A stretch of DNA of 64,000 nucleotides, taken from Pseudoxanthobacter soli DSM 19599. GTDB lineage: Bacteria > Pseudomonadota > Alphaproteobacteria > Rhizobiales > Segnochrobactraceae. The notes under the pieces are model-generated. The model made no database searches, was not told the origin of the DNA, and saw only the letters and a list, made by a program, of their open reading frames with translations. The stretch is from NCBI RefSeq assembly GCF_900148505.1, contig NZ_FRXO01000003.1, positions 434,001-498,000 on the forward strand, given 5' to 3'. How positions within the stretch are numbered: the first letter of the stretch is position 1; each line of letters starts with the position of its first letter. The position numbers were made by a program, and so were the translations under genes. Shown here piece after piece: positions 1 to 64,000 of this stretch.

Positions 1-195
1 AACGCCAAGGCGGCGCTCCATGCGCTGCCGCCGCTGATCAAGGGCTATCTGCGGCTCGGCGCCAAGATCGGCGACGGCGCGGTGATCGACCACCAGTTCG
101 GCACGACGGACGTGCTGATCGTGCTGCCGGTCGACGAGATCAACACGCGCTACATCAACTATTACGGCGCCGACGCCAGCCGCCACGCCGGCTAG
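1..195 (+). CDS. C-terminal end of OlsB-like GNAT/hemolysin-family acyltransferase (partial)
   Basis: Only the last 64 codons are present; the gene begins outside the window. The translated tail contains LPPLIKGYLRLGA, DHQFGTTDVLIVLPV and RYINYYGADASR. This is the conserved end of the GNAT-like family that includes OlsB, the ornithine:acyl-ACP N-acyltransferase of ornithine-lipid synthesis, and related putative hemolysins. The family acts at the inner membrane with acyl-ACP donors. The TAG stop codon overlaps the first bases of a dispersed intergenic repeat, so the gene runs straight into that element. The specific substrate cannot be judged from this fragment. Confidence 0.8.
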   Translation, partial: NAKAALHALPPLIKGYLRLGAKIGDGAVIDHQFGTTDVLIVLPVDEINTRYINYYGADASRHAG

Positions 196-258
196 AGCGC
201 TTTCCGATCGGATGGCAACATCCGACCGACATGAAAACGCTCCAGACTCAAAAGCTCG
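192..258 (-). repeat. Partial copy of the dispersed two-hairpin repeat (reverse orientation)
   Basis: The stretch reads as the reverse complement of the right half of the repeat seen complete at 1352-1466. It has AGCGCTTTCC, the GATCGGATG/CATCCGA hairpin and the AAAAGCT linker. The GAGCATATCC hairpin half is missing. The rest of the gap to 542 holds no gene I can support. Confidence 0.7.
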
Positions 259-542
259 AAAATAGTCCGCCGGACCGGCTCTCCGGACGACGGGGCTTGA
301 TGGCGGGGCTGTGTCCGGCGCCGGGCTTCCGTGCGCATGCCGTTCCGGCCGTCGCCGTCCCGCGCGTACCGGCCGATCGCCCGGAGGATCTTCGGGATGC
401 CGCGCCTGTCGATCGCCGGGACGCAGAACGGCCATTCCCAACCGTGCGCGTGCTTTGTAGTCTGAAACGGTTCCAAAATGCTTCTCGGCCGGCCCGACGT
501 GTCGGGGCGACCTGAAGGCATCCCCGCTGCAACGACCGGAGC

Positions 543-1118
543 ATGTTCCGGGCTCAGAACGTGGCATCCATGGCTCATTCCCCGACCGCCCAGCGCTACA
601 ATCCCGCCATCGTCGCCCTGCACTGGCTCATCGCCATCCTCGTGGCGGTGGTCTACGGGCTGACCTACGTCTGGGACGGTGTCCCGGACGAGGATGTTCC
701 GTTCGTCAAGGACCTGCACATGGGCCTCGGCTTCACCGTGCTGGTGCTGGTGATCGCGCGCATCGTCATCCGGCTGTCCACCGCCTCGCCGCCGGCGGCG
801 CAGAGCGGCTGGCCGTTCCTCGACAGGATCGGCAGCCTCGCCCACGTCCTGCTCTATTTCCTGCTCCTGGCCGTCACCATCCTCGGCGTGACCTACGTGC
901 AGTCGCGGGCGCGCGGCATTCCCCTCGGCTTCATGGAAATCCCGGCACTGTTGACGGACCCGGTCGCCCGCGACACCTCACGCTCGATCCGCGAGGTTCA
1001 CGAACTCGCCGCCAACGCCCTGATCGCGCTCGCCATCGTCCATGCGCTGGCGGCGCTGTTCCATCAGTTCGTCCTGCGGGACCGCCTGCTGCGGCGGATG
1101 ACGTTCGGCGGGCGGTAA
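543..1118 (+). CDS. Cytochrome b561 family membrane protein
   Basis: Small diheme membrane cytochrome of the bacterial b561 (CybB) family. It passes electrons between the quinone pool and a periplasmic partner or oxygen species in the inner membrane. The 191-aa product has four hydrophobic segments and the expected histidines: the N-terminal YNPAIVALHWLIA, DLHMG around residue 59, a REVHEL loop and IVHALAALFHQF in the last helix. Length is normal for the family. A second in-frame ATG at 570 (MAHSPTAQRYN) fits family N-termini better than the upstream ATG, so the true start may be 570. It is flanked by repeat-bearing spacers and looks monocistronic. Its physiological partner is unknown. Confidence 0.88.
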   Translation: MFRAQNVASMAHSPTAQRYNPAIVALHWLIAILVAVVYGLTYVWDGVPDEDVPFVKDLHMGLGFTVLVLVIARIVIRLSTASPPAAQSGWPFLDRIGSLAHVLLYFLLLAVTILGVTYVQSRARGIPLGFMEIPALLTDPVARDTSRSIREVHELAANALIALAIVHALAALFHQFVLRDRLLRRMTFGGR

Positions 1119-1294
1119 GCCGGTCCTCGCGATCGGATGGCCTGATCCGGTCTCACGGCCTCGCACCAGATTCGACAGGCCCCGGCATGATCCGGCGGAC
1201 GGGGCCGGCCCGGGCCTTGCGCCTGAACACCGGGGCATCCTTCGCCATCGCCGACCGCACCCTCCACAAACCGCACCCTTCACCAACCACAGAC

Positions 1295-1328
1295 GAAAAC
1301 GGCCGGAGAGGTTCCCCTCTCCGGCCGT
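1295..1328 (-). terminator. Rho-independent terminator downstream of pnp
   Basis: A perfect 13-bp inverted repeat (ACGGCCGGAGAGG, 1299-1311, with its complement at 1316-1328) has a 4-nt loop. Read on the minus strand it is followed by TTTTCGTC. It lies beyond the pnp stop, with the repeat copy 1352-1466 between them, so that repeat would be transcribed in the 3' UTR of pnp. Confidence 0.75.
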
Positions 1329-1351
1329 CGGTATTTCAGGGCGGGCGCCTG

Positions 1352-1466
1352 GAGCATATCCCGTTCAGATCGAACCGATCTGAACGACACGGATATGCTC
1401 AAGCTTTTGAAGCCGGGGGGATTTCTTGTCGATCGGATGAGTCCATCCGATCGGAAAGCGCTCTAG
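1352..1466 (+). repeat. Dispersed intergenic repeat, complete copy 1 (two hairpins)
   Basis: Hairpin 1 has outer arms GAGCATATCC (1352-1361) and GGATATGCTC (1391-1400), and inner arms GTTCAGATCG and CGATCTGAAC. After a linker (AAGCTTTTGAAG...GATTTCT) comes hairpin 2, CGATCGGATG (1430-1439) with CATCCGATCG (1444-1453). A GGAAAGCGCTCTAG tail ends the unit. The same architecture recurs at 4508-4620 and 6420-6530. It is non-coding and palindromic, like the short intergenic repeats common in Rhizobiales. Confidence 0.85.
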
Positions 1467-1491
1467 CCCCCCATGGATGTCGGATTGGCGC

Positions 1492-3612
1492 TTACGCGGC
1501 CTCGCCCGAGATCTCCTGCCCGGTCTCCTGGTCCACGACCTTCATGGACAGGCGCACCTTGCCGCGCTCGTCGAAGCCGAGCAGCTTCACCCACACCTTG
1601 TCGCCTTCCTTCACCACGTCGGTGACCTTCTGGGGCCGGCCGTTGGTGAGCTGCGAAATGTGGACGAGGCCGTCGCGCGAACCGAAGAAGTTCACGAAGG
1701 CGCCGAACTCGACGCACTTCACGACCGTGCCCTCGTAGATCGCACCCATTTCCGGCTCGGCGGCGATGCCCTTGATCCAGTTCATCGCGGCCTTGATGGC
1801 CTTGCCGTCGGACGATGCGATCTTGATGGTGCCGTCGTCGGCGATGTCGATCTTGGCGCCGGTCTTCTCCACGATCTCGCGGATCACCTTGCCGCCCGAA
1901 CCGATGACTTCTCGGATCTTGTCGACCGGGATCTTCATCACCTCGATGCGCGGCGCGTACTCGCCGAGCTCCGGACGGGCCTCGGTCAGCGCCTTCGACA
2001 TCTCGTTGAGGATGTGGAGACGGCCGCCCTTGGCCTGCTCGAGGGCGACCTTCATGATCTCCTCGGTGATGCCGTTGATCTTGATGTCCATCTGCAGCGC
2101 GGTCACGCCGGCTTCGGTGCCCGCGACCTTGAAGTCCATGTCGCCGAGATGATCCTCGTCACCGAGGATGTCGGACAGCACCGCGAAGCGCTCGCCTTCC
2201 TTGATGAGGCCCATGGCGATGCCCGCCACCGGACGCTTCAGCGGCACGCCGGCATCCATCAGCGACAGCGAGGAGCCGCACACCGTCGCCATCGAGGACG
2301 AGCCGTTCGACTCGGTGATCTCGGAGACGACGCGGATGGTGTAGGGGAACTCATGCTTCGGCGGCAGGATCGGGTGCACCGCGCGCCACGCCAGCTTGCC
2401 GTGGCCGACTTCGCGGCGGCCGGGCGAACCCATGCGGCCGGTCTCGCCCACGGAATAGGGCGGGAAGTTGTAGTGCAGCAGGAAGTTTTCCTTGTAGGTG
2501 CCTTCCAGCGAATCGATGAACTGCTCGTCCTCGCCGGTGCCGAGGGTGGCGACGACCAGGGCCTGGGTCTCGCCGCGGGTGAACAGCGACGAGCCGTGGG
2601 CGCGCGGCAGCACGCCGACCTGCGACAGGATCGGACGGACGGTCACGAGGTCACGGCCGTCGATGCGCACCTTCTCGTCGAGGATGCGGTTGCGGACGGT
2701 CGAGGCCTCCAGCTCCTTGAACAGCTCGGAAACGAGCTGCGGGGCCGGCGCGGCCGGATCTTCCGGGTTCACCAGCGCGGCGACGACGCTGGCCTTCACC
2801 GCCGAGATCTGCTCGCGGCGCTCGGCCTTCGCCGGAATGCGGTAGGCGGCGGCGAGGCCTTCGGAGGCGATCTCGGCGACGCGGGCGGCGAGCGCCTCGT
2901 TGCCGGTCTCCGGCAGCGCACGCGGCTCCTTGGCGGCCTTCTCGGCAAGGCGGATGATGGCGTCGATCACCGGCTGGAAGCCGGTGTGGCCGAACATCAC
3001 CGCGCCGAGCATGACCTCTTCGGACAGCTCGCGGGCTTCCGATTCCACCATCAGCACCGCGTCGCCCGTGCCGGCGACCACGAGGTCGAGGTCGGAATCG
3101 GCGCGGCTGTCATGAGCCGGGTTCAGCACGTACTGGCCGTTGATGTAGCCGACGCGGGCGCCACCGATCGGGCCCATGAACGGCACGCCGGACAGCGTCA
3201 GGGCGGCGGACGCCGCGACCAGCGCGAGGATGTCCGGATCGTTCTCGAGGTCGTGGGAGAGCACGGTCACGATGACCTGGGTCTCGCACTTGTAGCCGTC
3301 GGCGAACAGCGGGCGGATCGGGCGGTCGATCAGGCGCGAGGTCAGCACCTCGTGCTCGGACGGGCGGCCTTCGCGCTTGAAGTAGCCACCCGGGATCTTG
3401 CCGGCGGCGAACGCCTTTTCCTGGTAGTGGACGGTCAGCGGAAAGAAGTCGAGGCCCGGCTTCGGGGCCTTCTCGGAAACGACGGTGGCGAGCACGGCGG
3501 TCTCGCCGTAGGTGGCGAGCACGGCGCCGTCGGCCTGGCGCGCGATGCGGCCGGTCTCGAGGGTCAGCGTGCGGCCGGCCCACTCGATCTGTTCGCGTTC
3601 GATCTGGAACAT
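1492..3612 (-). CDS. pnp: Polyribonucleotide nucleotidyltransferase (PNPase)
   Basis: Phosphorolytic 3'-5' exoribonuclease of mRNA decay, a cytoplasmic trimer and usual degradosome partner. The 706-aa product starts [20 protein letters not shown]. It has the first RNase PH domain (about 1-215), an all-alpha linker, and the second RNase PH domain with the metal/catalytic signature [17 protein letters not shown] domain ([18 protein letters not shown], about 560-615) and an S1 domain ([13 protein letters not shown], about 630-695) follow. Length is typical (about 710). I chose the ATG at 3612 because it starts the conserved region and has AGGAAGGA just upstream. A longer reading frame upstream is an artefact of high GC. 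It lies downstream of rpsO, the classical rpsO-pnp order. Confidence 0.97.
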
Positions 3613-3998
3613 GGATGTCTTCCTTCCTGTCGCGGGACCGCGAAGGTCGACACGGGCAAGACGGCGAGACGGCCGGACCGATGCACTTTCTGCGCGACGG
3701 TCCCGTTCGGGTCCCCGTCTTCGGCCGTCCGGCAATCCTGCCCCGTGGTCTCCCTTCGCGGGCGGCGCCGGCGGCCCTGATGGCCCTCCCCGGTCGCGTC
3801 CCGCTGGTGGCGTGTTGGATGCCGCCGGCGTCCTGTCCGCACCGCCGGCCATTGCCGCGGTGCGTCAGACGCCGCCGGAACCCGATGAAGTGGCAGACCC
3901 GGCCGGATCGGCTGGGCCCGGCTTCCCCGGCGCCCGTTCCGTGCGGGTCGTCTCGATCCCGTGGAACATGTGCCGGCGCGGCCGCGCACGGCCGCTTG
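3613..3998. other. Spacer between rpsO and pnp, no gene seen
   Basis: High-GC spacer that would form the 5' leader of pnp. I see no conserved ORF. Several GC-rich self-complementary stretches occur. In other bacteria this leader is the site of PNPase autoregulation through RNase III cleavage, but nothing here proves that mechanism. Confidence 0.4.
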
Positions 3999-4037
3999 AA
4001 AATCAGAGGCGCCGGAAGCGGTCTGCTCCCCGGCGCC
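3998..4037 (-). terminator. Terminator or processing hairpin after rpsO
   Basis: GGCGCCGG (4008-4015) pairs with CCGGCGCC (4030-4037). On the minus strand it is followed by TCTGATTTTC. It lies 9 nt past the rpsO stop. It may terminate rpsO or, as in other rpsO-pnp units, allow partial read-through into pnp. Confidence 0.6.
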
Positions 4038-4046
4038 CCTATGGCA

Positions 4047-4316
4047 TCAGCGGCGCAGGCCGAGGCGCTGGATCAGCGTCTGGTAGCGCGCAAGCTCGGT
4101 CTTCTTCAGATGATCGAGGAGGCTGCGACGCTGGCTGACCAGCTTCAGGAGGCCGCGGCGGGAATGGTTGTCCTTGGCGTGGCTCTTGAAGTGCTCGGTC
4201 AGGTTGACGATGCGCTCGGAGAGGATCGCAACCTGCACCTCGGGCGAACCGGTATCGCCCGGCTTGGTGGCGTATTCGGCGATGATCGCCTGCTTGCGTT
4301 CGGCGGTAACCGACAT
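4047..4316 (-). CDS. rpsO: 30S ribosomal protein S15
   Basis: Primary 16S rRNA-binding protein of the small-subunit platform. The product from the ATG at 4316 is exactly 89 aa, the usual S15 length. It carries the family core [51 protein letters not shown] and [18 protein letters not shown] sits just upstream of the ATG. A 25-codon upstream extension in the open frame has no family counterpart and is rejected. It is followed by a hairpin and then pnp. A dispersed repeat separates it from truB. Confidence 0.97.
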
Positions 4317-4507
4317 CGGTGGTCCTTTCATGATGGCGCCGTAAGGCGCCGATGGTGTGGTGCGCGGCGGACGCCGAACCCGGTGCTGCAACGGAGGGCG
4401 CGTGCGGCCAAGCCGCAGCGATCCGTTGCGATCGGGATCGAGGGTCCGCGCCCCGGCCGCTCCCTTGGGGAGGGCACGGGCATCCGCGCGTCGTGGGCGG
4501 AGCTCTG

Positions 4508-4620
4508 GGGCATATCCCGTTCAGATCGAACCGAGCTGAACGACACGGCTATGCTCAGAGCTTTGAGTCCGGAGCGATTTCTCCTCGATCGGATGTGACC
4601 ATACGATCGGAAAGCGCTCC
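4508..4620 (+). repeat. Dispersed intergenic repeat, copy 2
   Basis: Same order of elements as at 1352-1466: GGCATATCC and GGCTATGC outer arms, GTTCAGATCGAACC / GAGCTGAAC inner arms, a GGAGCGATTTCT linker, the GATCGGATG / CATACGATC hairpin and the GGAAAGCGCTC tail. Some stem positions are mismatched, so this copy has begun to decay. It lies in the 482-bp truB-rpsO spacer, which otherwise shows only the hairpin at 4688-4709. Confidence 0.8.
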
Positions 4621-4680
4621 AGGCTCCCTTTCCTCGCCTTGGCCGAGCCGGGATGTCGTCCAGCACGGTCGAGGCAGCAG

Positions 4681-4709
4681 GAAACGGCGGCGCCGGTCAT
4701 CCGGCGCCG
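4681..4709 (-). terminator. Candidate terminator after truB
   Basis: Perfect 9-bp stem CGGCGCCGG (4688-4696) / CCGGCGCCG (4701-4709) with a 4-nt loop. On the minus strand a short CCGTTTCC tail follows. The T-run is weak. A second GC hairpin without a T-run lies at 4765-4785, closer to the truB stop. Confidence 0.45.
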
Positions 4710-4798
4710 CACGCGGGCGGACTATGGCCACAAAAGCCGCCGGAATTCCAGCCCAATTGCAGGACGCGGGCCCGAAAAGCCCGCGGCAGCCTTCGCGA

Positions 4799-5872
4799 TC
4801 AGCGCCGGGAAAGGCCCTGCTCGGGCGTCGAGTAGTTGAACACCCGCCGCGGCACGAACTCGCCGGCCTCGATGGAGCCGAGCGCGACGAGACGGCCGGC
4901 GGAGGTGGCGTAGGCCGCCTCGGTCTTGACCGGCGCGCCGCGTCCGCGCAGGAGCACCGACTGGCCCCGGCGCAGCCGGCTCGCGTCGACGGACGACATC
5001 GCGACTTCCAGAAGCTCCGAAAGGCCGTCCTCGACCGGGCGCAGCAGCGCGGCGAGCGCCGCCGCGGGGTCCTCGGATTCGGCCGCGGCGGCGACGGTGT
5101 CGAACGGCACCAGATCGGTCTCGTCGAACGGTCCGACCATGAGGCGCCGCAGCGCCGACACATGGCCGCGACAGCCGAGCCGGCGGCCAAAATCGCGCGC
5201 CAGCGAGCGCACATAGGTGCCCTTGCCGCACTCCGCCTCGATCTCGACATGGTCGGCATCGGGCAGGCCGACGATGGCGAGGCGATGGATCTCCACGGTC
5301 CGCGCCGCGATCTCGACGACCTCGCCGTCGCGGGCGAGGTCGTAGGCGCGCTCGCCGCCGATCTTGATCGCCGAATATTGCGGGGGAACCTGCTGGATCT
5401 CGCCGACGAATTCCGGCAGCAGCGCCTCGATCTCCGCCGGCGTCGGGCGGGCGTCGGAGGTCGCGACCGGCCGGCCTTCGGCGTCGTCGGTATCGGTCTC
5501 GATGCCCCAGCGCACCGTGAAGCGGTAGACCTTCCGGCCGTCGACCACATAGGGCACGGTCTTGGTCGCCTCGCCGAAGGCGATCGGCAGCGCGCCGGAG
5601 GCGAGCGGATCGAGCGTGCCGGCATGGCCGGCCTTGGCGGCCTGGTAGAACCGCTTCACCGCGCCGACGGCCTCGGTGGAGGTCATGCCGAGCGGCTTGT
5701 CGAGGATCAGCCAGCCGTTGATTTCGCGGCGCGGGCGGCGGCGCTGCTGCCGTCCACGGCCGCCGCGGCCACCGTCACGGCTCTCGCCAACCTGCTGGCC
5801 GGCCTGCTGGCCTTCCGCCGCGCCGTCGTCGCGAAGGTCGGCGCCGGCATTGTCGATGTCGTCGACGCTCAT
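4799..5872 (-). CDS. truB: tRNA pseudouridine(55) synthase TruB
   Basis: Makes pseudouridine 55 in the T-loop of tRNAs. The 357-aa product has a basic, glycine/arginine-rich N-terminal extension of about 50 residues ([16 protein letters not shown]). The catalytic core follows: [14 protein letters not shown], the catalytic-Asp motif [25 protein letters not shown] and [15 protein letters not shown], with a C-terminal RNA-binding part. Its ATG overlaps the rbfA stop in an ATGA junction at 5869-5872, indicating translational coupling. It belongs to the rimP-nusA-infB-rbfA-truB translation cluster. The Arg-rich leader is longer than in E. coli TruB and probably adds nonspecific RNA binding (inference). 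Confidence 0.96.
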
Positions 5873-6300
5873 CGCGCCTCTCCCTCGTCTTCGTCGTCTG
5901 TCTTCGGCGAGAGATCGCGGGCGACCTCGGGCTCGTGGAGCAGCGAGTCGACGCGGATATCGTCCTCGTAGCGGGTATCGAGCCGGAACCGCAGATCGGG
6001 CGCGAACCGCAGCCCCGCCTTGCGGCCGATGAGGCCCTTGAGCCGGCCGCGCGCGTTGTCGAGCGCCGCGAGCGAGGTCTCCACATTGAGCCCGCCGAGC
6101 GGCATCACGAGCACCGTCGCGACCTTCAGGTCCGGGCTCATCCGCACTTCGGGGATGGTCACGAACACGCCGTCGAGCTCGGGCTGATGAGTCTCGCCGC
6201 GGGCGAGCGCCTCGGCGAGGGCATGGCGCACGGCTTCTCCCACGCGCAGCTGCCTCTGGGACGGCCCGGCGGCCTCCCGCTCACGTCTTGCTGGTTTCAT
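5869..6300 (-). CDS. rbfA: 30S ribosome-binding factor A
   Basis: Late 30S-subunit assembly factor that binds near 16S helix 1. The 143-aa product shows the KH-like RbfA fold motifs: [56 protein letters not shown] and [18 protein letters not shown]. It ends in an acidic tail usual in alphaproteobacteria. The ATG at 6300 is preceded by GAGGTGAACGACC, a good ribosome-binding site. It is coupled to truB by a 4-nt overlap and separated from infB by a 314-bp spacer carrying repeat copy 3. Confidence 0.95.
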
Positions 6301-6419
6301 GGTCGTTCACCTCATGGCCCCGACCGGACTTGGACCGGAAAGGGGGCGCGAGACCTGGAAAAGGGCGCCGCGGAGGGCAGCGCACGCACCGGCACGCGAT
6401 CAGTCGTCGCCCCGGACCA

Positions 6420-6530
6420 GAGCATATCCTCGTTCAGATCGAAGCGATCGGAACGGGGATATGCTCCAGGCTTTGAACTGGGAGCGATTTCTGGTCGATC
6501 GGATGGGTCCATCCGATCGGAAAGCGCTCC
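6420..6530 (+). repeat. Dispersed intergenic repeat, copy 3
   Basis: Outer arms GAGCATATCC-type (6419-6429) and GGATATGCTC (6458-6467), inner GTTCAGATCG / CGATCGGAAC, then the linker GGAGCGATTTCTGG. Hairpin 2 is CGATCGGATGG / CCATCCGATCG, followed by GGAAAGCGCTCC. It lies between rbfA and infB, so it would be inside the polycistronic transcript if these genes are cotranscribed. The remainder of the 6301-6614 spacer shows no gene. Confidence 0.82.
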
Positions 6531-6614
6531 GGAACCGGGGCCGATGCCGGCGATGCCGGACGGCATTGCCACCCCGGCGAGGCCGGGATGGGCCGAAGCA
6601 GGGCCGCGCACGCC

Positions 6615-9600
6615 TCAGAGCGTGCGGGCGATCTCTTCCACGCGGAAGCACTCGATGACGTCGCCGGCCCGCATGTCCTGGTAGCCTTCGAACGCCATGC
6701 CGCACTCCTGGCCGGAATGCACTTCCTTGACGTCGTCCTTGAAGCGCTTGAGCTGCGAGAGCTTGCCGTCGTGGATGACGACGCCGTCGCGGATGAGGCG
6801 CACGCTGGCGCCACGCTCGACGACACCCTCGGTGACGAGACAGCCCGCGACCTTGCCGACCTTCGTGACGTTGAAGATCTCGCGGATTTCCGCGTTGCCG
6901 AGGAAGGTCTCGCGCAGTTCCGGCGTCAGCAGGCCCGACATCGCCGCCTTCACGTCATCCACGAGGTCGTAGATGATGTTGTAGTAGCGGATCTCGATGC
7001 CGTCGCGTTCGGCGGCCTCGCGCGCCTGCTTGTTGGCGCGCACGTTGAAGCCGACGATGGCCGCGTTCGAGGTGGCGGCGAGCGTCACGTCGGACTCGGT
7101 GATCGCACCGACGCCCGAGTGGATGACGCGGGCCTTGACCTCGTCGGTGCCGAGCTTGTCGAGCGCGCCGATGATCGCCTCGACCGAGCCCTGCACGTCG
7201 CCCTTGACGAGCAGCACGAACTCCTTGCGACCGGCTTCCTTGAGCTGGCTCATCATCTCGACGAGCGAGCCGCGGGCGCCCGGACGGGCCGCCGCCTTGT
7301 CGCGCTTCTGGCGCTGGCGGTATTCGGTGATCTCGCGGGCGCGGGCCTCGTTCTCCACCACGGCGAAGCGGTCGCCCGCCTCCGGGGTGGCCTGGAAGCC
7401 CAGCACTTCCACCGGCATGGACGGGCCGGCCGACTTCACCTGCGCACCATGGTCGTCGATCAGGGCGCGCACGCGGCCCCATTCGGCGCCGGCGATCAGG
7501 ATATCGCCCGCATTGAGCGTTCCGCGCTGCACCAGAACCGTGGCGACCGGACCGCGGCCCTTGTCGAGCTTGGCCTCGATGACCATGCCTTCCGCCGGAC
7601 GGTCGGGATTGGCCTTGAGCTCCAGCACTTCGGCCTGAAGCAGGATCGCCTCCAGCAGACCGTCGAGATTGGTGCGCTCCTTGGCCGAGACCAGCACTTC
7701 CTGGGTCTCGCCGCCCATGGCTTCCACCACGATCTCGTAGCGCAGCAGGTCGTTGCGCACCCGGTCCGGATTGGCGCCGGGCTTGTCGATCTTGTTGATC
7801 GCCACGATGATCGGCACGCCCGCGGCACGGGCGTGGTTGATGGCCTCGATGGTCTGCGGCATCACGCCGTCGTCCGCCGCCACCACGAGGATGACGATGT
7901 CGGTCGACTTGGCACCGCGGGCACGCATGGCGGTGAACGCCTCGTGGCCGGGGGTGTCGATGAACGTGATCTTCTGGCCGTTCTTCTCGACCTGGTAGGC
8001 GCCGATGTGCTGGGTGATGCCACCGGCCTCGCCCGCCACGACGTTCGCCTCGCGGATCGCGTCGAGCAACGAGGTCTTGCCGTGGTCGACGTGGCCCATG
8101 ATGGTCACGACCGGCGGACGCGGCGCCAGCGCGCCGGTGTCGTCGGTGCCGGCGAACAGGCCTTCCTCGACGTCGGCTTCCGACACGCGCTTCACGGTGT
8201 GGCCGAGTTCCTCGGCGACCAGCTGGGCGGTATCGGCGTCGATGATGTCGGTGATCTTGTGCATCTGCCCCTGCTTCATCAGGAGCTTGATCACGTCGAC
8301 GCCACGCTCGGCCATGCGGTTGGCCAGCTCCTGGATGGAGATGGTCTCCGGCAGGATGACCTCGCGGCTGATCTTCTCACGCACGCCGGTCTGCAGGGCG
8401 CGCTTGTGCTTCTCGACGCGACGACGCATCGCCGCCAGCGAACGGCCCCGGCTTTCGTCGCCTTCGAGCGCCTTGACGATCGTGAGCTTCGACTTGCGGC
8501 GGTCGTCCGTCTTCGGCGCGGCCTTCGGCGCGAGCGCGGCGACCGGGCGCTTGTTGCTGCCGGGACCGGGCTTGCGGCCCTTCTTCAGATCGTCGTCGTC
8601 GTCGTCGACCGCGGTGCGGCGGACACCGGGGACCTCGGGCGTGGTGGTCGCAGCCGGCGTGGCCGCCGTCGCGCTGCGGCCGGCCGCGGAAGCCGGGGCA
8701 CCGCCGGCCGGACGGCGCAGGCGTGCCTCTTCCTCCGCCTTGCGGCGCAGTTCGTCGTCGATCTTCTTGCGCGCGTCCTCTTCGACGCGGCGCTTCTCGG
8801 CTTCCTCGCGCTCGCGGTGAAGGCGGGCGATGTGCTCGCGCTCGAGACGCGCCTCCTCCTCCGCCCGGCGGCGGTCTTCCGCCTCGCGGACGCGGGCGCC
8901 GGCAATGGCCTGGGCGCGGGCGGCGATCTCGTCCTGGGTCAGCGTGCGGTGCACGACGCCGCGATTGCGGCCGGCCGTGTCCGGACGTCCGCTGCCGCTG
9001 CCCTGGCGGTCGCGGTCGCGCTCGCCATGGGAGGAACGGCCGTCGCCGGGACGGCCGGACCGTTGGCCGGCACCGTGGGAGGGGCCGCTGCGCTGCGGCT
9101 GGCCGCCCTGCGAGGTGCGGCCGGACGAACCGTGGCCGGCACCCTGCGGCACGCTGCTGCGCACCGGGGCATTCTGCGGCGCCGCGGGGCGCGGAGGCGC
9201 AACCGTGGTCGCGGTCGCGGTCGCCGTAGCGGCGGCCGGCGCGGGGGCCCGGGGTGCCTCGGTCGCGGGCGCCGCAGCCGGGGCCTCGGCGACCGGCGCC
9301 TTCACGGGCTCCGTCGTCTCGGCAGGCTCGGCGGTGCGCGCTTCCGCAACCACTGGCTCGGCGGTCGCCTCGGCGGCGGGCGCGGCAGCAGCCGGCTCGG
9401 GCTCCGCCGAAGCGGGGCTCGCGGCTGGGGTCTCGGCCTGGCTCACAGGCGTCTGCGCTGCGGCAGCGGCCTGGGCGGCGGCAGCGGCGACGACCGCCGC
9501 GACGCGCGCGTTCGGGGCCTGAGCCGGCGTCGGGTTCTCCGCCGCGGCTTCGCCCTGCCCGGCCTCGCCCGGCATCAGGATGCGACGCTTCTTCTTCTCC

Positions 9601-9740
9601 ACGACGACAGTCTTGGTCCGTCCGTGGCTGAAGCTCTGACGGACCGTGCCTTGTTCCACGGAGGGACGACGCAAGGACAAGGTTGTCTTCTTGCGGTCGA
9701 CGCCCAGGGTCTTGTCGCCGGGATTATTCGTATCGTTCAT
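6615..9740 (-). CDS. infB: Translation initiation factor IF-2
   Basis: GTPase that recruits fMet-tRNA to the 30S subunit and promotes subunit joining. The 1041-aa product has an N-terminal IF2_assoc-type segment (KTLSLRRPS...). A long Ala/Pro/Glu-rich low-complexity linker follows (about 60-420), then the G domain with G1 [10 protein letters not shown]3 DTPGHEAF and G4 NKID. Domains II, III and C1/C2 end with [14 protein letters not shown]. Alphaproteobacterial IF-2 proteins are typically this long because of the linker. I chose the ATG at 9740 ([13 protein letters not shown]), 7 nt after the ylxR stop. An upstream in-frame extension overlaps ylxR and is unsupported. Confidence 0.96.
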
Positions 9741-9747
9741 ACCGTCT

Positions 9748-10422
9748 TCAGTCCTGCGGAGCCGCAAGGTCCGCCGTTGCATTGCCGTCGAAGCCGTCCG
9801 AGACATCAAGTCCGCGATAACGTGCCAATCGTTGCACGCGATCGATAACCGCATCGCTGGCCCGCCCTGCGGTGAGGGCAGCATGTATCACATTTGCCGA
9901 GCCCAATGCCAAATCCAATTGAGCCGACGCGAAGATCCTTATCACCGGGACGGTATCGACCGTCCCGAACCGACGCAGGACCACCGCCCGCATCTTCCTG
10001 ACGCCATCCGGCGCCGCATCCAGGGCGGTCACCAGGGCCGCGACGTCGCCGCGATTGACGGCCGTCTCGACCTTGGTGAAGCCCGTCACCAATGTTCCCG
10101 CCTTGCGGGCGATCGACAGCGCCTGCAGGGCGCCGCGCTCCATCAAGGCATCCACGCGCTCGGCCAGCCCCGGCTCGACCGTGACCGCCTGCTTGAAGCC
10201 GCGCGCGAACAACCGCTTGCGCTCGGCTTCGGCCACCGCGGCCCGCGTCGCCGTCACCCACACGCCGCGGCCCGGAAGCTCGCGGCGCAGGTCCGGAACG
10301 ACCGAGCCGTCCGGGGCGACCACGAACCGGACCATCTCGTCGGCCGGCAGCGTCTCCCGGCTCACCAGGCATTGACGAGTGGCGGAGGCGGCCTCGCGGG
10401 GCATCGTCATCCGAACGGGCAC
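9748..10422 (-). CDS. ylxR: YlxR/L7Ae two-domain RNA-binding protein (DUF448)
   Basis: Predicted nucleic-acid-binding protein encoded between nusA and infB in most bacteria. The first half (about 12-100) is the YlxR/DUF448 domain: [19 protein letters not shown] and [12 protein letters not shown]. The second half (about 105-215) is an L7Ae/L30e-like fold, [18 protein letters not shown], the usual alphaproteobacterial fusion. The start is uncertain: GTG 10422, ATG 10410 or ATG 10404. None has a clear Shine-Dalgarno, which suggests coupling to nusA, which ends at 10428. The molecular function of this fusion is not established. Confidence 0.9.
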
Positions 10423-10427
10423 CGAAC

Positions 10428-12026
10428 TCAGTGCGCCGCCTCGGCCTCCGTCTCGTCATCGCCCTCGACCACCTCGGGCTCGGGCTCGATCCAGCCGGCG
10501 GCGACGCGCGCGGCCATGATCAGCTCTTCCGCCTCGGTGCGCGAAAGCTCCTCGCTCGACAGCACGCCCGCATGGCGCACGGTCTCGCCGTTCTTGCGCT
10601 CGGTCCAGCCCAGCAGGTCGTCGGTGGCGCAATCGGCCAGATCCTCGACCGTCTTGATGCCGCCCTTGCCGAACGACACCAGCATCGGCATCGTCACGCC
10701 CGGAATGGTCTTCAGCGCGTCGTCGACACCGAGTTCACGGCGCTCCTCGTCGAGCTGGCGCTCGATCTCTTCCAGATGCTCGCGGGCGCGCGCCTGGATT
10801 TCCTCGGCGGTCTGCTCGTCGAACCCTTCGATCGAGGCGATTTCCTCCGGCTCCACGAACGCGACTTCCTCGACCGAGGAGAAGCCCTCCGAAGCCAGAA
10901 GCTGGCCGACGACCTCGTCGACATTGAGGGCGTCGACGAAGAGCTGGGTGCGCTCGGCGAATTCCTTCTGGCGCCGCTCGCTCTCCTCCTGCTCGGTCAG
11001 GATGTCGATATCCCATCCCGTGAGCTGGGAGGCGAGGCGGACATTCTGGCCGCGGCGGCCGATGGCGAGCGACAGCTGGTCGTCCGGCACCACCACCTCG
11101 ATGCGCTCGGCGTCCTCGTCGAGCACCACCTTGGCGACCTCGGCCGGCTGCAGCGCGTTGACGATGAACGTCGCCGGCTCGTTCGACCAGGGGATGATGT
11201 CGATCTTCTCGCCCTGCAGCTCCTGAACCACCGCCTGCACGCGCGAACCGCGCATGCCGACGCAGGCGCCGACGGGATCGATCGAGGAATCGCGCGAATA
11301 GACCGCGATCTTGGCGCGGGAGCCCGGATCGCGGGCGACCGACTTCACCTCGATGATGTTGTCGTAGATTTCCGGCACTTCCTGGGCGAACAGCTTCGCC
11401 ATGAACTGCGGATGGGTGCGCGACAGGAAGATCTGCGGCCCGCGCTGTTCCCGGCGCACGTCGTAGATATAGGCGCGGATGCGGTCGCCGTTGCGGAACA
11501 CCTCGCGCGGGATCAGTTCGTCGCGCCGCACGATGGCTTCGCCACGGCCGAGATCCACGATCACATTTCCGTATTCGACCCGCTTCACGACGCCGTTGAC
11601 GACTTCGCCGATGCGGTTCTTGAACTCGTCGTACTGGCGGTCGCGCTCGGCCTCGCGCACCTTCTGCACGATGACCTGCTTGGCCGACTGGGCGGCGATG
11701 CGGCCGAAATCCATCGGCGGCAGCGGCTCGGCGATGAAATCGCCGACCTGGGCGGCCGGATTGCGGTTCTTGGCGTCGATGACGTCGATCTCGGTCGCCG
11801 GGTTCTCGACGGCATCGACCACCTGAAGCAGGCGCTGCAGGCGGATTTCACCGGTCCGCGGATTGATCTCCGCGCGGACCTCGGTTTCCGAGCCGTAGCG
11901 CGAGCGGGCCGCCTTCTGGATGGCGTCCTCCATCGCCGCGATGACGATGTTGCGGTCGATCACCTTCTCGCGGGCCACCGCATCCGCGATCTGCAGAAGC
12001 TCGAGCCTGTTCGCGCTGACAGCCAT
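10428..12026 (-). CDS. nusA: Transcription termination/antitermination factor NusA
   Basis: RNA-polymerase-binding elongation factor that modulates pausing, Rho and intrinsic termination and antitermination. The 532-aa product has the N-terminal RNAP-binding domain (about 1-130), an S1 domain (VNGVVKRVEYGNVIVDLGRGEAIV, about 140-200), KH1 and KH2 (VGACVGMRGSRVQAVVQEL and LSLAIGRRGQNVRLASQL, about 230-350) and two acidic helix-hairpin-helix repeats at the C-terminus. The ATG at 12026 has GGAGAGGAAA upstream. It lies between rimP and ylxR, the canonical order. Confidence 0.97.
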   Translation of the reverse strand: MAVSANRLELLQIADAVAREKVIDRNIVIAAMEDAIQKAARSRYGSETEVRAEINPRTGEIRLQRLLQVVDAVENPATEIDVIDAKNRNPAAQVGDFIAEPLPPMDFGRIAAQSAKQVIVQKVREAERDRQYDEFKNRIGEVVNGVVKRVEYGNVIVDLGRGEAIVRRDELIPREVFRNGDRIRAYIYDVRREQRGPQIFLSRTHPQFMAKLFAQEVPEIYDNIIEVKSVARDPGSRAKIAVYSRDSSIDPVGACVGMRGSRVQAVVQELQGEKIDIIPWSNEPATFIVNALQPAEVAKVVLDEDAERIEVVVPDDQLSLAIGRRGQNVRLASQLTGWDIDILTEQEESERRQKEFAERTQLFVDALNVDEVVGQLLASEGFSSVEEVAFVEPEEIASIEGFDEQTAEEIQARAREHLEEIERQLDEERRELGVDDALKTIPGVTMPMLVSFGKGGIKTVEDLADCATDDLLGWTERKNGETVRHAGVLSSEELSRTEAEELIMAARVAAGWIEPEPEVVEGDDETEAEAAH

Positions 12027-12069
12027 GGCTTTCCTCTCCGGATGGCGATCCTCGCGGACCGCCTCCTGT

Positions 12070-12834
12070 TCAGTTCAATTCGGTTTCGCTGCCGTCGCCG
12101 GCATCTGCCTCGGCGCCGCGCGCGGCGCGCTTCTCGGCCCTGAGCGCCTCGGTGACGAGCGCGTCGGTCAGAACCAGCTTGGCCTCGCCGACATCGTCGA
12201 GCGGCAGCCACACGGTTTCCGCGGGCGGGGCATCCGAGGCCGCTTCTTCCACCGGGGCCTTCGCGGCCTTCGGCGGCGCCTTCTTCATCATCTTCGGCCG
12301 GGAGCCCTTGCTGGCGCCCTTGGCGCCCGCCTTGCCTTCATCGAGCGTCAGGCCGAACAGATCGCCGTCGACGCCCGCCAGGATCCCGCGGAAACGCTTG
12401 CGACCGGCCTGTGCCACGCGCATCTCGACCTTGGCGACATGGCCGGACCAACGCTCGAAATCGGACCGCCGCACCAGCGGCCGGTCGATGCCCGGCGAGG
12501 ACACCTCGAGATGATAGGCCTTGTCGATCGGATCGTCGACATCGAGCGCCGGCGAGACTTCGCGGCTGACCGCCTCGCAATCCTCGACCGACATGGTGCC
12601 GTCCGGCCGCTCAGCCATGATCTGCAGGGTACAGCCGTTCTCGCCGGTGACGCGCACCCGCACGAGCCGGTAGCCGAGATCCTCGATCACCGGCTCGACG
12701 ATGGCCGCGACGCGGGCATCGATGCCGTTCTCGGTCACGAGCCGCGGTTCCACCGCGCCTTCGGCCGGGAGGGATCGGGTGTTGTTCGGGTCCGCGATAT
12801 CGCTCACTGCCCGTCCGTTCTCCACATCGCGCAT
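12070..12834 (-). CDS. rimP: Ribosome maturation factor RimP
   Basis: Needed for 30S subunit maturation. The core reads [71 protein letters not shown] and a C-terminal SH3-like domain. The C-terminus carries an extra basic insertion ([23 protein letters not shown], about 165-190) and an acidic tail. The 254-aa reading starts at ATG 12834. A GTG at 12807 (SDIADPNN...) is an equally plausible start and is closer to family length. It is the first gene of the rimP-nusA-ylxR-infB cluster. Its promoter should lie in 12835-13040, where I see no convincing motif. Confidence 0.93.
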
Positions 12835-13037
12835 CGGCCCGCGGCGTGCCGTGACGGGAACGTCACGGTGGCGGCTGTCCGGCGCCTCAGAATGGTCGTG
12901 TTCCCTCTCGCCGCAGGCCTATCGGCAAACACCGACGGGAGCGGGCCCCGGTGGGACCCACTCTCACCCGGCCCAACCGGATCCGAACGAGAAGGTGGAA
13001 TGGCGATGCTATAGACCCGCGAACCCAGGATTGGCAA

Positions 13038-13058
13038 GGAAAAACCGGCCTTCGCCGG
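13038..13058 (-). terminator. Intrinsic terminator of the small exported-protein gene
   Basis: The stem CCGGC (13045-13049) / GCCGG (13054-13058) has a 4-nt loop. Read on the minus strand, TTTTTCC follows at once. It sits about 100 nt past the stop at 13155 and would insulate rimP from this gene. Confidence 0.65.
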
Positions 13059-13154
13059 AATCCGCGTCCTTCTCCCGGGAGCGGACGGCGCGTGAGCGCT
13101 CCGCCGATCCCATTTCGAACAGATAGGGAGCGGTTTCCGGCGCCGCCACCCGCG

Positions 13155-13610
13155 TCAGCGGCAATAGCCTTCTTTGTCCTCGACGACGATCAGGCAGTTC
13201 TTCTTGCCCGCGAGCCATTTGAACCCGGTTTCGGCGCCGGTTCCATGGCGGATCGCCTCCGCCGTCCCATTGCGCACGAAGCGGATGACGTCGCCGTCGA
13301 GCCGCCCGACATAGGTCGCCTGATCGTCGAGGGTGTCCTTCAGGACGATGCGGACCGTGCCGGGCTTCGATGCGGGCGCGATCTCCAGGAACAGCCCCTC
13401 CGGCCCGTTCCAGCGTCCGGCCCACGGCTTCAGGCTGGCGGGAACCGCGGTCTTTTTCGCCCCGGCGACGGCAGGCGCGGTCGTGCCGAGGGCAAGCGCG
13501 ACCATTGCCACCGCGATCGCGGCGAACCGGCCTGCGCGCGCGAGGCCCCGCACGGAAGCGCGGACAGGCGTCGAAAGCGACGCGGAAGACGATCGTGCGA
13601 CCGAAACCAT
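13155..13610 (-). CDS. Small exported protein of unknown function
   Basis: Not recognised. From the ATG at 13610, which has a strong GGAGGAA site, the product is 151 aa. An N-terminal signal peptide or anchor (hydrophobic FAAIAVAMVALALGTTAPAVAGA, about 30-52) precedes a mature part of about 100 residues. The mature part resembles a small beta-rich domain: WAGRWNGPEGLFLEIAP, TVRIVLKDTLDDQATYVG, GDVIRFVRNGTAEAIRHG, GFKWLAGKKNCLIVVEDKEGYCR. The two cysteines near the C-terminus could form a disulfide. Such patterns occur in small periplasmic lipocalin-like or lysozyme-inhibitor-like proteins, but I cannot assign one. It is divergent from the gene at 13860, with its own terminator. Confidence 0.75.
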   Translation of the reverse strand: MVSVARSSSASLSTPVRASVRGLARAGRFAAIAVAMVALALGTTAPAVAGAKKTAVPASLKPWAGRWNGPEGLFLEIAPASKPGTVRIVLKDTLDDQATYVGRLDGDVIRFVRNGTAEAIRHGTGAETGFKWLAGKKNCLIVVEDKEGYCR

Positions 13611-13859
13611 CGGTTCCTCCCTGGCTGTATACCGGCGACCCGTCATGGAGGCCATCCCGGGTCCCATCAACGTTCGGGGGCGCGATCGGCTCCGCTCCGA
13701 GGGCGCCCGCGGTCAAAGCGAAGGGGCCTGCACACGTTCATGTGCGGTTCAGCCGGTGGGACCTATTTCTGTCCCCGACGCCGAGCCCTCCCCTTTCGGA
13801 GACGGCAGCGGCGAAGAGGCACCACGGACCGCCGCTTGCGGTTCCACGACGACAGGACC

Positions 13860-14330
13860 ATGCCGATGTCGAGCGCCGTCCAGATGATTTCCCGGCCCGA
13901 GGCCGCCAGCCTGCAGCCCGTCGCCGCTCCCCGCCATCCGCGCCGGCTGCTGCCGGCACTCGCCGCCGCGATGGCGCTCACCGTCGCCGCCGGCGCCTTC
14001 ATGCCCTCCACCGCGGAAGCGGGCGGCTGGAACAACAATGACGGTGCCGCCGCTGCGGCGGCCGGCATCGGGCTTGCGGTCGGCGTGCTCGCCGGCGCCG
14101 CCTTCGCGTCCCAGCCGGCGCCGGTCTATGCCGCGCCGGCCCCCGTCTACGCCCCGCCCCCGCCGCCGGTCTACGCCGCTCCGGTGCAGGTCTATGCTCC
14201 GCCGCCGCCCCCGCCGGTCTATTACGAGGAGCCGGCCGGCTACGTAGTGTCCCAGACCTACGTCACGCCCGGCCCCTATTATCGCGGCGGTCCCGGCTGG
14301 GGTCCGCGGCCGTGGCGCCAGGGCTGGTAA
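13860..14330 (+). CDS. Exported Pro/Tyr/Ala-rich low-complexity protein
   Basis: Not assigned to a function. The 156-aa product starts MPMSSAVQM (ATG 13860; ATG 13866 also possible, with AGGA upstream). It has a long basic N-region and a hydrophobic segment with a signal-peptidase-like site (LAAAMALTVAAGAFMPSTAEAGG, about 33-55). An Ala/Gly-rich helix follows. The tail has PVYA-type repeats (PAPVYAAPAPVYAPPPPPVY...) and ends PGWGPRPWRQGW. Rhizobiales encode many such short exported proteins with APVYAPPPP repeats and a Gly-rich GAAFAS segment. A strong terminator follows at 14425. Confidence 0.72.
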   Translation: MPMSSAVQMISRPEAASLQPVAAPRHPRRLLPALAAAMALTVAAGAFMPSTAEAGGWNNNDGAAAAAAGIGLAVGVLAGAAFASQPAPVYAAPAPVYAPPPPPVYAAPVQVYAPPPPPPVYYEEPAGYVVSQTYVTPGPYYRGGPGWGPRPWRQGW

Positions 14331-14424
14331 AAGAGCGCGCGACAGGCGCGCAACGCGCGCCGGCACGCGCAGCCGGACCGTCCATCAGGTGCATATGAAG
14401 CGCGCATCAAGCGCGCACGAGTCA

Positions 14425-14457
14425 GCCGCCGCTCCCTGTCGGGACGGCGGCTTTTTT
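14425..14457 (+). terminator. Intrinsic terminator of the Pro/Tyr-rich protein gene
   Basis: Stem GCCGCCG-CTCCC / GGGA-CGGCGGC (14425-14451) with a TGTC loop, followed by six T residues. It lies about 95 nt after the stop at 14330. A textbook rho-independent terminator on the plus strand. Confidence 0.85.
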
Positions 14458-14799
14458 CGTTGCAGGCTGTACATCGAAAACCGGGCTGGACCGGCCGTTC
14501 GGCAAAGGAGCATCCCGGGGTGAACCGGTGCCGCCGCCCGTTCGTATCAACGCAGTATGAGACCCGAATGGTCGCGGCGGCGCGTCTGCGGAACTTTTTT
14601 GCTCCATTCCGTACAATTGATGGATCGAATTCGCCTCTCGCGCATTTTGTTCCTTTCGTCCGCTGTTCGGGGGTCGAGCCGCCCTTTCGTCGGCGCCTCA
14701 GCTCGATTCCTCTTACCAGAAATCGAAAGCAAATTTCATGCATCCATGGGGGCATGATAGCTTTCTGACCCACGTCGGCGTCAGAACGACCCTTCCCTC
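14458..14799. other. Lower-GC upstream region of the GGDEF-EAL gene
   Basis: This stretch is visibly less GC-rich than its neighbours (for example CTTTTTTGCTCC, CAATTGATGG and CAAATTTCATGC). It should hold the promoter of the MHYT-GGDEF-EAL gene. I see no gene and no clear promoter pair. Confidence 0.4.
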
Positions 14800-16881
14800 A
14801 TGGTTATCGGGACCGAGAGACTCTTCGTTATGAGCGTCGCGGCTTGCATCGCCTACCAGCACAACATCTGGCTCGTCTTCATTGCTGGCCTGATATGCTC
14901 CGTCGGCTCCTGGACGACGATCAAACTCTTCAACCGCTCCCTTTCGGCAAAGGGCGCTCAGAAGATGAGCTGGCACGTCCTGACGGCCACCGCCGCAGGC
15001 ACCACCATCTGGTGCACCCATTTCATCGCCATTCTCGGCTACGATCCCGGTGTCCCATACGGCTTCGATCCGGTCCTGACGGTCGTGTCGCTGCTCGTCG
15101 CGTTCTTCGGTTCCGCGCTCGGCTTCGTCGTCGCCTCCGACCGGAACTCGACGACGGCCGCGCTCGTCGGCGGCGGAATCGTCGGCCTGGGGATCAGCGT
15201 GATGCACTACAGCGGCATCCTCGCCTACCGCGTTAACGGCATCGTCAGCTGGGACGTGACCTATCTCGTCACCTCGATCTGCCTCGCGGTCGCGTTTTCG
15301 GCCCTCGCTGCCTTTATCGTCGTCCGCGGTCGCCTGAGAAACCGTGCGCTGGTCGGAGCGGGGCTGTTGGCTTTCGCCATTCTCAGCCTGCATTTTACCG
15401 GCATGACGGCGCTGCGGATCGCGCCGCTCGATATCGACAACGCGGCCACGAATCCGGAAGCGGCGCGGACCCTGGCACTGGCCGTGGCCTGCGTCGCCCT
15501 GATGGTCGTGGCCGCCGGCTTCGCGAGCTATTTCATCGACGGCAGTACGCGTGCGGAATCCGTCGAGCGGCTTCGCGAGGCCGCGACCCATGACGGGCTG
15601 ACCGGGCTGCCGAACCGAAGCGGCTTCAACGAGCGGCTCGACCGTGAGCTTCTCGCCGCCGATGCCGTCGGCGCCCGCGTCGCGTTCATCGCGATCGATC
15701 TCGACCGCTTCAAGGAGATCAACGACCGGCGCGGACACGCGGCCGGCGATGAAGTGCTGAAGATCCTCGGGCGCCGCATGATGGGCGTGCTGCGTGGAGG
15801 CGAGGTCATCGGGCGGATGGGCGGCGACGAATTCGCTGCGTTCCGGCGGGTCGAAAGCGATGAAATGCTTCAGGCTTTCCTTCGCCGGATAGAGACGGTG
15901 CTGTCGAAGCCGATGACCCTCGACGACGGCGAGGTGGTTGCCGGCGGCAGCATCGGCGTTGCGTTCTATCCGGACGACGCGACCACCCGCACGACGCTCG
16001 CCAGCAACGCCGATCTCGCGATGTACCGCGCGAAAGGGGATGTCAGCCGGTCGATCTGCTTCTACGAGCCGTCGATGGACGATTTCGTTCGCACCCGGCG
16101 CAAGCTCGCCGCCGAATTGAGGGAAGCGTTGGAGAAAGGCCAGCTCGACCTGCACTATCAGGTTCAGACATCCGTCCTGACAGGCGAAATCCGCGGATAC
16201 GAGGCGCTGGTCCGCTGGCGGCATCCTGTCCGAGGGCTGGTGCCGCCGTCCGACTTCATTCCCATCGCCGAGGAAAGCGGCCTGATCCTGCCGATCGGCG
16301 AATGGGTGCTTCGGACCGCCTGTGCGACCGCTGCGACCTGGTCGCCGCCGTACAAGATCGCCGTAAACCTGTCGCCGATCCAGTTCGGCACCGCCGGCCT
16401 GCCGGACCTGATCCGGCGCACCCTGAGAGAAACCGGGCTCGATGCGGAACGGCTGGAACTCGAACTGACGGAATCGACCATCTTCGTCGATCGGGAGCGC
16501 TCGCTTCACATGCTGCGGGAGATCAAGCGTCTCGGTGTCTCAATCGCGCTCGACGATTTCGGCACGGGCTATTCGTCGCTCGATATCCTGCGGTCGTTTC
16601 CGTTCGACAAGATCAAGCTCGACCGGTCGTTCATGCGGGAAGTGGAGGACAGCCCCACGGCGAGGGCCATCATCCGCGCCATCCTGGCGCTCGGCAGCAG
16701 CCTGAAGATTCCCGTGCTCGCCGAAGGCATCGAGACGGATGCCCAGCTCGCGCTATTGAGGGCGGAAGGCTGCGACGAGGCTCAGGGCTACCTGCTCGGC
16801 CGCCCCGCCCCGCTCGACAGCATCGTGTCCGGCGGCCAGATCACGCTTATGCCCGGCGACCCGCTCGCGCAAAGCGCATGA
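14800..16881 (+). CDS. MHYT-GGDEF-EAL cyclic-di-GMP signalling protein
   Basis: Inner-membrane sensor that probably makes and/or degrades c-di-GMP. The 693-aa product begins with a seven-helix MHYT domain (about 10-245). Its repeated signatures are WCTHFIAIL, VMHYSGILAY and LHFTGMTALR, motifs proposed to bind copper and sense a diatomic gas. Next comes a GGDEF domain (about 262-430) with intact RMGGDEFA. Last is an EAL domain (about 440-685) with YEALVRW, the ELTES metal site, ALDDFGTGYSS and KLDRSF, so both catalytic centres look intact. The start is ATG 14800; ATG 14830 is possible. It is monocistronic, convergent with parB, and the most accessory-looking gene between two core clusters. Confidence 0.92.
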   Translation: MVIGTERLFVMSVAACIAYQHNIWLVFIAGLICSVGSWTTIKLFNRSLSAKGAQKMSWHVLTATAAGTTIWCTHFIAILGYDPGVPYGFDPVLTVVSLLVAFFGSALGFVVASDRNSTTAALVGGGIVGLGISVMHYSGILAYRVNGIVSWDVTYLVTSICLAVAFSALAAFIVVRGRLRNRALVGAGLLAFAILSLHFTGMTALRIAPLDIDNAATNPEAARTLALAVACVALMVVAAGFASYFIDGSTRAESVERLREAATHDGLTGLPNRSGFNERLDRELLAADAVGARVAFIAIDLDRFKEINDRRGHAAGDEVLKILGRRMMGVLRGGEVIGRMGGDEFAAFRRVESDEMLQAFLRRIETVLSKPMTLDDGEVVAGGSIGVAFYPDDATTRTTLASNADLAMYRAKGDVSRSICFYEPSMDDFVRTRRKLAAELREALEKGQLDLHYQVQTSVLTGEIRGYEALVRWRHPVRGLVPPSDFIPIAEESGLILPIGEWVLRTACATAATWSPPYKIAVNLSPIQFGTAGLPDLIRRTLRETGLDAERLELELTESTIFVDRERSLHMLREIKRLGVSIALDDFGTGYSSLDILRSFPFDKIKLDRSFMREVEDSPTARAIIRAILALGSSLKIPVLAEGIETDAQLALLRAEGCDEAQGYLLGRPAPLDSIVSGGQITLMPGDPLAQSA

Positions 16882-16937
16882 CGTCCCGGTCGGGCCGCAT
16901 AAGCGCGGTTCCGCCCCAACCGTGCCGGGTATCCTCG

Positions 16938-17825
16938 TCAGGAATTTTCCAGCCGACGGCTGATATCGTCGAGTTGCTCGAGCGACCGGTAGCGAATGCG
17001 CAGTTCCCCGGCGCCGTTCGGCTTATGGGTCAGCGACACAGCCAGCCCCAGCACCTCAGAAAGCCGCGTCTCCAGCGCCCGCGTATCGGCATCCTTCTCG
17101 GCGACGGCGCGCCCGACCGCTGCCACGGCCTGGGCAACCGGTGAGGCAGCCAAGGCCTCGGTATCGCGCACGGTCAAATCCTCGGCGATGACGCGGCGGG
17201 CAAGTGCCTCCGGATCGGGCGCCATCAGGATGGCACGGGCGTGACCGGCCGACAGCCGGCCGGCCACCACATGGTCTTTCACGGCATCGGGCAGCTTCAG
17301 GAGGCGCATCGTGTTGGCGACATGGCTGCGGCTCTTGCCGATGACGCCGGCGAGGTCGTTCTGGGTGTAGCCGAACTCGGCGATGAGCTGCTGGTAGCCG
17401 GCCGCTTCCTCGACCGCATTGAGATCGGCACGCTGGACGTTCTCGACGATGGCGATCTCGAGCGCCTCGCGATCGGAGACATCGCGCACGAGAACCGGGA
17501 CTTCGTGCAGGCCGGCCCGCTGGGCGGCCCGCCACCGGCGCTCGCCGGCGATGATCTCGTAGGCGTCCGCCTGGCCGGCCACCGCGCGCACCAGAATGGG
17601 CTGGAAGATGCCCCGCTCACGGATCGAGTTGGTCAGATCTTCCAGATCCTCCTCGGAGAACTGACGCCGGGGATTGCGCGGATTGGGCTTTACGAACGCC
17701 GTCGGCACCCGCTTCAAGCCACGTCCGCGGTCGCCGCGATCGGTGAAGCCGGCATCCGTGGAAACATCGCCCATCAATGCGGCGAGCCCGCGGCCCAGCC
17801 GCTTGCGTCCCTGCTCCTCCGCCAT
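16938..17825 (-). CDS. parB: Chromosome partitioning protein ParB
   Basis: CTP-dependent DNA clamp that loads at parS and spreads to organise and segregate the origin region. The 295-aa product has the N-terminal ParA-interacting segment (RKRLGRGLAALMGD), the ParB/Srx CTPase domain with IVRA-type strands and GERRWRAAQRAG (about 95-107), and ENVQRADLNAVEEA. A helix-turn-helix (YTQNDLAGVIGKSRSHVANTMRLLKLP) and a C-terminal dimerisation domain follow. It is downstream of parA with a 56-nt gap. Two parS sites lie 3.6 kb away at 21401 and 21447. Confidence 0.97.
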   Translation of the reverse strand: MAEEQGRKRLGRGLAALMGDVSTDAGFTDRGDRGRGLKRVPTAFVKPNPRNPRRQFSEEDLEDLTNSIRERGIFQPILVRAVAGQADAYEIIAGERRWRAAQRAGLHEVPVLVRDVSDREALEIAIVENVQRADLNAVEEAAGYQQLIAEFGYTQNDLAGVIGKSRSHVANTMRLLKLPDAVKDHVVAGRLSAGHARAILMAPDPEALARRVIAEDLTVRDTEALAASPVAQAVAAVGRAVAEKDADTRALETRLSEVLGLAVSLTHKPNGAGELRIRYRSLEQLDDISRRLENS

Positions 17826-17881
17826 CGTCTCACGTCCTCTAAATTCGTCGGCCGCAGGATAGGCCGCCTGTGACCGAACGG

Positions 17882-18751
17882 TCAGGCGGCAACGGCACGG
17901 AACCGCTTCTCGCGCTGGATGATCTCCGAGGCGAGCCGCAGATAGGCCTGGCTGCCGGAGCAGCGGATATCGTAAAGCAGCGCTGGCTTGCCGTAGGACG
18001 GCGCCTCGCTCAACCTGACGTTGCGCGGAATCACGGTTTCATAAACCGTGTCGCCCATGGTCTCGCGCACGTCGGCCACGACCTGATTGGCGAGATTGTT
18101 GCGCGCATCGTACATGGTGAGAACGATGCCATGAATGGCGAGTTCGGCGTTCAGCGCCTGCTTGACCTGATCCACGGTCTGAAGCAGCTGGCTGAGACCC
18201 TCCAGCGCGAAGAACTCGCACTGCAGCGGCACCAGCACGCCATGGGCGGCACTCATGGCGTTGATGGTGAGCAGGTTCAGTGAAGGCGGGCAATCCACCA
18301 GCACGTAAGAATAGGCGAACTTGCCGGTCGCCTGGGCGGCGTGGGCGGCAATGGCATTCCGCAATCTGAAGGTGCGATCCCGCTCGTTGGCGATTTCGAG
18401 TTCGAGACCGAGCAGATCGAGCGTCGAAGCGGCGAGATGGAGCCGCGGGATCGCCGTTTCGATGATGGCGTCGCCGAGCGGCGCCTCGCCCACCAGCACG
18501 TCGTAGGTCGAGACCCGGCGGTCCTTGCGCTCGACGCCGAGGCCGGTCGAGGCATTGCCCTGGGGATCGAGATCGACGATCAGCACGCTCTCGCCGATTG
18601 CGGCGAGCGCGGTGCCAAGATTGATGGCCGTCGTCGTCTTGCCGACCCCACCCTTCTGGTTGGCGACCACCAGCACCCGAGGCATCGGGGCGGAGCCGCC
18701 GCGTGAGGCGGCCGGACGGGGATCGAGATGATTGCTGGCGGAGACACTCAT
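17882..18751 (-). CDS. parA: Chromosome partitioning ATPase ParA
   Basis: Deviant-Walker ATPase that moves ParB-parS complexes over the nucleoid. The 289-aa product carries the deviant Walker A NQKGGVGKTTTAINLG (about 31-46), Walker A' IVDLDPQGNASTG and Walker B YVLVDCPPSLNLLT. The start at 18751 overlaps the rsmG stop in an ATGA junction. A shorter start at the internal Met before PRVLVVANQKGG is possible; the upstream 22 residues are rich in Ser/Pro/Gly. The order rsmG-parA-parB is conserved near alphaproteobacterial origins. Confidence 0.97.
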   Translation of the reverse strand: MSVSASNHLDPRPAASRGGSAPMPRVLVVANQKGGVGKTTTAINLGTALAAIGESVLIVDLDPQGNASTGLGVERKDRRVSTYDVLVGEAPLGDAIIETAIPRLHLAASTLDLLGLELEIANERDRTFRLRNAIAAHAAQATGKFAYSYVLVDCPPSLNLLTINAMSAAHGVLVPLQCEFFALEGLSQLLQTVDQVKQALNAELAIHGIVLTMYDARNNLANQVVADVRETMGDTVYETVIPRNVRLSEAPSYGKPALLYDIRCSGSQAYLRLASEIIQREKRFRAVAA

Positions 18752-19443
18752 GGCTCAGGCACTCCCGGACGCCGTGGTGCGAGACTGCGCACGAGGGCGA
18801 TCCGGCCGTCCGGATCGGACCCACTCGGATGTTCTACCAGATCGAAGCTCCAATGGGCACGGGCATCGGCGACTTCCCGGCGGAGATCCCGCCCTTTGTG
18901 GAAAACGCCCACCGCACCGGCCTCGAAAAGCGGCGCGGCAAGCGCCAGCAGCTTGTCGAGCGGTGCCAGCGCGCGGGCCGAAACCGCCTCGACCGGCCCA
19001 CCTGCGACAACGTCCGGCCTTGTGACCACGTCCTCGATGCGCGCCGCCGAGACCGTCGCCGGAGCGCCGGTTTCGCGGATGGCGGCCTTGAGGAAGGCGG
19101 CCTTGCGGCCGTTCGATTCCACGAGATGGACGTGCGCGCCGGGCACGTCGGCGAGCAGGATCGCCACCACGATGCCGGGGAAGCCGGCGCCCGATCCGAG
19201 ATCCACCCAGCGGCGCGCCTCCGGCGCGGCGTCGAGCACCGCCGCGCTGTCGGCGACGTGGCGGGTCCAGACATGATCGAGCGTACCCGGCCCGACAAGG
19301 TTCTTGGCCTTCTGCCATGTCCGCAGCAACGCCACGTAGCGCGTGAGCCGATCCATCGCGGCAGGAGCGACGGGCCGCAGCGCGAGAAGAGCCTCCGGCC
19401 CCTCCCCCGGCGCACTTGTCTTCTGCTTCGGCTCAGGCGGCAT
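18748..19443 (-). CDS. rsmG: 16S rRNA (guanine-N7) methyltransferase RsmG
   Basis: Methylates G527 (E. coli numbering) of 16S rRNA using S-adenosylmethionine. The 231-aa product has the Rossmann SAM-binding motif [41 protein letters not shown] and a C-terminal FHKGRD segment. The ATG at 19443 overlaps the end of mnmG by 11 nt. The stop overlaps the parA start by 4 nt. The four genes mnmG-rsmG-parA-parB thus form one coupled unit. Confidence 0.96.
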
Positions 19444-21334
19444 CGCGGCCCCCTTCCGGGCGCCGGCGCAGATAGGCCAGCAACAGCGTGAGCGCGGCAG
19501 GCGTGACGCCTTCCACCCGCCCGGCCTGCGACAGAGTCTGGGGACGAACGCTCGCCAGCCTCTGCTTCACCTCGTTCGAGAGGCCCGTGATCGCCGCATA
19601 ATCGAGGTCGACCGGCAACGCGACGCCGGCGTCGCGCTTCAGCGCCGCGACGTCCGCGGCCTGACGATCGAGATAGACGGCGTAGCGCGCATCGGTCTCG
19701 ACCGTGGCAGCGATGGCAGGCGGCAGATCGCCGAGCTCCGGCCAGACGGCAACGAGCCGTGCCAAATCGATATCGGGGAAGCTCAGGAGATCGAACGCTG
19801 TGCGGCGCACGCCATCATGATTGAGCGCGAGCCCGTGACGCGCCGCTTCCTGGGGCGTCAGGCTGAGGGACTTCAGCCAGACCCGCGCCGCCTCCAACGC
19901 GGCGCGGCGGCGATCGAAGGCCGCGGCACGTTCCGTGCCGACGAGCCCGGTCCGGAGGCCGAGCGGGGTCAGCCGCTCGTCGGCATTATCCGCCCGGAGT
20001 TTCAGCCGGAACTCCGCCCGCGAGGTAAACATGCGGTAGGGCTCGGTGATGCCGCGGGTAACGAGATCATCGACCATGACGCCGAGATAGGCGTCCTCCC
20101 GGCCGATGACCACAGGATCAGACCCGCCCGCCACACGGGCGGCGTTGAGGCCCGCCAGCAGACCCTGCGCCGCCGCCTCCTCATAACCCGTAGTGCCGTT
20201 GATCTGCCCCGCCAGGAACAGCCCGGCGCAGCGCTTGGTCTCAAGAGCGGGCGTCAGCTCCGTCGGATCGACGTGGGTATATTCGATGGCATAGCCGGGC
20301 CGCAGGATCTCCGCCCGCTCCAGCCCGGGGATCGTGGCGATCAGCGCCCGCTGGGCATCTTCCGGCAGCGAGGTCGAGATGCCGTTCGGATAGACCGTAT
20401 GGTCGTCGAGGCCTTCGGGCTCGAGAAAGATCTGGTGGCCGTCGCGATCGCCGAAACGCACGATCTTGTCTTCGATGGACGGGCAGTAGCGGGGCCCGCG
20501 GCTGGAAATCTCGCCCGAGTACATCGCCGAGCGATGCAGATGAGTGCGGATGACCGAATGGGTCTCGGCCGTCGTGCGGGTGACGTGGCAGACGACCTGA
20601 GGCGTGGTGATCGACGCCGTCAGGGCCGAGAACGGCTCCGGAGGATCGTCGCCCGGCTGGACGTCGAGACCGGCCTTGTCGATGGTGCGGCCATCGATGC
20701 GCGGCGGCGTGCCGGTCTTCAGCCGGCCGAGACGCAGGCCGATGCGGCCGAGGGCATCGCCGAGCCCGATAGCCGGCGGCTCGCCCATCCGGCCCGCCGG
20801 CATCTTGACGTCGCCGATGTGGATCAGTCCGTCGAGGAACGTGCCCGTGGTCACGACAGCCGCGCCGGTCGTCAGCGTCCGGCCATCACGCAACACCACG
20901 GCGGAAAGACGACCTTGGGAAACCACGAGATCGACGGCTTCGCCCTGAACGATCTCGAGCCCGGACACGGCCGTGATCGCCGCCTGCATCGCCGCGCGGT
21001 AGAGCTTGCGATCGGCCTGTGCGCGCGGCCCTTGGACGGCCGGCCCTTTACGGCGATTGAGAACGCGGAACTGGATGCCGCCCTGGTCCGCGACGCGTGC
21101 CATGAGGCCGTCCAGCGCATCGATCTCGCGGACGAGATGGCCCTTGCCAAGACCGCCGATCGCCGGGTTGCACGACATCACGCCGATGGTCGCCGCATCC
21201 TGCGTGACGAGAGCCACCCGGGCGCCCACCCGCGCGGCGGCCGCGGCGGCCTCCGAGCCGGCGTGCCCGCCACCAATCACCACGACATCGTACCGTCGCT
21301 GCACGGCGACCTCCGCATCCTCGATGTTCTGCAT
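19433..21334 (-). CDS. mnmG: tRNA uridine-5-carboxymethylaminomethyl modification enzyme MnmG
   Basis: FAD/NADH-binding half of the MnmEG complex, which installs cmnm5U at the wobble position of certain tRNAs. The 633-aa product opens with the dinucleotide-binding motif [19 protein letters not shown]. It contains [47 protein letters not shown] and [17 protein letters not shown], and a C-terminal helical MnmE-binding domain. Length is normal. The promoter should lie in 21335-21530, the spacer that also carries both parS sites. Its partner mnmE is the next gene upstream on the same strand. Confidence 0.97.
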
Positions 21335-21400
21335 GGCTTCGTCTTACAGCATCGGCGGCCAAAGCGCGACGCCGTTTTCCCTGCGCCGCGGAGGCGCGTG

Positions 21401-21416
21401 TGTTTCACGTGAAACA
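21401..21416. other. parS site 1
   Basis: TGTTTCACGTGAAACA, a perfect 16-bp palindrome identical to the widely conserved bacterial parS consensus bound by chromosomal ParB. It lies 67 bp upstream of the mnmG start codon and about 3.6 kb from parB. Confidence 0.96.
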
Positions 21417-21446
21417 TGACGTACAGTCCGCATCGGCGAGACGGAT

Positions 21447-21462
21447 TGTTTCACGTGAAACA
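21447..21462. other. parS site 2
   Basis: A second perfect TGTTTCACGTGAAACA, 46 bp centre-to-centre from site 1. Together they form a double ParB-loading site in the mnmG-mnmE spacer. Confidence 0.96.
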
Positions 21463-21530
21463 TCGGGGCAAACACCGCACCTTGGTGAATGGTCCCTTAA
21501 CGTGTTCCTGACAATCGTCCGGACCCGCCT

Positions 21531-22919
21531 TCACTTTCCGATGCAGAACGACGAGAAGATCCGCCCGAGCACCGCCTCGACGCCGACGGCGCCGACCACG
21601 CGGCCAAGCGCATCCCCGGCGCGGCGCAGTTCCTCGGCGCGCAGTTCGGGCGCAATGAAGCCGGCCATCGTCGCCCGGTCGAGACAGGCCACGGCATCCT
21701 CGATCGCAGCACGGTGGCGCGCGCGGGTGACCAACGCGTCCTCGCCGCCCTTCAGGCTCTGCGCGGCCGCCGCGCCGATCGCGGCAACGAGATCGCCGAT
21801 CCCCTCCCCGCTGCTGACGGAGATCCGCCCGGGAACGCCAGCCGCGCCGTCCGCCGATGATCCCTCTACGGGGGACCGAAGCTCATGGCCCGGTTCCAGG
21901 TCCGCCTTGGTCCGGATCCGCCAGAGTGATCCCCCGAGCTCCCCCGGTGGCTCCAGCGCCGTTTCGTCCGGCGGGTCGAGCCACACCACGAGATCCGCAT
22001 CGCGGCCGCGGCTCAGGGCGCGGCGGATGCCTTCGCGCTCGGCCTCGCCCGCCGTCTCCCGCAGGCCGGCCGTATCCGCAACGGTCACGGGGTAGCCGCC
22101 GAGATCGAGATGTACCTCGATCACGTCCCGGGTCGTCCCCGCCTCCGCCGTGACTATGGCGACCTCGCGCGAAGCCAGCGCGTTCATCAGGCTCGACTTG
22201 CCCGCGTTCGGCGGCCCCATCAGCGCGACCTGGAAGCCGTCCCGCAGCCGCTCACCCCGGCCGGCATCGGCGAGCGCCACCGCGAGCGCCGAGCGCAGCC
22301 CTGCCGCCTCGGCGATCGCCTGTTGCTCCGCCACTTCGGCGACATCGGCCTCGTCGGAGAAGTCGAGACTCGCCTCGAGCAGCGCGCGGGCCTCGATCAG
22401 GCGGCTGCGCCAGTCTGCGATGCGGGAGGACAGGGCGCCGCCGGCCTGGGCAAGCGCCTGCACGCGCTGGGCCTCGGTTTCGGCGGCAAGGAGATCAGCG
22501 AGCCCTTCCACGGCCGCGAGGTCCATCCTGCCCGCGAGGAAGGCGCGGCGGGTGAACTCTCCAGGTTCGGCCGGGCGCGCGAACGCCGCCGGGCCAGAGG
22601 CCAGTTCGGCGATGACGGCGGCGACGACGGCGCGGCCGCCGTGGAGATGCAGTTCCGCCATATCCTCGCCGGTCGCCGTGCCCGGCCCCGGTAGCCAGAG
22701 CACCAGCGCCCTGTCGAGCGGCGCACCGTCCGAGCGGCGCACAAGACGGCGCAGCACAGCCCGACGGGGCGGCGGCAGGCGCCCCCCGCACAGCGCGGCG
22801 AGTGCAGGCCCCGCATTCGGCCCCGACAGCCGGACCACCGCGACCGCCGCCGGCAGGGCGCCGCTGGACAGGGCGACGATGGTGTCGCCGGCGACGGTGT
22901 CGCTCGGAAGGGTCTGCAT
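21531..22919 (-). CDS. mnmE: tRNA modification GTPase MnmE
   Basis: GTPase half of the MnmEG wobble-uridine complex. The 462-aa product has the N-terminal formyl-THF-binding TrmE domain (DTIVALSSGALPAAVAVVRLSG, about 10-125). The helical domain is interrupted by a G domain with G1 GPPNAGKSS, G2 AGTTRDVIE, G3 DTAGLRET and G4 TKAD. The invariant C-terminal FCIGK motif ends the protein, so it is intact. It is followed by the parS spacer and then mnmG. Confidence 0.97.
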   Translation of the reverse strand: MQTLPSDTVAGDTIVALSSGALPAAVAVVRLSGPNAGPALAALCGGRLPPPRRAVLRRLVRRSDGAPLDRALVLWLPGPGTATGEDMAELHLHGGRAVVAAVIAELASGPAAFARPAEPGEFTRRAFLAGRMDLAAVEGLADLLAAETEAQRVQALAQAGGALSSRIADWRSRLIEARALLEASLDFSDEADVAEVAEQQAIAEAAGLRSALAVALADAGRGERLRDGFQVALMGPPNAGKSSLMNALASREVAIVTAEAGTTRDVIEVHLDLGGYPVTVADTAGLRETAGEAEREGIRRALSRGRDADLVVWLDPPDETALEPPGELGGSLWRIRTKADLEPGHELRSPVEGSSADGAAGVPGRISVSSGEGIGDLVAAIGAAAAQSLKGGEDALVTRARHRAAIEDAVACLDRATMAGFIAPELRAEELRRAGDALGRVVGAVGVEAVLGRIFSSFCIGK

Positions 22920-23122
22920 GGCTGATCTCCGGGTGCGCGATCGCGCCTGATCTATGGCATCATCCGCCGTCCGGGAAGGCCGGGCGCTCCGCCGCGACGC
23001 GATTTCCGGAACATCTGGCGCGGCGCTTCGTTGCGCAGGGACGCGGAGTGCGGCGCATCGCGCTCAAGGATCGGACGGACGCGCCCTGCCTGTCCAAAGG
23101 CTCACCGACGGAGAAGAGCGAG

Positions 23123-25156
<2,034 letters not shown>

Positions 25157-25259
25157 ACCGGTCGGAAACCAAACCGGGCAGCGCTGCGATTTCCGTCGTG
25201 ACCTTGCCGGCCGTTCGATTATGGTTTGGCGGGGATCAGTGCGAAAATCGAGGGTCGAG

Positions 25260-26342
25260 ATGACGGCATTCAGGGAAGCGGCCGAAACGCCGAGTGACGA
25301 AAACACCGCCCGGCGACAGACGTGGACGCGCGGCTTCGCGGCGACGGAAACGGCAAAAGCCGGTCTAGCCGCGTCCCTGCTTCTCGCTGCCTGCATCTTC
25401 GGCACCGTGGCATCCCCTGCCCTCGCCGACGAGAACACCGTCAACATCCCTCTCGGGCAGGATGCTCAAGCCTCGATCCCCAACCTCATCAATGTCAGCA
25501 TCGGCGACGGCAAGCCGGCGGCCCTGGTGTTCGATACCGGTTCGTCCGGGATCCGGGTGATGGAGCAGATGGTCGGCCCGAACGTGCGCAAGACCGACCA
25601 GAAGATCCGCGGCACCTATGCCAACGGCACCGTGGTGGACGGCTACGTCGCCTACGCCGATATCTCCTTTCCGGATGCCAGCGGCCCGGCACGCACCACC
25701 CGGCCAATCGCGATCGAGGTGATCACCCACGTGTCGTGCGGCGCCCCCGCCGCGAACTGCTCCGCGCTTCCGCTCGGATCGGTCGGGTATTTCGGGGCGG
25801 ACTATCGCGGCGAAGACGGCCTTTCCAATCCGTTCCAGGCGCTCGAAGGCAACCTGTCCTCGGGCTTCGTGGTCGATGCCACGGACAGCCAGAACGCCTT
25901 TGTTGCTGTCGGCCTGACGCGCGGCAATGCCGGTTCGTTCGACTTCATGCGCGTCGGAGCCGGCGCCCGCACGACCGTCGACGGATTTCCCACCTGGCAG
26001 ACCGACGGTATCGAAGCGTGCTACACCCTCGACACCATGGGACCCGCCTGCCAGCCCGTGCTGTTCGGCACGGGATCGCCGGCCATGACGTTCGCCTTGC
26101 CGGGATATGAGATCGGCTACTTCACCGATCCGATCGGCGACCTGATGCCCGGTCACACTGTGACCATGCAGATCGGCAATGCAATCAGCCTCTCGCTGGA
26201 ATCGACCGGCGACCTGCGTACCGACGATATCGTCGTTTCGTCGAGCGGCCCGGTCTCCAATGCCGGGATGCCGTTCTTCCAGCGCTACGCGGTCGCGTTC
26301 GATGCCCGCGAAGGTCGGATCGGCTTCCAGGACGCGGATTGA
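25260..26342 (+). CDS. Exported aspartic-protease-like protein
   Basis: Starts at ATG 25260 with GAGGG upstream. The 360-aa product has a delayed signal peptide or anchor (AGLAASLLLAACIFGTVASPALADE, about 33-58). The mature part begins NTVNIPLGQDAQASIPNLINVSIG. A single pepsin/retropepsin signature ALVFDTGSSGIRVM follows at about residue 95, with a flap-like GTYANGTVVDGYVAYADISF. Four cysteines (SCGAPAANCSALPLGS, EACYTLDTMGPACQP) suggest disulfides. Only one DTG is visible, so it is either a single-active-site enzyme or a fold relative with a degenerate second lobe. DUF3443-like proteins have a similar pattern, but I cannot prove membership. A bidirectional terminator follows. Confidence 0.72.
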   Translation: MTAFREAAETPSDENTARRQTWTRGFAATETAKAGLAASLLLAACIFGTVASPALADENTVNIPLGQDAQASIPNLINVSIGDGKPAALVFDTGSSGIRVMEQMVGPNVRKTDQKIRGTYANGTVVDGYVAYADISFPDASGPARTTRPIAIEVITHVSCGAPAANCSALPLGSVGYFGADYRGEDGLSNPFQALEGNLSSGFVVDATDSQNAFVAVGLTRGNAGSFDFMRVGAGARTTVDGFPTWQTDGIEACYTLDTMGPACQPVLFGTGSPAMTFALPGYEIGYFTDPIGDLMPGHTVTMQIGNAISLSLESTGDLRTDDIVVSSSGPVSNAGMPFFQRYAVAFDAREGRIGFQDAD

Positions 26343-26567
26343 GGCTAGAAAGGGCCGAGGTCGGGGTCCGAAGATGGGCGATGTCCACCCAAGACATTTA
26401 GAAGCCCGGCAGCGGCCGTTTCGATTTCCGAGTCTCTTGGATCGGAGACGAGGCGAAATTGCCGCTGGCGAGCTTCCCTATCGCTCCATTTTTCAGCGAT
26501 ATCATTCTGATTTCGCAATTCAGAATTGCAGAAACGAACCCAGAGGCGTCTTGCCGCTTCCCCAATG
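26343..26567. other. Low-GC convergent spacer with palindrome
   Basis: No gene is supported. The stretch 26430-26560 is less GC-rich than the surroundings. It contains a 15-nt palindrome, GCAATTC-A-GAATTGC (26515-26529), flanked by TTTC and AGAAA. Confidence 0.5.
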
Positions 26568-26604
26568 AAAAAGGCCACGGCAGAGATCCTGCCGTGGCCT
26601 TTTT
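26568..26604. terminator. Bidirectional intrinsic terminator between the protease-like gene and rho
   Basis: AAAAA, a perfect 11-bp stem GGCCACGGCAG / CTGCCGTGGCC (26573-26583 and 26589-26599), a 5-nt loop and TTTTT. The symmetry gives a T-run on both strands, serving the convergent gene at 25260-26342 and rho. Confidence 0.9.
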
Positions 26605-26671
26605 CGTTGAACGGTCCACCCGTTGGCCCTGGGCGCCCCGGCGCGGACGATGTCCGCTCAGGCGCGATCGT

Positions 26672-27940
26672 TCAGGTGTTCATGGAGTCGAAGAAGTCCT
26701 GATTGGTCTTCGTCTGCCGCAGCTTGTCGAGCAGGAACTCGACGGCGTCCACCGTCCCCATCGGATTGAGGATGCGACGGAGCACATAGGTCTTCTTGAG
26801 CTGATCGGAGGGAACGAGCAGCTCCTCCTTGCGGGTGCCGGAGCGCTGAATGTCGATCGCCGGGAACACGCGCTTGTCGGAGACCTTGCGGTCCAGAATG
26901 ATCTCCGAGTTGCCGGTGCCCTTGAACTCTTCGAAGATCACTTCATCCATGCGGCTGCCGGTGTCGATCAGCGCGGTCGCGATAATCGTCAGCGAACCGC
27001 CCTCTTCGATATTGCGGGCGGCACCGAAGAAACGCTTGGGGCGCTGCAGCGCGTTGGCGTCGACACCGCCGGTCAGCACCTTGCCGGACGACGGCACCAC
27101 CGTGTTGTAGGCACGGCCGAGGCGGGTAATGGAATCGAGCAGGATGACGACGTCGCGTCCGTGCTCCACGAGGCGCTTGGCCTTTTCGATCACCATCTCG
27201 GCGACCTGGACGTGACGGGTGGCCGGCTCGTCGAAGGTGGAGGAAATCACCTCGCCCTTCACCGAGCGCTGCATGTCCGTCACTTCCTCGGGGCGCTCAT
27301 CGATCAGCAGAACGATGAGATAGCACTCGGGATGATTGGTCGTGATGGAGTGGGCGATGTTCTGCAGCAGCACCGTCTTGCCGGTGCGCGGCGGGGCCAC
27401 GATCAGGGCACGCTGGCCTTTGCCGAGCGGTGCGACGAGATCGATGATGCGGGACGACATGTCCTTCTTCGACACGCCCTCCGCCGCTTCCATCTTGAAG
27501 CGCTCATCCGGATAGAGGGGCGTCAGGTTATCGAAGTGAACCTTGTGACGGGTCTTCTCGGGGTCTTCGAAATTGATGGTGTTGACCTTGAGAAGAGCGA
27601 AGTAGCGTTCGCCCTCCTTCGGGCTTCGGATGACGCCCTCGACCGTGTCGCCAGTTCGCAGCGAGAACCGGCGGATCTGGGAGGGCGAGACATAGATATC
27701 ATCCGGACCGGGCAGATAGTTCGCATCTGGGGCGCGGAGGAAGCCGAAACCGTCCTGAAGCACCTCGACGACGCCTTCGCCGACGATCTCCACCTCACGG
27801 GCGGCAAGCTGCTTCAGTATCGCAAACATCAGCTCCTGCTTGCGCATCGTCGAAGCGTTCTCGACCTCGTGCTCTTCGGCAAACGCCAAAAGTTCGGTCG
27901 GAGTCTTCGACTTGAGCTCCTGAAGCTTCATCTCCCGCAT
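26672..27940 (-). CDS. rho: Transcription termination factor Rho
   Basis: Hexameric RNA translocase that ends transcription. The 422-aa product has the N-terminal Rho_N region ([20 protein letters not shown]), a cold-shock/OB primary RNA-binding domain (GDGVVEVLQ-type, [29 protein letters not shown]), and the ATPase with Walker [12 protein letters not shown] (about 180), [27 protein letters not shown] and the Q/R-loops ([20 protein letters not shown]). Length is typical of alphaproteobacteria. AAGGA lies upstream of the ATG at 27940. The 405-bp leader upstream may be used for Rho autoregulation (inference). Confidence 0.97.
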
Positions 27941-28272
27941 GGAAGGGTCCTTGAATGGAATCTCGGCCGGTGGCGTCGGCCCGTAACATTGACGTGTCGT
28001 AACGACCTGTCAGAGGAAGGATGGAATGGAGGATTGAGGCGGCTCGGTTTTTAGGACCAGCTTTCAGCCGGGAGCCGGCACCTTGACACCGGCTCGGCGC
28101 ACACGCGCCCATCCACCTCGAATGAGGTAAACCGATCATAGTCCGTGACGTGTGGCGCCGCAAGAGGCTTCTGGCGCGAGGCTTGGCCGGCACGCGGCCA
28201 CGATATCCCGGCGTCCGCTCTATGCCTCTGAAGAAGCGGGCTTTTATTCAGCCGCGCGCCCGATCGCTTTTT
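27941..28272. other. rho upstream region, no gene seen
   Basis: Holds the rho promoter and leader. I find no conserved ORF and no clear promoter pair. Confidence 0.35.
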
Positions 28273-28314
28273 TCGGACAAAGACACGGCAGCCGCTCATG
28301 ATGCTGCTGCCGTG
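28273..28314 (-). terminator. Candidate terminator after hemJ
   Basis: Perfect 9-bp stem CACGGCAGC (28284-28292) / GCTGCCGTG (28306-28314). On the minus strand it is followed by TCTTTGTCCG and then AAAAAAGCG. It lies about 30 nt past the hemJ stop. The tail is only moderately T-rich. Confidence 0.45.
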
Positions 28315-28345
28315 CTGACCTGACGGGTGTTCGCCGAGGCGCCCG

Positions 28346-28792
28346 TCACATCGGCTTGAAGATGACGAGGATCACGATCAGGAGCAGGAGCACCGTCGGA
28401 ACTTCGTTGATGATGCGGTAGAAGCGGGCGCTGCGGCGGTTTCGATCCGCCGCGAAATCCTTGACGCAGCGGCTGAGGAAGCCGTGGAGCCCGGACAGCA
28501 CCAGCACCAGCGCCAGCTTGGCGTGCAGCCAGCCGTCGGCGAAGAAGCCGCCCTGCCAGGCGAGCAGCAAGCCGAAAATCCAGGTCGAGATCATCGCCGG
28601 ATTGCAGATCAGCTTCAGCAGGCGGCGCTCCATCACCTTGAAGGTTTCGGACTGCACCGAGCCGCGCTCCGCGGCGACATGGTAGACCATCAGCCGCGGC
28701 AGATAGAACATTGCCGCCATCCAGGCGACCACCGAAACGATGTGCAGCGTCTTCGCCCAGAGATAAAGATCGGTCATCACCATCCACTCCAA
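28346..28792 (-). CDS. hemJ: Protoporphyrinogen IX oxidase HemJ
   Basis: Membrane enzyme that oxidises protoporphyrinogen IX to protoporphyrin IX in organisms lacking HemG or HemY. The 148-aa product has four hydrophobic helices. It shows the family residues: KTLHIVSVVAWMAAMFYLPRLMVYH (conserved His and Arg), WLHAKLALVLVLSGLHGF and FYRIINEVPTVLLLLIVILVIFKP. Length is normal. The ATG at 28792 is used; an internal ATG three codons on (MVMTDLY) is a second choice. It lies 48 nt downstream of hemE on the same strand, so two heme steps are cotranscribed. Confidence 0.93.
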   Translation of the reverse strand: MEWMVMTDLYLWAKTLHIVSVVAWMAAMFYLPRLMVYHVAAERGSVQSETFKVMERRLLKLICNPAMISTWIFGLLLAWQGGFFADGWLHAKLALVLVLSGLHGFLSRCVKDFAADRNRRSARFYRIINEVPTVLLLLIVILVIFKPM

Positions 28793-28840
28793 GGAATAGC
28801 CTGCGGCTGTCCAGCCGCGATCCGGACCGTCACGACCCAG

Positions 28841-29923
28841 TCAGGCCCGCCGAACGCGGGCGAGCATCCGCTCGACGTGCTCGATCGGGGTCTCCGGCAG
28901 GATGCCATGGCCGAGATTGAACACGAACGGCCCGCCCGAGAATGCCGACAGGATCGCCTCGACGCCCTCGTCCAGGGCCCGGCCGCCCGCGACGAGGCGC
29001 AGCGGATCGAGATTTCCCTGAATGGTCGCCACGGCCTGCAACGCCCTGCCCCGCTCGAGCGACACCGACCAGTCTAGCCCGACGGCATCGACGCCGGTTT
29101 GCTGCACGAACCCCTCGAGCCGCGTGCCGGCGCCGCGCGGAAAGCCGATGATGCGGGCGCCGGGAACCGCGGACCGCACGCGCTGCACGATCTCCCGCAT
29201 CGGCTCGGTCGTCCAGCGCGCGAAGCCGTCGGTGTCGAGCGGCCCGGCCCAGCTGTCGAAAACCTGCACCGCGTCCGCGCCGGCCGCGAACTGCGCGACG
29301 AGATGGGACGAGACCGCCTCGACGAGAACGTCGATCAGGCGGCGGAAGCCGTCGGGGTCACGATAGGCGGCGAGCCGGGCGAACGCCTGATCCGGCGAGC
29401 CACGCCCCGCCACCATATAGGTCGCCAGCGTCCAGGGAGCCCCGGCAAAGCCGATCAGGGCCGTCTCCGGGGGGAGATCCGCCCTCACCCGCGAAATCGC
29501 TTCGTAGACCGGTTCAAGGTGCCCGGCGACGCGACCGAGATCGAGACCGCCGACGGCATCGAGCGGCAGCGGATCGAGCCGAGGTCCCTCGCCCTCCATG
29601 AAGGCGACCGGCTGGCCGAGACCATCGGGAATGACGAGGATGTCGGAAAAGATGATGGCCGCATCGAAGCCGAACCGGCGGATCGGCTGCAACGTGGCCT
29701 CTGTGGCGAGATCCGGCCGGTAGCAGAAATCGAGGAACGATCGGGCCTCGCTGCGGATCGCCCGGTATTCCGGGAGATAGCGCCCGGCCTGCCGCATCAT
29801 CCAGACGGGGGGAATGTCCGTCCTTTCGCCGGCGAGCGCCGCCATGAAGCGGGAGGAAGCCGCTCGCGATGCGACCTTCTCCTGGCCCCTTTCCGGTTCC
29901 CCGGCTTTTCCACCCGTCTCCAT
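28841..29923 (-). CDS. hemE: Uroporphyrinogen decarboxylase
   Basis: Converts uroporphyrinogen III to coproporphyrinogen III in heme synthesis. The 360-aa product has the family motifs [17 protein letters not shown], the catalytic-Asp segment [44 protein letters not shown] and [15 protein letters not shown]. The N-terminus is extended by about 20 polar residues. The start codon lies only 8 nt from the first of three GANTC sites at the edge of the replication origin, so its promoter and the origin overlap, as in Caulobacter. Confidence 0.97.
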
Positions 29924-29930
29924 AAAGAGA

Positions 29931-29959
29931 GAATCCTTGAATCAAGGGATTGTTGATTC
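29931..29959. promoter_or_regulatory. Cluster of three GANTC (CcrM) methylation sites
   Basis: GAATC at 29931-29935, GAATC at 29939-29943 and GATTC at 29955-29959. GANTC is the target of the cell-cycle-regulated methyltransferase CcrM in alphaproteobacteria. The cluster covers the hemE leader and the IHF site. Confidence 0.75.
29940..29952 (+). promoter_or_regulatory. IHF-binding consensus at the origin
   Basis: AATCAAGGGATTG matches WATCAANNNNTTR at every fixed position. IHF bends DNA at bacterial origins. The site shares bases with the second GANTC motif. Confidence 0.65.
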
Positions 29960-29989
29960 TGTTTGGAGGTGGATTACCGGGATTATCGA

Positions 29990-29998
29990 TCATCCACA
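29990..29998 (+). promoter_or_regulatory. DnaA-like box
   Basis: TCATCCACA differs at one position from TTATCCACA and is close to the Caulobacter G-box TGATCCACA. Weaker relatives are TTTTCCACG (30020-30028) and, on the minus strand, CGATCCACA (30149-30157). Confidence 0.6.
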
Positions 29999-30111
29999 AT
30001 CGGACGCGGCGTCACGGGCTTTTCCACGGCGCAGGCGGAGATCCGGGCTTTTCGTGGAGCAGCCTTTGGAAATCCGGATTATGGTTCCTTTTCAAGGTGT
30101 TGCCATATTCC

Positions 30112-30126
30112 TTAACAAAAGGTTAA
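30112..30126 (+). promoter_or_regulatory. CtrA box at the origin
   Basis: TTAACAAAAGGTTAA is a perfect TTAA-N7-TTAA match to the CtrA consensus. In Caulobacter, phosphorylated CtrA bound to such boxes blocks replication initiation. It lies in the AT-richest part of the spacer. Confidence 0.75.
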
Positions 30127-30383
30127 ACAGGCATTGCCGTGGATGACGTGTGGATCGTCCGGGACCGCGCAAATCGTCCACGGAGTTCGGGGGGCGTGGA
30201 CGGATCCGTCCGTCGGCAGCTGATCTGTTGATTGATCGGGACGGAATTGCATGATGAACGGCCGATCCGTTTCGCCGGCCGGTACCGTCCACACATCTTA
30301 ACAGGGCTGGGGACAACGCGCGGGGCCGGCCTGCCGAAGCCGGCGGTTTCCGTGAGGTCGCAGGCCGGAAAGGCGCAGACAGG

Positions 30384-31223
30384 GTGCCGACGTTCTTTCA
30401 TCTCCATCTCGTGTCGGATTCGACGGGCGAGACGCTTTCCACCGTCGCCCGCGCGGCCATCGTCCGTTACGACGACGTGGAGGCGATCGAGCACGTCCAT
30501 CCGCTGATCCGCTCCGACCGCCAGCTCGACAAAGTGCTTTCGGCCATCGAACAGGCGCCGGGAATGGTGCTGTTCACCCTCGTGAACGAGAAGATGGCCG
30601 AGCGCGTCGAACGGTTCTGCCAGGAACTCGGGCTTCCTTCCGCCAACGTGCTCGACCCTGTCGTGCGGCTGATGCAGTCCTATCTGAACCTGCCGGTCGC
30701 CCCGCGTGTTGGCGGGCAGCACCAGCTCGACACCGACTATTTCCGCCGCATCGACGCGCTGAACTACGTGCTGATGCACGACGACGGCGTGCTGCCGGAT
30801 GACATCGAGCAGGCCGAGGTGATCCTCGTCGGCGTCAGCCGCACCTCCAAGACGCCGACTTGCATCTATCTCGCCAACCGCGGTGTGAAGGCGATCAACA
30901 TTCCGATCGTGCCGGGCGTGCCGCTGCCGCGGCGGTTGTTCGAGGCTGAAAACCCATTGGTCGTCGCCCTCGTGGCCAGCCCCGAGCGCATCGCCCAGAT
31001 CCGCGAGCACCGCCTGCTGACGCTCAACGCCAAGCCCGACAATGCGGCCTATGTCGACCGCCGCGCCATCGCGGAGGAGATCGCGCTGACCCGGCGCATC
31101 TGCGCGGAACACCGCTGGCCCATCATCGACGTCACGCGTCGCTCGATCGAGGAAACGGCCGCCGCCATCATGGCGCTCGCCAAGCAGCGCCGGGAACAGT
31201 TGCGCGAGCAGGGCATCGGCTGA
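30384..31223 (+). CDS. PPSR-type regulatory protein (DUF299, bifunctional kinase/pyrophosphorylase)
   Basis: DUF299 proteins phosphorylate and dephosphorylate a partner dikinase, either pyruvate phosphate dikinase or PEP synthetase, using ADP and inorganic phosphate. The 279-aa product starts with GTG at 30384 (CAGACAGG upstream). It has FHLHLVSDSTGETLSTVARA, the P-loop-like VGVSRTSKTPTCIYLANRG (about 150-168), NIPIVPGVPLP and a C-terminal IDVTRRSIEETAAAI. Length is usual. Which dikinase it controls cannot be told here. It is the first gene rightwards from the origin. Confidence 0.94.
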   Translation: MPTFFHLHLVSDSTGETLSTVARAAIVRYDDVEAIEHVHPLIRSDRQLDKVLSAIEQAPGMVLFTLVNEKMAERVERFCQELGLPSANVLDPVVRLMQSYLNLPVAPRVGGQHQLDTDYFRRIDALNYVLMHDDGVLPDDIEQAEVILVGVSRTSKTPTCIYLANRGVKAINIPIVPGVPLPRRLFEAENPLVVALVASPERIAQIREHRLLTLNAKPDNAAYVDRRAIAEEIALTRRICAEHRWPIIDVTRRSIEETAAAIMALAKQRREQLREQGIG

Positions 31224-31307
31224 GGGCCGGGATTTTCCGTCCCATCGGCGGCGGGGATGGTCTATGACGGCGCGGATGTCGTGCGTCATTCGCCGGAGGT
31301 GTCGTTC

Positions 31308-31916
31308 GTGACCATGCCCATCGTGCTCGCGTCCCGCAGTGCGGCGCGGATCCGCATGCTGGCGGAAGCCGGCATTTCCGTTCTCGCAGTGCCCGCCGAT
31401 CTCGACGAGCGGGCCGTCGAGCAGCCGATGGCCGCGGCCGGCGCCCGTCCCGACGAGATCGCGCTCGCCCTCGCCGCGAAGAAGGCCGACGCGGTCGCTG
31501 TGCTTCACCCCGATGCGATCGTGATCGGCTGCGACCAGACCCTCGACCTCGACGGGGTGAAGTTCGACAAGGCACCGAGCCCGCAGGCCGCAGCCGCACA
31601 ATTGAGGGAACTGCGCGGGCGCACCCACGTGCTGCACTCGGCGGTCTGCGTCATCGAGCCAGGTTCCGCTGCGTACCCCGCGTGGAGCCATGTCTCGGCC
31701 GCGCGCCTCACCATGCGACCGTTCAGCGATACCTTTCTCGACGCCTATGTCGCTGCCGAGGGCGAGGCGCTGACCGGAACCGTCGGCGCCTATCGCCTGG
31801 AAGGCCGCGGCGTGCAACTGTTCTCGGCCGTCGACGGCGACTTCTTCACCGTCCTCGGCTTGCCGCTGCTCGCATTGGCCGAACGCCTGAGGACCATCGG
31901 AGTGCTGCCGTCATGA
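31308..31916 (+). CDS. maf: Maf-family nucleotide pyrophosphatase
   Basis: House-cleaning nucleoside triphosphate pyrophosphatase acting on non-canonical or modified nucleotides. The 202-aa product opens PIVLASRSAARIRMLAEAG and carries the catalytic-Asp segment IVIGCDQTLDLDGVKFDKAPS, plus GTVGAYRLEGRGVQLF. I chose GTG 31308 because GGAGG lies 8 nt upstream. ATG 31314 is an alternative, and a 17-codon longer frame lacks support. Its stop overlaps the aroE start (ATGA). Confidence 0.93.
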   Translation: MTMPIVLASRSAARIRMLAEAGISVLAVPADLDERAVEQPMAAAGARPDEIALALAAKKADAVAVLHPDAIVIGCDQTLDLDGVKFDKAPSPQAAAAQLRELRGRTHVLHSAVCVIEPGSAAYPAWSHVSAARLTMRPFSDTFLDAYVAAEGEALTGTVGAYRLEGRGVQLFSAVDGDFFTVLGLPLLALAERLRTIGVLPS

Positions 31917-32836
31917 GCGACGATCAGCACGGCATCGCTGCCGCCACGCCCGTCGCCGGCCCCCGCGCGGCCGTGATCGGATGGCCAGTGTCCCATTCCC
32001 GGTCTCCTCTCATTCACGGGCACTGGCTCCAGCGCTACGGCCTGCCGGGAAGCTACGGCCGGCTGGCGCTGGAACCGGAGCGGGCGGATGCGTTCTTCGC
32101 CGACTTCGCCGCCTCCGGACTTTCCGGTGCGAACGTCACCGTGCCTCACAAGGAGGCAGCAGCCCGCGCCTGTGCCGAGCTCGATCCGATGGCGGCGACG
32201 CTCGGCGCGGCCAATACGCTGTGGCTGGAGGACGGCCGGCTCCACGGCGCCAACACCGACATCGTCGGCTTCCTCGCCAATCTCGACCAGGAGGCGTCTG
32301 GCTGGGACCGCAATCCCGGGCCGGCGGTGGTGATCGGGGCGGGCGGCGCGGCGCGCGCGGTGGTGCACGGGCTCGCGAGCCGGGGCTTCGCGCCGGTCCA
32401 CGTCGTCAACCGCACGCTGGAGCGGGCTGAGGCAGTCGCCACCCTCGCCCGCGCGCCGGGTGGCACCATCGTCGGCCGTGCCCACGGCTTTGCCGAGCTG
32501 CCGGGCCTGCTGCGCACTGCGGGGGTCATCGTCAACACGACCTCGCTCGGCATGGCCGGCTCGCCGCCGCTCGACATCGACCTCGCTCCGGTACCGGAAG
32601 GCACGCTCGTCACCGATATCGTCTATGTCCCGCTCGAAACGCCGTTCCTCGCCGCCGCTCGGCGGCGCGGACTGCCGACGGTCGACGGCCTCGGGATGTT
32701 GCTGCACCAGGCCGTTCCCGGCTTCGAGCGCTGGTTCGGCCGCAGGCCGGCCGTGGATGCGGACTTGCGGGCGGTCGTCCTCGAAACTCTCCCGCCGGAA
32801 GCGTTCGTGAAGGCGGAGGAGACGGCACACCGATGA
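31913..32836 (+). CDS. aroE: Shikimate dehydrogenase
   Basis: NADP-dependent reduction of 3-dehydroshikimate to shikimate in aromatic amino-acid synthesis. The 307-aa product has VIGWPVSHSRSPLIHGHWL (substrate serines), NVTVPHKEAAARAC (catalytic Lys), GAANTLWLEDGRLHGANTDIVGF (Asn/Asp pair), the nucleotide fold VIGAGGAARAVVHGL, VVNRTLERA and NTTSLGM. The N-terminus has about 18 extra Ala/Pro-rich residues. It overlaps maf and coaE by 4 nt on either side. Confidence 0.96.
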   Translation: MSDDQHGIAAATPVAGPRAAVIGWPVSHSRSPLIHGHWLQRYGLPGSYGRLALEPERADAFFADFAASGLSGANVTVPHKEAAARACAELDPMAATLGAANTLWLEDGRLHGANTDIVGFLANLDQEASGWDRNPGPAVVIGAGGAARAVVHGLASRGFAPVHVVNRTLERAEAVATLARAPGGTIVGRAHGFAELPGLLRTAGVIVNTTSLGMAGSPPLDIDLAPVPEGTLVTDIVYVPLETPFLAAARRRGLPTVDGLGMLLHQAVPGFERWFGRRPAVDADLRAVVLETLPPEAFVKAEETAHR

Positions 32837-33435
32837 TCGTTCTCGGCCTCACGGGCTCGGTCGGCATGGGAAAATCCACCACGGCGGCACTGTTCCGTGC
32901 CGCGGGTGCCGCCGTTCACGATGCCGACAGGTCGGTGCACGCCCTCTATCGCGGCCGCGCCGTGCCGCTGATCGAGGCCGCTTTTCCCGATGCCGTCGCG
33001 GACGGCGCGGTGGATAGGGCGAGGCTCGGCGCGATCGTCCTCGGGGACGATGCGGCGATGAAGCGGCTCGAAGCCATCGTCCACCCGCTGGTCCGCGAGG
33101 AGGAAGCGGCGTTTCTCGCCGGCGCTTCCGCCGCCGGCCGGCGCGTTGCCGTGCTCGATGTGCCGTTGCTGCTGGAGACCGGCCGTGGCCGTGCCGTCGA
33201 TGCGGTGGTGGTGGTGACGGCGGATCCGGCCGTTCAGCGCGCACGGGTTCTCGCGCGCCCCGGTATGGATGAAGCCCGCTTCGCCGCGATCCTCGCCCGC
33301 CAGATGCCGGACGCCGAGAAGCGTCGTCGCGCGCACTTCCTGATCGATACCGGCCATGGCATGGCCTTTGCCGAGCGCGCGGTGGCGGCGATCCTGCGCG
33401 CGGTGGCGCCGATCCGGACAAGATGCGGGGGATAA
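32833..33435 (+). CDS. coaE: Dephospho-CoA kinase
   Basis: Last step of coenzyme A synthesis, ATP-dependent 3'-phosphorylation of dephospho-CoA. The 200-aa product has the P-loop GLTGSVGMGKSTTAALFR at the N-terminus, HDADRSVHALY, the IVHPLVREEE lid region, VLDVPLLLETG and DAVVVVTADPAVQRARVLAR. Translationally coupled to aroE (ATGA overlap). Confidence 0.96.
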   Translation: MIVLGLTGSVGMGKSTTAALFRAAGAAVHDADRSVHALYRGRAVPLIEAAFPDAVADGAVDRARLGAIVLGDDAAMKRLEAIVHPLVREEEAAFLAGASAAGRRVAVLDVPLLLETGRGRAVDAVVVVTADPAVQRARVLARPGMDEARFAAILARQMPDAEKRRRAHFLIDTGHGMAFAERAVAAILRAVAPIRTRCGG

Positions 33436-33528
33436 GCGTCCGGCGGCGCCGATTTGCCTTTCCGCACCGGTGACGGCCCGTCAGGAAGGAAGAGCCGCGC
33501 CACGGCGCGCAACGATGGAGGCAGGACG

Positions 33529-34278
33529 ATGCGGGAAATCGTGTTCGACACCGAGACCACCGGCCTGAGGGCCCGCGGCGGCGATCGCCTAGTGGAAATC
33601 GGCGGCGTCGAGCTGATAAACGGCATCCAGTCCGGCCGCTCGTATCACGTCTACATCAATCCGGAACGGTCCATGCCGCCGGAGGCCTTCGCGGTCCACG
33701 GTCTGTCCGAGGACTTTCTGCGCGACAAGCCGCGCTTCGCCGAAATCGTGGACGAGTTTCTCGCCTTCATCGACGGCGGGGTGCTGGTGATCCACAACGC
33801 CGAGTTCGACATGGGCTTCATCAACATGGAGCTTGGCCGGCTCGGCCGCGAGGCGGTGCCGATGAGCCGCGTCATCGACACGCTGCAGATCGCCCGCCGC
33901 AAGCACCCGGCCGGACCCAACACCCTCGACGCGCTTTGCGCCCGCTACAAGATCGACAACTCGATGCGCACGCGCCATGGCGCGCTGCTTGATGCCGAAT
34001 TGCTGTCGGAAGTCTATGTGGAACTGATGGGTGGCCGGCAGGCGGCCCTGGGCCTCGCCGACGATACGGCCGGAACCAGCACCCGCCGCGGCTTCACGCC
34101 GGCGGGCGGCGTGGCACGGGCGCGCCCTCGCCCGGAACCGCTGCCCTCGTTCGTCACGAGCGAGGAACGCGCGGCGCATCAGGCGTTCGTCGCCCTCATG
34201 GGCGAGAAGGCATTGTGGAATCTGTGGCCGGATGAACAGGATGCGGCCCTGCGGACGGCGTCGTCCGCAGGGACCTGA
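33529..34278 (+). CDS. dnaQ: DNA polymerase III epsilon subunit (proofreading exonuclease)
   Basis: 3'-5' exonuclease of the replicative polymerase. The 249-aa product has Exo I FDTETTGL, Exo II VIHNAEFDMGFIN and Exo III HGALLDAELLSEVY (HxxxD type), then a linker to the polymerase-binding C-terminal region. The ATG at 33529 has GGAG with 8-nt spacing. An upstream in-frame extension is rejected. It is the fifth gene rightward from the origin, with a hairpin after the stop. Confidence 0.96.
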   Translation: MREIVFDTETTGLRARGGDRLVEIGGVELINGIQSGRSYHVYINPERSMPPEAFAVHGLSEDFLRDKPRFAEIVDEFLAFIDGGVLVIHNAEFDMGFINMELGRLGREAVPMSRVIDTLQIARRKHPAGPNTLDALCARYKIDNSMRTRHGALLDAELLSEVYVELMGGRQAALGLADDTAGTSTRRGFTPAGGVARARPRPEPLPSFVTSEERAAHQAFVALMGEKALWNLWPDEQDAALRTASSAGT

Positions 34279-34285
34279 CGAGACA

Positions 34286-34323
34286 CCGCGCCCGCACCCA
34301 GGAGCGGTCGGGCGCGGGCTTTC
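34286..34323 (+). terminator. Candidate terminator of the PPSR-dnaQ gene row
   Basis: Perfect 9-bp stem CCGCGCCCG (34286-34294) / CGGGCGCGG (34309-34317), followed by GCTTTCCT. It ends against the secB stop codon in a convergent arrangement. The T-run is short. Confidence 0.5.
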
Positions 34324-34324
34324 C

Positions 34325-34819
34325 TCAGTTCGGCTGCAGGCCGGCAGCGGCGGCCTGGGCGCGCTGGATGTTCTGCTGGTAGAGCGCGGCGAAATCGATC
34401 GGGTCGAGCAGCAGCGGCGGGAAGCCGCCGTCGCGGGTCGCGTCGGCAACGATCTGGCGCGCGAACGGGAACAGCAGGCGCGGGCACTCGATCATCACCA
34501 GAGGCTGGATGTGCTCCTGCGGCACGTTCTGGATCCGGAAGATGCCGGCATAGGTGATTTCCGTGTGGAACAGGAGGTCTGCCTCCGCACCGGCATTGGC
34601 CTCGATGGTCAGCGTCACCTCGACGTCGGCCGGCGTGAGCGGCTTGGCGTTGACGTTCACCGAGACGTTGATCTGCGGGCTCGCCTGACGCGGCTGCAGC
34701 GACATCGGCGCATGAGGATTCTCGAACGAGAAATCCTTCAGGTACTGGCCGAGGACGTTGATCGAGGGAGCTGCTGCCGCGCCGGCATGGGCCGTGGCGC
34801 CGTTGTCTGTGTTGCTCAT
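34325..34819 (-). CDS. secB: Protein-export chaperone SecB
   Basis: Tetrameric chaperone that keeps preproteins unfolded and passes them to SecA. The 164-aa product has [92 protein letters not shown] and a C-terminal QQN helix. Length is typical. Convergent with dnaQ. Confidence 0.96.
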
Positions 34820-35216
34820 CGTGCCTTCGTGCTGGGTTTGGTGTTGTTAAGCCGCGATCCCGCGGCGGTGTCCCGCGGCGTTGAGGCGGGAGTTGCCCGG
34901 GGATCTTTCTTTGAGACGGTCTGGCTATGTGGGTCGAGCGCCGCTCGGAAGGCCGGCCGAGGAGACACGGAACCCGTCGTCCCCGCATTCCGGATGGTAC
35001 CGCCGCGATGCCGGTGGCCGGGACGGCATATCCATCTCCCGGCCGGAATCGTTGACGCCGTTCCTTCCCTTCCGGACGGTGTGCTTCAGGCGGCCCAGCC
35101 GGTCCGAAAACGCCGGAGCCGTCGCGCGGGCCGCGGGAGATCCGCGCTTTCCGCTGCATTTTCGGCCCGATGCTCTACCACGCTCCGCGCGCGCTTCACA
35201 AGGCGCGCGGCGACGC
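34820..35216. other. Spacer between fxsA and secB, no gene seen
   Basis: This 397-bp spacer is upstream of secB and downstream of fxsA. It holds a short GC hairpin without a T-run (35186-35209, CGCGCGC...GCGCGCG) near the fxsA end. I see nothing else that can be named. Confidence 0.35.
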
Positions 35217-35807
35217 TCAGGGCCGGCCGTCCGGTGGCGGGATGACCCAGGGCGACGCACCCTTGCCTGGCTCCCCGCCGTCGTGTCCGTCGCGGCGGCG
35301 GAACGCATCGGCATCGAGGTCGACCACCGGACCGGGGCCGCCGGGCGCACGGGTCTCGACGGTCACGATCTCGATGCGGCGGCGGATCGCCGACCAGACG
35401 AAGTCTCGGACCGGAGGCAGGAACAGCGCGAGGCCCACGACGTCGCTGACAAAGCCGGGGATGATGAGCAGCACGCCCGCCAGCACGATCATCGCGCCGT
35501 GCACCATCGCCTCGCCCGGCACGCGGCCGGAATCGAGTTCCGCCTGCATCCGTCGCAGCATGCCGAAACCCTGGCGCCGCATCAGTGTCGTTCCGGCGAT
35601 CATCGACAGCAGCACGAGGCCGATGGTCGCCGTCACCCCGATGGCACGGCCGACGAGGATGAAGACGGCGATCTCGACAAGGGGCAGGCCGATAAGCCCG
35701 GCGACGATCAGGCCACCGAGGCCGAAGGTTGCCCTGGGCCGTCCCTGGCCGGGAATGCGGTTGGTGTCGAATGGAGCCATGCGGCCGTCGTTCCGGATCT
35801 TTTTCAT
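35217..35807 (-). CDS. fxsA: FxsA-family membrane protein
   Basis: Small inner-membrane protein of the FxsA family; E. coli FxsA relieves exclusion of phage T7 when overproduced, and its normal role is unknown. The 196-aa product has about four hydrophobic segments: GLGGLIVAGLIGLPLVEIAVFILVG, IGVTATIGLVLLSMIAGTTLM, AMIVLAGVLLIIPGFVSDVVGLALFLPP. The family signature IPGFVSD is present, with a polar C-terminal tail. The start is either ATG 35807 or ATG 35780 (MAPFDTN); neither has a strong ribosome site. Confidence 0.9.
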   Translation of the reverse strand: MKKIRNDGRMAPFDTNRIPGQGRPRATFGLGGLIVAGLIGLPLVEIAVFILVGRAIGVTATIGLVLLSMIAGTTLMRRQGFGMLRRMQAELDSGRVPGEAMVHGAMIVLAGVLLIIPGFVSDVVGLALFLPPVRDFVWSAIRRRIEIVTVETRAPGGPGPVVDLDADAFRRRDGHDGGEPGKGASPWVIPPPDGRP

Positions 35808-36234
35808 GCTGCCGTCGCCGTTCGTCGAGATGAACGGAGCCGGTCGCGAACCTATGGAGGCGCGGATGCGCGATTCATGCCAATATAGGACGATGATCGG
35901 GGTTCGGGAGGTTCATCTCGCTGAACGCCCTATTTCGGGCACTAAGGCAACGGACTTGTATCGGACCCTTTATGCTGCTTGAAGGTGGCTTACATAGAGG
36001 GAAGCAGGCCTGCAGATACGGACGCCGGCAAGCTCTGGTGGGGCCCAGGGTGGCTGTTGCGGGCCGAAGGGTACCAAAGAATGGCTTGGGCAATCGCGGT
36101 TGCATGTTCGCGGGCGCCATCGGGATTTACGAAAGTGTCGCGCGGCGGTTCAGTCCGCGACACAAGGCAGTGGGTCGAAGATCCGCATTCTTCCGATAAG
36201 GAGCTTCGGAGGGTCGGGCGAACGGTCGGGTGTG
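35808..36234. other. Divergent spacer between fxsA and the Tim44-domain gene
   Basis: This region carries the promoters of two divergent units. The part around 35930-36080 is somewhat less GC-rich. I could not pick a convincing -35/-10 pair, and no ORF there resembles a protein family. Confidence 0.35.
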
Positions 36235-36978
36235 ATGGGCGAATTCTTCGACATCTATAATATTATCTTCATCGTCCTCGCGGTGGTCGTGTTCCTGCGC
36301 CTGCGCAGCGTGCTCGGGCGGCGCACCGGCAACGAGGGCCGGCCGTTCGATCCCTTCGCCCGTCGCGGTGGGCAGGCGGGCAGCGGGAATGCGGACGCCG
36401 GACCCGCGCAGCCGCCGTCTCGCGACAATGTGACCGCGCTGCCCACGGCGCGCCTCCCGGCCGCCAACGACACGCCGGACCAGGCCGCCGAGGAGACGCT
36501 GAAGCGCTTCGCCCCGGAAGGCTCCAAGCTGCACGACGGGCTCAAGGCCCTGCTCGCCGCCGATCCCTCCTTTTCGCCCGAGCGCTTTGTCGCCGGCGCG
36601 CGCGTCGCCTACGAAATGATCGTCACCGCGTTCGCCGGCGGCGACCGCAAGGCGCTGCGTCCGCTGCTGTCGAAGGAGGTGTTCGAGGGCTTCTCTGGCG
36701 CCATCGCCGAGCGCGAGGCGCGTGGCGAGACGGTGGAATCAACCTTCGTCGGCATTTCCAAGGCCGAAATCGTCGCCATTGCCATGCGCGGGGTGACGGC
36801 GCAGGTCGTCGTTCACATCGAAAGCCAGTTGGTTTCGCTGACCCGCGCCAAGGATGGGACGGTGGTTGAGGGCGACCCCAACAAGGTGACCGACGTGGTC
36901 GACCGCTGGACCTTTGCCCGCGACACCGACCAGCGGGATCCCAACTGGAAGCTGGTCGCCACTGAATCGGTGGAATGA
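36235..36978 (+). CDS. Tim44/TimA-domain membrane-associated protein
   Basis: Bacterial relative of the mitochondrial import component Tim44. The alphaproteobacterial members (TimA type) are inner-membrane anchored and of unclear role. The 247-aa product has an N-terminal transmembrane helix (IYNIIFIVLAVVVFLRLRSVLG), a Pro/Ala-rich linker, and a C-terminal Tim44 domain (FVAGARVAYEMIVTAFAGGDRKALRPLLSKEVFEGF ... WTFARDTDQRDPNWKLVAT). Start is ATG 36235. Its stop overlaps the mltA start. The pairing with mltA and smr downstream is common in Rhizobiales. Confidence 0.9.
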   Translation: MGEFFDIYNIIFIVLAVVVFLRLRSVLGRRTGNEGRPFDPFARRGGQAGSGNADAGPAQPPSRDNVTALPTARLPAANDTPDQAAEETLKRFAPEGSKLHDGLKALLAADPSFSPERFVAGARVAYEMIVTAFAGGDRKALRPLLSKEVFEGFSGAIAEREARGETVESTFVGISKAEIVAIAMRGVTAQVVVHIESQLVSLTRAKDGTVVEGDPNKVTDVVDRWTFARDTDQRDPNWKLVATESVE

Positions 36979-38300
36979 TGCTACCTGCCCCGCCGCGGAG
37001 CATGGGGGGACGAGCGTTCGCACGGGCGCCCTCCGGCCTGCGTGGGGTCAGGTTGGCCGTTGTGCTGTCTTACGCCGCCTTCGTTTCCGGAATGGCGCTC
37101 GCACAACCCGCCGCCGCCGACGATGGCGGCGCACACGGCAGGTTTCGCCCGGCGGCTCTGGACGGCTGGAGCCATGATCGCCAGTCCGAAGCCTTCAAGG
37201 CCTTCCTGCGCTCTTGCACCGCCATGGAAGAGATGCCACCGGCGCCGGGCGGCCTTGGGCTGGTTGATCCTGCGGCGTTGGCCGCGGTCTGTCGTGCGGC
37301 TTCCGCCTTGCCGCGCGACCTCGGCGATGCCGCGGCGCGACGCTTCTTCGAACGGCATTTCGAAGCCGTCGCGCTCGGTCCGCGCGACGCCGGATTCCTC
37401 ACCGGCTATTTCGAGCCCGAGATCGAAGGCTCGCGCCATCCCACGGCCCGCTTCGGCGTTCCGCTTTATGGCCTGCCGCCGGATCTCGTCTCGCTGGATG
37501 GAACCAACCGGCCCCCGGGTCTCGATATCGCGCTCACGGCGGCCCGCCGGGCCCCGGACGGCGAGGTGTCGCCCTATCCCGATCGTGCCGCGATCATGGC
37601 GGGCGCGCTTGCCGGCCGCGGCCTGGAGCTCGCCTATGTCGCGAGCCCGGTGGAGGCCTTCTTCGCCCAGGTGCAGGGTTCGGTGCGCATCCGTCTTCCG
37701 GACGGCGAGGTGCTGCGCCTCGGCTATGCCGGCCGGAACGGCTATCCCTACACTGCGATCGGCCGCATCCTGCTGGCGCGCGGGGCGATCTCGCGTGACG
37801 AAATGACGGCGGACCGGTTGAAGGCCTGGCTGGAAAGCCACCCCGCGGAGGCACCGGCGATCCTGGCGGCCAACCGGTCGTTCGTGTTCTTCCGGGTGAT
37901 CGAGGGCATGGAGCCCGGCCTCGGCCCGCTCGGCACACTCGAGGTGCCGCTGACGCCGGGCCGCAGCCTCGCCGTCGACGCTTCGCTCCATACACTCGGG
38001 ATGCCGGTGTGGATCGATGCCCATACGCCTTCGACCCCCGTGAACGGCATTCCGGGCCTCGGCGAGGTGCACCGCCTCGTCGTTGCTCAGGACACCGGCT
38101 CCGCAATCAAGGGGCCGGAGCGCGGAGACCTCTATATCGGTTCGGGCGAGGCGGCCGGGGTGATTGCCGGCCGGCTGCGCCATGCCATGACCATGACGCT
38201 GTTGATTCCGAGGGTCTCGACCGCCCATCCCGCCGCGCCGCCGCGTTCCGACCGCAGCCCGATTCCGGCGATGGACGTCAGCGTGGAGACGCAGCGGTGA
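36975..38300 (+). CDS. mltA: Murein transglycosylase A
   Basis: Lytic transglycosylase that cleaves the glycan strand of peptidoglycan with 1,6-anhydro formation. The 441-aa product has an N-terminal signal sequence (LAVVLSYAAFVSGMALAQPAAAD), the MltA barrel (FLTGYFEPEIEGSRHPTARFGVPLYGLPPDLV, VQGSVRIRLPDGEVLRLGYAGRNGYPYTAIGRIL) and a C-terminal 3D domain with the three aspartates (VNGIPGLGEVHRLVVAQDTGSAIKGPERGDLYIGSG). There is no lipobox cysteine, so it is probably soluble in the periplasm. Overlaps both neighbours. Confidence 0.94.
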   Translation: MMLPAPPRSMGGRAFARAPSGLRGVRLAVVLSYAAFVSGMALAQPAAADDGGAHGRFRPAALDGWSHDRQSEAFKAFLRSCTAMEEMPPAPGGLGLVDPAALAAVCRAASALPRDLGDAAARRFFERHFEAVALGPRDAGFLTGYFEPEIEGSRHPTARFGVPLYGLPPDLVSLDGTNRPPGLDIALTAARRAPDGEVSPYPDRAAIMAGALAGRGLELAYVASPVEAFFAQVQGSVRIRLPDGEVLRLGYAGRNGYPYTAIGRILLARGAISRDEMTADRLKAWLESHPAEAPAILAANRSFVFFRVIEGMEPGLGPLGTLEVPLTPGRSLAVDASLHTLGMPVWIDAHTPSTPVNGIPGLGEVHRLVVAQDTGSAIKGPERGDLYIGSGEAAGVIAGRLRHAMTMTLLIPRVSTAHPAAPPRSDRSPIPAMDVSVETQR

Positions 38301-38899
38301 GCGGCCGGGGCAGGCGACGGGGACTGACGGAGGAGGACCGCGCGCTATGGGAGCGTCTGGCCGCGACCGTCGAGCCGCTGCCGCAGAAGCGCGGCCGTCA
38401 CGCTCGGCAACGCGACGCCGCTGTCGCGCCGGACGCGGCGGGGGAAGCCGAGGCGTCGCCGCCGCGTGCGTTGCCATCCACCGCGCCGCCGGGCCCGGTT
38501 GCGGCAGGAAAGCCCCTGGTCTCGCGCCCGAAGCCGCCGCCGATGGTGCCGCTGGAGCGCCGCGCGGTGCGGCGGCTCAAGAGCGGCCGCAGCGACGTCG
38601 AGGACCGACTCGATCTCCACGGCATGACCCAGGAGGCGGCCAAGGCGCGCCTGATGGCCTTTCTCGCCCGGGCGCAGGCCGGCGGTCTCAAGACCGTTCT
38701 CGTGATCACCGGCAAGGGCGGCGGCTCCGTCGTGCCGCTCGATTTCGCCGAGCCGGAGCGCGGCATCCTGCGCCGCATGGTGCCGCTCTGGCTCGCCATG
38801 CCCGCCGCCCGCGCGCTTGTGGTGGGTTACAGCGAGGCGACGATCTCTCACGGCGGTTCGGGTGCTCTTTACGTCACGATCCGCCGGCCCCGCCCATGA
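38297..38899 (+). CDS. Smr-domain protein
   Basis: Smr/MutS2-type endonuclease-domain protein. The 200-aa product starts at GTG 38297 in a GTGA overlap with the mltA stop (GGAGACGCAGC upstream). It has a basic, proline-rich first half, then the Smr domain (about 105-198): DLHGMTQEAAKARLMAFLARA, VLVITGKGG and YSEATISHGGSGALYVTIRR. Smr domains nick or bind branched DNA or RNA; the substrate of this short form is not known. Confidence 0.92.
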   Translation: MSGRGRRRGLTEEDRALWERLAATVEPLPQKRGRHARQRDAAVAPDAAGEAEASPPRALPSTAPPGPVAAGKPLVSRPKPPPMVPLERRAVRRLKSGRSDVEDRLDLHGMTQEAAKARLMAFLARAQAGGLKTVLVITGKGGGSVVPLDFAEPERGILRRMVPLWLAMPAARALVVGYSEATISHGGSGALYVTIRRPRP

Positions 38900-39100
38900 G
38901 TTGCAGATCTGAACCGCCGGCGTCAGCGGTGCCCGCCTCAGGCCATTTCTCCTGGCTCCTCACGGACGTGGCCGCCTTCGGGCGCCTGCCGAGGCCTCGG
39001 CCGCTCCACCGGCACGCCGCGCCAACTTCGACGTGAGCGAACCTGGCTCGTTCGGACCGAACTGATCCGTCCGGAACAGGCGTCATCGCGGTGAGAGGGC
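38900..39100. other. Convergent spacer between the Smr gene and carD
   Basis: No gene. A GTTCGGACC / GGTTC-like motif around 39049-39078 could be a decayed half of the dispersed repeat, but the match is too weak to call. Confidence 0.3.
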
Positions 39101-39139
39101 AGAAACGAGAAAGGCGCCCGCGGTGTACGCGGACGCCTT
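39101..39139 (-). terminator. Intrinsic terminator of carD
   Basis: Twelve-bp imperfect stem AAGGCGCCCGCG (39111-39122) / CGCGGACGCCTT (39128-39139). Read on the minus strand, TCTCGTTTCTG follows. It sits about 85 nt after the carD stop. Confidence 0.7.
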
Positions 39140-39223
39140 CCGTAGTGACATTTCGATGTTCGACGTCTCTGAACGCTTGAAGGGCAACCCTTGCAAAGGC
39201 GAGGCAGCCGCAGCAGCGCGTTC

Positions 39224-39832
39224 TTAGGCGGCCTCGTCCTGCTCGGAGACTTCCTCGAGGTCGGCATCCTCGTCGACGGCTTCGTCCGCGGCCTTCGCGG
39301 TGCCGCGGCGCGGGCTCTTGGCGAGCTGCGCCTCGATGCGCTGCACAGCCTCGGTCTCCGAGATATGAGCCACGACGGCGATCTCGCGCGCCATCCGGTC
39401 GAGGGCGGCTTCATAAAGCTGCCGCTCCGAATAGGACTGCTCGGGCTGGTTCTCGGCGCGGTACAGATCGCGCACGACCTCGGCGATCGAAATCAGGTCG
39501 CCGGAATTGATCTTGGCTTCGTATTCCTGGGCCCGGCGGCTCCACATGGTGCGCTTCACGCGCGCACGACCGCGCACGGTGCCGAGCGCCTTTTCCACCG
39601 TGGCCTCGTCCGACAGCTTGCGCATGCCGACGGAAGCGATCTTCGCCGTCGGCACCCGAAGCGTCATCTTGTCCTTCTCGAAGGTGATGACGACGAGTTC
39701 CAGCTTGTGGCCCGCGACTTCGCGTTCCTCGATCGCCACGATCTGCCCCACGCCGTGCGCCGGATAGACGATGTGCTCGCTCGCCTTGAAACCGTGCTTG
39801 GAAGGGGCCTTCTTTGCCGTGGTGGTGGCCAT
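39224..39832 (-). CDS. carD: CarD-family transcriptional regulator
   Basis: RNA-polymerase-binding regulator that stabilises open complexes, notably at rRNA and housekeeping promoters. The 202-aa product starts MATTTAKKAPSKHGFKASEH (ATG 39832, AGGA upstream). The N-terminal CarD/TRCF RNAP-interaction domain follows (HIVYPAHGVGQIVAIEEREVAGHKLELVVITFE). The helical DNA-binding domain contains KRTMWSRRAQEYEAKINSGDLISIAEVVRDLYR and ELYEAALDRMAREIAVV-like segments. An acidic tail ends the protein. A good promoter candidate lies about 290 nt upstream at 40124-40151. Confidence 0.94.
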   Translation of the reverse strand: MATTTAKKAPSKHGFKASEHIVYPAHGVGQIVAIEEREVAGHKLELVVITFEKDKMTLRVPTAKIASVGMRKLSDEATVEKALGTVRGRARVKRTMWSRRAQEYEAKINSGDLISIAEVVRDLYRAENQPEQSYSERQLYEAALDRMAREIAVVAHISETEAVQRIEAQLAKSPRRGTAKAADEAVDEDADLEEVSEQDEAA

Positions 39833-40123
39833 TCGAATCCTGCTCCTGCGCCGTTGGCGCCCGAGACACCGCGTGCTATGCGGTTGCCCGATGCGTATCC
39901 GCCTGGACGAAGTCACGCGCAGAATAAAGTCCGGACATCGCAATTCGCTGCGATCCGGTCGCTGCCACGCTTCGTGCCGCCTCGTAGGATCCTGCGCTCC
40001 GCCGAAAAAGTCCGCTCACGACCAAGACGTCCGAACAAAGACGCCTGCGTTATTCCACCATGAAAGGAGGAGATGAGGCCGGATTGGGCAAGGAGGTAAC
40101 AGGTGCTCTCCGATGGTTCTGGA
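39833..40123. other. Long 5' leader region of carD
   Basis: If the promoter at 40124-40151 is used, carD has an untranslated leader of about 280 nt. I see no gene in it. Confidence 0.4.
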
Positions 40124-40151
40124 AATATAGCACAATCTGTGCAAATCACAA
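40124..40151 (-). promoter_or_regulatory. Candidate carD promoter with operator-like palindrome
   Basis: On the minus strand, TTGTGA (40146-40151), a 16-nt spacer, then TATATT (40124-40129). The spacer contains a perfect palindrome GCACA-ATC-TGTGC (40130-40142), well placed for a regulator. A weak AAGCCTT/AAGGCTT hairpin (40151-40174), possibly the fdxA terminator, adjoins it. Confidence 0.5.
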
Positions 40152-40277
40152 AGCCTTCCCGGCCGCAAAGGCTTCCGGGACTGGCATTTTTCGCCTAAGC
40201 ATGGCCGGTATGCCGATTCGCCGCATCTCCTCAGATGCGCGACGGCGTCTCCCCGGCGCTCATCGGATGCGGGTGTT

Positions 40278-40613
40278 TCAGTCGCCCTCGCCGGGCTCCG
40301 GAGACAGCAGCGCCAGCTTGTCGGGCTTGCCGTCCCATTCCTTCGCATCGGGCAGGGCGTCGCGCTTCGTCGTCAGGTTCGGCCACATCGCAGCGTAATC
40401 GCGATTGAGCGCCAGCCAGCTTTCGAGGCCCGACTCCGTATCCGGCTTGATCGCCTCGGCCGGGCATTCCGGTTCGCACACGCCGCAATCGATGCACTCG
40501 TCGGGATGAATGACGAGCATGTTCTCGCCTTCATAGAAGCAGTCGACGGGACAAACCTCGACGCAATCGGTGTACTTGCACTTGATGCAGTTTTCCGTGA
40601 CGACGTACGGCAT
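40278..40613 (-). CDS. fdxA: Seven-iron ferredoxin FdxA
   Basis: Small electron carrier with one 3Fe-4S and one 4Fe-4S cluster. The 111-aa product starts [21 protein letters not shown]. Cysteines at 9, 17, 21, 40, 43, 46 and 50 match the 7Fe pattern ([33 protein letters not shown]). A conserved C-terminal segment ([17 protein letters not shown]) follows. The ATG at 40613 has AAGGA at good spacing. It is next to carD, the common alphaproteobacterial order. An S4-domain gene often found immediately upstream in relatives is absent. Confidence 0.95.
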
Positions 40614-41105
40614 CTCGAAGTCCTTGTGCGGAACGCCGCGGAGCCGGTGCCGGCCTTCGCCCCGCTGCAGCTTTCCGCTCGGCCGGCGTCCCGGCATCTG
40701 GTCGTGGCGCCGGCGTCCCGGCTGCGAGCGATCCCGTCGCCCGGCTTCGGCGACGTCGGCGATGCCGCGCCCGCGGTAACGTGAATTTGGGAGCGCGGGG
40801 CTTGTCGCGGGAGCGGACTAACGCGGAAACGAGGGCCGCGCAAGCCATCCGCGTGTCTCATCAGGCTCTCCGGCCCGGATCACGTTTCCCCAAAAACGCG
40901 CGAAAAGGCGCAGGATCGGAATATCCTCCTCATTAATCGGCCTAGAGAGACGAGGATCTCGCGTCGGCCAGATTGGAAGGAATAAAATTCCGGATGCACC
41001 AAAGCGCGGCCCAATGAAAATGTTCACGGCTTGTTCTTGCCAGCTTAGTCACGCTCCCATATGGTCCGGGGACGGGAAACTTCAAGGCGGCCGGGAGGGG
41101 CGGGC
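40614..41105. other. Divergent spacer between fdxA and comM
   Basis: This 492-bp spacer has no supported gene. The part at 40915-41050 is lower in GC (CCTCCTCATTAATCGG, GGAATAAAATTCCGG) and should carry the comM promoter. GGAAT-AAA-ATTCC (40979-40991) is a small perfect palindrome there. Confidence 0.4.
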
Positions 41106-42635
41106 ATGGTGAGCCATGTTGCGACGGTTGCGTTTCAGGGCATCGAGGCCGTTCCGGTGGACGTTCAGGTCCAGATCGGACCGGGCGCCGTCGCGTTCAC
41201 CGTCGTCGGCCTGCCGGACAAGGCGGTCGGTGAAAGCCGCGAGCGGGTTCGCGCCGCCCTGATCGCGTCGGGCCTGTCGCTCCCTGCCAAGCGCATCGTG
41301 GTCAATCTCGCCCCGGCCGACCTGCCGAAGGAGGGAAGCCATTACGACCTCCCGATCGCGCTCGGGCTGATGGCGGCGATGGGCGCCATTCCGGCGGCGG
41401 CGCTTGAAGACTGGATCGTGCTCGGCGAACTCGCGCTCGACGGCACCATTGCCCCCGTGGCCGGGGCACTGCCGGCTGCGATGGGCGCCCATGCCCTCGG
41501 CAAGGGCCTGATCTGTCCGGCCCGGTCGGGCCCGGAGGCCGCGTGGGCGGGCGAGGCGGTACCGGTGCTCGCGCCGACGAGCCTGATCGGCATCGTCAAC
41601 CATTTCCGCGGAACGCAATTGCTGTCACGGCCGCAGCCGCGCATCCGCGACGCAGGCCCGGCCCTGCCGGACCTCAAGGACGTCAAGGGGCAGGAGACGG
41701 CGAAGCGCGCGCTCGAGATCGCGGCGGCCGGCGGCCATCATCTGCTGTTCGTCGGCCCGCCGGGGTCCGGCAAGTCGATGCTGGCGGCGCGGCTGCCGTC
41801 GATCCTGCCGCCGCTTTCCCCGCGCGAGCTTCTGGAAGTGTCGATGATCCACTCCGTCGCCGGCCAGCTCGCCGACGGCCGTCTGTCGGATCGCCGGCCA
41901 TTCCGCGCGCCGCATCACTCGGCGTCCATGGCCGCCCTTGTCGGCGGCGGCCTGCGGGCGCGGCCGGGCGAAGTCTCGCTTGCCCATAACGGTGTGCTGT
42001 TCCTGGACGAACTGCCGGAATTCCAGCCCCAGGTGCTCGATGCGCTGCGGCAGCCGCTCGAAAGCGCCGAGGCGGTGATCGCGCGGGCCAACCACCGCGT
42101 TTCCTATCCGGCGCGGGTGCAGATGGTGGCGGCGATGAACCCCTGCCGCTGCGGCATGGCAGGGGAACCGGGCCACACCTGTCGCCGGGGCGCGCGCTGC
42201 GCGGCGGACTATCAGGCGCGGGTTTCGGGACCGCTGCTCGACCGCATCGATCTCAGGGTTGAAGTCAGTGCCGTCAGTGCCGCGGACCTTGCCTTGCCAT
42301 CGCCGAGCGAGGGCTCGGCGGAGGTGGCGGCCCGCGTGGCCGCCGCGCGCGGCCGCCAGGCGGCGCGGTTCGCGGCCATGGGCCTCGACATCCGCGTCAA
42401 CGCGGCCTGCAGCCCGGGGCTGGTGGAGGACATCGCCCGGCCCGATGCGGCGGGACAGGCGCTGCTGACGGCGGCGGCCGAGACGATGCGGCTGTCCGCG
42501 CGCGGCTATCACCGCGTGCTGAAGGTCGCGCGCACGCTCGCCGACCTCGACGGCTCGGAAGCCGTGGGGCGTCTCCATCTCGCCGAAGCGCTGGCGTTCC
42601 GGCGGCTGTCGTCGAGCTTCGCGGAGGCGGCGTAG
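41106..42635 (+). CDS. comM: ComM/YifB-family Mg-chelatase-like AAA+ protein
   Basis: AAA+ helicase of the ComM family, which promotes branch migration during integration of transforming DNA in naturally competent bacteria and is found widely elsewhere. The 509-aa product has an N-terminal Lon-protease-like domain (VDVQVQIGPGAVAFTVVGLPDKAVGESRERVRAAL). The AAA+ core has Walker A VGPPGSGKSMLA, RPFRAPHHSAS and Walker B VLFLDELPEF. A Cys-rich zinc-like insertion (NPCRCGMAGEPGHTCRRGARC) and the C-terminal LSARGYHRVLKVARTLADLDG follow. ATG 41106 has GGAGGGG upstream. Confidence 0.93.
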   Translation: MVSHVATVAFQGIEAVPVDVQVQIGPGAVAFTVVGLPDKAVGESRERVRAALIASGLSLPAKRIVVNLAPADLPKEGSHYDLPIALGLMAAMGAIPAAALEDWIVLGELALDGTIAPVAGALPAAMGAHALGKGLICPARSGPEAAWAGEAVPVLAPTSLIGIVNHFRGTQLLSRPQPRIRDAGPALPDLKDVKGQETAKRALEIAAAGGHHLLFVGPPGSGKSMLAARLPSILPPLSPRELLEVSMIHSVAGQLADGRLSDRRPFRAPHHSASMAALVGGGLRARPGEVSLAHNGVLFLDELPEFQPQVLDALRQPLESAEAVIARANHRVSYPARVQMVAAMNPCRCGMAGEPGHTCRRGARCAADYQARVSGPLLDRIDLRVEVSAVSAADLALPSPSEGSAEVAARVAAARGRQAARFAAMGLDIRVNAACSPGLVEDIARPDAAGQALLTAAAETMRLSARGYHRVLKVARTLADLDGSEAVGRLHLAEALAFRRLSSSFAEAA

Positions 42636-42669
42636 AGCGATCCCGAGGGGAAGGTCGGCGGGGGCTGGG

Positions 42670-42742
42670 CTTGAAGCTGGAGCCGGGTTCCGGGAGCGAT
42701 GTCCCGGTCGACCAGATCGGCCCGTCCGATCGCTGTCCGCTC
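42670..42742 (+). repeat. Degenerate copy of the dispersed repeat (second half)
   Basis: TTGAAGCTGGAGCCGG, GGGAGCGAT, GGTCGACCAGATCGGCCC and GTCCGATCG...CGCTCC follow the order linker, hairpin 2, tail of the complete copies. Many positions are changed and the first hairpin is missing. It lies between comM and trmB. Confidence 0.5.
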
Positions 42743-42770
42743 CGCGGCGCGCCGGCCCCGCCCGGTGGGA

Positions 42771-43463
42771 TCAGAGGCGGCGGAAGGTCAGGTAGGCCGG
42801 CGGCCGGCCTTCGCGGATCGCCTTCGCCTCGTAGCGTGTGCCGGGCCAGCCCGCCCAGGGCTTGCGCCAGTCATCCGCGGTCTCTGCGGACCAGGCGAAT
42901 GCGGGATGGGCGTGCACATGGTTGAGCGCCCAATCAACATAGGTGTCGATGTCGCTTGCAAAACGCAGCTCGGCGCCCGGCTTCATCACCCGCGCCAGCC
43001 GGTCGAGCCGGTCGGCCGAGACGAAGCGGCGCTTCCAGTGCCGCTTCTTAGGCCAGGGATCGGGATAGAGCAGGTAGACACGCGAAAGGCTTGCGTCGGG
43101 CAGCCAGTCGATGACTTCGACGGCATCGCGATCGTGAAGGCGGATCGTGTCGATGCCGTCCCGCTCGATCGAGGCGAGGGCCTTGGCCATGCCGTTGACG
43201 AACGGCTCGCAGCCGATGAAGCCGACGGCGGGGTTTGAGCGGGCCTGGTGCATCAGGTGCTCGCCGCCGCCGAAGCCGATCTCCATCCAGACCTCGTCGA
43301 CGGGCCGCGGGAACAGCGCGCGGAGATCGTCCGGCGCCGGCACGGCGGTGTCGACCGCCAGCCGGGGCAGCAGCGTCCCGGTGAGATCGGCCTGATGCTC
43401 GCGCAGGGGACGGCCCTGGCGCCGGCCGAAGAACGCGGATCGGCGCGGTTGTTCGTCGGTCAT
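42771..43463 (-). CDS. trmB: tRNA (guanine-N7) methyltransferase TrmB
   Basis: Methylates G46 of tRNAs with S-adenosylmethionine. The 230-aa product has [17 protein letters not shown] (SAM site), [15 protein letters not shown], the signature [19 protein letters not shown] and [15 protein letters not shown]. It lies downstream of metK, which makes its cofactor, as in many Rhizobiales. The 320-bp spacer between them (43464-43783) shows no gene or clear terminator. Confidence 0.95.
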
Positions 43464-43783
43464 GTCGAAAGTGCCGTCCCTATGGTTTCGGTCACGCCGG
43501 CCAGCCGTTCGCCCGCAGGCCGGAGATGATGCGGCTTCTCGTCGGCAAACCCGACAGGAGCGGATGAGCCGATCTGCCCAACGGCCTGAAAGCGTCCGGC
43601 GCGTCTTCTAACCGCGAGGCTGCGCCGCAGCGGAAGCAGTGTCTGCGAATGCACCTGAAACAGCAACGGCGCAGCCTCAGCCGCGCCGTGCCCCGGATTT
43701 GTCCGTACCGAGCTTAGGACCACCAGCGAGCAGTCGGCAACGCGAAGTCGCCGCTCCCGCCGGGGCGCAACCGCGCCGGAGCG

Positions 43784-44956
43784 TCAGGCGACCGCCTTGG
43801 CCAGCACGTCGGCGAGGTCGGTCTTCTCCCAGGAGAAACCGCCGTCCGCTTCCGGCGCGCGGCCGAAATGGCCGTAGGAGGAGGTGCGGGCGTAGATCGG
43901 CCGGTTCAGGCCGAGATGCTGGCGGATGCCGCGCGGGGTCAGGTCCATCACCTCGCGGGCGGCCTTCTCGATCGAGGCCTCGGCGACCTTGCCGGTGCCG
44001 TGCAGGTCGACATAGACCGCCAGGGGCTCGGAGACGCCGATCGCGTAGGCGATCTGCATGGTGCAGCGGTCGGCAAGGCCGGCGGCCACCACGTTCTTGG
44101 CGAGGTAGCGCGCGGCATAGGCCGCGGACCGGTCCACCTTGGTGGGGTCCTTGCCCGAGAACGCACCGCCGCCGTGGGGCGCCGCGCCACCGTAGGTGTC
44201 GACGATGATCTTGCGGCCGGTCAGGCCGCAGTCGCCATCCGGGCCGCCGATCACGAACTTGCCGGTCGGGTTGACGTGCCAGATGGTGTCCTTGCTCACC
44301 CAGCCTTCCGGCAGGTCGGCGGTGATGTACGGCGCGACGATGTCGAACACGTCGGACGACGACAGGTTCGGATCGACGTGCTGGGTCGAGAGCACGATCT
44401 GCGTCGCGCGCACCGGCATGCCGTTCTCGTAGGCGAGCGTGACCTGGCTCTTCGCGTCGGGGCCGAGCGCCGGCTCCTTGCCGGACTTGCGGACCTCCGC
44501 CAGCGTCTTCAAGATTTTGTGGGCATAGTAGATCGGGGCCGGCATCAGGTCCGGCGTCTCGCGGCAGGCATAGCCGAACATGATGCCCTGGTCGCCGGCG
44601 CCTTCGTCCTTGTTGCCGGCGGCATCGACGCCCTGGGCGATATCGGCCGACTGGGCATGGAGGTGGACGGCGACGTCCGCGTTCCGCCAGTGGAAGCCTT
44701 CCTGCTCGTAGCCGATATCGCGGATCGCGAGGCGCGTCAGGTGGGTCAGGTAGTCGTTCGTGATGGTCTCGGGGCCGCGGACCTCGCCGGCGATGACGAC
44801 GCGGTTGGTGGTAGCCAGGGTCTCACAGGCGACGCGCGCTTCCGGCATCACCGACAGGTACGCATCGACGATGGTGTCGGAGATGCGGTCGCAGACCTTG
44901 TCGGGATGGCCTTCCGAAACGGATTCGCTGGTGAACAGGTAGCTCGAACGGGACAC
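43784..44956 (-). CDS. metK: S-adenosylmethionine synthase
   Basis: Makes S-adenosylmethionine from methionine and ATP. The 390-aa product has the three family signatures: [44 protein letters not shown], and [27 protein letters not shown]. It ends ADVLAKAVA. Length is normal for alphaproteobacteria. The start is GTG at 44956 with GGAG upstream. A hairpin with a T-run precedes it at 44977-45015. I see no recognisable SAM-II or SAM/SAH aptamer. Confidence 0.96.
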
Positions 44957-44976
44957 TGGCTTCGCAGCTCCATCTA

Positions 44977-45015
44977 GGAAAAGGGCGTGGACGCCGAACC
45001 AACGGCACCACGCCC
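44977..45015 (-). terminator. T-tailed hairpin between the XRE gene and metK
   Basis: Stem GGGCGTGG / CCACGCCC (44983-44990, 45008-45015) with a 17-nt loop. On the minus strand it is followed by TTTTCC. It lies 100 nt past the XRE stop and 26 nt before the metK start. It can be the XRE terminator, or an attenuator in a read-through transcript. Confidence 0.6.
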
Positions 45016-45018
45016 GTC

Positions 45019-45047
45019 AAATAGCAGCAAAGCGAGGGGGAGTTCAA
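45019..45047 (-). promoter_or_regulatory. Possible metK promoter
   Basis: TTGAAC (45042-45047), 17-nt spacer, CTATTT (45019-45024) on the minus strand. Spacing is ideal but the -10 match is only moderate. The predicted transcript start falls at the edge of the hairpin below. Confidence 0.35.
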
Positions 45048-45114
45048 GCAGACATAAAGGTATGTTTATATGCGGAACTGGCCATGACGGTCGGAAACCG
45101 CATCAAGGCGCAGC

Positions 45115-45531
45115 TCACGCCACCTCGTCGTCCGCCAGGGATTCCACCAGATCCACCACGCGCCGCCGAACCTGGCCGCTGCGGATCCGCACGAACGCCC
45201 GGTTGAGTGCGAGACCCTCGCTCGAGGTGAGGAAGCTCGTCACATAAGCCGCCGGATGGTCCTCGGAAAAACCCTCCGAAGTTGCCGCGCCCGGCGTGGG
45301 CGGTGCGTCCTCGAAGAAGAACGACACCGGAACCTGCAGAACCGTTGCGATATGCTGCAAGCGGCTTGCTCCGATACGATTCGTTCCCTTTTCGTATTTC
45401 TGGATCTGCTGGAACGTGATGCCAAGATGCTCGCCGAGCTTCTCCTGGCTCATTCCAAGCATCATTCGACGCATACGCACACGGCTTCCGACGTGTGAAT
45501 CGATAGGATTGGGGGACTTCTTACTGGGCAT
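45115..45531 (-). CDS. XRE-family helix-turn-helix regulator (PraR-like)
   Basis: DNA-binding regulator with a lambda-Cro/C1-type HTH near the N-terminus (VGSRVRMRRMMLGMSQEKLGEHLGITFQQIQKYEKGTNRIGASRLQHIATVLQVPVSFFFE, about 14-74). A short C-terminal region of about 65 residues ends in a charged helix (RRRVVDLVESLADDEVA). The 138-aa size and the place between lnt and metK match the rhizobial HTH regulators of which PraR is the known example (biofilm and quorum-related genes). Equating them is inference. A TTGACA promoter overlaps the end of lnt. Confidence 0.88.
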   Translation of the reverse strand: MPSKKSPNPIDSHVGSRVRMRRMMLGMSQEKLGEHLGITFQQIQKYEKGTNRIGASRLQHIATVLQVPVSFFFEDAPPTPGAATSEGFSEDHPAAYVTSFLTSSEGLALNRAFVRIRSGQVRRRVVDLVESLADDEVA

Positions 45532-45684
45532 TGGCTTGGGGTCCTCAGAACACGTCGAAAAGCGCGCACTACTGCGCGGCGTGTGATCAGTACCGACGCT
45601 CTAATCGGGGTCTTGAGGACCCACCCCCCTCGTCGGCGTGGCATACACGGTGGTCGATAGTCGGCACGCCGTGGTTGACGGCTG

Positions 45685-45713
45685 GATAATGAGGTGTTTT
45701 TGACCGGTGTCAA
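45685..45713 (-). promoter_or_regulatory. Candidate promoter of the XRE regulator
   Basis: Minus strand TTGACA (45708-45713), 17-nt spacer, ATTATC (45685-45690; TTATCC with 18-nt spacing is the alternative). The -35 is a perfect consensus and overlaps the lnt stop codon. TTGAC-ACC-GGTCAA forms a near-palindrome over the -35, possibly an operator. Confidence 0.5.
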
Positions 45714-47458
45714 TCAGTCGCTTTGTGTTGGCGCCCGCGACGCCGCGCCGCGAGCAGAAGGAACACGACCGCGACCACGCCGAGTACAGGCCCATCGCCG
45801 ATGCGGGCATAGAGGGGTTTGCCGATTGCGGCCGGCAGCGCGCCGTCGACGACGCCCCGTTTCGACAGGGCGAGACTGGCCCGGATGCGGCCATAGGGGT
45901 CGACGATCGCCGAGATGCCGGTATTGGCCGCACGAACCAGCGGCAGACCCTGTTCCACCGCACGCGTGCGCGCCTGCTGGAAGTGCTGGTAGGGCCCGGG
46001 CGTGTCGCCGAACCAGGCATCGTTGGTGAGATTCAACAGCCAGCCGGGATGCGTGCCGGGAGCAACCACCTCCGCGGGAAAAATCGCCTCGTAGCAGATC
46101 AGCACGCTCGCCGGCGGAACACCGGGAAGCGTCATCGGCACATGGCCGCTGCCTGGGGTGAAGCCACCGGGCAGGGATTCCGCCAGTGCGCCGAGCCCGG
46201 TGCTTTCCAGCACGGACTGGAACGGCAGATATTCGCCGAACGGCACGAGATGCACTTTGTCGTCCCGCCCGATGATCGTTCCCGTGCGGTCGATCGCGAG
46301 CGCGCTGTTGTAGTAGCGCTCGGATGCGGCCGTTTCCGCGCTGTCGCCCTGCGGGTCGACGCCTGCCTCGGTCGCGGTCGCAAAGACCGTTCCGGCGACG
46401 AGCACGCTCCGCTCCGGAAGCGACCGGGCGATGTCCCCGAGTGCGATGGCTGAATCGGCGAGGAGGAAGGGCGTCGAGGTCTCCGGCCACACCACGACGG
46501 TGGTGCCGTCCTCCGGTGCGGGCTTTGCTTCCCTGGTGAGGGAGAGCAGCACGTCGAAGCTCTGCCAGCGGTTCTCCGGCCGCCACTTTTCGCTCTGGTC
46601 GATGGCGGGCTGCACGAGATGCAGCCGCACGCCGGCCACGTCCGCGTCGTCGGCGCCGGAAAGCCGGGCGAAGCCGAACGCGGCGAGCGCCCCGATGAGC
46701 GCGGCGGCGGCGGCGCAAAGGGCGGTGCCACTCCGCCGGCGGCCGAACGGTCCGAACGGCGCCGCGGGAGCCGCGCCGGCAAGCGCGGCGACGAGCGCGA
46801 GCCCCGAGACGCCGATGAGGCTTGCGCCCTGCATCAGCGCCTCGCTGTTGGTCAGCGCGTAGCCGATGTCGTTCCAGGGAAAGCCGGTGGCAATCCGTCC
46901 GCGCAGCCATTCCGTCGCCGTCAGCGCGGCGGCGAGCGCAACGACGCGGGAAGCGCCCGGGCGCCAGAATGCGATGGCCAGCACGGCGGCGGCCGCGGGA
47001 AATACGGCCAGCCCCGCCGGCAAGCCGGCGACGGCAAACGGGATCATCCAGCCATAATCGGCCGCATCCACCAGAAACGCGGCGCCGATCCACCACAGGC
47101 CGGCGAGGAAGGCGCCGAACCCCCACCACCACCCCACCAGCGCCGCGGTGCGCAAGCGCCGGCCCGTCGGCCGCATCGCGGCGCCGTCGAGCAGGAAGAC
47201 CAGGAGCGGAAGCGAGATCAGCAGCGCCGCGCCATACCCGAACGGGGCCTGGGCGAGCGCGGAAACGCCGCCGGCAGCGAAGGCGAGGGCATTCCGCCGC
47301 CATCCGGTGAGGCCGGCAATCCGTGCGGCGAACCGGTCGAGCGCCGGAAGCGCTCCGTGGGCGGAAGACGGAATGCGCCGCGCGACACCCTCGCCGGGCC
47401 GCGCGGCCTCGCCGGCCACGAAGAACCGGCCGCGGCGTCGGTCCCGAAGTTTTCGCAT
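45710..47458 (-). CDS. lnt: Apolipoprotein N-acyltransferase
   Basis: Inner-membrane enzyme that adds the third acyl chain to bacterial lipoproteins. The 582-aa product has about six N-terminal transmembrane segments (for example ALAFAAGGVSALAQAPFGYGAALLISLPLLVFLL). A periplasmic nitrilase domain follows with the catalytic triad: Glu in VVVWPETSTPFLL, Lys in DDKVHLVPFGEYLPF and Cys in VLICYEAIFP. NLTNDAWFGDTPGPYQHF and a last transmembrane helix complete it. The ATG at 47458 has GAGGGAG upstream; a 53-codon upstream extension is rejected. Next to corC, as in most proteobacteria. Confidence 0.95.
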   Translation of the reverse strand: MRKLRDRRRGRFFVAGEAARPGEGVARRIPSSAHGALPALDRFAARIAGLTGWRRNALAFAAGGVSALAQAPFGYGAALLISLPLLVFLLDGAAMRPTGRRLRTAALVGWWWGFGAFLAGLWWIGAAFLVDAADYGWMIPFAVAGLPAGLAVFPAAAAVLAIAFWRPGASRVVALAAALTATEWLRGRIATGFPWNDIGYALTNSEALMQGASLIGVSGLALVAALAGAAPAAPFGPFGRRRSGTALCAAAAALIGALAAFGFARLSGADDADVAGVRLHLVQPAIDQSEKWRPENRWQSFDVLLSLTREAKPAPEDGTTVVVWPETSTPFLLADSAIALGDIARSLPERSVLVAGTVFATATEAGVDPQGDSAETAASERYYNSALAIDRTGTIIGRDDKVHLVPFGEYLPFQSVLESTGLGALAESLPGGFTPGSGHVPMTLPGVPPASVLICYEAIFPAEVVAPGTHPGWLLNLTNDAWFGDTPGPYQHFQQARTRAVEQGLPLVRAANTGISAIVDPYGRIRASLALSKRGVVDGALPAAIGKPLYARIGDGPVLGVVAVVFLLLAARRRGRQHKATD

Positions 47459-47543
47459 GGCCCGGGCTCCCTCGCCGTGCGGTGGTGGTGGCGGGCCGGC
47501 AGGGGCGGCGGGCACCGGAAGCGCGGGCCGGCGCCCGCCGGCG

Positions 47544-48650
47544 TCATGTCTGCTGCTCGCCGTCCCTCGGATGGCGGTAATAGACCCGGACCCGCGACAC
47601 GCGCCGTGGATCGGCATCGAGAATTTCGAAGGCGAGCGCGGGAATCTCGGGCGGCGCGATGTGCTCGCCGCGCTGGGGAATGCGGCCGACCAGCGTGTAG
47701 ATCAGGCCGCCCAGCGTATCGACGTCTTCTTCCTCGAGTTCGTCGACATTGAGGTCGGGGCCGACCACCTCGGCGAGCTCGTCAAGATCGATGCGCGCAT
47801 CGGCGATCCAGCCGCCCTCCGGATCGGGCGCGATCATCGCCTCCTCGGCCTGATCGTGCTCGTCCTCGATGTCGCCGAGCACGGTCTCAATCAGGTCCTC
47901 CAGCGTCACGAGGCCGTCGGTGCCGCCATATTCGTCGATCACCAGCGCGATCTGCATCCTGTCCGCCTTCATGCGCGCGATGAGGTCGCTGGCCGGCATG
48001 GAAGGGGGAACGAACAGCACGGGCCGCAGGATCTCGGCCTCGCCGACCGGCTGGGACAGGTCGACCGCGCCGAGGGGCAGGGGCGCGTCCGGTGCCTCCG
48101 CCACCCCGCCCGCCGCCTGCGAGGCGCGGGAGGCGATCAGCGCCATCAGGTCCTTGATGTGGACCATGCCGAGGGGATCGTCGAGGCTCTCCCGGTAGAT
48201 CGGCATGCGGGAATGGCCGGAAGCCAGAAAGGCGCGGATCAGGCCTGCGAGCGGCGTCTCGGCGTCCGCCGCCACGATGTCGGCCCGCGGGATCATCACG
48301 TCCTCGACCCGCAGGGTGCGCAGCCGCAGGATGTTGCGCAGCAGCATCCGCTCTTCGGGTGTGAACGCCTCCTCGCCGCTGGAATCGGCGCCGGCGGCGA
48401 GGGCGCTTTCGAGGTTTTCGCGCAGCGAGCCGCCGTTTCTGAGGCCCATGGCGCCCATCAGCCGGGCGAGCCAGCCCTCCGTGGCGCGCTCCGGTGCCCT
48501 CTCGGCCTGCCGGTCCTGTGCACGCGAATCCTGTGCACGTTCGGGCTCGACCGGGCTTACCGTTCCGCTTCGGGCGGCTTTCGCTGCCGGTACGGCGGAG
48601 GCAGCGGCCGTTGTCACGGCCGCGGCGGTACTTGATGTGTCGTCGTTCAT
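47544..48650 (-). CDS. CorC/HlyC-type CBS-domain protein
   Basis: Cytoplasmic protein of the hemolysin/CorC family. It lacks the DUF21 membrane domain of full CNNM transporters and resembles CorC, linked to Mg/Co efflux. The 368-aa product starts with a low-complexity Ala/Thr-rich segment. It then has the LRTLRVEDVMIPRADIVAADAETPLAGLIRAFL and ALVIDEYGGTDGLVTLEDLIETVLGDIEDEHD CBS pair (about 115-275), and the C-terminal transporter-associated domain (IADARIDLDELAEVVG... DTLGGLIYTLVGRIPQRGE). ATG 48650 is preferred; a TTG-started extension is possible. Confidence 0.92.
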   Translation of the reverse strand: MNDDTSSTAAAVTTAAASAVPAAKAARSGTVSPVEPERAQDSRAQDRQAERAPERATEGWLARLMGAMGLRNGGSLRENLESALAAGADSSGEEAFTPEERMLLRNILRLRTLRVEDVMIPRADIVAADAETPLAGLIRAFLASGHSRMPIYRESLDDPLGMVHIKDLMALIASRASQAAGGVAEAPDAPLPLGAVDLSQPVGEAEILRPVLFVPPSMPASDLIARMKADRMQIALVIDEYGGTDGLVTLEDLIETVLGDIEDEHDQAEEAMIAPDPEGGWIADARIDLDELAEVVGPDLNVDELEEEDVDTLGGLIYTLVGRIPQRGEHIAPPEIPALAFEILDADPRRVSRVRVYYRHPRDGEQQT

Positions 48651-48765
48651 TCCAGACAGGCTTTCGCCGCCCTCAATTCGATCTGTCGTCCACAATATTC
48701 ACGATGCGGCCGGTTCCGGGAGTCCTTTTCGTCTCCGGGATCCCGTCATGATCGAGGTCGAACCT

Positions 48766-49308
48766 TCAGTCGGCCTCGCCGCGATAGGGATCGGGCACGC
48801 CCAGCCGGGCGAGACACGCCCTTTCCAGGGCTTCCATCTCCTCGGCCTCGGCCTCCGTCTCATGGTCATAGCCGAGAAGATGAAGAAAGCCGTGCACCAC
48901 CAGATGGCGCAGGTGGTGATCGAACGGCTTGCCCTCTGCCTCTGCCTCTGCCGCGACGGTCTCATAGGCCAGCACGATGTCGCCGAGGAAACGGTAGGGC
49001 GCCCCCGGCATCTCCGCCGCGGGAAAGGACAGCACGTTGGTCGGCTTGTCCTTGCCGCGGTGGTCGCGGTTGATCTCGCGCACCCGCGCGTCGTCGGCGA
49101 AGGCGATCGCCACCTCGCAGGCCGGCAGCGGCGACAGGTCGCCGGGGCCGGAGCCCGCAAGCGGCGCGGACGCGCCGAGCGTTTCCGCCACGAGCGTTTC
49201 GAGCGCGTCTTCCGCGCCCCATTCGCCCGCCTCCACGACGAGATCGATGCCGATCGGGCCGGTCGCCGCCGGCTTCCCGCCGACGGCAGCGTCACTCCCG
49301 ACGGTCAT
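48766..49308 (-). CDS. ybeY: Endoribonuclease YbeY
   Basis: Metal-dependent endoribonuclease for 16S rRNA 3' maturation and ribosome quality control. The 180-aa product has DARVREINRDHRGKDKPTNVLSFP and the zinc-binding HxxxHxxxxxH site HLVVHGFLHLLGYDHETEAEAEEME. The ATG overlaps the phoH stop (ATGA at 49305-49308), giving the coupled miaB-phoH-ybeY-corC-lnt order conserved in alphaproteobacteria. Confidence 0.95.
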   Translation of the reverse strand: MTVGSDAAVGGKPAATGPIGIDLVVEAGEWGAEDALETLVAETLGASAPLAGSGPGDLSPLPACEVAIAFADDARVREINRDHRGKDKPTNVLSFPAAEMPGAPYRFLGDIVLAYETVAAEAEAEGKPFDHHLRHLVVHGFLHLLGYDHETEAEAEEMEALERACLARLGVPDPYRGEAD

Positions 49309-50414
49309 GACGTCGGCGCGCCCGTGGCCTCGCCCCCGGTGCGGCGTGCCTCCCGCGCGTCCCGTGCGGCTGTGCGCTCCGCCCCCACCTTCTCATAGGC
49401 GGCGACGATGCGGCCGACCAGTTCGTGGCGCACCACGTCGGCCGCCGTGAACCGCACCAGCGCCACGCCCGGCACCTGATCGAGGATTCCGATCGCCTCG
49501 CCGAGGCCGGATACCTGTCCGGGCGGAAGATCGACCTGGGTCGGGTCGCCGGTGATGATCATCTTCGAGTTCTCACCGAGGCGGGTGAGAAACATCTTCA
49601 TCTGCATCGATGTGGTGTTCTGCGCCTCGTCGAGCAGGACGATGGCGTTGGTCAGCGTCCGGCCGCGCATGAAGGCGAGCGGCGCCACCTCGATCATGCC
49701 GGACTGAAGGCCGCGCTCGACCTTCTCGGGCGGCATCATCTCGTAGAGCGCGTCATAGAGCGGGCGGAGATAGGGATCGACCTTCTCGCGCATGTCGCCG
49801 GGCAGAAAGCCGAGCCGCTCGCCGGCCTCGACGGCCGGACGCGACAGGATGAGACGGGCCACATCGCCGCGCTCGAGCAGGGCGGCGGCGTAGGCGACGG
49901 CGAGGAAGGTCTTGCCGGTACCGGCGGGGCCAGCGCCGAACACGAGGTCCGCGCGGTCCATCGCCCTCAGATAGGCATCCTGGGCGGGTGTGCGGGCGAC
50001 CACGGTGCGGCGGCGGGTGGAAACCTGGGCATAGGCGAGCCTGCCCTTCGGCTCCATCGTCGGCAGGGTCAGCTGCGCCTTCGCGGCCGCCACCAGCTTG
50101 ATCGCGCCTTCGACGTCGGTCGGGTGGACGTCGAGCCCCTTCTGCAGCCGGTCGTAGAGCTGCTCGAGCACGTCGCGGGCGTGTTCGCAGGACTCGTGCG
50201 GACCCTTGATGGTCACCTGGTTGCCGCGGGCCACCGCCTCGACCCCGAGGCGCTGCTCGATCACGGCGAGGTTCTGGTCGAACTGGCCGAACAGATCGCC
50301 GATCAGGCGATTGTCGTCGAACGCCAGCACGACATGGGTGATATCGGAAGCCGGCACCAGGCGCGGCGCGATGACGGGGGCGGAGGTAGGCGAAGCGGTC
50401 CGTTCGACGGTCAC
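49305..50414 (-). CDS. PhoH-like ATPase (YbeZ type)
   Basis: Predicted RNA-associated P-loop ATPase that works with YbeY. The 369-aa product starts at GTG 50414 in a GTGA overlap with the miaB stop. It has an N-terminal KH-like region ([31 protein letters not shown]). The PhoH domain has Walker [20 protein letters not shown] (about 165), [19 protein letters not shown], Walker [13 protein letters not shown] and [13 protein letters not shown]. Confidence 0.94.
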
Positions 50415-51790
50415 GAAGCGATCCCTGTCCGACTCGGCGCCCCGGAGGCGAAACGGCCCGCGAGGCTGTTGGTTCCCACGGCGGTGATGGTGATGTCGGC
50501 GATCTCGCCGATGCGGGCGGGGTCGCCGTCGATATGCACGGCCTGCAGCCACGGCGACCGGCCGGAAAGCTGGCCGGGACGCCGGCCGGGCTTTTCGATC
50601 AGCACCGGGATCGTGAGCCCGACGGTGCGGGCATTGAACGCGCGGGTCTGTTCGTTGACGAGGGCCTGAAGACGGTCGAGCCGCTCGGTCTTCACCGCTT
50701 CCGGCACCTGTCCGTCGCGGCCGGCGGCCGGGGTGCCGGGCCGCGGGCTATATTTGAAGGTGAACGCAGAGAGGTAGCCGACCTCGCGCACGAGGGTCAG
50801 CGTCTCCTCGAAGTCGGCGTCGGTCTCGCCGGGGAAGCCGACGATGAAATCGCCGGAGAGGGCAATGTCCGGCCGGGCGGCACGGATGCGCTCGATGAGG
50901 CGCAGGTAGCCGGCCGCCGTGTGGCGGCGGTTCATCGCCGCGAGGATGCGGTCCGATCCGGACTGCACCGGCAGGTGCAGATAGGGCATCAGCTGCGGCA
51001 GGTCGCGGTGGGCGGCGATCAGGTCGTCGTCCATGTCGCGCGGGTGGCTCGTGGTGTAGCGCAGGCGGTCGAGGCCCGGGATCTCCGCGAGACGCGCCAC
51101 CAGCCGGGCGAGATTCCAGCTCGCGCCGTCCGGGCCTTCGCCGTGATAGGCGTTGACGTTCTGGCCGAGCAGCGTCACCTCGCGCACGCCGGCGGACGCC
51201 AGGCGTTCCGCCTCCTGCACGACCCGGGCGACGGGCCGCGAGATCTCGGTGCCGCGGGTGTAGGGCACCACGCAGAACGAGCAGAACTTGTCGCAGCCTT
51301 CCTGAACGGTGAGGAACGCCGTGACGCCCCGGGCGAGCGTGCGCTCCCGCGAGGGCGCCGGCAGGTGCTCGAATTTCTCTTCGGTGGCGAGTTCCGTTTC
51401 CACCACCCGCTCGCCCTTGCGGGCGCGGTCGAGAAATTCCGGCAGCCGATGATAGGTCTGCGGCCCGACGACGAGATCGACGACGGGCGCGCGGGCGGCG
51501 ATCTCCCGGCCTTCGGCCTGGGCGACGCAGCCGGCGACGCCGACCGTCATCTCGCGGCCCTCGCGGGCGCGCGCTTCCTTGATCAGGCGAATGCGGCCGA
51601 GCTCGGAATAAACCTTCTCGGCGGCCTTCTCGCGGATATGGCAGGTGTTCAGGAGGACGAGATCGGCCGTCTCGAGCGAATCAGTCGGGACATAGCCGGC
51701 CGGCACCAGTGCATCCGTCATACGATCGGAATCGTAGACGTTCATCTGACAGCCGTACGTCTTGACGAAGACGGTGCGCTTGTCGGTCAT
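50411..51790 (-). CDS. miaB: tRNA-2-methylthio-N6-dimethylallyladenosine synthase MiaB
   Basis: Radical-SAM methylthiotransferase acting on A37 of tRNAs. The 459-aa product has the N-terminal UPF0004 cluster domain ([48 protein letters not shown]), the radical-SAM CxxxCxxC motif [17 protein letters not shown], and a C-terminal TRAM domain. ATG 51790 begins the conserved region; a 13-codon upstream extension is unlikely. Coupled to phoH downstream. Confidence 0.96.
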
Positions 51791-52026
51791 TCGGCGGGGT
51801 TGCGACCCCTCCCTCGTCTCGTGGTGCAACGCAAACGGGCGCCGCGGGTGGCGTCGGAACGTGGTTTTAAACCTGGCTTTCGACCGGGCTTGCGGGTCGC
51901 TCGGCGGTCTTGAACGCGAAGACGGCCCCGTCCTTCAGGATTTACCGTGTTTCGCCGCATTTGAGAATAGCCGTCCTTGCCGCGGCGGGGGACAGGCACG
52001 ATCGGCCTGTCACGCCGCCGGGCATT

Positions 52027-52872
52027 TCAGGCCGCCGGTGTGGCGGCGCGGCCGGTAAGGGCGGCCATCGTCATGGTGCGGACCTCGTCTTCGGCCTTTG
52101 CCGTCACGGACTTGCGGTCCGTGCCCGGCCCGAACGGGATCGGTTCGCCCCAGCTCAGCTCGACATCCACCGGCGGTCCCGCCATCAGCGCCAGAAGGTG
52201 GGGAGCGAGGTCCATGTCGCCATACCAGGCGACGAGCGGCCGCTTGATCCGTCCCATCGGCAACCCGGCGAGGCGGGTGTAGGCGATCGACAAAGGCTGC
52301 ACCATGGCCCGCTGTCCGGCACCTCCCGCCCCGTTTCCGCCCTGGTCGCCGGCAACGGCCTGTCCGTCCGCAAGAGTCTGACGCGCGGCGCCGACGAGCG
52401 CACTGCGGAACGGCAGCACCTCGCTGCCGTTGGTGGAGGTGCCTTCCGGGAACAGCACCATCGGGTCGCCTCGTCCGAGCCGCACGGCGATGGCGCTCGT
52501 CACCCGTCCGGTATCGGCGCGGCGGGCGCGGTCGACGAACACCGTGCGCTGCAACTTTGCGAACAGGCCGAACACCGGCCATCCGGCAACTTCGGCCTTG
52601 GCGATGAACGACAGCGGCATCCGCGACCCGATCACGGAAATGTCGAGCCAGGAGACGTGGTTGGAGAGGATCAGCAGCGGCCGGGTTTCAGCCGGGCGGC
52701 CGCGCTCCAGCACCCGCACGCGCAGCAGGGCGAGGGCGATGCGATGCCACCACATCGGAATGCGGCCGGCGAGAGGCCGGTCCAGGCGTACGGCGGCCCA
52801 CTGCACCGGCAGCAGCACCAGCGTCACCAGGCTCAGCGCCAACAGCGATAGAACGACCCGCAGGCGCTGCAT
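52027..52872 (-). CDS. Lysophospholipid acyltransferase (PlsC family)
   Basis: 1-acyl-glycerol-3-phosphate acyltransferase-like membrane enzyme of phospholipid or ornithine-lipid acylation. The 281-aa product has an N-terminal transmembrane helix (VVLSLLALSLVTLVLLPVQW), the acyltransferase block I ILSNHVSWLDISVIG (NHxSWLD), block III MVLFPEGTSTNGSEVLPF, and a proline-rich block IV. ATG 52872 has GGAAGG upstream. Fifty nt downstream of fur/mur. Whether it is PlsC proper or an OlsA-type paralogue cannot be told. Confidence 0.9.
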   Translation of the reverse strand: MQRLRVVLSLLALSLVTLVLLPVQWAAVRLDRPLAGRIPMWWHRIALALLRVRVLERGRPAETRPLLILSNHVSWLDISVIGSRMPLSFIAKAEVAGWPVFGLFAKLQRTVFVDRARRADTGRVTSAIAVRLGRGDPMVLFPEGTSTNGSEVLPFRSALVGAARQTLADGQAVAGDQGGNGAGGAGQRAMVQPLSIAYTRLAGLPMGRIKRPLVAWYGDMDLAPHLLALMAGPPVDVELSWGEPIPFGPGTDRKSVTAKAEDEVRTMTMAALTGRAATPAA

Positions 52873-52921
52873 TCGGCCTTCCGCGAAATGGGCGGGCCGC
52901 CGGCCCGATCGAGGGCGCCGG

Positions 52922-53392
52922 TTACCGCTTGTCCTTGTCTTCCAGCGGCACACCATAGAGTTCGAGCCGGTGGTCGACCAGCTTGAAGCCGAGTTCGCGC
53001 GCGATGAATTCCTGCAGGCGCTCGATGTCCTCGTTGCGGAACTCCACCACCTTGCCGGACCGGAGATCGATCAGGTGGTCGTGGTGGTCGTCCTGCACGG
53101 TTTCGTAGCGCGAGCGGCCGTCGCGGAAGTCGTGGCGCTCAATGATGCCGGCATCCTCGAACAACTTCACCGTGCGATAGACGGTGGAAATCGAGATCCG
53201 GTTGTCGATGGCATTGGCGCGGCGGTGGAGTTCCTCCACGTCGGGATGGTCGTCGGCGCTTTCCAGCACGCGGGCGATCACCCGCCGCTGGTCGGTCATA
53301 CGCATTCCCTTGGCGACGCAGAGCGCTTCGAGCGGCTGGGCATCAGGACCCGTCGAGGCGGCCGTCTTGAGGATGTGGGTCTGATTGGTCAC
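52922..53392 (-). CDS. Fur-family metal-responsive regulator (Fur/Mur)
   Basis: Repressor of the Fur family. In Rhizobiales the copy at this position is often the Mn-responsive Mur, while iron is handled by other regulators, so I leave it as Fur/Mur. The 156-aa product (GTG 53392, GGAG upstream) has the winged helix (MRMTDQRRVIARVLESADDHPDVEELHRRA, ISISTVYRTVKLFEDAGII) and the metal site ERHDFRDGRSRYE...DDHHDHLIDLRSGKVVEF. It lacks the CxxC zinc-finger pairs, as usual in alphaproteobacteria. Confidence 0.92.
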   Translation of the reverse strand: MTNQTHILKTAASTGPDAQPLEALCVAKGMRMTDQRRVIARVLESADDHPDVEELHRRANAIDNRISISTVYRTVKLFEDAGIIERHDFRDGRSRYETVQDDHHDHLIDLRSGKVVEFRNEDIERLQEFIARELGFKLVDHRLELYGVPLEDKDKR

Positions 53393-53532
53393 GGCTCGCA
53401 GCTCCCGTCGCGGTTCGACGCCGATGCATCCGGTCCCTACTGTTTCCCGCGTCACTCGGGGGGCGGAAATAGCGGGTCCGTTGGCAGGTCGAGGTACTTT
53501 CGAATTAGTCTACTTCGCTACAAAGCCATGGG

Positions 53533-54222
53533 CTAACGGAGATCGCAACGCAAGACAAGCGCATGTCCCTGTCCGGCAGCATGGGCATAATAGCCCGGCC
53601 GTTGCCCGACCTGAACGAAGCCGCGCCGGCGATAAACAGCCAGCGCGGGCGCATTTTGCGTGTCCACCTCCAGAAAGACGCAGGCGACGCCGTCCACATA
53701 GAGCCGGCGCAGCGCCGCATCGGTCAGGAGCCCGCCGATGCCCGCGCCGCGATGATGGGGATGGACCGCGATGGTCAGCACCTCGGCCTCGCCGGCCACC
53801 GACCGCATCATGATGAAGCCGATCGGCCGGCGGGTTCCGTAGGGCGTGCCGCGCCGCGCGACGAGGCAGAACACCCCCGCGCCTCCCATCAGGGCCGCGA
53901 TCTCGTCCTCGCTCCAGGTCTGCGAGAAAGACGCCGCGTGGATGTCGGCGAGATCGGGAAGGTCGGCGTCCTCCGCCGCCTCGATCACCGGTTCGCGGGC
54001 GAAACGCCAGTCCGCGAACGACCAGAGCCCGGTCTGGCCGAGATCCGCCCACCACCATCCGGCCGGGGCGGGATCGACGGGATCCGAGGCACGCGTGGCA
54101 GAGGGCGCGGACCAGTAATCCCACGTCAGCATCGGCCAGGAGGACGCCGACCACGACAGCGGCGACCAGGACGACGTCTTCCACCACGGGCCTGAAGGCG
54201 GCGGGGGCGATTCGTCTGCCAT
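53533..54222 (-). CDS. rimI: RimI-type GNAT N-acetyltransferase with Trp-rich N-terminal extension
   Basis: Acetyltransferase of the RimI family, typically modifying the N-terminal Ala of ribosomal protein S18. The GNAT domain is in the C-terminal two thirds (VIEAAEDADLPDLADIHAASFSQTWSEDE...; acetyl-CoA loop VLTIAVHPHHRGAGIGGLLT; LEVDTQNAPALAVYRRRGFVQVGQRPGYY). From the ATG at 54222 (GGAG upstream) the product is 229 aa. That is about 70 longer than standard RimI, because of an N-terminal segment with 12 tryptophans in the first 74 residues. Beside tsaB, as usual. A downstream start that omits the extension is possible but I see no better ribosome site. Confidence 0.87.
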   Translation of the reverse strand: MADESPPPPSGPWWKTSSWSPLSWSASSWPMLTWDYWSAPSATRASDPVDPAPAGWWWADLGQTGLWSFADWRFAREPVIEAAEDADLPDLADIHAASFSQTWSEDEIAALMGGAGVFCLVARRGTPYGTRRPIGFIMMRSVAGEAEVLTIAVHPHHRGAGIGGLLTDAALRRLYVDGVACVFLEVDTQNAPALAVYRRRGFVQVGQRPGYYAHAAGQGHALVLRCDLR

Positions 54223-54429
54223 GGCGATGGTCTCCGGGACGTGGCTGTCCGCTCCGTTGAGAAGCGATCCTTTCGAGGCCCGTTCCGTGCGCTTGGAAGG
54301 GCCTCTGCCGCTGGATAGGACCGATCCGCCCTGGTGTTCAAGCGGCCGGCCCGGTGAGGGCACTGGAAAAATACGACGACCGGCGCGGCGTGTCCCGTTC
54401 GGATCGCCGCGCGTCTGAAGGAAACCGCG

Positions 54430-55134
54430 CTAGCTGCCGGGCGCCAGCAAGCCGGGCAGCCGCTTCTGCGGCTTGGCGTCGGGCGGCCGCAGATAGATCG
54501 GCTCCGGCGCCACCGGTTCGGGTGTCCGCGCGGCCGCGATCCGGGCGATGGTAGCGGCCTCCACGATCCGGCCCGGTTCGACCGGCCCGGTAGCGAGCCC
54601 GGCGCGGCGGGAGAGATCGGCCAGGATATCGGCCCCCGAACCGGTCAGAACCGCACCCGCGGGCACCAGCGCTGCGGCTTCGGCGAGCGGAACGGCCCGC
54701 GCCGGGCCGAGCGGCGCGCCGGCATGGTCGAAGCCCTGAAGATAGAGGGTGTCGCGCTTGGCATCGATGGCGGCGATCACCGGCAGGCCGGGATGGGCCG
54801 CACGGCTTGCCGCGGCGATCGCCTCCAGCGAACCGACGCCGATCAAGGGGCGCGACAGCGCAAAGGCGAGCCCGCGGGCGGTCGCGACCGCGATCCGCAC
54901 ACCGGTGAAGCTTCCCGGGCCGAGCGACACGGCGATCCGGTCGAGATCCGCCGGCACCAGCGACAGATCGCCGATCGCCTCGGTGATCATCGTCATCAGC
55001 CGTTCGGCATGGCCGGTGGGGGAGGGATCGAACCGTACGACCAGCCGCTCGCCCGCTGCGGCAACGCCGCCGGAGAGATCGAGCACGGCGACCGAGGCGG
55101 CGGAGCCTGCGGTGTCGAGGGCCAGGATGCGCAT
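54430..55134 (-). CDS. tsaB: tRNA threonylcarbamoyladenosine biosynthesis protein TsaB
   Basis: Scaffold partner of TsaD in the synthesis of t6A37 in tRNA. The 234-aa product starts MRILALDTAGSAASVAVLD and has IAVSLGPGSFTGVRIAVATARGLAFAL and a C-terminal IYLRPPDAKPQKRLPG. The ATG at 55134 has GGGGGTG upstream. The order tsaB-rimI-fur is conserved in Rhizobiales. An 18-bp imperfect hairpin (GTGCTTC...GAAGCAC, about 55150-55169) lies just upstream. Confidence 0.93.
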   Translation of the reverse strand: MRILALDTAGSAASVAVLDLSGGVAAAGERLVVRFDPSPTGHAERLMTMITEAIGDLSLVPADLDRIAVSLGPGSFTGVRIAVATARGLAFALSRPLIGVGSLEAIAAASRAAHPGLPVIAAIDAKRDTLYLQGFDHAGAPLGPARAVPLAEAAALVPAGAVLTGSGADILADLSRRAGLATGPVEPGRIVEAATIARIAAARTPEPVAPEPIYLRPPDAKPQKRLPGLLAPGS

Positions 55135-55189
55135 GTTCGGAGCACCCCCGTGCTTCGCGCGTGAAGCACGGATGTGCTCCATCGTTCAG

Positions 55190-55227
55190 TTGCCGTCCGG
55201 CTCGCCCGTGGCCGCGCCGGACGGCAA
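55190..55227 (-). terminator. Strong hairpin after the DUF992 gene
   Basis: Perfect 12-bp stem TTGCCGTCCGGC (55190-55201) / GCCGGACGGCAA (55216-55227), 7 nt past the stop at 55234. It lacks a T-run, so it may protect the 3' end or pause polymerase rather than terminate alone. Confidence 0.45.
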
Positions 55228-55233
55228 GCCGGA

Positions 55234-55713
55234 TCAGGCCGCGGGCTTCAGCTTCAGCGCGGCGATGCCGGCGGCGATGTTGAAGCCTTCCTGGACCTGC
55301 GTGCTAAGCGGCTGAAGCGCGATCGAGCGCGAGAAGCCGCCGATCAGCACGTTGGCGCCGAGACCCACCGTCACCGTCGCCTCGGCGGTCAGGCCGCCAT
55401 ATTCGCCGGTCAGGGCATTCGGGGCAAGGCCGCCGGTCGAGGGCGCGAACACGCCCCATACGATCTGCGTCGCCTTGGTCTCGCCGATATCGACGCCGAA
55501 CTGCGAGATCTGGCCGTCATAGTGCTCGACCTTGCCGCCGCCGGCAGGCTTGAACTCGCAGGTGAGCTTGGTGGTCGAGCCGACGATGAAGCCGACATTG
55601 GTGCCTTCCTTGCAGGTCAGCACGCCGACGTTCACGCGCTTTTCCTGGGCGAGGGCGGGCGTGGTGAGCAGGGCGGCGGCCACGAGGGCTGCGGTCGCAA
55701 GGCGGATCGTCAT
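55234..55713 (-). CDS. DUF992 exported protein
   Basis: Periplasmic protein of unknown function common in Rhizobiales. The 159-aa product has a clear signal peptide (MTIRLATAALVAAALLTTPALAQE) and the DUF992 pattern VNVGVLTCKEGTNVGFIVGSTTKLTCEFKP, VEHYDGQISQFGVDIGETKATQIVWGVFAPS, GEYGGLTAEATVTVGLGANVLIGGFSRSIALQPLS and a C-terminal NIAAGIAALKL. Two cysteines near the N-terminus could pair. ATG 55713 has AAGGAG upstream. Glycine-rich beta strands suggest a small beta-barrel-like fold (inference). Confidence 0.88.
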   Translation of the reverse strand: MTIRLATAALVAAALLTTPALAQEKRVNVGVLTCKEGTNVGFIVGSTTKLTCEFKPAGGGKVEHYDGQISQFGVDIGETKATQIVWGVFAPSTGGLAPNALTGEYGGLTAEATVTVGLGANVLIGGFSRSIALQPLSTQVQEGFNIAAGIAALKLKPAA

Positions 55714-55796
55714 GGAGGTGAACTCCTTCGCAGGTTGATCGTGGCGCTCCGCCGCCGGGTCATCCGGAATCGGCACAACGGACGCGATGCGATTTC

Positions 55797-55852
55797 TAGA
55801 ACAGGCACCCGGAAGACGGGAACCGGATTTTCCGAAAAGATCGTGTGCTTGC
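55797..55852 (+). repeat. Decayed copy of a second Rhizobiales-type intergenic repeat
   Basis: GGGAACCGGATTTTCCGAAAAG followed by ATCGTGTGCTT, preceded by ACCCGGAAGAC. This resembles the widespread rhizobial palindrome family (GAACCGGTTTTCCGAAAA, ATCATGCT). It is distinct from the GAGCATATCC family. It lies between the aminotransferase and DUF992 genes. Confidence 0.5.
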
Positions 55853-55973
55853 AAATGGATGGCACACGGCGGCCAGCGTGCGGCATCTGCAGGGCGCGGG
55901 CCATGATAATCCGCAAAGGCGCGCTTCAGGTTGCACCGGCCGGCGGCCACGACCGCCGGCCGAAACGACTGGA

Positions 55974-57864
<1,891 letters not shown>

Positions 57865-58036
57865 AATCTCCTCCGTCAGTCCACGGCTCCGGAGCGATCC
57901 TGAAACGCGATCACGCCCAACCAGTCCCATATCCGATTCATATAGCAGAACTTGCGCGCCCGAAACGACACCCGACTGCGCTAAAACGGTCGGTGTTGCA
58001 GTTGGGCCATTGAATTTGGCTAACAAAGGTTTTGCA

Positions 58037-59083
58037 TCAGGCCCGGCGGGTCGCCAGCATCCCGAGAATCTCCTTCACGGACGCGACCACCGGGCCGGCG
58101 ATCGCCGCCGCGCGCTCGGCGCCGTCGGCCAGCACGCCGTCGATATAGCCGGGGTCCGCCTTGAGGCGGCGCATCTCGTCGGCGATCGGCGAGAGCTTCT
58201 CCACCGCGAGGTCGGCGAGCAACGGCTTGAAGGCCGAGAACTGCTTGCCGCCGTGCTCGGCGAGAACCGCTTCCTTGGCCTGTCCGGACAGCGCGGCATA
58301 GATGCCGACGAGATTGTCGGCCTCAGGCCGCCCCTCGAGGCCCTTCGGCTCTGACGGCAGGTCCATCGGATCGGTCTTGGCCTTGCGGATCTTGAGCGCG
58401 ATGGTCTCCGCGTCGTCCACGAGGTTGATGCGCGAATAGTCGGACGGGTCGGATTTCGACATCTTCTTGGTGCCGTCGCGCAGGCTCATCACCCGCGTCG
58501 CCGGTCCCTGGATCAGCGGTTCCGGCATGGGGAAGAAGCCGTCGCCATGTCCGAGCGCGGCGATCCGGGCCGAGAAGTCGTTGTTGAACTTCGCGGCGAT
58601 GTCCCTCGTCAGTTCCAGGTGCTGCTTCTGGTCCTCGCCGACCGGCACATGGGTCGCGCGATAGACCAGGATGTCGGCCGCCATCAGCGTCGGATAGGCG
58701 AACAGGCCCACCGAGGCGTTCTCCTTGTCCTTGCCGGCCTTCTCCTTGAACTGGGTCATGCGGTTGAGCCAGCCCATCCGCGCCACGCAGTTGAACACCC
58801 AGGCGAGTTCGGCGTGGGCCGGCACCTGCGACTGGTTGAAGACAATGTGCCTCTTCACATCGATGCCGGCGGCGAGATAGGCCGCCGTGACCTCGCGGAT
58901 GGCAGCGGTGAGCTCGACCGGGTCCTGCGCGACGGTGATCGCGTGGAGATCGACCACGCAATAGATGCAATTATATTCGCGCTGCAGCGGCACGAAGCGC
59001 GACAGCGCACCGAGATAGTTGCCGAGATGCAGGTTGCCCGTCGGCTGGATGCCGGAGAACACGCGGGGCTCGAACGTCGTCAT
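58037..59083 (-). CDS. trpS: Tryptophanyl-tRNA synthetase
   Basis: Class I aminoacyl-tRNA synthetase charging tRNA-Trp. The 348-aa product has the HIGH-equivalent [14 protein letters not shown] near the N-terminus, [71 protein letters not shown] and KMSKS ([17 protein letters not shown]). Length is normal. Coupled in order to murJ upstream. Confidence 0.96.
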
Positions 59084-59192
59084 GACCGGGTCGACCTTGT
59101 TGCGAGGACCGGCGGGTTATGGCGAAGCCGGCCGCCCGGCGCAAGCCGGGGAGTGAGGAATGGCGCCGTCCGCGCCGCGGTACGACGGTCGA

Positions 59193-60764
59193 TCAGGTCT
59201 TTCCCCGGCCCCTGCGGCCCTTGAGGACGCGGGCGATCTCGCTGCGCCGGATCGCGCCGAACGCGATTGCGGCGAGGCAGTAGACCACGCCGCCACCGAC
59301 CACGAGGCCGGCGAGGGCCTCGATCCGCAGCCAGCCGCCGCGCGCCGTGAGCGGCGCCAGCAGGTAGGCGAGGCCGACCAGCGCCGCCGCCATCAGCACG
59401 GTCGCCGCGGCGATGCGCCAGAGCGACGAGATCAGCCGCCGGTCGAAGGAGAACAGCCCGGCCCGGCGCAATCCGGAATAGAGCAGCACGACATTCAGCC
59501 AACTCGCCGCAGACGTCGCCATCGCCACGCCGACATGACCGAACACCGGAAACAGGGCGAGGCTCAGCACCACGTTCACGACCATGTTGATGGCCGAATA
59601 CCACATCGGTGTCCGGGTATCCTGCCGGGCGAAGAACGCCGGCTGGAACACCTTGATCAGCACGAAGGCGGGCAGGCCGGCGCCGAAGGCGGCAAGGGCG
59701 GAGGCGGTCGCTACGCTGTCGGCGGCCGAGAAGGCGCCGCGTTCGAACAGGCCTATGGTGAGCGGCAGCGGCACGGTGACGAGCGCGGCGGCGGCCGGCA
59801 GCGTCAGCACCATCGCGAACTCGAGCGAGCGGTTCAGGCTGTGGTTGACCGTCTCCAGGTCGCCGGCGCGCACGCGCCGGGCGATATCCGGCAGCAGCAC
59901 GATGCCGATGGCGATGCCCACGACGCCGAGCGGCAGCTGGTAGACCCGGTCGGCATAATAGAGCCAGGCGACCGCGCCTTCCTGAGTGGAGGCGATCACG
60001 GTGCCGACGAACACGTTGATCTGCACCACGCCGCCCGCGATGATGCTCGGGCCGGCCAGCACGCACAGCCGCTTCACCCCCGCCGTCAGCCGCGGCCACA
60101 TCAGCGACAGGTGCATGTCGGCGCGGGCGGAGGCCACCACCAGCACCACGAGCTGCAGCACGCCGCCGATGATGTTCGCCCACGTCAGCCAGTAGCCGGC
60201 GGTAACGGTGCCCTCGGCATGGGTGAAGAACACGAAGATCAGCGCGCCGATCAGCACCGCGTTGAGCAGGCTCGGCGCGAACGCCGCCGCGGCGAAACGG
60301 TCGAGGCCGTTCAGCACGCCGGAATAGAGCGTGACGAGGGAAATCAGCGCGAGATAGGGAAAGGCGATGCGGCTGAGCGCGACCGTGAGCGCGAACTTCT
60401 CCGGATCGCTCGCGAAGCCGGGCGCCAGCAGGAACGTCACCTGCGGCATGAAGATCTCGACCACGATGGTGACGACGAGAAGCAGCATTCCCATCGCCGC
60501 CAGCGTCTCGCGGGCGAAGGCGCGGGCGCTTTCCGCCCCCTCCGCCTCCAGCTTTCCGGCGAACAGCGGCACAAAGGCGGAGGCGAACGCCCCCTCCGCG
60601 AACAGCCGGCGGAACATGTTGGCGAGGCGCAGCGCGACCGTATAGGCCTCCGCCACCGGACCGGCGCCGACGGCTGCGGCGATGAAGGAATCGCGGATGA
60701 AGCCGAGCACGCGGCTCGACAGGGTCGCGCCGCCGACGGTCGCGAAATTGCGCAGCAGGCTCAT
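59193..60764 (-). CDS. murJ: Lipid II flippase MurJ
   Basis: Inner-membrane MOP-superfamily flippase for the peptidoglycan precursor lipid II. The 523-aa product has about 14 hydrophobic helices. It begins MSLLRNFATVGGATLSSRVLGFIRDSFIAAAVGAG, with RLANMFRRLFAEGAFASAFVPLF, conserved arginines, and KVFQPAFFARQDTRTPMWYS. ATG 60764 starts the family core; a 33-codon upstream extension is unsupported. The order glnD-murJ-trpS is common in alphaproteobacteria. Confidence 0.95.
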   Translation of the reverse strand: MSLLRNFATVGGATLSSRVLGFIRDSFIAAAVGAGPVAEAYTVALRLANMFRRLFAEGAFASAFVPLFAGKLEAEGAESARAFARETLAAMGMLLLVVTIVVEIFMPQVTFLLAPGFASDPEKFALTVALSRIAFPYLALISLVTLYSGVLNGLDRFAAAAFAPSLLNAVLIGALIFVFFTHAEGTVTAGYWLTWANIIGGVLQLVVLVVASARADMHLSLMWPRLTAGVKRLCVLAGPSIIAGGVVQINVFVGTVIASTQEGAVAWLYYADRVYQLPLGVVGIAIGIVLLPDIARRVRAGDLETVNHSLNRSLEFAMVLTLPAAAALVTVPLPLTIGLFERGAFSAADSVATASALAAFGAGLPAFVLIKVFQPAFFARQDTRTPMWYSAINMVVNVVLSLALFPVFGHVGVAMATSAASWLNVVLLYSGLRRAGLFSFDRRLISSLWRIAAATVLMAAALVGLAYLLAPLTARGGWLRIEALAGLVVGGGVVYCLAAIAFGAIRRSEIARVLKGRRGRGKT

Positions 60765-60989
60765 CGGGAAACGGTATCCGGCCGGGGCTTTATAAGCGTC
60801 ACGTCGCAGAATTCTCCGGTCCGAAGCCCGCATGGCGGGCGCGCCGTCTGGGGGGCCGGGCAACGGCGGGCCCGGCGCCCGTGAGGCTTACTCCCGCCGC
60901 ACGACGTTCCACAAGGGGCGTCGCGCACGTCCTCGATGCCGCCGCCTTCGTGCGATGGTCTTCATGCGATCGTCTTCACGCGACCAGGC

Positions 60990-63836
60990 TCATTCGGCCG
61001 CGGCGCGCTGGTCCTTGGATTTCGCTGCCGGTTCCTTGCCCGTCGCCTCGCGGGCAGCGGCGTCCTTCGGCGCCGTCTCCTTGGGCGGGCCATCGAACGC
61101 CTGATGGACGCGGCGGCGGATCGCGGCCTGGGTGGAAGGCGCGGTCACCTTCTGGTTCGACAGGCTCGTCAGGTAGAACACGTCCACCACCCGCTCGCCG
61201 AAGGTGGCGATATGGGCGGAGGCGATGTTGAGGCTGAGGTCCGACAACGCCCGGGTCAGGTCGTAGAGCAGGCCCGGCCGGTCGAGGCCGGCGACCTCCA
61301 GCACGGTGAACCGCTCGGAACTCGCATTGTCGATGTGCACTTCGGTCGGAACGTTGAACGGCTTGGCGTTGGGCTTGCCGTTGGCGAGCTTGCGCACGCC
61401 GCGCTCGGGAATGGTCTCCAGGCCGGTCAACACCCGCTCGATCATGTCGGTGATGCGCCGGGCGCGTCGCAACTCGTCGTCGTCGCCCTGGAACTCCCGC
61501 GAGATCGCGATGGTGTCGAGGGCGAGGCCGTCGGTGGTGGTGAACACCTGCGCGTCGACGATGTTGGCGCCGGCGACCGTGCAGGCGCCGGCGATGACCG
61601 ACAGCACGCGCGGATGATCGGGCGCGAGCACGGTCAGCACCGTCACGTCGAAGCGGGCGTGCACCTCGACTGCGGTGGCGAAGCGCCGCTTCTCGCGGTC
61701 GGCGGCGCGCACGAGTTCGGCATGGGCGACCTTGGCCGGCAGATCGACGCGCAGCCAGTACGGCGCGTAATGCCGTTCCATGTAGCGCGCGCGTTCCGCC
61801 TCGGGCCAGTTGACGAGCGCGTCGGCAAGCTCGGCCTTGGCGGCCATGAGGCGGTCGCCGTGGGAGAGGCGGCTGTGGCCGCCGGCAAGCATCGGCTCCG
61901 TCTCGTAGAACAGCGTGCGTAGCAATTGCGCCTTCCAGCCGTTCCAGACCCCCGGGCCGACCGCCTTGATGTCGCAGACCGTCAGCACCAGCAGCATCTT
62001 CAGGCGCTCTGGGCTCTGCACGAGCGCGGCGAAGTCGGCGATGGTCTTGGGGTCGGACAGGTCGCGCGACTGCGCGACCATGCTCATCACGAGATGGTTC
62101 TCGACCAGCCAGGCGAGGGTCTCGGTCTCGGCGGCGGTGAAGCCGAAGCGGGGGCCGAGGCGGCGGGCGATGCGGGCGCCGGCGATGGAGTGGTCCTCGG
62201 GGCGGCCCTTGGCGATGTCGTGCAGGAACAGCGCGAGATAGATCAGCTTGCGGTTCTGCAATTCCGCCATCAGGCGGGTCGCGATCGGCAGGTTCTCGAT
62301 GTGGATGCCGTCCTCGATCTCCGACAGCGCGCCGATGCAGCGCAGCAGGTGCTCGTCCACCGTATAGTGGTGGTACATGTTGAACTGCATCATCGCCACG
62401 ACCTTGCCGAAGTCGGGAATGAAGCGGCCGAGCACCCCGGCCTCGTTCATGTGGCGCAGCACCGCCTCGGGCGCGCGGCGCGAGGTCAGGATCTCGATGA
62501 AGAGCCGGTTCGCCTCCGGGTTCTCCCGCAGCTTGGCGTCGACGAGCTTCAGCGAGCGCCTTGCGAGGCGCATCGCGTCCGGATGGAATTCGAGGCCGTT
62601 GCGGTCCGCGAGGTGGAACAGGCGGATGAGGTTCACCGGGTCGCGGGCGAACACGTCCTTGTCGGCGATATTCAGCCGCTCGTGCTCGATGACGAAATCG
62701 CCCGATTCCGGCAGCTTGCGCCGTTTGCGGCGGCCGATCGAGTTGAGGAAGCGGTTGAGCACCGGGGCCTGCTTGACCTGCTCCTCCTCCAGCGCGTTGC
62801 AGAAGATCAACGTCAGGTCGCCGACGTCCTTGGCGACGAGGAAGTAGTGCTTCATGAAGCGCTCGACGTCGCGAAGGCCCGGATGGCTGGTGTAGCCGAG
62901 CCGTATGGCGATCTCGCGCTGGAAATCGAACGACAGCCGTTCCTCCGCGCGCCCCGTCGCGAAATGAAGGTGGCAGCGAACGGCCCAGAGGAAGTCCTCC
63001 GCCTTGCGGAACAGATTGAGTTCGGCGCGAGAGAACACGCCGAGTTCAGCCAGATCCTCGCGGGAGCGCACGCGGTAGACATATTGGGCGATCCAGAACA
63101 GGGTGTTCAGGTCGCGCAGGCCGCCCTTGCCCTCCTTGACGTTGGGCTCCACCAGATAGCGTGAGCGGCCCTGGCGCTTGTGGCGCTCGTCGCGCTCGGC
63201 GAGCTTGGCGGCGACGAACTCCGACGCCGTTCCCTGCACCACCTCGCGGTCGAACCGGCTGGTCAGGCTCTGAAACAGTTCGCTGTCGCCCCACACGAAC
63301 CGCGCTTCCAGGATGGCGGTGCGGATCGTCATGTCGGATTGCGACAGGCGGATGCACTCGTCGACCGTACGGGTGGCGTGGCCGACCTTCAGGCCCAGAT
63401 CCCAAAGCCCGTAGAGCACGAACTCGACCACGGTCTCGGTCCAGGGCGTGCGCTTGTAGGGCAGCACGAACAGGAGATCGACGTCGGAGCCCGGCGCCAT
63501 CGTGCCTCGGCCATAGCCGCCGACCGCCACCACCGCGACGCGCTCGGCCTTGGAGGGATTGTCGACGCGGAAGACACGGCCGATCGCCACTTCGGCGAGC
63601 TGCCTGACCAGCACATCCTGCAGGTAGGCGAGCCGCTGGGCACAGGAGAGCCCGCTGCCGTCGGCGTTCAGCAATTCTCCGGCCCGGGCAACGGCGGCGG
63701 TGCGTACCTGGCGCAGCCGCGCGATCAGGGCCGGGCGGAACTCCGCCGGTCCTTTGCCGGCGGTTATCCCGTCGATATCGGCCGACAGCGCGGCAACATC
63801 GATCAGGTCCGCCAGTCGCGGCTCGATCTTGTGCAT
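60990..63836 (-). CDS. glnD: PII uridylyltransferase / uridylyl-removing enzyme GlnD
   Basis: Primary nitrogen sensor: adds UMP to PII proteins when glutamine is low and removes it when glutamine is high. The product of about 948 aa has the nucleotidyltransferase site VVAVGGYGRGTMAPGSDVDLLFVLPYK, a GlnE-like linker, and the HD hydrolase site LFLHDIAKGRPEDHSIAGARIA. Two C-terminal ACT domains (VTVLTVLAPDHPRVLSVIAGAC; FTVLEVAGLDRPGLLYDLTRAL) sense glutamine. A Lys/Ala-rich tail ends it. ATG 63836 (MHKIEPRL) fits family starts; ATG 63863 gives nine more residues and would abut the repeat at 63864. Confidence 0.95.
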   Translation of the reverse strand: MHKIEPRLADLIDVAALSADIDGITAGKGPAEFRPALIARLRQVRTAAVARAGELLNADGSGLSCAQRLAYLQDVLVRQLAEVAIGRVFRVDNPSKAERVAVVAVGGYGRGTMAPGSDVDLLFVLPYKRTPWTETVVEFVLYGLWDLGLKVGHATRTVDECIRLSQSDMTIRTAILEARFVWGDSELFQSLTSRFDREVVQGTASEFVAAKLAERDERHKRQGRSRYLVEPNVKEGKGGLRDLNTLFWIAQYVYRVRSREDLAELGVFSRAELNLFRKAEDFLWAVRCHLHFATGRAEERLSFDFQREIAIRLGYTSHPGLRDVERFMKHYFLVAKDVGDLTLIFCNALEEEQVKQAPVLNRFLNSIGRRKRRKLPESGDFVIEHERLNIADKDVFARDPVNLIRLFHLADRNGLEFHPDAMRLARRSLKLVDAKLRENPEANRLFIEILTSRRAPEAVLRHMNEAGVLGRFIPDFGKVVAMMQFNMYHHYTVDEHLLRCIGALSEIEDGIHIENLPIATRLMAELQNRKLIYLALFLHDIAKGRPEDHSIAGARIARRLGPRFGFTAAETETLAWLVENHLVMSMVAQSRDLSDPKTIADFAALVQSPERLKMLLVLTVCDIKAVGPGVWNGWKAQLLRTLFYETEPMLAGGHSRLSHGDRLMAAKAELADALVNWPEAERARYMERHYAPYWLRVDLPAKVAHAELVRAADREKRRFATAVEVHARFDVTVLTVLAPDHPRVLSVIAGACTVAGANIVDAQVFTTTDGLALDTIAISREFQGDDDELRRARRITDMIERVLTGLETIPERGVRKLANGKPNAKPFNVPTEVHIDNASSERFTVLEVAGLDRPGLLYDLTRALSDLSLNIASAHIATFGERVVDVFYLTSLSNQKVTAPSTQAAIRRRVHQAFDGPPKETAPKDAAAREATGKEPAAKSKDQRAAAE

Positions 63837-63863
63837 CCCGATCCCGTCCTGTCCCTGCCGCAT

Positions 63864-63955
63864 GGTCCTCAGATCGAACCGATCGGGCGCACCATGCTCA
63901 AGCTCTTTTTTCCGGAGCGATTATGTCCGATCGCATCGATCGGAAAGCGCTCTCG
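63864..63955 (+). repeat. Dispersed repeat copy at the right edge (partial)
   Basis: CAGATCGAACCGATC, ATGCTCAAGCTC, CCGGAGCGATTATG, GATCGCATCGATCGGAAAGCGCTCTCG. The order matches the complete copies at 1352 and 6420, but the 5' outer arm is missing. It lies directly upstream of glnD. Confidence 0.7.
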
Positions 63956-64000
63956 TGTTTCGAAATCCCGTGCCGCTTCGTCCCGGACGTGACTTCCTTT

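Follow-up and report, generated by a model that had tools for sequence, protein, structure and literature searches.

Twin perfect parS sites between mnmE and mnmG as the probable chromosomal centromere of a Hyphomicrobiales member whose rsmG lacks the parS site of most relatives

We analysed a stretch of 64,000 nucleotides from Pseudoxanthobacter soli, here called the window, with a focus on two identical palindromes between mnmE and mnmG. The features needed for the argument are as follows.

16938..17825, minus strand: parB, ParB/Spo0J family, with ParB_N, HTH_ParB and ParB_C domains
17882..18751, minus strand: parA, ParA/Soj ATPase (AAA_31 186.5 bits, CbiA 105.5 bits)
18748..19443, minus strand: rsmG (gidB), without a VSRET-encoding parS
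19433..21334, minus strand: mnmG (gidA) (TIGR00136 784.7 bits, cut-off 524.85)
21335..21530, no strand: mnmE-mnmG intergenic spacer of 196 bp, which houses both parS sites
21401..21416, no strand: parS site nearer mnmG, TGTTTCACGTGAAACA, perfect 16-bp palindrome, 0 mismatches
21447..21462, no strand: parS site nearer mnmE, TGTTTCACGTGAAACA, perfect 16-bp palindrome, 0 mismatches
21531..22919, minus strand: mnmE, GTPase of tRNA uridine-5-carboxymethylaminomethyl(34) synthesis (NF003661 537.8 bits, cut-off 380)
28841-29923, minus strand: hemE, flanking the likely oriC
29924..30383, no strand: gap between hemE and the kinase-pyrophosphorylase gene, likely oriC
30384-31223, plus strand: kinase-pyrophosphorylase (Kinase-PPPase) gene, flanking the likely oriC

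Read along the minus strand, the order is the kinase-pyrophosphorylase gene, an AT-rich gap, hemE, a UPF0093 gene, rho, mnmE, the parS pair, mnmG, rsmG, parA and parB. The first parS site follows the end of mnmE by 68 bp, and mnmG starts 66 and 112 bp downstream of the two sites. The last four genes are close-packed: mnmG overlaps rsmG by 11 bp and rsmG overlaps parA by 4 bp, which makes a single mnmG-rsmG-parA-parB transcript plausible, and a 56-bp gap precedes parB. DnaA-box-like 9-mers are grouped most densely in the gap at 29924-30383, where the 300 bp of highest AT content in the window also lie; these features point to the gap as the likely oriC. In Caulobacter, too, the origin adjoins hemE. 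The nearer parS site lies 8.46 kb from this gap. Thus, the distance of 8.5 kb from the origin given in an earlier note on this DNA holds as a distance to the hemE gap, while the gap itself is the likely rather than the observed origin. In relatives of the Bosea and Brucella types, near-parS sequences (TGTTTCACGTGAATCA/C) stand just up- or downstream of hemE, in the vicinity of the likely oriC (L041:1109-1124, L063:2357-2372); a counterpart was absent from the window at ≤3 mismatches.

Both 16-mers are perfect copies of the palindromic 16-bp parS consensus TGTTNCACGTGAAACA, as quoted in PMC4409726. They are spaced 46 bp start to start, which leaves 30 bp between them. The earlier description of twin perfect sites 46 bp apart was borne out when counted in this way, as was its figure of 3.6 kb from parB (3.58 kb from the parB edge to the nearest site). 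No further parS-like site was found in the 64-kb window at ≤3 mismatches, and 100 dinucleotide shuffles of the window gave a mean of 0.03 sites at that threshold. The earlier note had proposed a genome-wide search with up to two mismatches and had named many equally good sites over the chromosome as the outcome that would speak against its reading. We ran this search with TGTTTCACGTGAAACA, and it returned both spacer copies only (5,162,826 bases, 27 contigs, completeness 100), while the reversed pattern gave 0 matches. This uniqueness refers to the assembled sequence at ≤2 mismatches, the 3-mismatch search having covered the window; a parS in an unassembled gap between the 27 contigs would escape it. 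By an independent-base estimate, about 9e-5 perfect copies are expected per genome. As a separate observation, the hexamer CACGTG is scarce in the window (1-64000): shuffles predict 16 occurrences, whereas 4 were observed, two of these being the parS cores.

We next compared the locus with those of relatives. Of 80 loci gathered with ParB, 53 alphaproteobacterial ones were kept (L038-L089, L109), and 27 were dropped because they came from other phyla, lay on short contigs or, in one case, on a rickettsial contig without mnmG. We added 20 loci of the order (L118-L137), a biased set chosen for a perfect site, which together with the window made 74 loci. A parS at the boundary of mnmE and mnmG is a recurrent feature of these alphaproteobacterial loci. 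In the 71 loci with assignable positions for both genes, the number of spacer sites at ≤2 mismatches was 0 in 18, 1 in 26, 2 in 21, 3 in 4, 4 in 1 and 5 in 1. Eight of the 18 zero-site loci belong to Rhodobacterales and were missed by the counting rule because their site at the junction overlaps with the aligned start of mnmG; in another eight, of the Bosea type, the spacer measures 24-57 bp, and the remaining two are others. In the loci of 40 relatives we counted 111 parS matches, compared with 1 in total for 20 shuffled palindromes of the same composition. In 17 of the 71 loci, the first spacer site starts on the TGA stop codon of mnmE, reading TGATTCACGTGAAACA or a close variant (for example L061:6288-6303, L065:6425-6440 and L109:6460-6475).

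The position of the pair ahead of the close-packed mnmG-rsmG-parA-parB genes raises the possibility of a dual-purpose element, at which loaded ParB would also repress or tune these genes and so feed back on ParA and ParB levels, an effect that the earlier note had considered. Precedents exist: in Pseudomonas aeruginosa, ParB is described as repressing genes that adjoin the intergenic parS3 and parS4 sites (PMC7022226), and in Mycobacterium bovis BCG one parS overlaps the -10 element of a promoter upstream of gidB, for which regulation was proposed (PMC2346475). As described there, BCG and M. smegmatis share with the window two parS sites upstream of parB, one of them beside gidB; however, the second BCG site lies in parA. 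Against such a role, a consensus scan of 21200-21700 detected no sigma-70-like promoter, other promoter types being outside the scan. Moreover, little besides the parS sites is conserved in the spacer across three genomes of the family, whose pairs are spaced by 46, 37 and 250 bp; distances to mnmG vary widely among relatives, and the eight Bosea-type loci manage without any spacer site. Owing to the precedents, control of the operon by ParB stays a reasonable guess, albeit an unlikely one.

The parB product is well placed to act on the pair. It matches the N-terminal, helix-turn-helix and dimerisation domains (PF02195, PF17762 and PF23552) above cut-off and is the one strong chromosomal ParB of the genome (HTH_ParB 110.9 bits). 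Elsewhere in the genome, contig C1 carries a weak second match to HTH_ParB (26.9 bits; G000:C1:847494-847736, minus strand) in an open frame of 737 aa. A GERRWR sequence at residue 94 is of the GERRxR type, a motif that presumably binds CTP, and ENVQR is also present. The closest solved structures are 6t1f and 7bm8 (E 7e-75; best chain 6t1f_A), which we take to be Caulobacter ParB. Of the ten ParB-interface positions named in PMC7383237, nine are identical between the two proteins (Q162, G170, K171, S172, R173, N178, T179, G201 and R204); the tenth is K for Caulobacter A184, at a position called variable among ParBs in that work. The numbering is that of Caulobacter; we verified its offset of 10 manually, using the GERR box and these residues.

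These residues also bear on whether the palindromes might instead be bound by Noc or act as operators for a different regulator. A 16-mer palindrome could in principle serve other proteins, and the Noc model TIGR04285 does match this ParB at 216 bits; that score is nevertheless below the cut-off of 315. According to PMC7383237, R173 and G201 mark parS preference, while Noc carries Q173, K179, K184 and R201. The window protein has R, T, K and G at 173, 179, 184 and 201 and thus differs from the Q173 and R201 of Noc. We therefore rejected nucleoid occlusion at Noc sites, on the family score together with the specificity residues, and regard this identity as very improbable. An origin of the pair by chance is refuted by the many genomes that have parS at this very junction, in line with the small expectations from shuffles and base composition given above.

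We thus read the pair as the chromosomal parS centromere of an ordinary ParABS system, with a probability of roughly 0.94; the bacterium itself is placed in the Hyphomicrobiales through its named relatives. Established directly are the sites, their uniqueness in the assembled genome, the cognate parA and parB, the contact and CTP motifs of ParB, an SMC gene (820.6 bits with in-frame neighbours, cut-off 567.35) and the recurrence in relatives. The earlier note had suggested that the pair may be the main ParB-loading centre. Because no other parS was found in the assembled genome at ≤2 mismatches and the only strong ParB keeps the contact residues, this can be put more strongly: judged from sequence, the pair is almost certainly the ParB-loading centromere of the chromosome and apparently its sole parS centromere. 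A model for MipZ gave weak matches only (best 34.9 bits), and the same model matches in 14 of 14 control genomes.

Binding, clamp sliding, ParA-driven segregation and SMC loading are carried over from established ParABS biology. Each palindrome would be bound by ParB dimers through the helix-turn-helix domain; bound ParB would then shut into a CTP-bound clamp and slide onto adjacent DNA, freeing the site for reloading; for relatives, clamp loading by CTP is reported to be established. Once replication has taken place, the ParA ATPase would separate the resulting ParB-DNA complex near oriC, at which SMC would also be loaded. With their 46-bp spacing, the twin sites may double loading at one spot and provide redundancy. 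For comparison, a review describes a single oriC-proximal parS as sufficient in P. aeruginosa, and Caulobacter ParB is reported to spread about 2 kb from one site when expressed in E. coli (PMC5815017).

A similar plan is described for Hyphomonas neptunium, in which two consensus parS sites likewise precede parAB, at about 7 kb from hemE; there, ParB binding was demonstrated in vitro (PMC6650430), whereas binding in the window is predicted from sequence. Caulobacter crescentus resembles the window in the distance of its parS cluster from ori (about 8 kb) and in the DNA-contact residues of its ParB family, but its strong sites number at least five within 5 kb and are described as intragenic, as compared to two in the window, both intergenic (PMC5815017). 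The authors of the same source were unable to delete individual Caulobacter sites, these being in essential or costly genes. Two sites in one short non-coding spacer would thus offer a cleaner system than Caulobacter in which to determine the required number of parS sites. In addition, a poorly sampled family, represented here by the three genomes compared, gains a defined centromere and a simple, testable prediction of the place at which ParB loads.

Most relatives carry a further site on the other side of mnmG. We found a parS within the rsmG coding sequence in 71 of the 74 alphaproteobacterial loci, and in 53 of 53 when neither the window nor the biased set of 20 was counted. In 70 of the 74 the RsmG frame reads V-S-R-E-T, with 71 occurrences, all spelled GTTTCACGTGAAAC followed by A or G; the remaining site-bearing locus, L121, has VSRES instead, spelled GTTTCACGTGAATC. 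The window's only non-parS VSRET, in an open frame at 53636 on the plus strand, is in contrast spelled GTGAGCCGGGAGACG, with codons of the kind favoured by GC-rich genomes. The invariant codons in rsmG as compared to this spelling point to the DNA sequence, and not the peptide alone, as what is kept. Thus, in most relatives a centromere sequence apparently dictates part of an rRNA methyltransferase. The site mostly lies near codon 24 of rsmG (for example L041:8542-8557); VSRET is found further along, at NLVSRETL, in L128, L131 and L132, and further still in L125 and L126. These shifted positions suggest that the site is able to move within rsmG.

The site is missing from rsmG in three loci: the window, which has VAPAA at that place, L119 of G002, a genome of the sister genus, and L129. 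A degenerate third site at the window's mnmG-rsmG junction was sought, and none was found at ≤3 mismatches. The third genome of the family, G001, has two spacer sites as well as the rsmG site. In a tree of MnmE and MnmG from 23 loci, the window and G002 were grouped (100/95) and G001 fell outside them (99/98). As G001 carries both stations, the simplest history would be a single loss of the rsmG site in the common ancestor of G002 and the window, after the spacer pair had already arisen. We consider it somewhat more probable than its opposite that Hyphomicrobiales and Rhodobacterales share a two-station plan around mnmG, with at least one intergenic site after mnmE and one in rsmG fixing a codon-locked VSRET, and that the lineage of the window and G002 lost the coding station, which freed RsmG and left ParB loading to one 62-bp element. 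Because the rsmG-embedded site is lost here, all strong ParB loading in the genome would be expected to start from the mnmE-mnmG spacer.

A parS inside gidB/rsmG is not new in itself, given the reports from Thermus thermophilus and M. smegmatis. In M. smegmatis, a parS is described at the 5' end of gidB (PMC2346475). The parSc of T. thermophilus adjoins parAB, as in the window; it is a single site inside gidB, like that of most relatives compared, whereas the window has lost its gidB/rsmG site (PMC4409726). For Alphaproteobacteria, a literature search by title or abstract start, with subscription journals mostly outside its reach, found no account of an rsmG-embedded parS. Overall, the arrangement is ordinary and well understood, with the loss of the rsmG site as a small evolutionary twist.

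The twin layout itself is common in the order: 87 of 397 genomes (31 of 141 genera) contain a pair of GWTTCACGTGAAAC cores at a distance of 30-60 bp, as counted genome-wide, irrespective of location in the mnmE-mnmG spacer. Distances of 61-91 bp occur in 34 of the 397 genomes (13 genera) and of 14-29 bp in 15 (10 genera). Since the 61-91 bp class includes skip pairs from arrays of at least three sites and spacer length limits long distances, we draw no spacing rule from these counts. Perfect 16-mers were found in 64 of 121 genomes. By genus median, the pairs showed no helical phasing at 10.5 bp (p ~0.25; 88 pairs from all 31 genera, without further pairs of genera g72 and g83); a pooled value of p ~0.004 was set aside because it treats related genomes as independent. 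Thus, the 46-bp spacing has no special phase. Genomes of genus g72 contain four-site parS-like arrays with steps of about 39-60 bp and mostly a GATTCACGTGAAAC core, for example at G148:C11:314086-314227.

Follow-up and report, generated by a model that had tools for sequence, protein, structure and literature searches.

A CtrA-type box in the predicted chromosomal origin of Pseudoxanthobacter soli and its clade-structured recurrence in Rhizobiales origins

The window, the 64 kb stretch of Pseudoxanthobacter soli DNA analysed here, contains the genes hemE and ppsR on opposite strands, separated by an intergenic spacer that is predicted to be the chromosomal replication origin (Table 1). Genes for HemE and a COG1806 protein also border the origins of Caulobacter and Rickettsia (PMC1914354). 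The spacer is 42% AT compared with ~32% in the surrounding genome, and has the elements of a hemE-type oriC, with several weak DnaA-like boxes and one IHF match, recognized by their consensus sequences. Near its center is a CtrA-type box, at a distance of 188 bp from the start of hemE and 258 bp from that of ppsR.

Table 1. Features of the predicted origin and its surroundings, in window coordinates.
Feature	Coordinates	Strand	Basis
Two perfect parS sites, TGTTTCACGTGAAACA	21401-21416, 21447-21462		Exact match; supports origin-proximal location
hemE, uroporphyrinogen decarboxylase	28841-29923	-	Pfam PF01208, E 1e-110
Intergenic spacer hemE/ppsR, predicted chromosomal replication origin	29924-30383		Synteny with Caulobacter Cori boundary genes
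Three clustered GANTC (CcrM) sites, at 29931, 29939 and 29955	29931-29959		Sequence scan
Exact IHF consensus match, AATCAAGGGATTG (WATCAANNNNTTR)	29940-29952	+	Consensus scan
DnaA-box-like TCATCCACA, 1 mismatch	29990-29998	+	Consensus scan
DnaA-box-like TTTTCCACG, 2 mismatches	30020-30028	+	Consensus scan
AT-richest 60-mer of the window, containing the CtrA box; candidate DNA-unwinding stretch (putative role)	30070-30129		Composition scan
CtrA box TTAA-N7-TTAA, palindromic form TTAAC-AAAAG-GTTAA, TTAACAAAAGGTTAA	30112-30126		Exact match
DnaA-box-like TCATCCACG, 2 mismatches, 11 bp past the CtrA box	30138-30146	-	Consensus scan
DnaA-box-like CGATCCACA, 2 mismatches to TTATCCACA, 1 to TGATCCACA	30149-30157	-	Consensus scans
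TTAAC half-site	30298-30302	+	Read from sequence, without further support
ppsR/DUF299 (COG1806), PEP synthetase kinase/pyrophosphorylase	30384-31223	+	Pfam PF03618, E 2e-88

A sequence-only reading had placed the chromosomal origin in this spacer and an exact TTAA-N7-TTAA within it. The second point is confirmed by direct sequence match, and the first is borne out by the hemE/spacer/ppsR synteny, the GC skew, the polarity of a KOPS-like motif, and the parS sites. Cumulative GC skew over 315 kb of the contig reaches its minimum at window position 32660, 2.5 kb from the spacer, and the KOPS-like GGGNAGGG switches from a plus:minus ratio of 4:24 on the left of the spacer to 15:5 on the right. The two parS sites are 46 bp apart and ~8.7 kb from the spacer, between genes that we take to be mnmG and mnmE from their translations and from the usual make-up of this gene cluster. 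The dnaA locus was considered as an alternative origin and rejected, as the KOPS-like motifs there are of a single polarity and dnaA does not mark a turning point of the skew.

The box is the sole TTAA-N7-TTAA in the window, and none was found in 100 dinucleotide shuffles. Only ten such sites are present in the 5.16 Mb genome, this one among them, and thus ~0.0009 would be expected per 460 bp spacer. The 60-mer in which it falls is 65% AT, the highest of the entire window. The raised AT content of the spacer would favor a chance or compositional match, but with 0.000-0.001 sites expected by shuffling or genome density we consider this explanation very unlikely.

CtrA is encoded in the genome, as an equivalog scoring 421 bits against NF045991 (cut-off 350), and so are ChpT (PF10090) and GcrA (PF07750). 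CtrA is ~82% identical to Caulobacter CtrA and the recognition-helix region is identical; the NCBIfam equivalog match is independent of that comparison. The receiver domain is ~93% identical by manual count to PDB 4qpj chain C, which is presumably Brucella CtrA.

Genome-wide N7 sites were counted using pattern searches and fetched stretches, and the genes around them were called with a codon-use score. There are 52 TTAA pairs at the 17 spacings from 0 to 16, with ten at spacing 7 and a mean of 2.6 at the others; across the genome, TTAA pairs favor N7. One site is 42 bp upstream of minC, another precedes the predicted start of repA in a repABC operon (L147, G000:C12) by ~110 bp, a third lies between rpsT and dnaA, and two more are upstream of an outer-membrane barrel gene (by 16 bp) and of a porin gene. 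CtrA directly represses minCD in Sinorhizobium meliloti (PMC4433202), and putative CtrA sites are described upstream of repABC operons (PMC9040568). The nine genomic N7 sites outside the predicted origin look like a real CtrA regulon. Methylosinus sporium also belongs to the Rhizobiales. A TTAA-N7-TTAA promoter motif has been reported in this species (PMC12403871).

The location of these further N7 sites at known CtrA target genes, the standing of TTAA-N7-TTAA as the established CtrA consensus, and the Caulobacter-like recognition region all argue against the palindrome being bound by a different factor, such as IHF or another OmpR-type regulator. We regard such binding as most improbable, even though a one-mismatch IHF consensus at 30113 overlaps the box, and TTAAC-N5-GTTAA is a perfect inverted repeat with a geometry common among regulators.

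Two of the genomic sites have noteworthy surroundings. The repABC operon with the N7 site adjoins thiG and a thiamine monophosphate synthase gene. In the rpsT-dnaA interval (L140 2478-2560, G000:C2), a CtrA box, GANTC sites, and DnaA-like motifs form another cluster, ~1.4 kb upstream of dnaA and separated from it by a rhodanese gene.

In total, 52 families of the order were sampled. Sequence upstream of ppsR was taken from 131 genomes of the order, and the 124 (42 families) in which hemE is adjacent were analyzed. An exact TTAA-N7-TTAA is present in 49 of the 124 hemE-ppsR spacers (~40%) and in 18 of the 42 families, whereas each of the other TTAA spacings from 0 to 24 is found in 0-8 genomes (mean 3.1) and in at most six families. 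Dinucleotide shuffling of the 124 spacers gives a mean of 1.7 genomes with N7 and a maximum of six in 200 shuffles, and the reversed motif AATT has no peak at spacing 7 in these spacers. The stricter TTAAC-N5-GTTAA, the form of the P. soli box, is present in 16 genomes (0-2 for the other spacings), and is ~245-fold over genome density in the spacers of the genomes compared, a ratio uncorrected for intergenic composition. Because the excess is specific to one spacing and extends across families, composition is ruled out as its general cause, which also weighs against a chance match in P. soli. Exact boxes are absent from 75 of the 124 origins. In the genomes concerned, one-mismatch N7 sites exceed those at other spacings only about twofold, and weak sites were therefore left out of the counts.

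An extension of the enrichment to other alphaproteobacterial orders is unsupported, with the box in 3 of 43 spacers; each family is represented by a single genome in this sample, which is no argument against Caulobacter itself. In family f36 (L036, L112, L115, and L155, with genomes of 7-9 Mb), hemE is not beside ppsR, and the origin locus is thus rearranged in these genomes.

To allow for the non-independence of sequences within a family, we also report family counts and changes on a tree. Within-family pairs agree on the presence or absence of the box in 151 of 190 cases (shuffled mean 98), and a HemE tree has 18 presence/absence changes, compared with a shuffled mean of 38 and minimum of 31. 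Boxes are found in all sampled members of some families (f35, 5/5; f42, 5/5; f41, 5/5; f5, 4/4; and the P. soli family, 3/3) and in none of others (f24, 0/5; f18, 0/6; f20, 0/6; f2, 0/6). Family f24 is putatively the Rhizobiaceae, as it includes genomes of 6-7 Mb as well as 1.5 Mb, a range also seen in that family.

The box had been described as retained in this origin, with a comparison of the spacer in related genera proposed as a check. In the two nearest genera compared, G001 and G002 of the same family, there is no box at the P. soli position, so that the exact position is not conserved, a point that could be taken in favor of a chance match. Each nonetheless has perfect boxes elsewhere, at the hemE-proximal end of the spacer: measured from ppsR, they are at -398 and -377 in G001 and at -425 in G002, compared with -272 in P. 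soli. Retention thus holds for a perfect box somewhere in the spacer, as seen in all three family members, and not for the individual site; likewise, across the order it is the presence of a CtrA site in the origin that is conserved in relatives (18 of 42 families), rather than its position. Since the position differs in the nearest genera yet both carry perfect boxes, CtrA boxes turn over between genera.

These positions also bear on whether a true CtrA site here acts on transcription, of hemE or of ppsR-maf-aroE-coaE-dnaQ, with an indirect effect or none on replication. CtrA is chiefly a transcription factor, its sites in other species are mostly in promoters (PMC4433202), and the boxes in f29, f21, G001, and G002 are in the hemE-proximal part of the spacer, the expected location of a hemE promoter. 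However, the P. soli box is distant from both gene starts, and the centrally located boxes are spread from -166 to -297 relative to ppsR, whereas an activator would be fixed at -35. The distance from box to gene varies by more than 100 bp, and a simple promoter role is therefore disfavored; we consider a transcriptional role of this kind rather unlikely, though it is the most substantial of the alternatives.

We favor, with some confidence, the interpretation that the box is a genuine CtrA site in the chromosomal origin at which phosphorylated CtrA (CtrA~P) would hold back initiation, with both binding and repression proposed by analogy with Caulobacter. Bound as a dimer to both TTAA halves, alongside the DnaA boxes and AT-rich DNA, CtrA~P would delay opening by DnaA; as in Caulobacter, the block would lift once CtrA is removed on entry into S phase. 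Single sites would turn over between genera, with at least one perfect site kept in the spacer, as in all three members of the family. The earlier proposal of direct CtrA control at this origin is sustained insofar as it concerns a CtrA-type origin site, for which the spacing enrichment, the clade structure, and the encoded CtrA argue, and is weakened in its appeal to retention and to AT-rich placement. The latter is accurate at the P. soli locus, but does not generalize: the flanks of 47 boxes are no richer in AT than random positions, nor are these 47 boxes closer to DnaA-like sites than random positions, and thus no common geometry for blocking DnaA is visible. The P. soli layout, with the box at the edge of AT-rich DNA and so near to DnaA-like sites, is suggestive but is not a general architecture.

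CtrA sites in hemE-type origins are long established in Caulobacter and Rickettsia, and CtrA motifs are already annotated by programs that locate origins (PMC10225481). The P. soli locus resembles Caulobacter crescentus Cori in its hemE/COG1806 flanks, TTAA-N7-TTAA, DnaA boxes, IHF consensus, and CtrA sequence, but Cori has five footprinted CtrA sites whereas here there is one exact box, a predicted site. Multiple CtrA sites spanning the origin in the Caulobacter style are not present in the P. soli spacer, where the exact box is accompanied by a single TTAAC half-site. The Rickettsia prowazekii origin shares the hemE/COG1806 synteny, CtrA-type sites in the spacer, and IHF sites (PMC1914354 and references there), but is very AT-rich with several sites, and the species belongs to a different taxonomic order. 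Hyphomonas neptunium also has CtrA at the origin, with a ChIP-seq peak beside it (PMC7200025); its binding is experimental, and it is a stalked budding bacterium outside this order.

In Sinorhizobium meliloti, which we place in the same order, CtrA depletion raises DNA content, but the chromosomal origin has neither a CtrA motif nor CtrA binding (PMC4433202), and CtrA is reported as not binding the origin in S. meliloti and Brucella abortus (PMC4433202; PMC2877005). The lack of boxes in all five f24 genomes fits the published S. meliloti absence of motif and binding. Work on these two species has led to the view that CtrA in Rhizobiales couples replication to the cell cycle only indirectly; the order-wide pattern of boxes suggests that no more than some of the clades conform to this view. 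Given boxes in ~40% of the spacers and 18 of 42 families, yet in none of the f24 genomes, replication is probably under direct CtrA control in more of the Rhizobiales than the best-studied models imply. The fuller proposal, that origin control by CtrA is widespread in the order and maintained through site turnover, has been lost in the box-less rhizobial models, and splits the order into clades, we judge to be evenly poised between right and wrong. The named box-positive and box-negative clades permit a side-by-side comparison of direct and indirect control. In the literature searched, which included few subscription journals, we encountered no description of CtrA boxes with an order-wide, clade-structured distribution among Rhizobiales origins.

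Other motifs in the 124 spacers are also unevenly distributed. GANTC sites have a density of 10.8 per kb in the hemE-proximal third and 4.9 per kb elsewhere. A CTGTTGAY element, at 30225-30232 in the window, is present in 25 of the 124 spacers and in 13 families, and may be an origin element or else the promoter or leader of ppsR. Most copies are at a near-constant -103 to -118 from the ppsR start, and the P. soli copy is at -159.
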